Shown piece after piece: positions 1-64,000 of a stretch of 64,000 nucleotides of DNA. The DNA lies in assembly GCA_947626605.1 (NCBI GenBank), contig CANQSV010000001.1, forward strand, positions 45,018 through 109,017, written 5' to 3'. Numbering within the stretch: position 1 is the first letter of the stretch; each line of letters begins with the position of its first letter. This DNA is from an uncultured Clostridia bacterium. GTDB lineage: Bacteria > Bacillota > Clostridia > TANB77 > CAG-508. Made by a program: the position numbers and the translations under genes. The notes under the pieces were generated by a model. The model ran no database searches. It was given only the letters and a program-made list of their open reading frames with translations, and was not told the origin of the DNA.

Positions 1-111
1 AGAGGTTGCTGCGGTGGCGGTTTCGGTTTTGGAGGAGATTGCTGTTGGATAATCATTGTCTTAATTTTAATCTGCTGTTGTTGTGGTGGTAATAACAATG
101 GTTGTTGTTAA
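1..111 (+). CDS. 3' end of a small Cys/Gly-rich hydrophobic protein (5' end outside window)
   Basis: Frame 1 reads RGCCGGGFGFGGDCCWIIIVLILICCCCGGNNNGCC then TAA; not in the ORF track because it is short and truncated. Confidence 0.6.
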   Translation, partial: RGCCGGGFGFGGDCCWIIIVLILICCCCGGNNNGCC

Positions 112-123
112 GATAGGTATTAA

Positions 124-159
124 AAAGAATCCTAAATAGTTTTCTATTTAGGATTCTTT
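124..159. terminator. Bidirectional intrinsic terminator between convergent genes
   Basis: AAAGAATCCTAAATAG-TTTT-CTATTTAGGATTCTTT, with T-run on + and A-run upstream. Confidence 0.85.
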
Positions 160-170
160 TTTATTATTTT

Positions 171-1823
<1,653 letters not shown>

Positions 1824-1860
1824 CTAGAATAAAGTTTTAATAAAACTTTTTATTTTATAA

Positions 1861-2169
<309 letters not shown>

Positions 2170-2176
2170 CTAAAAA

Positions 2177-2227
2177 GCGGATTCACAAATTATAATTAAC
2201 AAGTTATTAATAATTTGTAATATTCGC
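2177..2227 (-). promoter_or_regulatory. T-tailed hairpin element, copy A (5' of groES)
   Basis: ACAAATTATAATTAAC-aa-GTTATTAATAATTTGT core with outer GCGGAT/ATTCGC; on the minus strand followed by TTTTT; matches copies at 37111 and 50819. Confidence 0.6.
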
Positions 2228-2258
2228 ATAATTATATCGTATAATATACGACACAAAA

Positions 2259-2285
2259 TTAGCAGTCTTCACATTAGACTGCTAA
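2259..2285. promoter_or_regulatory. Variant CIRCE (HrcA operator) upstream of groESL
   Basis: TTAGCAGTC-N9-GACTGCTAA; canonical CIRCE is TTAGCACTC-N9-GAGTGCTAA. Confidence 0.8.
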
Positions 2286-2348
2286 TACTTTATACCTTTT
2301 TTTTCCAAAAGTCAATACTATTTATTAATTTTAATTTTCATTTTTAAT

Positions 2349-2744
2349 CTATTTCTTTATATTTACTCCTGCTACTCCACCAATAATTCCTGAGGTTATT
2401 CCTAAAGCTATCAACATTACAGAACTTATAGTTAGTATGAAATTACCATTTAGCATACTCGATAAAGAATATATTAGGACCATATATATTAATCCAATTG
2501 AAGCTCCTAATATTATTCCACTTTTGCGTACACTTGACATTGTTCCTGCAAATATACTTATAGAAGTTATAATAAATATACTTGGACCTATTACATTTTC
2601 ACTTATATTAGTCTTCACTAATATAAACGCAATTAACATTATTAAGAAAATTGTTATAATAAAACTTTTTATAACACCTGAAAAAATATTTTTAATTATC
2701 TTGTCATTTTTTAAGTTATCAATATTTTTAGTCATAAAATTCAC
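2349..2744 (-). CDS. TIGR04086-like small membrane protein
   Basis: 131 aa with four hydrophobic segments and a Gly-rich C-terminal helix. Confidence 0.5.
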   Translation of the reverse strand: MNFMTKNIDNLKNDKIIKNIFSGVIKSFIITIFLIMLIAFILVKTNISENVIGPSIFIITSISIFAGTMSSVRKSGIILGASIGLIYMVLIYSLSSMLNGNFILTISSVMLIALGITSGIIGGVAGVNIKK

Positions 2745-2798
2745 CTCTTTAATTATTTGGTAAATTTTATGACTAATTTTATTTTTTAGAACTATATA

Positions 2799-4178
2799 TT
2801 AAAAATCCCATGGATTCTGTCCCTCATTACCTGTTTTATATTCTTCAGCTCCATTATCAGATAAAAGTTGAACAATATCATATTTTTTTTCAGCTGATTC
2901 TAAATATGCTCTTTTTTCACCAGTCTCATTCGAATAATAAATTGATGAGATAACAAAATCAATTATTAACCTTCCTTTCCAATTTACTAATCCATACTGA
3001 TTATCTTTTTTCAATACAATTATTCCATACTCTTTAATTACAATTATGTTCTCTTGACCTAATTGTCGTTGTACTGTATCACAACCTATTTGATCATATT
3101 CAATTGGTATAACTATCTCTCCATTTGTATTTATTAATCCCCATTTTTGACTTTTTTGAACAGGAATTAATTTATCAATAATGAAATAATTATTATTTAT
3201 TTCATACTTTGATTTATCTATTCCAATTTTATCATAATCCATACCAGTAATATTCTTTCCATCAAAGTTTACTAACCCAAATTTTCCATTTAAAGAAACT
3301 TCATATAATTGATTAGTTTTATCAATTAAATTGATTGTATCATATAAATTGTTTATAACTATAGCTGGTTGATTATTCTCAATTCTCCATACTCCCATTT
3401 TTCCAGTAGCATCAGTTACTGTGAAAAAATTAGTATATTCATCATAGTTTATTTTTTTATACTTAACACCTAGTATTTCATTCCCATTCGAATTTATAAT
3501 TCCACAATTTTTATTTTCGTCCTCCACAATAATCCAGTCTTTTAACATAGATTTCTTGTCTTCAATAGATTGTTCACTATATAAACTTAGATTAAATTTT
3601 TTAGCAACTTCTGCCATTTGATTTTCTATATTATCTAAAGTATATATTTCCATTCTTTGATCATTTTCATCATACTGTAGTAATAGATTACAAGCTATAC
3701 TTAATCCCTCATCTGAAACATACAATTTACCATTAATATTTTTCACAGGATTTTTTATTTGATATCTTTTATATTCGTTATCTTTTTTATCTACTTCTAA
3801 TTTATAAATTTCGTTACTCATCTCAAAAAATGATGCTGTTTCATAATTGTTTTTTACATAACATTTATCTGTATCCTCTGTTGTCACTTTATATTCACCA
3901 TTATATACTTCATACCCTATAACTTTTGCAATATCTTTTATAGGAAAATATATTGTATTGCCGTCTACAATAAGATCTTCTATTTTTATTTTATCTGTTT
4001 TTTGTCCATTTATCTTTACTATAGACTTGTTATTATTAGCTTCTTCCTTTAAAAACATTAATATAATTAAAGCAAAAACACTTAATAATGCTACAATTCC
4101 TATTGAAATTAAAAGTAATTTACTTTTTTTAGCTAAATCTATCGTTTTTTCGTTTTCATTGCGGTCTAGTAAATTCAT
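2799..4178 (-). CDS. Membrane-anchored WG-repeat protein with stalk (copper amine oxidase N-terminal-like) domain
   Basis: N-terminal TM segment; repeats such as FGLVNFDGK, WGLINTNGEIVIPIEYDQIG, YGLVNWKGRLI. Confidence 0.75.
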   Translation of the reverse strand: MNLLDRNENEKTIDLAKKSKLLLISIGIVALLSVFALIILMFLKEEANNNKSIVKINGQKTDKIKIEDLIVDGNTIYFPIKDIAKVIGYEVYNGEYKVTTEDTDKCYVKNNYETASFFEMSNEIYKLEVDKKDNEYKRYQIKNPVKNINGKLYVSDEGLSIACNLLLQYDENDQRMEIYTLDNIENQMAEVAKKFNLSLYSEQSIEDKKSMLKDWIIVEDENKNCGIINSNGNEILGVKYKKINYDEYTNFFTVTDATGKMGVWRIENNQPAIVINNLYDTINLIDKTNQLYEVSLNGKFGLVNFDGKNITGMDYDKIGIDKSKYEINNNYFIIDKLIPVQKSQKWGLINTNGEIVIPIEYDQIGCDTVQRQLGQENIIVIKEYGIIVLKKDNQYGLVNWKGRLIIDFVISSIYYSNETGEKRAYLESAEKKYDIVQLLSDNGAEEYKTGNEGQNPWDF

Positions 4179-4187
4179 TTGTACCTC

Positions 4188-6352
<2,165 letters not shown>

Positions 6353-6431
6353 AACTTATCCTTCTTCCAATTTTTTAAATCATAATACATATATTATACT
6401 AAATTTCTGCCCACAAGACAATAGTTTTTTT

Positions 6432-6788
6432 TTATTCTGCATCATTTATATTTTGTATTAACTCGTTACATTCTTTCCAATCCACTGCAATAACATTTTC
6501 ATATTCCTTCTCAAGTTTAGTGGCAATTTTTAATGTATCATCACTTGAATTTAAATCAGCAATTATTATATTGCTGATTATTTCTTCTTTTCCATATAAA
6601 ATTCTAAATAAAATGCTTCTTACAACTCCTTCTATTTTATCTTCTTGATTCTTTACTGCTAAAATAAAATACATTTTATCTGCTTTAAAGTTAGCATATG
6701 TATGTGCATATTTTATAGTTTTTATAACTTCTATAAAACCATATAATGCAAAAATCCAAATAATAGTTTCTTTAATAAATTCTAACAT
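6432..6788 (-). CDS. Small membrane protein with a glycosyltransferase-like fragment, function unknown
   Basis: Start MLEFIKET has a good RBS; ORF track extends to 6881; IIADLNSSDDTLKIATKL resembles a GT-A segment. Confidence 0.5.
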   Translation of the reverse strand: MLEFIKETIIWIFALYGFIEVIKTIKYAHTYANFKADKMYFILAVKNQEDKIEGVVRSILFRILYGKEEIISNIIIADLNSSDDTLKIATKLEKEYENVIAVDWKECNELIQNINDAE

Positions 6789-7022
6789 GAATATTTCTCC
6801 TTTATATTCAAATGCTATAATAGATATAATATGTTTTATCTTTATGAATGTTAATGCACAAAATGAAAAATTTTTAATCATTATTTAACTATTTTGCATA
6901 AAAAAAATATCTATATACAGTTAAATTTTACTTTATTAATTACTACAAAATATATAAGTAAATCTATTTACAAAGTAATTTCACTGTAATATAATAATTC
7001 TGCAAATTAGGAGGTATTATTT

Positions 7023-9257
7023 ATGGATTTTAAAGAATGGAATAATTTTAATAGAGGAAACTGGTCAAAAGAAATAAATGTAAGAGACTTTATTCAAAAA
7101 AATTATACTCCTTACACAGGTGATGACTCTTTCCTAAGTAATGTTTCTGAAAAGACTTCAAAACTTTGGAATAAAGTTTTAGAGCTTTATAAAAAAGAAA
7201 AAGAAAACAATGGTGTTTTAGATGTTGACAATGAAACTATTTCAACAATTTCTAGTCATAATGCAGGTTATATTGATAAAAATTTAGAAGAAATTGTTGG
7301 ACTTCAAACAGATGCACCTTTAAAAAGAGCAATCATGCCTTTTGGTGGTATAAAAATTGTTAAAAAATCTTGTCAAGCATATGGAAAAGATACCACTCCA
7401 GAAATAGATTATATTTTTAACAATATTCGTAGAACTCATAATGATGGTGTTTTTAGTGTATACACTAAAGATATCCGTGCAGCTAGATCATCACATCTAA
7501 TAACTGGTCTACCTGATGGATATGGTAGAGGACGTATAATCGGTGATTATAGAAGAGTTGCTTTATATGGTATTGATGAATTAATTGAACATAAAAAAAC
7601 TGCACTAGAATCATTAAGTATGAACAGCTTTTCTGAGGAAATAATAAGAAAAAGAGAAGAAATGCATGATCAAATTTTAGCTTTAGAAGAATTAAAAGTT
7701 ATGGCTTCTAAATATGGTATCGATATTTCTAGACCTGCAGGAACTGCAAAAGAAGCAGTTCAATGGACTTATTTTGCATATTTAGGTGCAATCAAAGAAC
7801 AAAATGGTGCTGCTATGAGTTTAGGTAGAGTTTCTACTTTCTTAGATATATATTTTGAAAGAGATTTAAAAGCTGGTATCATAACAGAAGAACAAGCACA
7901 AGAAATTATGGATCATTTTATTATGAAATTAAGAATGGTTAGATTTTTAAGAACTCCTGAATATGATGAACTATTCAGTGGTGACCCTGTGTGGGTTACA
8001 GAATCTCTAGGTGGTATGGGGGTTGATGGAAGAACTTTAGTTACTAAAAATACTTTCAGAACACTTCATACTCTTACAACTTTAGGACCTGCTCCAGAAC
8101 CAAATATGACTATACTTTGGTCAAGATATCTACCTGAAAATTTCAAAAGATTTGCTACTTCCCTATCTATTAAAACTTCATCAATACAATATGAGAATGA
8201 TGATTTAATGAGAACTTACTGGGGAGATGATTATGGAATTGCTTGTTGTGTTTCAGCAATGCGAATTGGTAAACAAATGCAATTTTTCGGAGCAAGATGT
8301 AATTTAGCAAAAACTTTACTTTACTCAATAAATGGTGGTAAAGATGAAATATCAGGAAAACAAATAACTCAAAAATTTGAACCTATCACTTCTGAATATT
8401 TAAATTATGATGAAGTAATGGAAAAATTTGATATAATGATGAACTATGTTTCTAGAATATATATTAAAGCATTAAATGCTATTCATTATATGCATGATAA
8501 ATATAATTATGAAAAATTAGAAATGGCTCTACATGATGATGAAATCTTTAGAACTATGGCAACCGGAATTGCTGGTCTTTCTGTTGTTGCAGATTCCCTT
8601 TCTGCAATTAAGTATGCTAAAGTAAAAACTATTCGTAATGAAAATGGACTAGTTGTCGATTACGAAATTGAAGGAGATTTTCCTAAATACGGAAATGATG
8701 ATGATAGAGTTGATGACATAGCTGTAGATGTTGTAAAAAGATTTCTTGGTAAATTAAAGAATCACACAACATATAGAAATTCAAAAACAACTATGTCTAT
8801 ATTAACAATTACTTCTAACGTTGTTTACGGAAAGCATACTGGAAATACTCCAGACGGAAGAAAAGCTGGTGAGCCTTTCGGTCCTGGTGCTAACCCTATG
8901 CATGGTAGAGATAAAAATGGTGCTTTAGCTGTAATGAATTCTGTTGCAAAATTGCCTTACTCATATGCAGAAGACGGAATTTCATATACATTCTCAATAA
9001 CTCCTAAAGCTCTTGGAAAAGATGAAAATTCAAGAATAAATAATTTAATAACAATGTTGGATGGATATTTTATCCAAGAAGGTCACCATATCAATGTAAA
9101 TGTTTTTGATAGAGCTCTTCTAGAAGATGCAATGGAACATCCAGAAAAATATCCTCAACTTACTATTCGTGTATCTGGTTATGCTGTAAACTTTACAAAA
9201 CTAACTAGAGAACAACAATTAGATGTTATTAATAGAACTATCCACGAAAAAATTTAA
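7023..9257 (+). CDS. pflB: Formate acetyltransferase (pyruvate formate-lyase)
   Basis: 744 aa; GIACCVSAM active-site cysteines; C-terminal glycyl radical motif RVSGYAVNF. Confidence 0.98.
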
Positions 9258-9339
9258 AACCTTATAAATTATCAATATATTAAATATCAGGCGGTCAATT
9301 GGTCGCCTGTATCTAAAAATTTAAAAAATAGGAGATTTT

Positions 9340-10062
9340 ATGGATAACAAAATTTTAGGAAATATACATTCTTTTGAAAGTTTTGGTACTGTTGATGGTC
9401 CAGGTGTAAGATTTGTAATATTCATGCAAGGTTGTTCCCTATCTTGTAAATATTGCCATAATCGAGATACATGGGAATTAAATAAAGGTACAAGATATTC
9501 TGTTGATGAAGTTCTAAATAGAATATTAAAATATAAGAACTATATTTTACCATCAGGTGGCGTAACAGCTACTGGTGGTGAGCCTTTACTTCAAGTCAAA
9601 TTCTTAATTGAGCTTTTTTCTAAATTAAAAGCACTTGGAATCCATACTGCAATAGACACTTCTGGTATGTTCGATTTAACAGAAGATATAAAACATCTAT
9701 TAACTTTAACTGATTTAGTACTTTTAGATATAAAGCATATAGATGATGAAAAGTGCAAAGAATTAGTTGGTCATTCTAATATTAAAGAATTAGAATTTGC
9801 AAAATATCTTAGTGATAATAATATCCCTATTTGGATTAGGCAAGTAATCATTCCAGGAATAACAGATGATGAAAATGATTTGAAAAAATTAAAAGAATTT
9901 ATATCATCATTAAAAACTGTTGAAAAAATAGAACTTTTCCCATATCATGAAATGGGTAAATACAAATGGGAAAATCTTGGTTTAAAATATGAATTAGAAG
10001 GCATTAGACCTGCTAATAATTCTGATATAGAACGTGCCAAAAAAATTTTGGGATTACAATAA
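9340..10062 (+). CDS. pflA: Pyruvate formate-lyase activating enzyme (radical SAM)
   Basis: CSLSCKYCHNRDTW CxxxCxxC motif; directly after pflB. Confidence 0.97.
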   Translation: MDNKILGNIHSFESFGTVDGPGVRFVIFMQGCSLSCKYCHNRDTWELNKGTRYSVDEVLNRILKYKNYILPSGGVTATGGEPLLQVKFLIELFSKLKALGIHTAIDTSGMFDLTEDIKHLLTLTDLVLLDIKHIDDEKCKELVGHSNIKELEFAKYLSDNNIPIWIRQVIIPGITDDENDLKKLKEFISSLKTVEKIELFPYHEMGKYKWENLGLKYELEGIRPANNSDIERAKKILGLQ

Positions 10063-10067
10063 GGAAG

Positions 10068-10920
10068 TTATTTTAAAACTTCCTTAATTTTATCCATATT
10101 TTCAATTGCAGTTTTATATCCAAATTTAAAACACAAATCCATTTTACTTAAATCCAATAAACCTGTTCCATCTGTAGAAACTTTTAAAACAAAATCACTA
10201 GAATTTAAATTTTTTTCAAATATTTTATCTCCCATAATATCAACTGTTTTCATTATTATATCCATTATATTACTCTTTTGATTAATTTTGTCACTTTCAA
10301 AACTAATTGCAATTACTTTATCTGCTCCCTGCTTCCTCACTTCTTCAACTGGAATATTATCCAAAATACCTCCGTCCATAAATGCATATTTATCATATTC
10401 AAAAGGACAAAAAACAGCTGAAAAGCTACTACTTGCTCTCACAGCTTTTCCAACTGATATATTTGTTATATACTTTTCATCTTGATTAATACCTAACATC
10501 CCATTTGTAAATACATATTCTTTCTCACTTATTAAATCTACTGTAGGAATTACAATAGGCATTTTTATATCATTTAAATTTTTAATTCCTTTTTTTCCTG
10601 CAAGTTTATCACATACTTCTTCGAGTCTTTGATTTGATCTCAACCCTTTAATTCTTATCTCTTTATTCCTCATATAGTTAGTAATTCCCATTATTATTGG
10701 TCCACTATTAATAGTTGCAATTTCTTTTGCATGTTTTTTGAATAATGAATATATTTCATCTGGAGAATATCCCATTGCATATAAAGCTGAAACCATGCTA
10801 CCTGAGCTTGTTCCACCTATTATATCTATTTTTATATTATTCTCTTCCAAAGCCTTTAAAACTCCTGCATGCGCTACTCCTCTAATACCTCCGACCAGAT
10901 AAAGCCAGACCTATAGTCAT
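10068..10920 (-). pseudogene. Patatin-like phospholipase with an apparent 1-nt frameshift in the GGGxRG motif
   Basis: Removing one base near 10893 gives [42 protein letters not shown]; as written, a stop follows S-G-R-R-Y. Could be a sequencing error. Confidence 0.8.
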
Positions 10921-11078
10921 CTAACAACACCTCTTGATTATTTACCAATTATATATTTCTATTATTTTCAATTAAAGAATTTTTATTCAGTAAATAACTG
11001 TAGTTTTGTTATTCTGCTTTTTGTATGTAATAACAAAAAAAGATGAATTATTAAAATTTAATAATTCATCCATTTTTA

Positions 11079-11363
11079 TTAATCATTTGCTGAATATGGT
11101 AATATAGCAATATGTCTAGCTCTCTTAACAGCTAAAGTAATATCTCTTTGATGTTTTGCACAAGCTCCTGTTGCTCTTCTTGGTAAGATTTTTCCTTTTT
11201 CATTAATGAACTTTCTTAATTGTTCTGGATTTTTATAATCTAAAACAAAATTCTTATCGCTACATAAAGCACAAACTTTTTTTCTTACTTTTCTGAATTT
11301 TGGATTATAATCCTCATCATTATTTCTATTATTTCTTCTATTATTTTGCTTTTTGTCTGCCAT
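11079..11363 (-). CDS. rpsR: 30S ribosomal protein S18
   Basis: [45 protein letters not shown]. Confidence 0.97.
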
Positions 11364-11391
11364 TGTTCTCCCCCATTTCTATTAATATTTT

Positions 11392-11820
11392 TTAGAATGG
11401 TAAATCATCATCAGCTGTTGTTTCAAATTCTGATGAAGCACTATCTCCTGCAACACTTCCAAAAGTATTTTCGAAAGTGTTTCCTCCTGCTTCTCCATCT
11501 CTTTTAGAATCTGCAAAATATGCTTCTTCAGCTACAACCTCTGTTGCATAATGTTTTTGACCATTTTCGTCATCCCAATTTCTTGTTTGAATTCTTCCTA
11601 TAACACCTACTTGTTGACCTTTTTTAAAGTATTTGCTACAGAATTCTCCTTGTTTACTCCAAGCAACCACATTTATAAAATCAGCTTGTCTTTCTTCTCC
11701 TTGCTTTGCAAATCTTCTATTTACTGCTAAAGTAAAACTTGCAACTAATGTATTATTAGTTTGAGTATATCTAACTTCTGGATCTCTTGTTAGTCTTCCC
11801 ATTAACACTACTTTATTCAT
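11392..11820 (-). CDS. ssb: Single-stranded DNA-binding protein
   Basis: MNKVVLMGRLTRDPEVRYTQ; acidic DDDLPF tail. Confidence 0.97.
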   Translation of the reverse strand: MNKVVLMGRLTRDPEVRYTQTNNTLVASFTLAVNRRFAKQGEERQADFINVVAWSKQGEFCSKYFKKGQQVGVIGRIQTRNWDDENGQKHYATEVVAEEAYFADSKRDGEAGGNTFENTFGSVAGDSASSEFETTADDDLPF

Positions 11821-11867
11821 ATATTACCTCCTAAATTTTATAAATATAGTCCCTTTATTTTCTATTT

Positions 11868-12152
11868 TTAGTCTTCTTTACGAACAACTATAAATTTAAT
11901 AATTTCATCAGTGATTCTATAATTTCTTTCTAGTTCTGCTACTAGAGTTGGTTTTGCTTCAAAGTTAAATAAAACATAAAAACCTTCTTGGAATTTTTTG
12001 ATTTCGTATGCTAATTTTCTTTTTCCCATTTCTTCAACTGATTCAACTTTTCCTTCATTATTAATTATATCGCTGAATTTTGTTATTAGGTTTTTAATAC
12101 CTTCTTCTTCAACAACTGGACTAATAATGATAACACTTTCGTATTTATTCAT
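11868..12152 (-). CDS. rpsF: 30S ribosomal protein S6
   Basis: MNKYESVIIISP...; rpsF-ssb-rpsR order. Confidence 0.95.
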   Translation of the reverse strand: MNKYESVIIISPVVEEEGIKNLITKFSDIINNEGKVESVEEMGKRKLAYEIKKFQEGFYVLFNFEAKPTLVAELERNYRITDEIIKFIVVRKED

Positions 12153-12300
12153 TATATTTCACCTCCTCATGGATATATAACCCACACTTTTATGTGTGAG
12201 TAAGGAATTGTATTCCAAACTTGCATTATTATAACACAGTTATACAGTATTTTCAAGAGCAAAGTATAAAATAAATTGATATTTAAATAAATTATAATAA

Positions 12301-13263
12301 TTATGAGTTAAATAAAATTACCATATATGTTACATACATGAATAAATATGTAATTCCGTTAATTCTACTCATCTTATTTTTAGGAGGCATCAAAGGGAAC
12401 AATGACAATATTACTGTTGAAATAATTAGTATAATCATCTCCATATTGTATGCTACGTTATATATTATAGGACTTATAAAAGCTGAAACACCAATTATAA
12501 GTAACATATTAAAAATATTTGACCCAATAATATTTCCTATAGCTATATCACTATTACCTTTAATCGCAGCTGTAACACTAGTAACTAATTCTGGTAAACT
12601 TGTTCCTATAGCTAAGATTGTTAGGCTTATTATCTTCTCGCTTATATTAAAATGTTGTGCTATTAATACCGAATTATCAACAGTTACATCTCCTCCTATT
12701 TTTAATCCTATTATTCCTAAAATAATGTATAGAATATCTATTAATATAGATCTTTGTTTTTTATATTCAATTATCTCTTCATTATCTGCATCTTTGCTAT
12801 CAAACTTTTCGCCTTTTATTCCCATGAAAATTGTATATCCAATAAACATTAAGAATAAAGCAATTAAAATAAAAGACTCTTTTCTTGTTATACCCAATCC
12901 TGTATTACACAATATCATGAAGATAATTGTAATTCCTAAACACATTGGAATCTCGATTAATCTAGTTTCTCTCTGAAACTTCACAGATTTAATTACTGTG
13001 GATAATCCTAATATTAACAATAGATTACATATATTACTACCAACTACATTGCCTATAGCCATATCTGCATAACCTTCCATTGCAGAAGTAATACTAACAA
13101 ATAACTCTGGCATAGAAGTACCTATCGAAACAATAGTTAATCCAATAATTATCTCAGGAATATGAAATCTTTTAGCAACACTACTTGAACCCTCAACCAA
13201 GAAATCTGCACCCTTAATAAGTAATACAAAACCCAAAACAATTAAAAGTCCTGATAGCACCAT
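12301..13263 (-). CDS. Calcium/sodium antiporter (CaCA family)
   Basis: Two alpha repeats: GLTIVSIGTSMPELFVSI and SLTILAIGTSLPELVTSV. Confidence 0.92.
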   Translation of the reverse strand: MVLSGLLIVLGFVLLIKGADFLVEGSSSVAKRFHIPEIIIGLTIVSIGTSMPELFVSITSAMEGYADMAIGNVVGSNICNLLLILGLSTVIKSVKFQRETRLIEIPMCLGITIIFMILCNTGLGITRKESFILIALFLMFIGYTIFMGIKGEKFDSKDADNEEIIEYKKQRSILIDILYIILGIIGLKIGGDVTVDNSVLIAQHFNISEKIISLTILAIGTSLPELVTSVTAAIKGNSDIAIGNIIGSNIFNMLLIIGVSAFISPIIYNVAYNMEMIILIISTVILSLFPLMPPKNKMSRINGITYLFMYVTYMVILFNS

Positions 13264-13465
13264 TTGTTAATCCCCCTTATTTCTATAAAAAACATGTCTT
13301 TCAAGTTTATAATTATACAACATATTTTAAAATTTGGCAAGGAAATTTATTTTGACAAAAATTTGCATTTATTAACATCTCTACCGTTGTATTTTGTGCG
13401 GGTCGTCGGTGCTGAGGCTGTTAAGGCTTTGCCTGTATTATTCACTATTCATTATTCATTAAAAC

Positions 13466-13495
13466 AAGGGAGATTTCTCTCCCTTGTTTTTCTAA
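13466..13495. terminator. Intrinsic terminator of the adhesin gene
   Basis: AAACAAGGGAGA-TTTC-TCTCCCTTGTTTT palindrome with A/T tails. Confidence 0.8.
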
Positions 13496-16400
13496 AATTT
13501 AACTTCTCTATACTTAAATATTCCTATTGCTCCTACTGCTAAAAATCCTACAATCACTATTCCAGCTACTGCTATATTTCCTGGTCCTGTTTGTGGCAAC
13601 TTCTCTTTAGATGTTGTATTGTCCTTCTTCTGCTCTTTTGCATTCTCAACTTTTATTATCATTGTTGTTTTATCTAATTCCACATTCTTGTATCTTTCTT
13701 TTATCTTAACAACTTTCTTTCCGTCTTTTTCTTTCAAAGTAAATTCTACCTTAATTATATCTCCTGATTTTTTATATCCCTTTGGGGCTTCTTTTTCTGT
13801 TATCTCTAATACATATGTACCATCTTTTAAATCTAATTCTTTTAATATTATTTGTCCTATTGAATTAGTTGTATTTGTTTTCTTAAGAATCTCTTTATAC
13901 TTTTTATTATTATCCTTATCTTTGCCCTCCTCTTTCTTTATTACCAATTCAAATTTCGCACCTTTTAATTTATTAGTTGTTCCTTTTTCGTATTTATTCA
14001 CCTTAATAACAAACTCATCTTCAGCCATTGGTGGTATATAAGTATTTATTATTTCAAATCCTTCAATTCTTGTTTCATATCCTGCTATAGCTTCCTCTTC
14101 TACAGAATATTCAATCTTGTTACCTTCTTTATCATACATTTCTAATTGTTTAAATGTAGTTTTCCATTTATCATTAGCTGTTATATCCTTTGTTCCTATT
14201 ACTTCTCCATTTGCTAATAAGCTTACAGTTACCTTACTTGGTCTTAATTTTTCATATCCACTATCTTCCCATTTTTTAGTTACATCAATATCTATAACTT
14301 CTTCACCAGCTACCATTCCATGCCTATTTATTAGGTTATATCCATGTATTTCTTTTTCATAGCCTTCTACTTCCTCTTCGTCAATCGTATATAGTATTTC
14401 TGTTCCTTCTTTATACTTATCTAAATCTTTAAATTTATATTCCCAATTATCAGATTCAGTTACTTTTTTAGTTTGAACTACTTTACCATCTGCCAACAAT
14501 TTTACAATTATACTCTCAGGTCTCATTCCTTCTTGATTATTCAAATCTTCCCATGTTTTCTTTCCTTCAATGCTTATCTTGTTTGGTTTATGTTCATTCG
14601 TTATATCATATCCTTGTATTGACTTTTCATATTCTGGAATAGTTTCTTCATCAATTGTATATTCTATTATCTCACCATCTCTATATTTGTCTAGGTCTGT
14701 AAATTTGTATTTCCACTCATCCTTTTCTGTTACTATTTTCGAATCAATCTCTATTCCATCAGCTAGTAGTTTAACAGTTATTTCTTTTGGTCTTATTCCA
14801 TCCTGATTGTTTTCATCTTTCCATATTTTTGTTCCTTTAATTTCTATTTTTTCTGGTGTCTGTGTATTTGTATGTGTATGTGTGTTTGTTATATTATAGC
14901 CATCTATAGTTGTTTCATAGTCTGTTACTGAATCTTCTTTAATAGTATAATCTATTTTTTCTCCATTTTTATACTTTGGTAAGTTTTTGAATTCATATGC
15001 CCAATCATCATCTTTTGTAACATCTTTATGTGCAACTTCTTCATCATTTGCAAATAGTCTTACTGTTATTTTCTCAGGTCTTATTCCATCTTGATTGTTA
15101 TTATCTTCCCATGTTTTTGTTCCTTTAATTTCTATTTTTTCTGGTACGTATGTATTTGTAATTTTATATTTTACTGCATACTCATCAGCCTTGTTATCAT
15201 CGTTTAGTACTTCTATTTTAGATACATAATTTTCATTAACATTAACCTCTTTTATTGTATATACTATCTCTTCTTCATCTGGCTTTTCCTCACTATCTCT
15301 ATACTTTGGAAGATTTATTATTGTACAAGACCATTCTTTTAATTGCTCTTCATCAGTTGTTGAATAAACTATATTATTCTCATTCGTTTTATCTTCCTTT
15401 ATTTCTACACATTTTCCCTGTTCTTTTAATTCTATAACACCTTTTTTCACTTCATCAGCAAATAATTCAAATTCAACTTTTTCTGGTCTTTTATCCTTTT
15501 CATTATTATCATTCCAAATTTTTTCAACATATACTTGAGTAGTTTCTTCCTTTTTATTTTTGCTTAAATCAGCAGAAGAAATGCCAGAATTAATACCATG
15601 AATAGTATTGGCTTCAACTTTTTTTGCTATTACAGAACCATCTAAATTTCCATTAATATATATATTCATATTAGGAGCTAAAATAGTTCCTATAATCTCT
15701 TTTGCTTCTAACTTAACTTCTTTAGAATTTTCTGGGTAATAAAAATTCCATATGATATTTTTAGCAAGCGGATTCCAATCTGCTTTATTTCCTTCAATTT
15801 GTATTATTGGTGTTACAGGAGAACCACTAGTAAAGGCATTAGTACAATCAACATTTATAATTATTTTCTTGTTTGCATCTAATCCTTTTATTGAAAAATT
15901 ATCACAAATACTTGAATTGAAGAAATTATCTGGATTGACTGTAATAATTGTCATATCTTGTTCAGCAGGAATAGTGTATTCAAAAGTATGACTATCATTA
16001 TTTTCATTTCTACAACTAACTTCTATAGCTTCTCCCTTTTTCTTTAATGATTCAGATAATTGTTTTAGCTTTTCAAATTCTGCATCAAAATTTATAAATT
16101 CATATTCAACTCCTATTACATTATAAGCATTATATGTCTTACCCTGCTCATTACACTGTGTATTTTCATGAGATTTTCCATTTATTTTACACTCATTTGG
16201 ATTGTGATCATTATCTATTATATTTTTATTATCTTTAGTATAAATATATAAATTAGCTTTTCCATTTTCATTACCACAATCATATGTACCTTTGTATATA
16301 TTGTCACAAGTAAGTTCTGCTTTTGTTCTTTTAGCTTGCCAACAATATTTCCCATCACTTTCATATTTTCCTCTAATATATGAATTTAAATTAACACAAT

Positions 16401-16698
16401 CCAAGTTTTGTTTATAAAAGCCATCCCATTGAGTCTCATAATTACCAAAACTGCCTTTTTTTAAATCACCACCTATTGCAATATCTGCTGTACATTCTGA
16501 TAAACTTGCATCTTCTTTAGTAAACACGCAAAAATCTCCTGCTACACCTAATATATTTCCTCTATATGATTTATAGTATTCCTGTTTTGGGGCTTTTTCC
16601 TCTGAAGCATTAATAAAAAGCCCCAAAGAAAGCACTATTAATAATATAAAAGTTATACTAGCAATTAAACGTTTTCTATTTATATTTGCACTTTTCAT
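13492..16698 (-). CDS. LPXTG-type surface protein: choice-of-anchor-A-like N-region, five Cna-B domains, SpaA-like domain
   Basis: Signal segment; NILGVAGDFCVFTK; EIIGTILAPNMNIYINGNLDGSVIAKKVEANT; repeats IKGTKTWEDNNNQDGIRPEKITVRL...; KLPQTG sortase motif. Confidence 0.9.
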   Translation of the reverse strand: MKSANINRKRLIASITFILLIVLSLGLFINASEEKAPKQEYYKSYRGNILGVAGDFCVFTKEDASLSECTADIAIGGDLKKGSFGNYETQWDGFYKQNLDCVNLNSYIRGKYESDGKYCWQAKRTKAELTCDNIYKGTYDCGNENGKANLYIYTKDNKNIIDNDHNPNECKINGKSHENTQCNEQGKTYNAYNVIGVEYEFINFDAEFEKLKQLSESLKKKGEAIEVSCRNENNDSHTFEYTIPAEQDMTIITVNPDNFFNSSICDNFSIKGLDANKKIIINVDCTNAFTSGSPVTPIIQIEGNKADWNPLAKNIIWNFYYPENSKEVKLEAKEIIGTILAPNMNIYINGNLDGSVIAKKVEANTIHGINSGISSADLSKNKKEETTQVYVEKIWNDNNEKDKRPEKVEFELFADEVKKGVIELKEQGKCVEIKEDKTNENNIVYSTTDEEQLKEWSCTIINLPKYRDSEEKPDEEEIVYTIKEVNVNENYVSKIEVLNDDNKADEYAVKYKITNTYVPEKIEIKGTKTWEDNNNQDGIRPEKITVRLFANDEEVAHKDVTKDDDWAYEFKNLPKYKNGEKIDYTIKEDSVTDYETTIDGYNITNTHTHTNTQTPEKIEIKGTKIWKDENNQDGIRPKEITVKLLADGIEIDSKIVTEKDEWKYKFTDLDKYRDGEIIEYTIDEETIPEYEKSIQGYDITNEHKPNKISIEGKKTWEDLNNQEGMRPESIIVKLLADGKVVQTKKVTESDNWEYKFKDLDKYKEGTEILYTIDEEEVEGYEKEIHGYNLINRHGMVAGEEVIDIDVTKKWEDSGYEKLRPSKVTVSLLANGEVIGTKDITANDKWKTTFKQLEMYDKEGNKIEYSVEEEAIAGYETRIEGFEIINTYIPPMAEDEFVIKVNKYEKGTTNKLKGAKFELVIKKEEGKDKDNNKKYKEILKKTNTTNSIGQIILKELDLKDGTYVLEITEKEAPKGYKKSGDIIKVEFTLKEKDGKKVVKIKERYKNVELDKTTMIIKVENAKEQKKDNTTSKEKLPQTGPGNIAVAGIVIVGFLAVGAIGIFKYREVKF

Positions 16699-16924
16699 AC
16701 AAAAAATCCTCCAAACTCCTTATTTTTATATAATATATCTAAATTTAATATTACAACCTTTCAGATTTTATGTATATGGAAATCCTTTCCTCTACTCATA
16801 AACAAGCTTGAATTTACTGCTTTTTAGGCTCTATTAAATTTTTTATACATTTAGGTTACATAAAAAAGACGCTTTTGGATAAAAAAAGTGGGCAATATAA
16901 AAAAGCAAGGGAATCCTCACTTTT

Positions 16925-17230
16925 CTAGAACTCCCTCTTACTATATTTTAATTTTGTTGCCATTCCTCCTCTTATGTGTCTTTCTGCTTTATTCTCATCT
17001 AAAACCTTTCTAACTTCTTTCGCAAGCTTTGGATTAATCTTCAATAATCTTTCCGACACATCCTTGTGTACTGTCGACTTAGAAATCCCAAATAGTTTTG
17101 CTGTTCCTCTCACTGTATCTTGTGTATCTATTATATGATGTGCCAATTCTATTGCACGTTCTTCTATTGATAACTTTCCTGCTAAAGCTCTGCTTGTTAC
17201 AGTTAGGTTATGCGTAATCATTCCTTTCAT
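16925..17230 (-). CDS. spoIIID: Sporulation transcriptional regulator SpoIIID
   Basis: RGTAKLFGISKSTVHKDVSERL...RHIRGGMATKLKY; ORF track start is 17248. Confidence 0.93.
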   Translation of the reverse strand: MKGMITHNLTVTSRALAGKLSIEERAIELAHHIIDTQDTVRGTAKLFGISKSTVHKDVSERLLKINPKLAKEVRKVLDENKAERHIRGGMATKLKYSKREF

Positions 17231-17383
17231 ACAGCAACCCCCACACAAATACTTTTATTTAAATGTATTCATGTGAGGGTTGTATTAGAACATTCTGATT
17301 TTTTATTTTGATCTTGTAATTTATATTCAATTAACTTTAAAGAACTTTCGTTTTTTTGCATTATTGTAATTAAGTAAAATAAT

Positions 17384-17412
17384 ATAGAGCCCTCTAAATT
17401 AGAGAGCTCTAT
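17384..17412. other. Hairpin without T-run just beyond the stop of the DGR-target-like gene
   Basis: ATAGAGCCCTCTAA-a-TTAGAGAGCTCTAT, one internal mismatch. Confidence 0.6.
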
Positions 17413-17444
17413 CGTTCAGGTGCAGTATCAGTGGGCAGTGCTAC

Positions 17445-18368
17445 TCAAAGCACAAACCAACCAACGCTGTCGTTAGCGTGATAATCATAATAGTCGCCGA
17501 GATTAAGATTGGCGAGCGGACCGTAGCTACCACTGAGATTGCAGACACCACCAGCCAGCCAGAAACCACCGGCCTTTTCGTCTTTTGCCAGAATTTTGCG
17601 GGTATTTGCTAAATCGCATTTCCCCACAATCCTTCTTGAACCTGTTGGCTCAAAGTCATTTTTTGCATCTGCTGAATCCCAATAATGTCCCAACTCTTTT
17701 GAGTTAGTACATACTGCAAACCAAGCGTCCCTCTCAGACCAGCCTTCATTAATCAGTCCAGTAATGAGCCATCCCAAAAACAGAATATACTCATCCTTTG
17801 TACCAAGTCGAAGACCGTTTTCCTTTGCGAGTTCTTCCCACTCATTATAGGAATAACCCACAGCAGGTTTGAAGCCAGGAACGAACTGGAGCTTGCCATT
17901 ATCCATTGACGGATCATTGGCAAACACTTCAAATCCTTTGACCGATTTACCGATAGCCTTTTTAAGATTATCAATAAATGCCACTTCTACATCGTTTACA
18001 GGTTTGTGCTTCAGCAGTTCCGCATAAAAAGGACCAGAGCCAGGGATCTTAATAGTCTCAAACTCTGTTGTAGCTTTTGTTTCATCTGCCATAAGCTGTT
18101 CGATGCACTCCTGAGCCTCAGCTTCTTCAAGATAAGAGTTCAGAATTGCCTGAACATTTTTCTTGACCGAAGATTCCATCGTAAGGACAAGTTTTCCTGC
18201 CTCATCCTTATGGACGAAAAAGACTTCTCCGCTGTGTGTGTGCTGAGTTTCTCCCTGCTTTGCAGCAGAAATCTCTACAGCAACCTTTGCTGCTATCCGG
18301 TTTCCCAGATACTCTTCCAGAACCTTCTGGATTACCCGAACCTCGTTCAGAGCCGTTGTTACATTCAT
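17445..18368 (-). CDS. Putative DGR-type variable protein with C-type-lectin-like C-terminus
   Basis: C-terminus GGFWLAGGVCNLSGSYGPLANLNLGDYYDYHANDSVGWFVL has almost only NNY codons; local GC higher than neighbours. Confidence 0.55.
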   Translation of the reverse strand: MNVTTALNEVRVIQKVLEEYLGNRIAAKVAVEISAAKQGETQHTHSGEVFFVHKDEAGKLVLTMESSVKKNVQAILNSYLEEAEAQECIEQLMADETKATTEFETIKIPGSGPFYAELLKHKPVNDVEVAFIDNLKKAIGKSVKGFEVFANDPSMDNGKLQFVPGFKPAVGYSYNEWEELAKENGLRLGTKDEYILFLGWLITGLINEGWSERDAWFAVCTNSKELGHYWDSADAKNDFEPTGSRRIVGKCDLANTRKILAKDEKAGGFWLAGGVCNLSGSYGPLANLNLGDYYDYHANDSVGWFVL

Positions 18369-18510
18369 GATAGTTTCCTCCTTAAAATTTTATTAAAATT
18401 TTGGGTTGAACGAACAGTGCATTCTTTCGAATACAACTATATTATACCACATTATGTAAATTTTTACAACTTACTATTTGGTTTAGTAATTTTTTATTTT
18501 ACATATAATT

Positions 18511-19698
18511 TTAATTGTCCAATGTATTCATCATTAAAAAATCTTTTAATTTTATATGCTTTACTACACTAGTTGAATAATCTATATCATCATTTGTTAT
18601 AATAATTTTTTGGGATAAATTGTCTATATCTGCAAATGCCGAAAATTCTCTATTATATGCCTTTTCATCTGCAACACTATAGGCTACTTGAATATAATAT
18701 TTTTTATTATCTTTTTGTGCAAGAAAATCAATTTCTCTACCTTTATTGTTAAATACATATATATTATATCCCATATAAACAAGTTCATTATATACTATAT
18801 TTTCTAAATTATGTGTTAAATCATACCTGTTATCCATACATCTAATTGAATTCAATGAAACATCTTCGTTATATATTTTTAAATAATATGCAAGTTCACT
18901 TTTTGTTCTGGTAGAATATTGTTTTATTGATTCAATTATATATGCTTCCTCTAAATAACTTAAATACTTAATAATAGTATTAATTGAACAACTTTCATAT
19001 TTTTGCCTAATATAATCATGAATTGATTTAGCTGAAATTATTCTACTATTTGAACGCAAAACAAAATTTACTAAATTTTTAAATAAACTTTCTTTTTGAA
19101 TATGATATCTATTTATCAAATCATTTATTACTATTGTATCATCTAAATCATTTAAATAACGAATTTTTGCATCATCTGAATCAAATTCAAATCTTTTTGG
19201 AAAGCCTCCCCAAACCAAATAATCTGTAACAGAGCATTTCTTTCCTAATTCTTTAGTATATTCTAATATCTCTTTATATACGAATGGTCTTACCCTAAAA
19301 GAAACATACCTTCCACTTAGTTCTTTTGTGAATTCTTTTGATAATAATTTAGAATTTGATCCAGTAATAAATACAGAATTATTATATAATCTTAATGTTT
19401 TACAAGCGTCTTGCCATCCATCTATCATTTGAATTTCGTCAAGAAATATATAGCATTTTCCACTTTTTTTATTTTTTTCAACATAATCCAAAAGTAAGTC
19501 ACTATTAGATATGTTTGCTACGATTCTTTTATCTTCAAAATTTAAATATATAACATTATCTGTTTTCTGTTTTATTTCGTCTCTTATTTGCTCTAAGATA
19601 ACAGATTTTCCAGAACGTCTAATACCAGTTATAATTTTTATTAAATCTGAATCATAAAATTCTCGAACAGGTTTTATATAATGTTCTCTATAAATCAT
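18511..19698 (-). CDS. AAA ATPase with DUF4143-type C-terminus
   Basis: IITGIRRSGKSVILEQI Walker A; CYIFLDEIQ Walker B; start at 19698 has RBS AGGTGG; the track's 19800 start would run through the promoter. Confidence 0.85.
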   Translation of the reverse strand: MIYREHYIKPVREFYDSDLIKIITGIRRSGKSVILEQIRDEIKQKTDNVIYLNFEDKRIVANISNSDLLLDYVEKNKKSGKCYIFLDEIQMIDGWQDACKTLRLYNNSVFITGSNSKLLSKEFTKELSGRYVSFRVRPFVYKEILEYTKELGKKCSVTDYLVWGGFPKRFEFDSDDAKIRYLNDLDDTIVINDLINRYHIQKESLFKNLVNFVLRSNSRIISAKSIHDYIRQKYESCSINTIIKYLSYLEEAYIIESIKQYSTRTKSELAYYLKIYNEDVSLNSIRCMDNRYDLTHNLENIVYNELVYMGYNIYVFNNKGREIDFLAQKDNKKYYIQVAYSVADEKAYNREFSAFADIDNLSQKIIITNDDIDYSTSVVKHIKLKDFLMMNTLDN

Positions 19699-19716
19699 AA
19701 TTTCCACCTCAATATT

Positions 19717-19745
19717 ATTATAGTGAAAGTTTTTCGTTTTGTCAA
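19717..19745 (-). promoter_or_regulatory. Consensus housekeeping promoter for the ATPase gene
   Basis: Minus strand TTGACA-N17-TATAAT. Confidence 0.85.
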
Positions 19746-19822
19746 CCAAATCTTTCACTGTATTGAAAGATTTTAAATATTTAAAAAAATCTTTCAACAC
19801 ATTTAAAAAATTAATCTACTGA

Positions 19823-20725
19823 TCATCCTTTTTTCTTCAATTTTGCCACAAAAAAGCCTTCATACAATTCATCTGGGCACACACATAACGTACCTTCTAT
19901 TTCTACTGGCAACAAAGGAATTCCGTTAAATTTGTTTAAATCAATTGGTGCTATTTCTAAATTACCTTTTTTCATTATTTCTTTTACTACTTCTTCATTT
20001 TCCTCTTTCAAAATAGAACAAGTTGAATATATGATTTCTCCACCTTTTTTTATTATATTAGAAGCCTTTAATAATAAATCTTTTTGTGTTTTTATTGAAC
20101 GCTGTACTAACTCTTCTGTATAATATTTTTCTAAATTTTTATCATCTGCATTTATTGTTCCGCTTCCACTACAAGGAGCATCCAATAGTATTTTATCAAA
20201 GGAAAACATATCACTCAATCGCCTTGCATCTTCTATCATAACATTAATATGCTCCGCACCTTGCTTATTTAAATTATACTTTAACCTTTCTGCTCTTATC
20301 TTATTTTTTTCACAAGCAGTAATTAAAGCTTTATTATTAGACAAACTTGCCATCTCAGTTGTTTTGCCTCCAGGTGCAGCTGCCATATCTAATATGTTTT
20401 CACCTTCTTTTGGCTCAACTATAATTGGTGGTATCATTGAAGACAAACTCTGTAAATAAATCTCTCCGTTATCATACATATCCATTTGTTTTATATCATT
20501 TTCTATACCATCTTCTATTATGATTGCTTCATTATACCAAGCTACTTTGCTATATTGTATTTCTTTATTTTTCAACTTCTCTTCAACTTCAAAAACACTA
20601 CTTTTTATATTATTAACTCTTAATGTTGTTTTTCGATTTTTAGCATAGCCTTCTAATATTTTTCTTCCTATATTTTCCCCATATTCATCTAATATTTTCT
20701 GTTTTAAAAATTCTGGTATTCCCAC
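19823..20725 (-). CDS. RsmB/NOP2/Sun-family RNA cytosine methyltransferase
   Basis: NILDMAAAPGGKTTEMASL; LLDAPCSGSGTI; IIYSTCSILKEENEEVV. Confidence 0.93.
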   Translation of the reverse strand: MGIPEFLKQKILDEYGENIGRKILEGYAKNRKTTLRVNNIKSSVFEVEEKLKNKEIQYSKVAWYNEAIIIEDGIENDIKQMDMYDNGEIYLQSLSSMIPPIIVEPKEGENILDMAAAPGGKTTEMASLSNNKALITACEKNKIRAERLKYNLNKQGAEHINVMIEDARRLSDMFSFDKILLDAPCSGSGTINADDKNLEKYYTEELVQRSIKTQKDLLLKASNIIKKGGEIIYSTCSILKEENEEVVKEIMKKGNLEIAPIDLNKFNGIPLLPVEIEGTLCVCPDELYEGFFVAKLKKKG

Positions 20726-20851
20726 CTTTTTTATTTCTCCTTAATTTATATCATACTTTTTTTATATCATATAGAAAAGAATCCTGCAACTCAAAAATTT
20801 ATGGGCGATTAACTATCGCCCATATTCTTCTATCAATCCACTTGCAAATTA

Positions 20852-21418
20852 TTATCTTCTACATAAATTTTTTTGTATTTGTTTTAGTTCTCTAACTCCT
20901 TCACTTTTTTCTCTTATTATTGTTTCTGCAACACTCTTTAATCGTGGATCAATACAATATTTTAATAAATTGTTACACATTTCAATTGCACCTTCGTGAT
21001 GCGGAATCATTTCATTAACAAAATTTAAATTTATATTTATACATCTAGGACTATTTTTCATTCTTGAAATCATATTTTTAGTTATAGATAAATATCTTTC
21101 CATATAACATTGAACATCTCTTTGAGAATTTGTAAAACCTAAAGTTGTATTTTTAATTTCTCTCATTTGTTCTATTCCTCTAGTTTGCATTCTAATTATT
21201 CCATTTGCTATCTCTTGTAAAGCTGGATAACGTGTATATTCTAATAAATTTTGGCACATATATATAGCCGCCTGATGATGTGGTATCATACATTCTATAA
21301 AATCGATTGTTATATTGTTAATTATGTTTTGTGATAACATTTCATTTGCCATTTGGCATAAAATCTTATCAAATTCAAATAAGTACTTTCTTGTCCTTGA
21401 TACATCTTGACATCTCAT
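20852..21418 (-). CDS. Tandem DUF305-type protein
   Basis: Duplicated IPHHQAAIYMCQNLL / IPHHEGAIEMCNNLL motifs; start MRCQDVS has RBS GGGGGTG. Confidence 0.8.
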   Translation of the reverse strand: MRCQDVSRTRKYLFEFDKILCQMANEMLSQNIINNITIDFIECMIPHHQAAIYMCQNLLEYTRYPALQEIANGIIRMQTRGIEQMREIKNTTLGFTNSQRDVQCYMERYLSITKNMISRMKNSPRCININLNFVNEMIPHHEGAIEMCNNLLKYCIDPRLKSVAETIIREKSEGVRELKQIQKNLCRR

Positions 21419-21576
21419 AAATTCACCCCCTATATAAATCATATAGTTTTTTTCTAAAAATGTTACTATTTACCATTCATGTATATTTTTATAATTTATG
21501 GAAATACTATTTTTAGATGGTAAAAATGTGAACAATTGGTTCAATCTTTCCCATACTTCTCTGTATTAAGAAAGGA

Positions 21577-21762
21577 ATGATAATTATTATGACTGGTAAA
21601 GAACTTTTATACATTGAAGATGCTTTAGGACATGAAACTTTTATGAAATCATGTAGCCAAAAGGCTTCTGCTCAATTAACAGATCCTGCTCTTTCTGCTT
21701 ATGTAAAAGAATTAGAGCAAAAACATTCAGACTTATTTAATAAGTTTTTTAATTTATTATAA
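21577..21762 (+). CDS. Small spore-coat-like (CotF-related) protein
   Basis: 61 aa helical ORF; RBS AAAGGAATG; overlaps next ORF by TAATG. Confidence 0.5.
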   Translation: MIIIMTGKELLYIEDALGHETFMKSCSQKASAQLTDPALSAYVKELEQKHSDLFNKFFNLL

Positions 21763-22022
21763 TGGAGGGTTTTATGGAAGACAAAGATTTAATGGAAAAA
21801 GAATTATTAATTATAAAAGGAGTTTGTGATTTATATCTTCATGGAACTATAGAATCAACATCACAAGACGTTCATACTACTTTTAAAGATGCACTAAATG
21901 AGTCATTAAATATTCAAAACAAAATATATAATTTAATGGCTGAAAAAGGTTGGTATAAAACTGAAAATGTTGAACAAACAAAAATTGATACTGTAAAGCA
22001 AAAATTTGCATCAAAACAATAA
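21762..22022 (+). CDS. Spore coat CotF-like protein
   Basis: 86 aa; ALNESLNIQNKIYNLMAEKGWYKTENV is typical of the CotF-like family. Confidence 0.7.
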   Translation: MEGFMEDKDLMEKELLIIKGVCDLYLHGTIESTSQDVHTTFKDALNESLNIQNKIYNLMAEKGWYKTENVEQTKIDTVKQKFASKQ

Positions 22023-22036
22023 AAAGCTAATATTCA

Positions 22037-22179
22037 AGCCATACAATATTGTTTTTTTATAGCTTTGCTGTCGCAACTTACGAAAAAAATAATTATTTGT
22101 AAGTTGCTTCAATCGCACTCGGCTGAAAACAGCCTCGTTTGGTCGCTGCGCAGCTATAAAAAAACAATATTGTATGGCT
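22037..22179. repeat. Large intergenic palindrome with internal hairpins
   Basis: Exact 28-bp inverted repeat AGCCATACAATATTGTTTTTTTATAGCT (22037-22064 / 22152-22179). Confidence 0.95.
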
Positions 22180-22205
22180 CTTAATATATTAATAGGAAAA
22201 TTTTT

Positions 22206-24236
22206 CTATAATTCAAATTGAGAATTGTATAATTCTGCATAACTTCCTTGCTTTAACATTAACTCTTCATGATTTCCCTGTTCTATTATATTTCCATCTC
22301 TAACAACTAATATTAAATCTGCATTTTTTATAGTAGATAATCTGTGTGCTATGATAAATGAAGTTTTTCCTTCTGTTAATTTATCCATTGCCTTTTGTAC
22401 TAATTCTTCTGTTCTAGTATCTACATTTGAAGTTGCTTCATCTAATATTAAGAATGGCGTTTTTTGTAACATTGCTCTTGCAATTGTAAGTAATTGTTTT
22501 TGCCCTGATGATATAGTATCATTATCTAACAAACTTGCATTATATCCATCTGGTAATGTTTTTATAAAATGATCCAAGCCTACAACCTCACAAACTTCTT
22601 GAACTTCTTTATCGGTTACTCCTTCTTTATTATAAATTATATTTTCTTTTATTGTTCCATTGAACAACCAAGTATCTTGCAATACCATAGTAAATAATTC
22701 ATGAATATTTTCCCTTGTTAATTCTTTTGTAGATATTCCATCTATTTTTATATCTCCATCTGTTAAATCATAGAATTTCATAAGAAGGTTTACAATTGTT
22801 GTTTTACCCGCTCCTGTAGGTCCAACAATTGCTACTTTCTGTCCTGGTTTTGCTACTGCACTAAAGTTTTTAATTGTTGGTTTATTGTTGTTATCATATT
22901 GAAATACAACATTTTGAAATTCTATTTTTCCCTTTACTTTATCTAATTCTAATTTTTTTGTTAAATTATCTTGGTTTGACATTTCCTTTTCGTCTATAAA
23001 TTCAAATACTCTTTCTGATGCTGCTGCAGTTGATTGAAGTGATGTCATTGCTTGTGCCATTTGCGAAAGTGGTGATGTAAATAGTCTTACATAAGTGATA
23101 AATGCAACTATAACACCAAAAGTTATTATATCATTCATTGTAAGTAGTGCTCCCACTATACATACTGCAACATATCCAAAGTTTCCTATAAAGTTCATTA
23201 AAGGTGACATTAAGCCTGATAAAAATTGACTTTTTCTATTTGCTTCATATACATTTTTATTTAACTCATCAAACTTTTCGTCTGACTGTTTTTTTCCATT
23301 ATATACTTTTACTACATTTAAACCTGAATAAATCTCTTCTATATGTCCATTTAATTTACCTAATTCTACTTGTCTAGCAACAAAGTATTTTTGTGATTTG
23401 CTTAAAATTAAAAACATAAATACAAAACCAATTAAACTTGCAACAATAGCAGTAATTGCCATAATCCAACTAGTATAAAACATCATAATAATTGTACCAA
23501 CAAATAGTGTTACACTACTTACTAAACTAGCTAAAGATTGATTCATACTTTGAGCAATTGTATCAACATCATTTGTTACCCTAGATAAAATATCTCCTGT
23601 TGAATGCTTATCAAAATATCTAAGTGGTAATTTGTTTATTTTAGTTGAAATCCTGCTTCTTAGTTTTTTTGCAAATTTATTAGCAACATCTGTCATTAAG
23701 ATAGATTGAATAAAAGTAAATACTGCACTTGCCACATATAAAGCTACTAAAAATAAAGCTATTTTCTTTATTTCATTCATATCCATAAAAGGCTTAATTA
23801 CTTTCTGCACATTTGATGGCATTTGATCTATTTTTTTATATAATTCTTCTGGCTTAGTATTTTCATTTATATCTTTCATGATTTTTAAAACTTCTTGTTG
23901 TTCTTCAATACTAATTGTAGTTCCATCAATTTCTATATTAGCCATATTTCCAGAATTTAAATTAGCAGTTATACTGTTTGTTAATATACTTAGATTCTCT
24001 TTATTTACCACCAACCCTTCTGATATTTCATCTGTCAATGCTGATAATTTGTCTGGTGCAATAATAGAAAAGACAGAGCCCATAACCGCAAGTACTAATG
24101 CTATAATAATTAATATTTTAAATGCTTTTAATTCTTTAAAAAGTCTTTTTATAGCTTGTTTAAAATTTTTAGGTTTTTCTATATTTCTTCCTCTTCCCAT
24201 TCTTGGAGGTATTCTTGTTTGTTGTTTACTACTCAT
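22206..24236 (-). CDS. ABC transporter, fused permease/ATP-binding subunit
   Basis: GPTGAGKTTIVNLLMKFYD; ISSGQKQLLTIARAMLQ; LDEATSNVDTRTE. Confidence 0.95.
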   Translation of the reverse strand: MSSKQQTRIPPRMGRGRNIEKPKNFKQAIKRLFKELKAFKILIIIALVLAVMGSVFSIIAPDKLSALTDEISEGLVVNKENLSILTNSITANLNSGNMANIEIDGTTISIEEQQEVLKIMKDINENTKPEELYKKIDQMPSNVQKVIKPFMDMNEIKKIALFLVALYVASAVFTFIQSILMTDVANKFAKKLRSRISTKINKLPLRYFDKHSTGDILSRVTNDVDTIAQSMNQSLASLVSSVTLFVGTIIMMFYTSWIMAITAIVASLIGFVFMFLILSKSQKYFVARQVELGKLNGHIEEIYSGLNVVKVYNGKKQSDEKFDELNKNVYEANRKSQFLSGLMSPLMNFIGNFGYVAVCIVGALLTMNDIITFGVIVAFITYVRLFTSPLSQMAQAMTSLQSTAAASERVFEFIDEKEMSNQDNLTKKLELDKVKGKIEFQNVVFQYDNNNKPTIKNFSAVAKPGQKVAIVGPTGAGKTTIVNLLMKFYDLTDGDIKIDGISTKELTRENIHELFTMVLQDTWLFNGTIKENIIYNKEGVTDKEVQEVCEVVGLDHFIKTLPDGYNASLLDNDTISSGQKQLLTIARAMLQKTPFLILDEATSNVDTRTEELVQKAMDKLTEGKTSFIIAHRLSTIKNADLILVVRDGNIIEQGNHEELMLKQGSYAELYNSQFEL

Positions 24237-25992
24237 TTTCCAATTCCTCCTTTGATAATTGTGATAAAGCTATTTGTTTGTATACATCACAAGATTGTAA
24301 TAATTCCTTATGAGATCCTTGCCCTACACATTTTCCATCATCTAATACTAATATTTTATCTGCATGCATTATTGTTCCTATTCTTTGTGCTACAATCAAA
24401 GTAGTTGCATCTTTGGTATACTTTTTCAATTCTTTTCTAAGAACACTATCTGTCTTATAATCTAATGCAGAAAAACTATCATCAAATATATATATTTCTG
24501 GATTTCTTGCAATAGCTCTTGCAATTGATAATCTTTGTTTTTGACCTCCTGATACATTAGTTCCTCCCTCTGCCATCAGTGTTTCATAGCCATTCTCCAT
24601 CTTTTCAACAAAATCTTTGCCTTGTGCTACCTCTATTGCTTTTTTTATCTCTTCCTCTGATGCTTTTGGTTTTCCATTATCTCCATATGATACATTATTT
24701 GATACTGTATCACTGAAAATTACTGCTCTTTGTGATACATAACCAATTTTATTATGTAAAAATTCTTGAGTATACTCTTTTACATTTACTCCATCAACTA
24801 ATATCTCGCCCTCTGTTGCATCATAAAATCTTGGTATTAAATTAATTAATGTAGATTTTCCTGAACCTGTAGAACCAATGAAAGCAACTGTATCGCCTTT
24901 GTTAGCTTTAAAAGATATATCTTTTATCACATATTCATCTCCATCAGGATATTTAAATGATACATTTTTAAATTCTACTGTTCCTTTTTCTTTAGTAATA
25001 TCTTTATCTGCTTTTCCATCTTTTACTGTTATATCTGTATCTAAAACTTCATTTATACGATTGCTTGAAACTTGTGCTCTTGGTAACATCATAAATATCA
25101 TTGCTAACATTAAGAAAGACATTATTACTTGCATAGCATAAGAACTAAATACAACCATATCACCAAAAATTAATAATTTATCTACCATTAGAGCATCTTT
25201 AATTAAATTTGCCCCTATAAAATAAATTCCAAGTGGTAGAAAATACATAACTAGATACATTGTTGGTGATAATATAGAAAACACCTTTTGATTAAATAAC
25301 TGCTGTCTTGTAAGTTTTCCGTTTACTTCTTCAAACTTATTCTCTTGAAATTGTTCTGCATTAAAAGCTCTTACTACTCTTATTCCTGTTAAATTCTCAC
25401 GAGTAACTCCATTTATTTTATCTATCAATTTTTGTACAATCTTAAATCTAGGCATTACTATAACCATTAGTATTACAATTACTCCTAATAAAATAGCCAC
25501 ACCTGCAGCAGTTAGAGCACTCCATTGCCAGTTCTTATTTAAAATCTTTGTTACTGCCCAAACAGCTGTAATAGGTGCTTTTATCATTAATTGCAATCCC
25601 ATTGCTATAAACATTTGTATTTGAGTAATGTCATTAGTTGTTCTTGTAATCAAGCTACTAGTTGAAAAATTTTTTATTTCATTTATAGCTAAATTCTCTA
25701 CCTTATCAAATAACTTTTTTCTAATTTGCATTGAAAAAGTAGCTGAAGTATTTGAAATTATATATCCTACAATAATACTATCTACTAAACTTCCTAATGC
25801 ACACAATAACATGTATGCCCCATTCCTTACAATATCACTCATCTGACTACCTTCTGTTTGTACTAATACTGTAATTTCAGACATATAATCTGGCATTTTC
25901 AATTCAAGCCAAACTTGCCCAAAAATTAAAACAAAGCAGAAAGCAATTGTTATTAATTCTTTTTTAGTTAAATTCCTTAATAATTTTATCAT
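24229..25992 (-). CDS. ABC transporter, fused permease/ATP-binding subunit (heterodimer partner)
   Basis: GSTGSGKSTLINLIPRFYD; VSGGQKQRLSIARAIARNP; 8-bp overlap with next gene. Confidence 0.95.
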   Translation of the reverse strand: MIKLLRNLTKKELITIAFCFVLIFGQVWLELKMPDYMSEITVLVQTEGSQMSDIVRNGAYMLLCALGSLVDSIIVGYIISNTSATFSMQIRKKLFDKVENLAINEIKNFSTSSLITRTTNDITQIQMFIAMGLQLMIKAPITAVWAVTKILNKNWQWSALTAAGVAILLGVIVILMVIVMPRFKIVQKLIDKINGVTRENLTGIRVVRAFNAEQFQENKFEEVNGKLTRQQLFNQKVFSILSPTMYLVMYFLPLGIYFIGANLIKDALMVDKLLIFGDMVVFSSYAMQVIMSFLMLAMIFMMLPRAQVSSNRINEVLDTDITVKDGKADKDITKEKGTVEFKNVSFKYPDGDEYVIKDISFKANKGDTVAFIGSTGSGKSTLINLIPRFYDATEGEILVDGVNVKEYTQEFLHNKIGYVSQRAVIFSDTVSNNVSYGDNGKPKASEEEIKKAIEVAQGKDFVEKMENGYETLMAEGGTNVSGGQKQRLSIARAIARNPEIYIFDDSFSALDYKTDSVLRKELKKYTKDATTLIVAQRIGTIMHADKILVLDDGKCVGQGSHKELLQSCDVYKQIALSQLSKEELENE

Positions 25993-26042
25993 CTTATCGT
26001 CCTTTCTTTTTACGTAATTCTAAAATAAAACTCTTCTGTTGT

Positions 26043-26498
26043 TTATTTCTTTGTTTCTTTAATGTTATTTTTCATTTTTTCAATAACTATTAAAAAAGTA
26101 TTTAATTCTTCCTCAGAAATATCTTTTATTACAACTTTTTCTAATTCCTCCATTCTTTTTATACCTGCCAAAAATATCTTTTTAGCATTCTCGTTTAAAA
26201 TTATTTTCTTAGTTCTTGAATCTTCAGAATTTGTGACTCTCTCAATTAGTTGATTTTTCTCCATTGTTTGTAATACTCCTGAAACAGTTGCTCTTCTAAG
26301 TTTTAATACATCTTCTAAATCTTTCTGATTAATATCTTCATTTATATGTTGCAAAATATATTCTATTATTTGCATTTGTGTAGGAGTTGGTTTATTTTTT
26401 GGTAATTCACATTCTATACATTCTTTATCATTCAAAAATTTTCTTAATATTTGTTTTTCCAAACTTCTTATTTGGTATAAAATTTTTTGATTTTCCAT
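26043..26498 (-). CDS. MarR-family transcriptional regulator
   Basis: KDLEDVLKLRRATVSGVLQTMEKNQLIERVTNSEDSRTKKIILNE wHTH. Confidence 0.92.
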   Translation of the reverse strand: MENQKILYQIRSLEKQILRKFLNDKECIECELPKNKPTPTQMQIIEYILQHINEDINQKDLEDVLKLRRATVSGVLQTMEKNQLIERVTNSEDSRTKKIILNENAKKIFLAGIKRMEELEKVVIKDISEEELNTFLIVIEKMKNNIKETKK

Positions 26499-26511
26499 AA
26501 TCCCTCCTTTT

Positions 26512-26570
26512 TTGTAAGCAACCTTACAATATTTTACTCTCAGTATTACATTTTGTCAAGTGCCTTACAA
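26512..26570. promoter_or_regulatory. Two 18-bp MarR-type operator boxes
   Basis: TTGTAAGCAACCTTACAA (26512-26529) and TTGTCAAGTGCCTTACAA (26553-26570). Confidence 0.75.
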
Positions 26571-26630
26571 AAAAATAACATAAATAGAGGCTATACAAAA
26601 TTTTTTTTGCTAGCCTCCTATTTACATTTT

Positions 26631-27983
26631 TTAAATTCCCATTATTGTTACTGCTATTTTAAAATATATTAAAACTGAACATGAGTCTAGAATTGTTGTA
26701 ATTAAAGGTGCTGCCATAATTGCTGGATCTAGTTTTAGTTTTTTTGCAATCATAGGCAATGAACATCCTAAAAATTTTGCCAATATAACGGTTAGAATCA
26801 GAGTTAACCCCACTACTATCGCTATTTGAACATCATTATATTGAACTACTATCCTAATTCCATTTGCTATTGATAATAATATTCCCACAATAACTGAAAT
26901 TCTAATTTCTTTCCAAACTGCTTTAAAATAATCTTTTAATTTTATTTCATCTGTTGCCATACCACGTATAATCATTGTTGAACTTTGAGAACCACAATTT
27001 CCTCCAGTTCCCATAATTACAGGCACAAATGCTACTAATAGTGGTAATGCAGCAAAAGCTTCTTCATAGTGTATTATTATCGAACCAGTAATACTTGAAG
27101 AAATCATTAAAAGTAAAAGCCATAAAATTCTGTTCTTTGCATGTTTAAATATAGAAGTCTTAAAATAAGAATCTTCACTAGGTGTAATACCTGCCATAAT
27201 CTCAAAATCCTCTGTATTCTCTTCTTGCAATACATCAATAGCATCATCTACTGTTACAATTCCAACTAATCTATCTTCTTTATCTACAACTGGCAAAGCA
27301 ATAAAATCATATTTATCAAACTTCTTTACTACCTCTTCTTGATCATCTAAAGTATTTACTGTTACTATATTTGTTTCCATTATATCTTTTATCACTACAT
27401 CTGGCTGTGCTATTAGTAAGTCTTTAACTCCAACTATACCAACAATTTTTCTTCTTGTATCTAATACATAACAAGTATAAACAGTTTCTTTATCCAATGC
27501 AATTTTTCTAATTTTAGTAAAAGCCTCATCCACTGTCATATTCATTTTTAAATCTACAAACTCAGTAGTCATTATGCTTCCAGCAGAATCTTCTGGATAA
27601 TTTAACAACTCATTTATTAATTTTCTATCTTTTTGATTTACACCATTTAAAATCCTTTTAACAACATTAGATGGCATTTCCTCAATCAAATCTACTGTAT
27701 CATCCATGTATAATTCATCTACTATGTTTTTTAATTCTTTATCTGTTAATAAGTTTATCAAGTCTTCTTGCAAATCTGGTTCCATATAAGAAAAGACTTC
27801 TGCAGCTTCATCTTTCGACAGTAATCTAAATACAAGTATCATATCTTCTTTTGATAACTCTTCAAACATTATAGATATATCTTGACTATTTAACTTGTCT
27901 ATATAATCATGCAAATTAGAATATTGCTTATTTTCTAGCAATTCCACAACTTGCTCTTTTAACTGCATTATCTCTTCTTTCAT
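26631..27983 (-). CDS. mgtE: Magnesium transporter MgtE
   Basis: MgtE N-domain, CBS pair, FVPVIMGTGGNCGSQSSTMIIRG. Confidence 0.96.
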   Translation of the reverse strand: MKEEIMQLKEQVVELLENKQYSNLHDYIDKLNSQDISIMFEELSKEDMILVFRLLSKDEAAEVFSYMEPDLQEDLINLLTDKELKNIVDELYMDDTVDLIEEMPSNVVKRILNGVNQKDRKLINELLNYPEDSAGSIMTTEFVDLKMNMTVDEAFTKIRKIALDKETVYTCYVLDTRRKIVGIVGVKDLLIAQPDVVIKDIMETNIVTVNTLDDQEEVVKKFDKYDFIALPVVDKEDRLVGIVTVDDAIDVLQEENTEDFEIMAGITPSEDSYFKTSIFKHAKNRILWLLLLMISSSITGSIIIHYEEAFAALPLLVAFVPVIMGTGGNCGSQSSTMIIRGMATDEIKLKDYFKAVWKEIRISVIVGILLSIANGIRIVVQYNDVQIAIVVGLTLILTVILAKFLGCSLPMIAKKLKLDPAIMAAPLITTILDSCSVLIYFKIAVTIMGI

Positions 27984-28011
27984 TTTCTACTCCTTTCTCA
28001 CCAGAACACTC

Positions 28012-29910
28012 TTACCTATCTATTCCTCCAAGCTTAATGTATCCTGATTCATCTTTCAAAGCTTCCCATATTTCTTTTATCTTCCTTTTTCCTTTCTGAT
28101 ACATTCTAGGGAAATGTTTTTTACTAAACGTTTTAATTTTTATATTTACATTTTGTGTAACTTCCGAAATTTTTCTTTTAACATCTTGAGATACTTCTAA
28201 ACCTTTTAAGAAAGCTTCTCTTCCTTTGCTTTCCTTCATTTTATCTTCTGTTCCATATTTTAACAATTCAGAAAACTCTTTTGGTGGTACTGTTCTACTC
28301 AAACTTTCTAACTCATATGATGCAAATATTAAGCTCTTTGCTTCACCACTTCTTAAATAATTAAAATTCAAATCCACTGAACCTCTAACAAAAGGCAATG
28401 GTATTTTGTCTGACCATTTATCCAGCCTTACCCTATCTAAAGCATCAGCATCTTTTATTATTTTAAATAATTGATTTACTTGACTCAATTTATCATCTTG
28501 AATATTATATTTTTGAGATAAGTTATCAAATTCTTCATCTTTTTTAGTTTCATGACCTTCTATAAGTAATTTTAATATATTCATATCTTCTTCTGTATAA
28601 TTTTGTCCATTTAGGTATGTTAAATTCATATTATTTAATTTTTTAACACTTCTTTTTGCATGTGGACCCAAATCGAATGCTATTCCACCTACTACTCTTC
28701 CTAAATCATGATAATACGATGCTGTAATTATCATATCTTTTATTTTTCCATCTTTATCATTTTCTAGTAATCCCTGTTTTTGAGCTATTCTCAAAGCCAA
28801 CATTGCAACTCTATTATTATGCTTTAAACCATGCAAACCACTTGTCGGAATTTTTGATAAATCCATACTTTTAATTTTCTTCTGCAAAAACTCTCCTACT
28901 TCACTTCCATTTATTTCAGAAAGCAATCGACTCACTGGTTCTTGTTGAATTCCTTCTTCTACCATTATTTTTCCAGCATATTTAGTTACTTTTTGCACTC
29001 TTTTATCTGGATTAGTTGTATTAAAAGCACTATTTTCTAATTGATTCTGCACTATTTCTTCCCTCGTTGCAATTAACTGTGGAGTTCTACTCCTTCTACT
29101 TATAATACCTTTTATATTTTCTCTAAGATTTTCAAACAAAGTTTTCGTTTCATATTTTGCATCCATTGAATATTTATTCATCTGTATATTTGCTTTTCTT
29201 TGCAAATAATTTGGATTTTGTATATTATATCCTATCTCTTCAGCTCTTCGCCTAACTACATCTAAATAATCCTCTTTTGGAATATATTTTCCCTGCTCAT
29301 CAAAATCTCTTTCTTCTAGAACTCTTGGCATTATTGTATATTCATTTTTATTATAATCATATATAGGATTACCTTTTTCATCTCTTTTTAAGTCAAATCC
29401 TACCTTTACCCCTCTTGTTCTATCTATAGGAAGCATATATGCACCATCTATTATTATTGCTGAGTCAGATAAGGGTCTTATACTCCATCCTCTTGTATCT
29501 TCTTCTTTTGGAGAAATCTCTATAGCATTTAAAACTGCATCTGGTTTAAGAAAAACTAAATCTGCATCACTAATATTTTTTATTAAGTTTTCTAAAGAAG
29601 GCATTCCTAGAAAAGCATTTACACATTTTTTTCCATAACTGCCTAATGTTTTTAGTAAACCTTTTCCTGCTTTAATATACCCACTCTGCATAATCTTTTC
29701 CACAGCTTCCTCACTAGTAAAATGATATATCTTCTCATCTACTGCTTTTTGTTTAGTAGCCTTTGTCATTTTTTCCCTATAAAACTTTGCTGGTGTTGCA
29801 AACAAAACAGCTGGCACCCAAAACATACCATTAGCGATTCTTATAAATTGCCTTTTAATATTTTTCTCTGCCTTATCCCATTCTTCTTCTAACTCGTTAT
29901 GTTTGTCCAT
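28012..29910 (-). CDS. HD-domain phosphohydrolase with a possible ADP-ribosyltransferase-like N-region
   Basis: HNNRVAMLALRIAQ...ASYYHDLGRV...EGHETKKDEE...DADALDRVRLD; N-terminal KIYHFTSEEAVEKIMQSGYIKAG. Confidence 0.7.
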   Translation of the reverse strand: MDKHNELEEEWDKAEKNIKRQFIRIANGMFWVPAVLFATPAKFYREKMTKATKQKAVDEKIYHFTSEEAVEKIMQSGYIKAGKGLLKTLGSYGKKCVNAFLGMPSLENLIKNISDADLVFLKPDAVLNAIEISPKEEDTRGWSIRPLSDSAIIIDGAYMLPIDRTRGVKVGFDLKRDEKGNPIYDYNKNEYTIMPRVLEERDFDEQGKYIPKEDYLDVVRRRAEEIGYNIQNPNYLQRKANIQMNKYSMDAKYETKTLFENLRENIKGIISRRSRTPQLIATREEIVQNQLENSAFNTTNPDKRVQKVTKYAGKIMVEEGIQQEPVSRLLSEINGSEVGEFLQKKIKSMDLSKIPTSGLHGLKHNNRVAMLALRIAQKQGLLENDKDGKIKDMIITASYYHDLGRVVGGIAFDLGPHAKRSVKKLNNMNLTYLNGQNYTEEDMNILKLLIEGHETKKDEEFDNLSQKYNIQDDKLSQVNQLFKIIKDADALDRVRLDKWSDKIPLPFVRGSVDLNFNYLRSGEAKSLIFASYELESLSRTVPPKEFSELLKYGTEDKMKESKGREAFLKGLEVSQDVKRKISEVTQNVNIKIKTFSKKHFPRMYQKGKRKIKEIWEALKDESGYIKLGGIDR

Positions 29911-29927
29911 CTTTACCTCTCTATTCT

Positions 29928-30974
29928 TTAGTTATCTATCTCTATTATATTCCCCCCAGCAGCTTTTTGTAATCTATTTATAATCGCCTTTCCAATTTTT
30001 TTATTCATTGGACATTGTACAAAAATTTTTTTAACATCTGTCTCATCAAATTCTCTTAATAATCTAAATAATCTATTAGCATTACTTTGCAAATTAGAAT
30101 AGCTTCCAAAGTTTAACACAAAATTATGCTCAGTAAACAAACTAGCATATTCTTCAAAACAAATAATTCCATCATCTTTATTAGAATTATTTGCTATCCA
30201 TTCTGCAGTTTTATATGGTTCACCAGTTACTACTGTTACTGGAGCATTTGGGGCATAATGTCTATATTTCATTCCTGGTGCTTTCGGAATTTCATTTTCT
30301 CCTGTTTTAGTCAATTCTTCCTCATATACAAGATCAGGTACTACCTCTAACAACTCTTCTACAGGAATAGCTCCCAATCTTAAAATTACCATAGGTTCTG
30401 ATGTAGCATCAATAATAGTAGATTCTAATCCGAACTCACAATCTCCACCATCTATAATTAAAGGAACTCTGCCATTTAAATCTTTAACACAATGTTTTGC
30501 AGAGGTAGTTGAAGGTTTTCCAGACAAATTAGCCGACGGTGCAACAAGAGGCTCTCCTACTTCCTTAATAATAGCATTTGCAACTGGATGAGATGGAAAC
30601 CTTACCGCAACAGTATCTAATCCAGCTGTTACAGTATCAGATACACATGATTTTCTTTTTAATATTATAGTAAGTGGTCCTGGCCAAAATTTCTTTGCCA
30701 ATTCTTTTGCTTTTTCTGGAAACTCACTGCATATTTCATCAACTTGCTCTATTGAACTTATATGTGCTATTAAAGGATTATCTTGTGGACGCCCTTTAGC
30801 TATAAAAATTTTTTTAATTGCCTCTTCATAAAAAATACTTCCAGCTAAACCATACACTGTTTCTGTTGGAATTGCAACAACATCTCCTGCTTTTATAACT
30901 CTAGCAGCTTCTATAATATTATTATAATCTTTTTCTATACTATCTACTTCTAATACTCGTGTTTCCATTTTCAT
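29928..30974 (-). CDS. L-threonylcarbamoyladenylate synthase (Sua5/YrdC/YwlC)
   Basis: GDVVAIPTETVYGLAGSI; APSANLSGKPSTTSA; PGMKYRHYAP Sua5 domain. Confidence 0.95.
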   Translation of the reverse strand: MKMETRVLEVDSIEKDYNNIIEAARVIKAGDVVAIPTETVYGLAGSIFYEEAIKKIFIAKGRPQDNPLIAHISSIEQVDEICSEFPEKAKELAKKFWPGPLTIILKRKSCVSDTVTAGLDTVAVRFPSHPVANAIIKEVGEPLVAPSANLSGKPSTTSAKHCVKDLNGRVPLIIDGGDCEFGLESTIIDATSEPMVILRLGAIPVEELLEVVPDLVYEEELTKTGENEIPKAPGMKYRHYAPNAPVTVVTGEPYKTAEWIANNSNKDDGIICFEEYASLFTEHNFVLNFGSYSNLQSNANRLFRLLREFDETDVKKIFVQCPMNKKIGKAIINRLQKAAGGNIIEIDN

Positions 30975-31015
30975 CTTTCTTTCTTATATTTTAAAAGCTA
31001 TCCATTCATTATTAT

Positions 31016-31636
31016 TTATCTTGCCCCACCATTTCCCTTTGGACCTTTGTTATATTTTGATGGATCAGCACTATAAAATTTTCCGCTATGTATAAATCCA
31101 ACATACTTATTGCCTGCAAAAATCGGTTGATCTCCATCTTGAAAACTTTTGTAAAATCTTGTTCCTTCTCTTTGTTTATATTCAATTTTTGCTGTATAAT
31201 TGGTTGGTTTTTTAAATTTATATTTGTTTTCTTCTTCGTTTACTTGCTCAACCTCATATTCATCAACTTCATATCCTGACCCTAAAGCTATTGACTTTAT
31301 TGCTTCTGCTAATGTAGTCTTCTCACCTCTATACTGTACTTCTTGTTGATTCACATCTTTACAATATGCAATACTTCTTTGATATTTTCCTTCTCCTACT
31401 TTTATTCTTGTCATATAAATTGCTTTTTTCAAATACAATAATTCAGTAATAGGATCTCTACCCACTCCATGTTCATATTTCCATCCAGGATATTTCTCTA
31501 ATTCTTTTAAAGCAACTAAAGCATGTAAATCATCATCCGCCACAGGTATCTCCTCACCATCAACCAAAAAACCTCTAAAATCGTCAACAGTTGCTTTTAA
31601 CAATGCCATCATTTGTTCCTTTACTTTTTCTTCCAT
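31016..31636 (-). CDS. Hypothetical protein (DUF5680-like C-terminus)
   Basis: Start MEEKVKEQ preferred; YTAKIEYKQREGTRFYKSFQDGDQPIFAGNKYVGFIHSGKFY; family name is a guess. Confidence 0.45.
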   Translation of the reverse strand: MEEKVKEQMMALLKATVDDFRGFLVDGEEIPVADDDLHALVALKELEKYPGWKYEHGVGRDPITELLYLKKAIYMTRIKVGEGKYQRSIAYCKDVNQQEVQYRGEKTTLAEAIKSIALGSGYEVDEYEVEQVNEEENKYKFKKPTNYTAKIEYKQREGTRFYKSFQDGDQPIFAGNKYVGFIHSGKFYSADPSKYNKGPKGNGGAR

Positions 31637-31748
31637 ATATTTTCCCCCTAAAATTCTTTTATTTCTCACAAATATATGATTATTATACCATACATTATTA
31701 TTTTGTGCCACATTATTAATTTTTAATAATGAATTTCTATTTATAGAG

Positions 31749-31903
31749 AATTTCTATGTTTTTTCGTAGCGAGCTTGTGTGGGGACCGACTAGCTAGAAA
31801 CAGTTAAGAAAATATCGAAGCAATCGCTAGCGAAATTGCGAGAATATTTTCTATACAGTTTCTACTAGTTGGGACGAGCAAGAAAAAAGCATAGAAATTC
31901 TAG
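31749..31903. repeat. 155-bp imperfect intergenic palindrome
   Basis: AGAATTTCTATG (31749-31760) / CATAGAAATTCT (31892-31903) plus many inner complementary blocks. Confidence 0.85.
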
Positions 31904-31940
31904 ATAATTATATTAACATCTCTACCGTTTTTTGTTGTTC

Positions 31941-32012
31941 GGGTCGTCGGGGACGCCGACCCCTACAGCCTGTTACAGCGTCAGTATGCCTGCTGGACGC
32001 CGACCCCTACAG
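31941..32012. repeat. GC-rich direct repeat GGACGCCGACCCCTACAG x2
   Basis: 31951-31968 and 31995-32012 identical; preceded by GGGTCGTCGG. Confidence 0.9.
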
Positions 32013-32035
32013 ATGTACAATACATTAATTGTTCA

Positions 32036-32599
32036 TTAAATTATATTTAAGTGCTCTAACAATATTTTCGTTCCTATTAGAATCAAAATTACTCCCCCAA
32101 CTAATTCTGCTTTCTTTTCATATTTATCCCCAAATATATTTCCTATTTTTACACCTATAATAGACAACACAAAAGTTATTATTCCTATAAAAAAAACTGG
32201 TAAGACTATATTTGTATTTAGAAAAGCTAGTGTTATTCCAACTGCTAATGCATCAATACTTGTTGCAACTGCTAATACTAGCATAACCTTTACTCCAACA
32301 TTGCTATTATATGATATCTCCTCATCTTTATTTAATGTTTCTAGAATCATCTTTCCACCTATAATTAAAAGAAGTATAAAAGCAATCCAATGATCAATTT
32401 GAGTAATTTTGCTTTCAAATCCAACGCCTAATACATATCCTATTAATGGCATCAGAGCTTGAAATCCTCCAAAATATAATCCAATAATTACTGCATTTTT
32501 CCAATTCATTTTCTTCATAGCTAAACCTTTACAAATAGCCACAGAAAAAGCATCCATTGCTAATCCAATACTTATTGCTATAATCTCAATTATTCCCAT
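32036..32599 (-). CDS. mntP: Manganese efflux pump MntP
   Basis: [34 protein letters not shown]. Confidence 0.93.
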
Positions 32600-32666
32600 G
32601 TAAATCTCCTCTTTTATAACATTAATGGGGCAATAAAAATTGTCCCATTAAATTTTTTGAATATTA

Positions 32667-33863
32667 TTAGATTACTTTTGTTCCTTTACTTCCTTTTAAT
32701 CCATTAAGGTTTATTCCTTCTAATATTTTTGTATCAAATGAGTATGTAATACTTTTTTCCTCTCTATCTCTCTTTAAAGCTGAACTTATTACTTTATCTA
32801 ATAATTCTGAATAGTTAACATTTATTGGTTCCCATAGATAAAAACTTAATGAACCAGGAATTGTATTTATTTCATTTACCCAAATTTCATTAGTTTTATA
32901 ATCCATTATAAAATCTATTCTTGATACTCCATTACATCCTAATACTTTAAAAGTATCAACTGCTAATTTTCTAATTTTTTCTCTTGTTTCTGCTGAAATA
33001 TCTGCTGGTATTTTTCTTTGCAAACTTGCCATACCTTTACTTCCAGTCTTTTTACTTCCTCCAATATACTTATCTTCATAGCTTAAGATTTCATCTGTAC
33101 TTATTGGCTCTTCACATTCTGAAGCATTTGCCTCCTCATAATCACCCACTACAGAACAATTAATTTCTTTTAGATTAGTAATAGCCTTTTCTATTAGTAT
33201 ATTCATTGCAAATTGAAAAGCATAATCAACCGCTTCTTGAAGTTCTTCTTTATTTCTTGCTACTTTTATTCCAACACTAGAACCTAAATTTATTGGTTTT
33301 ACAATTACTGGATAATCAATCTTCTCTTCTACTCTTTTTATTATATCATCACAATTTGTAGTGTATTCATTCATATTAAATCTCAAACAATCTAGTACAG
33401 GTATATTATTATCCTTTAAAACAGTTTTCATCACATATTTATCCATTCCTATTGCAGAAGATAATACATCTGGTCCAACGAAAGGTATACCTAATGTTTT
33501 AAAATATCCTTGAAGTGCTCCATCTTCAACATTTGTTCCATGTACAATTGGAAATGCAATATCTATATAATCATACTCATTTTTTCCAAATTTTTTTAAT
33601 GGATATTTTACAATATCAACTCTATCTTTGTTAGGAACTAAAATTACTCTTTGACTTTCTTCTATTAGTTTTTTTAAGTGTCTATATTCTTCTACTTTAG
33701 CTATCTTTTCTCCTACATACATTTCATTTTCTCTAGTAATATATATAGGAATAACATCATATTTTTCTTTATTCAAATTATTTATGGCTTGAATTGCTGA
33801 TATAATTGATACTTCGTGTTCAACACTTCTTCCTCCAAAGAAAACTCCTAATTTTATTTTCAT
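32667..33863 (-). CDS. ddl: D-alanine--D-alanine ligase
   Basis: MKIKLGVFFGGRSVEHEVSIISA; VKPINLGSSVGI; WVNEINTIPGSLSFYLWE. Confidence 0.97.
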   Translation of the reverse strand: MKIKLGVFFGGRSVEHEVSIISAIQAINNLNKEKYDVIPIYITRENEMYVGEKIAKVEEYRHLKKLIEESQRVILVPNKDRVDIVKYPLKKFGKNEYDYIDIAFPIVHGTNVEDGALQGYFKTLGIPFVGPDVLSSAIGMDKYVMKTVLKDNNIPVLDCLRFNMNEYTTNCDDIIKRVEEKIDYPVIVKPINLGSSVGIKVARNKEELQEAVDYAFQFAMNILIEKAITNLKEINCSVVGDYEEANASECEEPISTDEILSYEDKYIGGSKKTGSKGMASLQRKIPADISAETREKIRKLAVDTFKVLGCNGVSRIDFIMDYKTNEIWVNEINTIPGSLSFYLWEPINVNYSELLDKVISSALKRDREEKSITYSFDTKILEGINLNGLKGSKGTKVI

Positions 33864-33879
33864 GTATATCACTCCTTTA

Positions 33880-35421
33880 CTAATAATTATCTGGTAAATC
33901 ATTTTCTAATAAAATAATTTTTTCTTTTCCATACTCTCCAAGTTCATTTGCTTTTGCCATTGCCTCATCTAACGAATCAACAACAAATAATTTATTCTTA
34001 TCAAAATTTTTTGCTTCTATACCATCTTTTATTGGCTTTGTTTGTTCTTTTCCAACTAATACTATATAATCACATTTTTGAGTTGCATATTCTCCAAATT
34101 CAAAATTGCATTTATATTGTTTTTCTCCTAATTCAATCATTCCTGGTGTTATTAATATTCTAGTTCCATCAAATGAATGTAAAACATTAAGTGCAGCTCG
34201 TGCTCCTGCTGGATTTGAATTATATGCATCATCTATTATGGTATTATTTCCTCTTTTTATAATTTGAAGTCTGTGCTCTGCCGTTTCTAATAACCTTACT
34301 TTTGATTTAATCTTCTCAGTTTCTACACCTAATTCTTTAGCTAATGCTAATGCTCCTGTAATATTTATAACATTGTGTTCACCTAATAATTTTGATGAAA
34401 ACTCTTTTTCTTCTCCGTCTAATATCATTTTGAAACTTAAACCATTTGATGTATTTTTTATATCATACGAATTGTATTTGTATTCTTTATTATTTGTTCC
34501 ATAATATATGTAATTATCCTTTTTTTCTTTTTGCTTAATATACTCATTATCTGCATTTAAAAACACTAAGCCATCTTCTGGAATACTATCTGCTAACTCA
34601 AATTTAGTATTAATTATATTTTCTATAGACTTAAAACTTTCCAAATGTTGTTCTCCAATTGATGTTATTATTCCATATTTTGGCTTTACCAAATCACATA
34701 TTTCTTTAATATCTCCTTTTTTAGTTGCCCCCATTTCACATACAAACACTTCATGTGTAGCTTTTAGATTTTCTCTTATAGTTCTTACAACACCTAAGGT
34801 TGTATTGAAATTTTGAGGTGTTATTAAAACATTATATTTACTAGATAAAATCTTGCCTAAAAAAGTTTTCATTGTAGTTTTACCATAACTTCCTGTTACA
34901 CCTATTACGATTAAGTTTGGCATACTTTCTAACTTCTTTTTAGCATCTTTAATATATCCTTTTGTTATTAAATTATTTACTGGCATATTTATATAATTTG
35001 CAATTAAAACTTCGATAGGTAACAATAGATTTAATATTGCCATTGCAATAATGTATTTATATCCAAATATTATTTTTGTTATTGCTATTAGAATTATTGA
35101 TATTACATTTATAGTTAATAGTAATCTCTTCATTCTATTTGTATATGCAAATGGTTTTTTTGCTTTTTTAGGTTTATTTATAAATGCCATCAATAGAAAT
35201 AATGATATTACTAATATTTGAATAACCGTTTTCTCTATTGCCAAAAACAATATTGGAATCATGGATACACTTCTAAATAATAATTTTCCAATGTTCTTTT
35301 TTATCCATTTTATATGCTCCTTAATCTTATAATAATTTAATTGGAACATATGAAGATTATATATAGTATATAAAAAATAACTTATATAAAAAGCTATTAG
35401 TGTTATAATAAAAATCACCAT
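33880..35421 (-). CDS. murF: MurF-type Mur ligase with N-terminal membrane segments
   Basis: VIGVTGSYGKTTMKTFLGKIL; IIDDAYNSNPAGARAALNVL. Confidence 0.85.
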   Translation of the reverse strand: MVIFIITLIAFYISYFLYTIYNLHMFQLNYYKIKEHIKWIKKNIGKLLFRSVSMIPILFLAIEKTVIQILVISLFLLMAFINKPKKAKKPFAYTNRMKRLLLTINVISIILIAITKIIFGYKYIIAMAILNLLLPIEVLIANYINMPVNNLITKGYIKDAKKKLESMPNLIVIGVTGSYGKTTMKTFLGKILSSKYNVLITPQNFNTTLGVVRTIRENLKATHEVFVCEMGATKKGDIKEICDLVKPKYGIITSIGEQHLESFKSIENIINTKFELADSIPEDGLVFLNADNEYIKQKEKKDNYIYYGTNNKEYKYNSYDIKNTSNGLSFKMILDGEEKEFSSKLLGEHNVINITGALALAKELGVETEKIKSKVRLLETAEHRLQIIKRGNNTIIDDAYNSNPAGARAALNVLHSFDGTRILITPGMIELGEKQYKCNFEFGEYATQKCDYIVLVGKEQTKPIKDGIEAKNFDKNKLFVVDSLDEAMAKANELGEYGKEKIILLENDLPDNY

Positions 35422-35460
35422 TTTTATAAAACTCCCCTTTAATTTTTCTTTTTTTAACCC

Positions 35461-36234
35461 TTATTTAAAAAAAGAGTTTAGAACTTTGTTTATTAATATT
35501 GGCTGTTCAAGGAATGAAAAATGACCTGCTCCTTGTACTGTTACTAATCCTGCATCTTTTATTAGAGATTCCATTTTCTTTGCATCCTCTATAGGAGTTG
35601 CTGTATCTTTATCTCCCCAAATTAAAAGTGTTGATTGCTTTATATTGGGCAATAAATCTGTTAAGTCCTCATTTACTGTCTTTACCAATGTATCTCTCAT
35701 AATAGGTGTAGCGTTTCTATAATCTTCAGATCCAAATTTTTTCTTAATATTATTTAATAAGTTTGGAAAAATTTTCGAAACAATTTTATTTCCTACTAAT
35801 ATTTTTAATACTTTATATACTTTTGTTTTCATAGAAGTTTTTTTGCTCTTTTCTGGCTTTATTCCCGCACTATCCACTAAAACTAATTTATCTACTTTAA
35901 ATTTCAAATTTTCTCTATTTACTAATTTTATAATTACTCTGCCACCAAAAGAATGTCCTAATATGCTTAATTCTTTTATATTCATTTTTTCTATAAACTC
36001 AATTACAAAGTCTACATATCTATCTACATCCCATGCCTCTTTTGGTTCATCTGTTCCACCAAATCCCGGCAAATCTATTGCATATACTTTATTATTTTTC
36101 GATAAGTTCTCTATTATTGCTCCAAATAAGTCTAATTTAGCCCCCCAACCATGAAGCAATAATATATTTTTTCCTTCGCCTTTTACTATATAATTTGTAT
36201 TAATATCTTGTATTTTTATATTCAAAAGTCTCAT
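35461..36234 (-). CDS. Alpha/beta hydrolase
   Basis: NILLLHGWGAKLDLF; LGHSFGGRVIIKL. Confidence 0.92.
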   Translation of the reverse strand: MRLLNIKIQDINTNYIVKGEGKNILLLHGWGAKLDLFGAIIENLSKNNKVYAIDLPGFGGTDEPKEAWDVDRYVDFVIEFIEKMNIKELSILGHSFGGRVIIKLVNRENLKFKVDKLVLVDSAGIKPEKSKKTSMKTKVYKVLKILVGNKIVSKIFPNLLNNIKKKFGSEDYRNATPIMRDTLVKTVNEDLTDLLPNIKQSTLLIWGDKDTATPIEDAKKMESLIKDAGLVTVQGAGHFSFLEQPILINKVLNSFFK

Positions 36235-36384
36235 CCTTTATTGAATAAATTTAAAATGAAATAAAATCTTATTTTCATTATTTGTAATTCTAGCACATTA
36301 AAGTTTTATTTTCAATAGAAACATTAAAAGTAAAAAAGTACCAAGTTATACTTGATACTTTATATATATTAATTATTTTTTTAA

Positions 36385-37080
36385 TTATTCATTAGGTGTT
36401 GGTTCTTCTTTTGGTTCTGCTTTTACTGCTTCTTCAACCTTATCTTCTGGTTTGTATAGTAATGGATATGCAACTAATGCTGCTGATCCTAATACTACAA
36501 AAACAAGTCCTAAACCTATTGAAAATTTAGCTTCTAGATAATAACCTTTCATACTATCTAATCTCTCATTAACTTCTTTATATTCCATGTCTGCATCATC
36601 TGCGAATCCTGCTTTTAAAGGCATTTTCCATGTTGCTACCATAATAACAAGGATTATAATAGCTGGTAAGCAAACTACTTTTAGATTTTTTAATTTGCTC
36701 CAAAAGCTTATTTTTTGTATTTTTTCTGCTGGAACTTTTTTCTCTATAAAGTCTATAAAAACTAAACATGTGGCAATAACTGCTAATATTAACATTACAT
36801 ATCCGCCCCAATAGTTCATAGATGTTTCTTCTATTGTATAAGATTTAGCCAAACTGTTTACACTATCTATTTCAGAGTCAATACGCTTACTAATTTCTTC
36901 ATCGCTTAACCAGCTTCCTGCTGATTCTTTAATAGATGTTTTAATTTTGTCTTTATCAACTTTAAAACTTAACTTTCCAACATTGAAAAATAATCCAAGT
37001 ATTACTAATACAATACCAATTATGGCAAGAATTTTAGTTGTTTTAACTTTAGATTTTACTGTGTTTAAAACATTTTCCAT
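36385..37080 (-). CDS. Hypothetical multi-pass membrane protein
   Basis: 231 aa; about four hydrophobic segments; RBS AAGGAGGAG. Confidence 0.7.
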   Translation of the reverse strand: MENVLNTVKSKVKTTKILAIIGIVLVILGLFFNVGKLSFKVDKDKIKTSIKESAGSWLSDEEISKRIDSEIDSVNSLAKSYTIEETSMNYWGGYVMLILAVIATCLVFIDFIEKKVPAEKIQKISFWSKLKNLKVVCLPAIIILVIMVATWKMPLKAGFADDADMEYKEVNERLDSMKGYYLEAKFSIGLGLVFVVLGSAALVAYPLLYKPEDKVEEAVKAEPKEEPTPNE

Positions 37081-37110
37081 CTTTTACTCCTCCTTAAATT
37101 TTATAAAAAA

Positions 37111-37160
37111 GCGAATTGACAAATTTTAAATAACTTGGTATTGAATTTTGTACCATTCGC
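37111..37160 (-). promoter_or_regulatory. T-tailed hairpin element, copy B
   Basis: GCGAATTGACAAATTTTAAATAACTTGGTATTGAATTTTGTACCATTCGC, T-run on minus strand. Confidence 0.6.
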
Positions 37161-37250
37161 AAATTTATTATCGGTGCTTTTCTCTTAATATAAAGAAAAA
37201 ATTCCTACAATATAAAATAGTATATCTGAAAAAAAATCGTTTGTCAATAA

Positions 37251-38693
37251 TTAATATTGTCTTCCCCAAACCACCATTTTATTAGCTTTTTTCCCACAAC
37301 ATACACATTTATCTCCTAAATTTTCTTGCTCAAAAGGCATACATCTTGATTTTGCCGCTGTTAATTCTTTTATTTTTTCTTCACAAGCAACATCACCACA
37401 CCACATTGTTTTTATAAAACCTTGTTTTTCATTTATTTGTTTTTGAAATTCTTCTAAATTATATGCTATTGTTGTTCTTTCTTCTAAACGTTTTTTACAC
37501 TCATTATACATATTATTATGAATATCTATTAATAATTTTTCAAGCACTTCGTTTAAATTACTTAACTCTACAGTTTCTTTTTCTCCTGTATCTCTTCTAA
37601 CTACTACACAAACTCCATTTTCTATATCTCTTGGTCCAAGTTCTATTCTTACAGGCACTCCTCTCATTTCCCAATCATTAAATTTATATCCTGTAGAATA
37701 ATTATCTCTATCATCTAATTTTATTCTAAAATTTTTCTTTAAATTTTCAAAAACTTCATTTGCTTTTTCCAAAACTCCCTCTTTGTGTTGTGCAATTGGA
37801 ACTATCACAACTTGAATTGGAGCAACTTTTGGTGGTATTCTTAACCCTCTATTATCTCCATGAGCCATTATTATAGTTCCTATTAGCCTCGTTGTACATC
37901 CCCATGAAGTTTGATAAGCATATTCTTCTTTTCCTTCTCTATTTTGAAATTTTATATCAAATGGTTTTGAAAAGTTTTGTCCAAAATAATGAGATGTTGC
38001 AGTTTGCAATGCTTTTCCATCATGCATCATTGTTTCTATTGTATATGTTTCTTCTGCTCCTGCGAATTTTTCCTTTTCTGTTTTTATTCCTTTTACAGTT
38101 GGAATTGCTAATAAATTTTCAACAACATCATTATATATTTCTAACATTTGCAAAGTCCTTGCTCTTGCCTCTTCTGCTGTTTCATGAAGAGTATGACCTT
38201 CTTGCCATAAAAATTCTCTAGAACGTAAAAATGGTCTTGTTTCCATTTCCCATCTAAATACATTACACCATTGATTATATAATATTGGTAAATCTCTCCA
38301 CGAATTAAGCCATTTTGAATACATTGTTGCTATTATTGTTTCTGATGTTGGTCTTATACAATATTTTTCTTCTAACTTTTTATCTCCTGCTTCAGTAACC
38401 CATGCAACTTCTGGTGCAAATCCTTCTACATGGTCTTTTTCTTTTTGAAGCAAACTCTCTGGAATTAATAATGGAAAATATGCATTTTCTACTCCTGTTT
38501 CTTTAAACTTTTGATCAGTATATTTTTGTATATTTTCCCATATTGCATATCCATATGGTTTTATTGCTATACACCCTTTTGTATCTGTATAATCAGCTAA
38601 ATCTGCCTTTATTACTATATCTGTATACCACCTTGCAAAATCATCTTCTATATTTGTTATCTCTTTAACAAAGTCTTCTTTATTTTTTCCCAT
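37251..38693 (-). CDS. proS: Prolyl-tRNA synthetase, archaeal/eukaryal-like type
   Basis: [31 protein letters not shown]-terminal Cys Zn site. Confidence 0.96.
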
Positions 38694-38732
38694 TTTTATC
38701 TCTTCCCTTCAAATAAATTACAAATTATGTTG

Positions 38733-39347
38733 TTAATTTTCTGTTATACTTTCTTCATTTTCAACCTTCCCATCCCTTGCGGGTTCTGGAGCCTCCATTA
38801 TGTCATCTATAACTATTTGTTGGTTTTCATCTAACTTATATTTTGGAAGTTCTGGTAATTCATCTAAAGAAGAGAATCCAAATAATTTTAAAAATTCATT
38901 GGTAGTTTTATACATTGTTGGTCTTCCTGGAGCATCTGATTTTCCTGCATCCTCTATAATATTGTGTTCTAACAATCTATATATAGTAGCATCTGAATTA
39001 ACTCCTCTTATTGCATCAATTTCTGCTCTCGTAATTTTTGGATTATATGCAATAATAGCTAGTGTTTCTAATGCTGCCTGTGACAAATTAGGCTTACTCC
39101 TTTTATCAACTATAGAATATATATATTCATAGTTTTCTTTTCTAGTAGTAAACTGATATGCATCATTTATTTTTATTATTTCAATTCCTCTTCCTTGTTC
39201 ATTAAACTCATTTTTCATATTTTCGATAATATTAATAATATCTTCTTTTGGCATTTCTAAAGACATTACTAATTCATTTATTTCTACTGGTCTTCCCACT
39301 GAAAAAAGAATTGATTCTATTATTGATTTTGCACTTTTTATTTCCAT
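38733..39347 (-). CDS. scpB: Segregation and condensation protein B
   Basis: LETLAIIAYNPKITRAEIDAIRGVNSDATIYRLLE. Confidence 0.96.
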   Translation of the reverse strand: MEIKSAKSIIESILFSVGRPVEINELVMSLEMPKEDIINIIENMKNEFNEQGRGIEIIKINDAYQFTTRKENYEYIYSIVDKRSKPNLSQAALETLAIIAYNPKITRAEIDAIRGVNSDATIYRLLEHNIIEDAGKSDAPGRPTMYKTTNEFLKLFGFSSLDELPELPKYKLDENQQIVIDDIMEAPEPARDGKVENEESITEN

Positions 39348-39533
39348 AAATCTACCTCTCATTTTTAATATATATATTATTACACGATTTTTACCAAGTG
39401 TCAACACACATAGAGTATACTACTCCTTATATTTTTCAAATAATATATCATTGAATTTTATACTTGTCTTTTCCTTTTTTGTATGATAATATTAACTTAG
39501 TTAGTAATTATATCTTGAAAGGGGTACTATACT

Positions 39534-39725
39534 ATGAATGAAAAAGAGGAACAGAAAAAAATCGAAGTTGTTTCAGGAGATGGTTCAGATTTAGATATTT
39601 CTCCTGTTTATGACCATGTAAATGTAAATAGAAATCAACAAAAGCCTAAACATATTATTATACCAAAATCTACTTCTGAAAAAAAAGAAAATTCTGAAGA
39701 TAAAACTGATAAAGAATCTAATTAA
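39534..39725 (+). CDS. Small hydrophilic hypothetical protein
   Basis: 63 aa ORF with RBS AAAGGGG and downstream terminator. Confidence 0.6.
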   Translation: MNEKEEQKKIEVVSGDGSDLDISPVYDHVNVNRNQQKPKHIIIPKSTSEKKENSEDKTDKESN

Positions 39726-39741
39726 TATTTTTATAGAAACG

Positions 39742-39778
39742 AAAAAAATAACATGTGCCAAAACATGTTATTTTTTTT
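39742..39778 (+). terminator. Intrinsic terminator
   Basis: AAAATAACATGT-GCCAAA-ACATGTTATTTTTTTT. Confidence 0.85.
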
Positions 39779-39779
39779 A

Positions 39780-39856
39780 TGGTAGCGAGAAATGGATTCG
39801 AACCATCGACCCACTGGGTATGAACCAGTTGCTCTAGCCAACTGAGCTATCTCGCC
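39780..39856 (-). tRNA. tRNA-Met (CAT anticodon), CCA encoded
   Basis: GGCGAGATAGCTCAGTTGGCTAGAGCAACTGGTTCATACCCAGTGGGTCGATGGTTCGAATCCATTTCTCGCTACCA; could be tRNA-Ile(CAT). Confidence 0.95.
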
Positions 39857-40018
39857 ATTTATAATTGAACCAGTGATTATTATAATGGTAATTCTAGTTT
39901 TTGTCAATAAAAATATTCTAAAATTTTAATATTATTTGTACAACTATTGAAAATATTATAAATGTTAGTATATTAATTCTTTATACTAACATTTATATGT
40001 ATAACACTTTATATATGA

Positions 40019-40291
40019 TTATTCTCTTTCTCCTCTTCCTTGTTCTTGTTCTTGTTTTCCTTTTGTTGCTTGAGTTCCTTTTGTTGCTGGGGTTTTAGCT
40101 GCATATTTTTTAGATAATTTTGCTGTAGCCCTTTCATTTGAAGTATCAAATGCTTTCTCAATATATGCTGTTCCGTCAACAGGTAATTGTTCCTTTTCTT
40201 CTGGAGACAATTCCTCGTCTTGTCCATTTCTCATTTCTTCTTCGTTTCTAACTTCCTGAAAACCTTTTTTTAATTTTTCAAAAAATCCCAT
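40019..40291 (-). CDS. Small charged hypothetical protein
   Basis: MGFFEKLKKGFQEVRNEEE...; preferred over the out-of-frame ORF 40009..40227. Confidence 0.6.
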   Translation of the reverse strand: MGFFEKLKKGFQEVRNEEEMRNGQDEELSPEEKEQLPVDGTAYIEKAFDTSNERATAKLSKKYAAKTPATKGTQATKGKQEQEQGRGERE

Positions 40292-40439
40292 ATATATCTT
40301 CTTAAAATTTCTTTTAAGAAATTTTCACCTCTCTATTTAAATTTTTAACATTACACTATTATGGTAACATAAAATGGTAAAAAAGTCAATAATATTGCCA
40401 TTTTTTTACTTTTCGAATTATAATATTTATTTGAAAATT

Positions 40440-40480
40440 AATTAAGAAAAATTGTACTAAGTACAATTTTTCTTAATTTT
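40440..40480 (-). terminator. rpoD terminator
   Basis: AATTAAGAAAAATTGTAC-TAA-GTACAATTTTTCTTAATT perfect 18-bp arms. Confidence 0.85.
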
Positions 40481-40509
40481 ATATTTTATTCATATTCAAA
40501 TTTAAGTTT

Positions 40510-41742
40510 TTAATTCATATAATCTTTTAATTTTTTACTTCTACTTGGATGTCTTAATTTTCTTAGAGCTTTTGCTTCTATTTGTCTTATTCTTTCTCTT
40601 GTAACTTCAAATACTCTTCCAACTTCTTCTAGAGTTCTTGCTTTTCCATCTTCTAGCCCAAATCTTAGCTTTAATACTTTGGCTTCTCTTGGAGTTAAAG
40701 TTTCCATTACTTCTTCTAGTTGTTCTTTTAATAAAGTATATGCAGCAGAATCATGTGGTGCTGGAGAATCTTCGTCTTGTATGAAATCTCCAAGGTGACT
40801 ATCATCCTCTTCTCCAATTGGAGTTTCTAAAGATACTGGATCTTGAGCAATTTTTTGAATTTCCATTACTTTCTCTACAGGCATTTCCATTTCCTCTGCA
40901 ATTTCATCTGGACTTGGCTCTCTTCCTAACTTTTGAAGTAAATGTCTAGATGTACGAATTAGTTTATTTATTGTTTCAACCATATGCACAGGTATTCTTA
41001 TAGTTCTTGCTTGATCTGCTATGGCTCTAGTTATAGCTTGTCTTATCCACCAAGTAGCATATGTGCTAAATTTATATCCCTTAGTATAATCAAATTTTTC
41101 TACTGCTTTTATTAAGCCCATATTTCCTTCTTGTATTAAATCTAAAAACAACATTCCTCTTCCAGCATATTTTTTAGCTATACTTACAACCAATCTTAAA
41201 TTTGATTCTGCTAATTTTTGTTTAGCTTCTTCATCATTTTCCAATACTCTTTTAGCTAGTTCCAATTCCTCATCATAAGTAAGCAAAGGAATTTTTCCGA
41301 TTTCACGCAAATACATTTTTACTGGGTCATCTACATTAACACCATCAAAATTACTTAAATTTATATCTTCTACTTTTATATCTTCTACTTCTTCTAAGTC
41401 TTCTATATCTGGCTCTTCATCCTCTAGTCCATCTTTTAATATATCTACTCCCAATTCTTCAAAAGCATCAAAAACTTTATCTATTTGATCTACATTTGCA
41501 TCTCCTAATTCAGATGCCAACTCACCATAAGTAATCTTTCCTTGCTTCTTTGCTTTTTCTAAGATTTGCATTACTTTTTCTTGTCCACCTTCTGTTTTTT
41601 CTTCTTTTGCTTCATCTGAGCTGTTTTCATTTGATTTTATCGTTTTTTCTTTTTCATTTTTAGATTGTTTTTTATTTACATCTTCAACTATTTCTTCATT
41701 CTTTTCTTCAATGAATTCATCATCTTTCTTTGCCTTACTCAT
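40510..41742 (-). CDS. rpoD: RNA polymerase primary sigma factor
   Basis: [54 protein letters not shown]. Confidence 0.98.
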
Positions 41743-41758
41743 AAAATTTATACCTCCC

Positions 41759-43546
41759 CTAATTCATTTTAGTTAATCTTTTCATGATATCTCTTAATTC
41801 ATTTTCTAGATTAGCTCTTTCATCATTAGTTAAGTTTTTACTTTCTAATTTTCTTAAAATATCATTTCTTTGGTTTATATTTTTTTCTTTAATATATATT
41901 TTTAATATATCATCAACGGCTTTATCAATATCATTAACATCATAATCGTCTGCCATTATGTATGTTATATGGCTTATAATTTTTTCATCATCAAACAAAG
42001 ACAATGCATTTTTTATATTACCTTTTTCATATTCCTCATATAGCTTCTCTACTATTATTTTATTTCTCTCATCCTTAAAATCAGATGGTAATATAGTATC
42101 TTTTATTTTGCTATATATATTGCTCTCTGTATTCATTAAAAGTGAAACTACCATATTCTCTCTTTTTTGTAATCTATCGTCAATATTGTTTTCTTTCTTT
42201 TTTATCGCTGTAAAATTTTGTTTTTCTGTTTGTTTTAAAATTCCTCTTCCTTTATTATTTGAATATAGTATTTTATTTATTTGTGCATAAATTGCTTCTT
42301 TAGAAATTTTGTATTCATTTGAAATTTTATCTATATAAATTTCTTTTTCTAATTCATTGTTAACTTTAGATAAAATATTAGCTACCTCATTTAAAAACTT
42401 AATTTTATCATTAGTATTTGATAAATCTATGTTTTGCTTTAACATTTTAACTTTAAATTCTACTAATGATATGGCCTTTTGAACACATAAATTAAATTTT
42501 CCACTACCATATTTTAAAACATATTCATCAGGATCTTTTACTGGTTCATCTAATTGCAATATTCGCACATCATATCCTAGAGCATCCAAAATTTCTAGTC
42601 CTCTCATAGTAGCTGCTTGTCCAGCTCCATCAGCATCATAACCAATTATAATTTGCGAAGCATATTTTCTTAGCATTCTCCCTTGTGCTTGAGTAAGCGC
42701 AGTTCCTAATGATGCAACAACATTTGTAATACCTCTTTGATATAAAGATATAGCATCCATATACCCTTCTACAATTATAATTTTATCTTGCCCACTTTTT
42801 TTAGCTAAATTTAAACCAAATAATTGTCTTCCTTTACTATATACAATGTTTTCTGGTGAATTTATATATTTTGGTTTTGAATCATCTAAAACTCTTCCAC
42901 CAAAAGCTATAACTCTATCATTTACATCTCTTATAGGTATCATAAGCCTTTTTCTATAACTATCAAAAATCTTACCATTATCTGATTTTTTTACTAAGCT
43001 TGATGCAAAAATTTCTTCATCATTATATCCATTTTGCTTTAAAGATTTGTATAGTTCGTCGTAATTTCCTGAATACCCAATCATAAATGATTTTAATGTA
43101 TTATTATCCATTTTTCGCTTTTTTATGTACTCTTGAGCTAATTTTGATGTTGGTTTATATAAATTTTTATGATAAAACTCTGCTGCAAATTTATTTACTT
43201 CATACACTTTAGATTTTAATTTCTGCATTTTGTCTTCTACACCATTATCTAGTGTTGGAAGTGTTATTCCTGCATTTCGTGCTAATATTTCTAAAGTTTC
43301 TTTAAAACCAATATTTTCAATTTTGCTTAAAAAATGTATAACATTTCCTCCTGCTCCACATCCAAAGCAATGAAATATTTGCTTGTTTGGGGACACAGAA
43401 AAAGAAGGTGATTTTTCAGAATGAAATGGGCATAATCCAAAATAATTGCTTCCACTTCGCTTTAATACTACATATTGAGAGATTATATCTACTATGTCGT
43501 TACTGTTTCTAATTTCCTCAATTAACTCATCACTATATCGTATCAT
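41759..43546 (-). CDS. dnaG: DNA primase
   Basis: [31 protein letters not shown]; toprim EGYMDAISL. Confidence 0.97.
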
Positions 43547-43742
43547 TCCTACTTACCTTTCTTTAATATAATATATTATTCGACAGTAATGTTTTAAATC
43601 CTTCTTTTAGTGTAAACTACATAATTTTATTATGTCGAATTATCTGAATTTATTTATATTTACATATCCTTATAAAAATTCTTCTAACGTCAAATAAAGA
43701 GAATGTTTTTAACATCCTCTTTATCTCATGTTTTTATGTATT

Positions 43743-44318
43743 TTAGCTATTTGCTGCTGAATCATCAAATGGAATAAATTTATTTACAACACTTGATATT
43801 GAATCTATTGGTTGTTCTGAATCCATATTGAATTCTTTGTATGCTTGATTTATCTTGTTATCAATAAGACCTTCCATTTCACTTGTTGGTATTTGCTCTG
43901 CTAATACCATTTCACTAACTAAAATTTGTTTTGCATTTGAAAGCATTTTCTTCTCTCCTGTAGAAAGACCTTTACCTTTTTGTTTAAAGCTTAAATTTCT
44001 AACTACATCAGCTATTTCATATATGTTTCCACTTTTCATCTTATCCATGTTATCTCTATATCTTTTGTTCCAGTTCAAATCTGTATCAGTTCTATCTTCT
44101 TCAAGTATTTCCCATACTTTTGCTGTTTCAGATTTTTGAATAATTTCTCTTACTCCAATAGAATCAGCATTCTTAACTGGTACCATTACCTTTACTTCTC
44201 CAGGCATTTTTAAAATATAATATGATTGTTTTTCACCTAGGATATCCTTTTCTTCTATCGCATCAATTACTCCTGCACCATGCATTGGATATACAATATA
44301 ATCACCTACATTATACAA
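43743..44318 (-). CDS. CarD-family transcriptional regulator
   Basis: MYNVGDYIVYPMHGAGVIDAIEEKDILGEKQSYYIL. Confidence 0.94.
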   Translation of the reverse strand: MYNVGDYIVYPMHGAGVIDAIEEKDILGEKQSYYILKMPGEVKVMVPVKNADSIGVREIIQKSETAKVWEILEEDRTDTDLNWNKRYRDNMDKMKSGNIYEIADVVRNLSFKQKGKGLSTGEKKMLSNAKQILVSEMVLAEQIPTSEMEGLIDNKINQAYKEFNMDSEQPIDSISSVVNKFIPFDDSAANS

Positions 44319-44476
44319 TTTACGTCTCTCCTTTCCTAGCTGTTTGTGGAAAAAAATAATGTATATATAATCTTATTTTTTTGTCCACTAACCATACCCA
44401 TTATATCATAAAAATTACCAAAAGTCAAAGACTTTGGTAATTTATTTTTAACTTTTATGTTATCTGCTATTATATT

Positions 44477-64000: not shown

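Follow-up and report, generated by a model that had tools for sequence, protein, structure and literature searches.

An orphan target gene of a diversity-generating retroelement, with a conserved post-VR tag, in a gut Clostridia order

The gene at positions 17445-18368 (minus strand) of the window, i.e. of the whole 64,000-nucleotide stretch of Clostridia DNA analysed here, is very probably (about 0.9) the target, or variable protein (VP) gene, of a diversity-generating retroelement (DGR), and it is an orphan in a genome where no RT, Avd or template repeat (TR) was found. DGRs are natural systems which randomise part of a binding protein. The open reading frame is intact and encodes 307 amino acids from ATG to TGA. 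The initial annotation had regarded its 3' end as a DGR-type variable end, and this reading is now supported by VR copies whose differences fall almost exclusively on the first and second codon positions, and by relatives located in intact VP-avd-RT-TR cassettes with adenine-specific mismatches. It probably encodes a binding protein of the C-type-lectin-like (FGE-sulfatase) type which resides in the cytosol and has about 19 randomised residues, both the binding and the location being what we infer. As far as the libraries searched extend, the protein family, the tag that follows its VR, and the wide occurrence of tagged targets without an RT in a single order of gut Clostridia are new.

Codon use and variation at the 3' end

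The final 41 codons end in C or T with few exceptions, as had been claimed: 36 of the 41 are NNY compared to 127 of the 266 codons elsewhere in the gene (Fisher p 1e-6), and the exceptions with a third base A or G are TGG, CTG, CCG, TGG and GTG. In the VR core (17466..17546, minus strand), where the copies vary at the first two codon positions and conserve the third, the NNY codons number 26 of 27 (binomial p 7e-8). A second 27-codon run with 26 NNY codons was not found among the 18,378 stretches tested, which covered all long frames of the window. The core is followed by an IMH-like segment, GTTGGTTGGTTTGTG (17451..17465, minus strand), invariant in eight related VRs. The gene is also less AT-rich than its neighbours, again as initially annotated, with a GC content of 44.5 % against 28 % for the window and a maximum of 34.8 % among the 924-base slices elsewhere in it.

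The genome assembly (G000; 1.67 Mb in 62 contigs, 98 % complete) carries two copies of the gene, on contigs C1 and C10, the further copy (L096:7779-8600) having a different neighbourhood. Between the two copies 27 of the 81 VR positions differ (13, 12 and 2 at codon positions 1, 2 and 3, respectively), compared to 27 of 318 positions of the body in the same alignment (9, 9 and 9) and only three in the 90 bases 3' of the VR. This distribution indicates that the VR was rewritten after the two copies diverged. Six closely related VRs, from the window genome, G058, G059 and G227, differed from one another at pairwise rates of 0.442, 0.432 and 0.062 for codon positions 1, 2 and 3, while for the body of the same six relatives they were 0.138, 0.125 and 0.225. 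Variable columns at positions 1 and 2 relative to position 3 were distributed 38:5 in the VR and 60:52 in the body (p 3.5e-5). The invariant columns of the six VRs were depleted of A (p 0.004). Codons free of A (GGT, CCG, CTC, GCC, CTT) were almost never altered, and nearly all A-type codons were variable, with the C or T at the third position retained codon by codon. As both the third bases and the A-free codons hold, the pattern is that of template copying with adenine mutation, unlike that of ordinary selection.

That the hypervariable NNY-rich 3' end arose without a DGR, by gene conversion of paralogues or by ordinary diversifying selection, would fit a body that is also fast between the two copies (0.139, 0.122 and 0.113 by codon position) and two hot spots lying outside the VR, but it is most improbable, as selection does not freeze third bases while positions 1 and 2 saturate, every VR codon keeps its own C or T although the two are synonymous at the third position, and relatives of the protein sit inside intact DGR cassettes. 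The two hot spots, SERDAWF and HYWDSADAKND, are short and lie 5' of the VR (window 17650-17750, residues 209-240). They show strong divergence between copies and species, without the third-base pattern of a DGR, and are not template-like; possibly they form part of the lining of the binding site to which the VR belongs.

Cassettes in relatives and the protein fold

The comparison set consisted of 388 genomes of the same bacterial order, in 64 of which the family profile matched relatives of the window protein. Several family members adjoin a DGR RT, and in four same-order relatives family members or their FGE-type kin are part of cassettes with RT and TR. Homologues of the window protein occur in the complete cassettes L157, L158 and L160. 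The gene order of L157 (G346) is VP, avd, RT and TR; its avd matches PF22296 (bAvd, 3.7e-18) and NF033474 (DivGenRetAVD, 1.8e-21), and the closest PDB entry to its RT is 8ub7 (E 1.8e-46). In 55-nt windows, the TR/VR mismatches at template A and at other template bases were 7 and 0 for L157, 9 and 0 and 11 and 1 for the two targets of L158, 9 and 1 for L160, and 16 and 1 for L161, the target of which is of the FGE-sulfatase type. Translation of the L157 template gives GNYNNNGNNYPLADVN, the unmutated form of the motif in the window gene. Since the TR behind the window VR was never seen, adenine specificity in the clade of the window gene is presumed from the relatives with a TR, from which all the direct evidence comes.

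In the mechanism we propose, an Avd/RT complex copied the TR into cDNA, mutating it at template adenines, and the cDNA then replaced the 3' end of the gene, the GTTGGTTGGTTTGTG segment serving as an anchor. The GTAGCACTGNNCACTG tag and the hairpin 3' of the VR may also anchor the replacement. In the lineage of the window genome this rewriting took place once its two gene copies had diverged.

Searches of Pfam, PHROG, NCBIfam and PDB gave no convincing family for the window protein, and PF03781 (FGE-sulfatase) gave no direct match above the gathering score; the relation is visible by profile-profile comparison alone. With hhalign, the profile of the same-order FGE-sulfatase (PF03781) DGR proteins was matched over the DLANT...GG...PLA core with an E value of 4.6e-9 and a probability of 96 %, which supports a putative C-type-lectin (FGE-sulfatase) fold and agrees with the C-type-lectin-like body suggested in the initial annotation. 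These SUMF1-like proteins thus resemble the window protein in distant homology, and they share with it the same post-VR tag and the RT clade, but the window protein has diverged too far for recognition by Pfam. An AlphaFold prediction from six sequences (pLDDT 39.6) provided no usable model. Inspection of the N-terminus by eye revealed no hydrophobic stretch resembling a signal peptide. A 65-aa ORF in another genome (L013, G023:C25) aligns with the window protein over no more than its N-terminal 55 residues, with 75 % identity, and thus the N-terminal domain can exist without the variable part.

Post-VR tag, transcription unit and spread between genera

Immediately 3' of the stop codon stands the post-VR tag GTAGCACTGCCCACTG (17429..17444, minus strand), which is common to DGR targets across the order. 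The corresponding 16-nt pattern GTAGCACTGNNCACTG is found 3' of the VRs of two protein types, namely many members of the window family and FGE-type targets. It occurs in 51 of the 388 genomes, and the reversed control had no matches in any of them. An avd or RT gene lies within about 1.5 kb of about 20 of the 30 tag loci examined, and the TRs of the cassettes are without the tag. In viral contigs the tag had eleven matches; the loci examined there showed neither RT nor Avd homologues, and the matches may be due to chance given the size of the collection. A hairpin in which the VR end pairs with the tag (GTGCT/AGCAC) was considered and is present in 25 of 48 sites, but no compensatory retention was observed and it is not claimed. 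A search of Rfam gave no meaningful match. With a tag shared lineage-wide, DGR target genes can be found without an RT nearby.

Further downstream, a 13-bp hairpin followed by a T-rich tract (17384..17412, minus strand; z -5.2) is nearly invariant across genera and could be a terminator and/or a DGR target hairpin. In the nearest clade the noncoding stretch of tag and hairpin has a mean identity of 0.91, compared to 0.80 for the coding body, and G020 retains this stretch despite a protein only about 40 % identical. A sigma-A-like promoter, TTGTAA-17-TATAAT (18441..18469, minus strand), is conserved in most copies in differing contexts, and a conserved ribosome binding site, AAGGAGG (18377..18383, minus strand), was read from the sequence. 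With its own promoter, ribosome binding site and hairpin 3' of the stop codon, the window gene forms a complete transcription unit.

The arrangement resembles the DGR of Bordetella phage BPP-1 (mtd, avd, brt, TR), in which the VR also closes the gene for a protein of the C-type-lectin type, as the window protein probably is, and which requires a hairpin just 3' of the VR (PMC3240598). Homologous RT and Avd are present in relatives of the window gene, and the conserved VR-end segment with a hairpin behind it is common to both systems (PMC3240598). Unlike mtd, the window gene is chromosomal and not carried by a phage, and its genome lacks detectable RT, Avd and TR. Its post-VR element is conserved in sequence, and its hairpin lies about 33 bases past the stop codon with a 3-nt loop instead of a GRNA tetraloop. 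By analogy, the tag may guide homing, as a sequence-conserved element at the place where BPP-1 has its hairpin.

The window gene adjoins the host gene spoIIID (16925..17248, minus strand; PF12116, 2.8e-38), which is also the neighbour of DGR target genes in two other genera. At L231:1535-5208 (G060:C27) tandem FGE-type targets, each followed by a truncated avd and with no RT, are adjoined by spoIIID and a second spoIIID fragment; this locus is a decayed, duplicated DGR at the same core-gene neighbour. An AAA_14/DUF4143-like ATPase gene located beside both copies of the window gene is probably a coincidence, as it is absent next to relatives. A prophage or phage origin was rejected, since the gene is surrounded by host genes and searches of viral contigs, phages and plasmids found no relative. 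Also in the window, at 13492-16698 (minus strand) and near ssb/rpsR/rpsF, is a gene for a large surface protein that combines Cna-B-like repeats with a sortase-type LPQTG signal.

The third-position divergence from G281 is 0.24 for the window gene and 0.53 for spoIIID, and thus the nearest copies crossed between genera after the species had separated. In G024, a family member beside spoIIID has a synonymous divergence approximately equal to that of spoIIID, as expected for vertical descent. The GC content is 0.38-0.48 in all family members measured, so that high GC marks the family and not a single transfer. The suggestion that the gene was probably acquired is upheld in part, by a synonymous divergence from other genera of about half that of spoIIID, but not by the GC content, which is common to the whole family.

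The missing donor

The orphan state deduced from the window extends to the genome. No DGR RT was detected in the window or the assembly with PF00078 and two DGR RT queries, no Avd (PF22296) was detected in the assembly, and no TR for the window VR in the window or the rest of the assembly. The only weak RT-like match (G000:C12, E 0.004) sits among sigF/spoIID-type genes and is not an RT. With a VR near the expected template as a query, no matching TR was found in the 388 genomes, the matches being VRs and the TR of the G346 cassette; recovery of the latter, from a more distant cassette, indicates that the search can detect TRs. Viral contig, phage and plasmid collections contained no matching TR or VP. 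The complete DGR of G020 (RT, TR and pilin-like target) was considered as the donor and rejected, as its TR encodes a different protein end. No RT was matched in 14 of the 51 tag-bearing genomes. With at least 14 genomes having tagged targets and no detectable RT, it becomes testable whether such genes are relics or continue to be diversified by a distant donor.

It is about an even chance that the gene was orphaned by loss, i.e. that the avd-RT-TR part decayed or was deleted and the two targets are leftovers, frozen at their last VR and retained for binding; we slightly favour this over a donor acting in trans. Decayed cassettes are common: G060 and G281 have two FGE-type VPs and truncated avd genes with no RT, beside spoIIID like the window gene, and RT genes with several stop codons are present in G020, G032 and G289. 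RT-less targets have been reported in Treponema denticola, where VR-bearing target genes occur in genomes without RT and TR (PMC4891356), although in that species sister strains have a known matching TR, whereas for the window gene it was found in no genome searched. Loss would have to be recent and repeated, because the VR rewriting postdates the split of the copies, which is itself younger than the spread between genera (6 of 83 4-fold sites differ between the two copies, compared to 13-19 of 79-97 between genomes), and a TR for this type of VR is missing from all 388 genomes.

Somewhat less probable, but still a serious contender, is a donor in trans, with RT and TR on DNA outside the assembly (a plasmid, a phage or a chromosomal gap) acting on scattered tagged targets. 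This would account for the RT-less tagged genomes described above, which have up to six tag sites per genome. Comparison across genera shows the VR positions other than adenines to be better conserved than the body, as if refreshed by a shared template (5 of 27 third positions variable in the VR, 52 of 106 in the body; p 0.004), but this conservation would also be explained if the homing segment is under selection or if 3' ends spread horizontally. Remote DGR targets are already known (PMC7517822), and trans action has been documented in Thiohalocapsa (PMC10907252). Targets in cyanobacteria and Thiohalocapsa are likewise scattered away from the cassette and share 3' features, but in most of those cases the genome that carries the targets also has a matching RT and TR (PMC7517822, PMC10907252). 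The empty searches of viral contig, phage and plasmid collections argue against such a donor, as does the good recovery of other DGRs by assembly and binning in the order (207 of the 388 genomes). The wider proposal that an unassembled donor with RT, Avd and TR, shared between genera, diversifies tagged targets in trans across the order, with GTAGCACTGNNCACTG as the address label, is in our view unlikely.

Two observations concern other DGR loci and targets of the order. G036 (99 % complete) has about ten family copies, several of them as adjacent pairs (L089, L090, L091, L092, L033, L034), and six tag sites with no DGR RT; G281 has four tag sites. A second DGR clade with 375-aa RTs comprises L081:5461-9245 and loci L127-L156. 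In L081 (G020) the target has a prepilin-like N-terminus and the TR lies between the RT and the target, and the targets of this clade end in the related post-VR sequence TAGCACTT.
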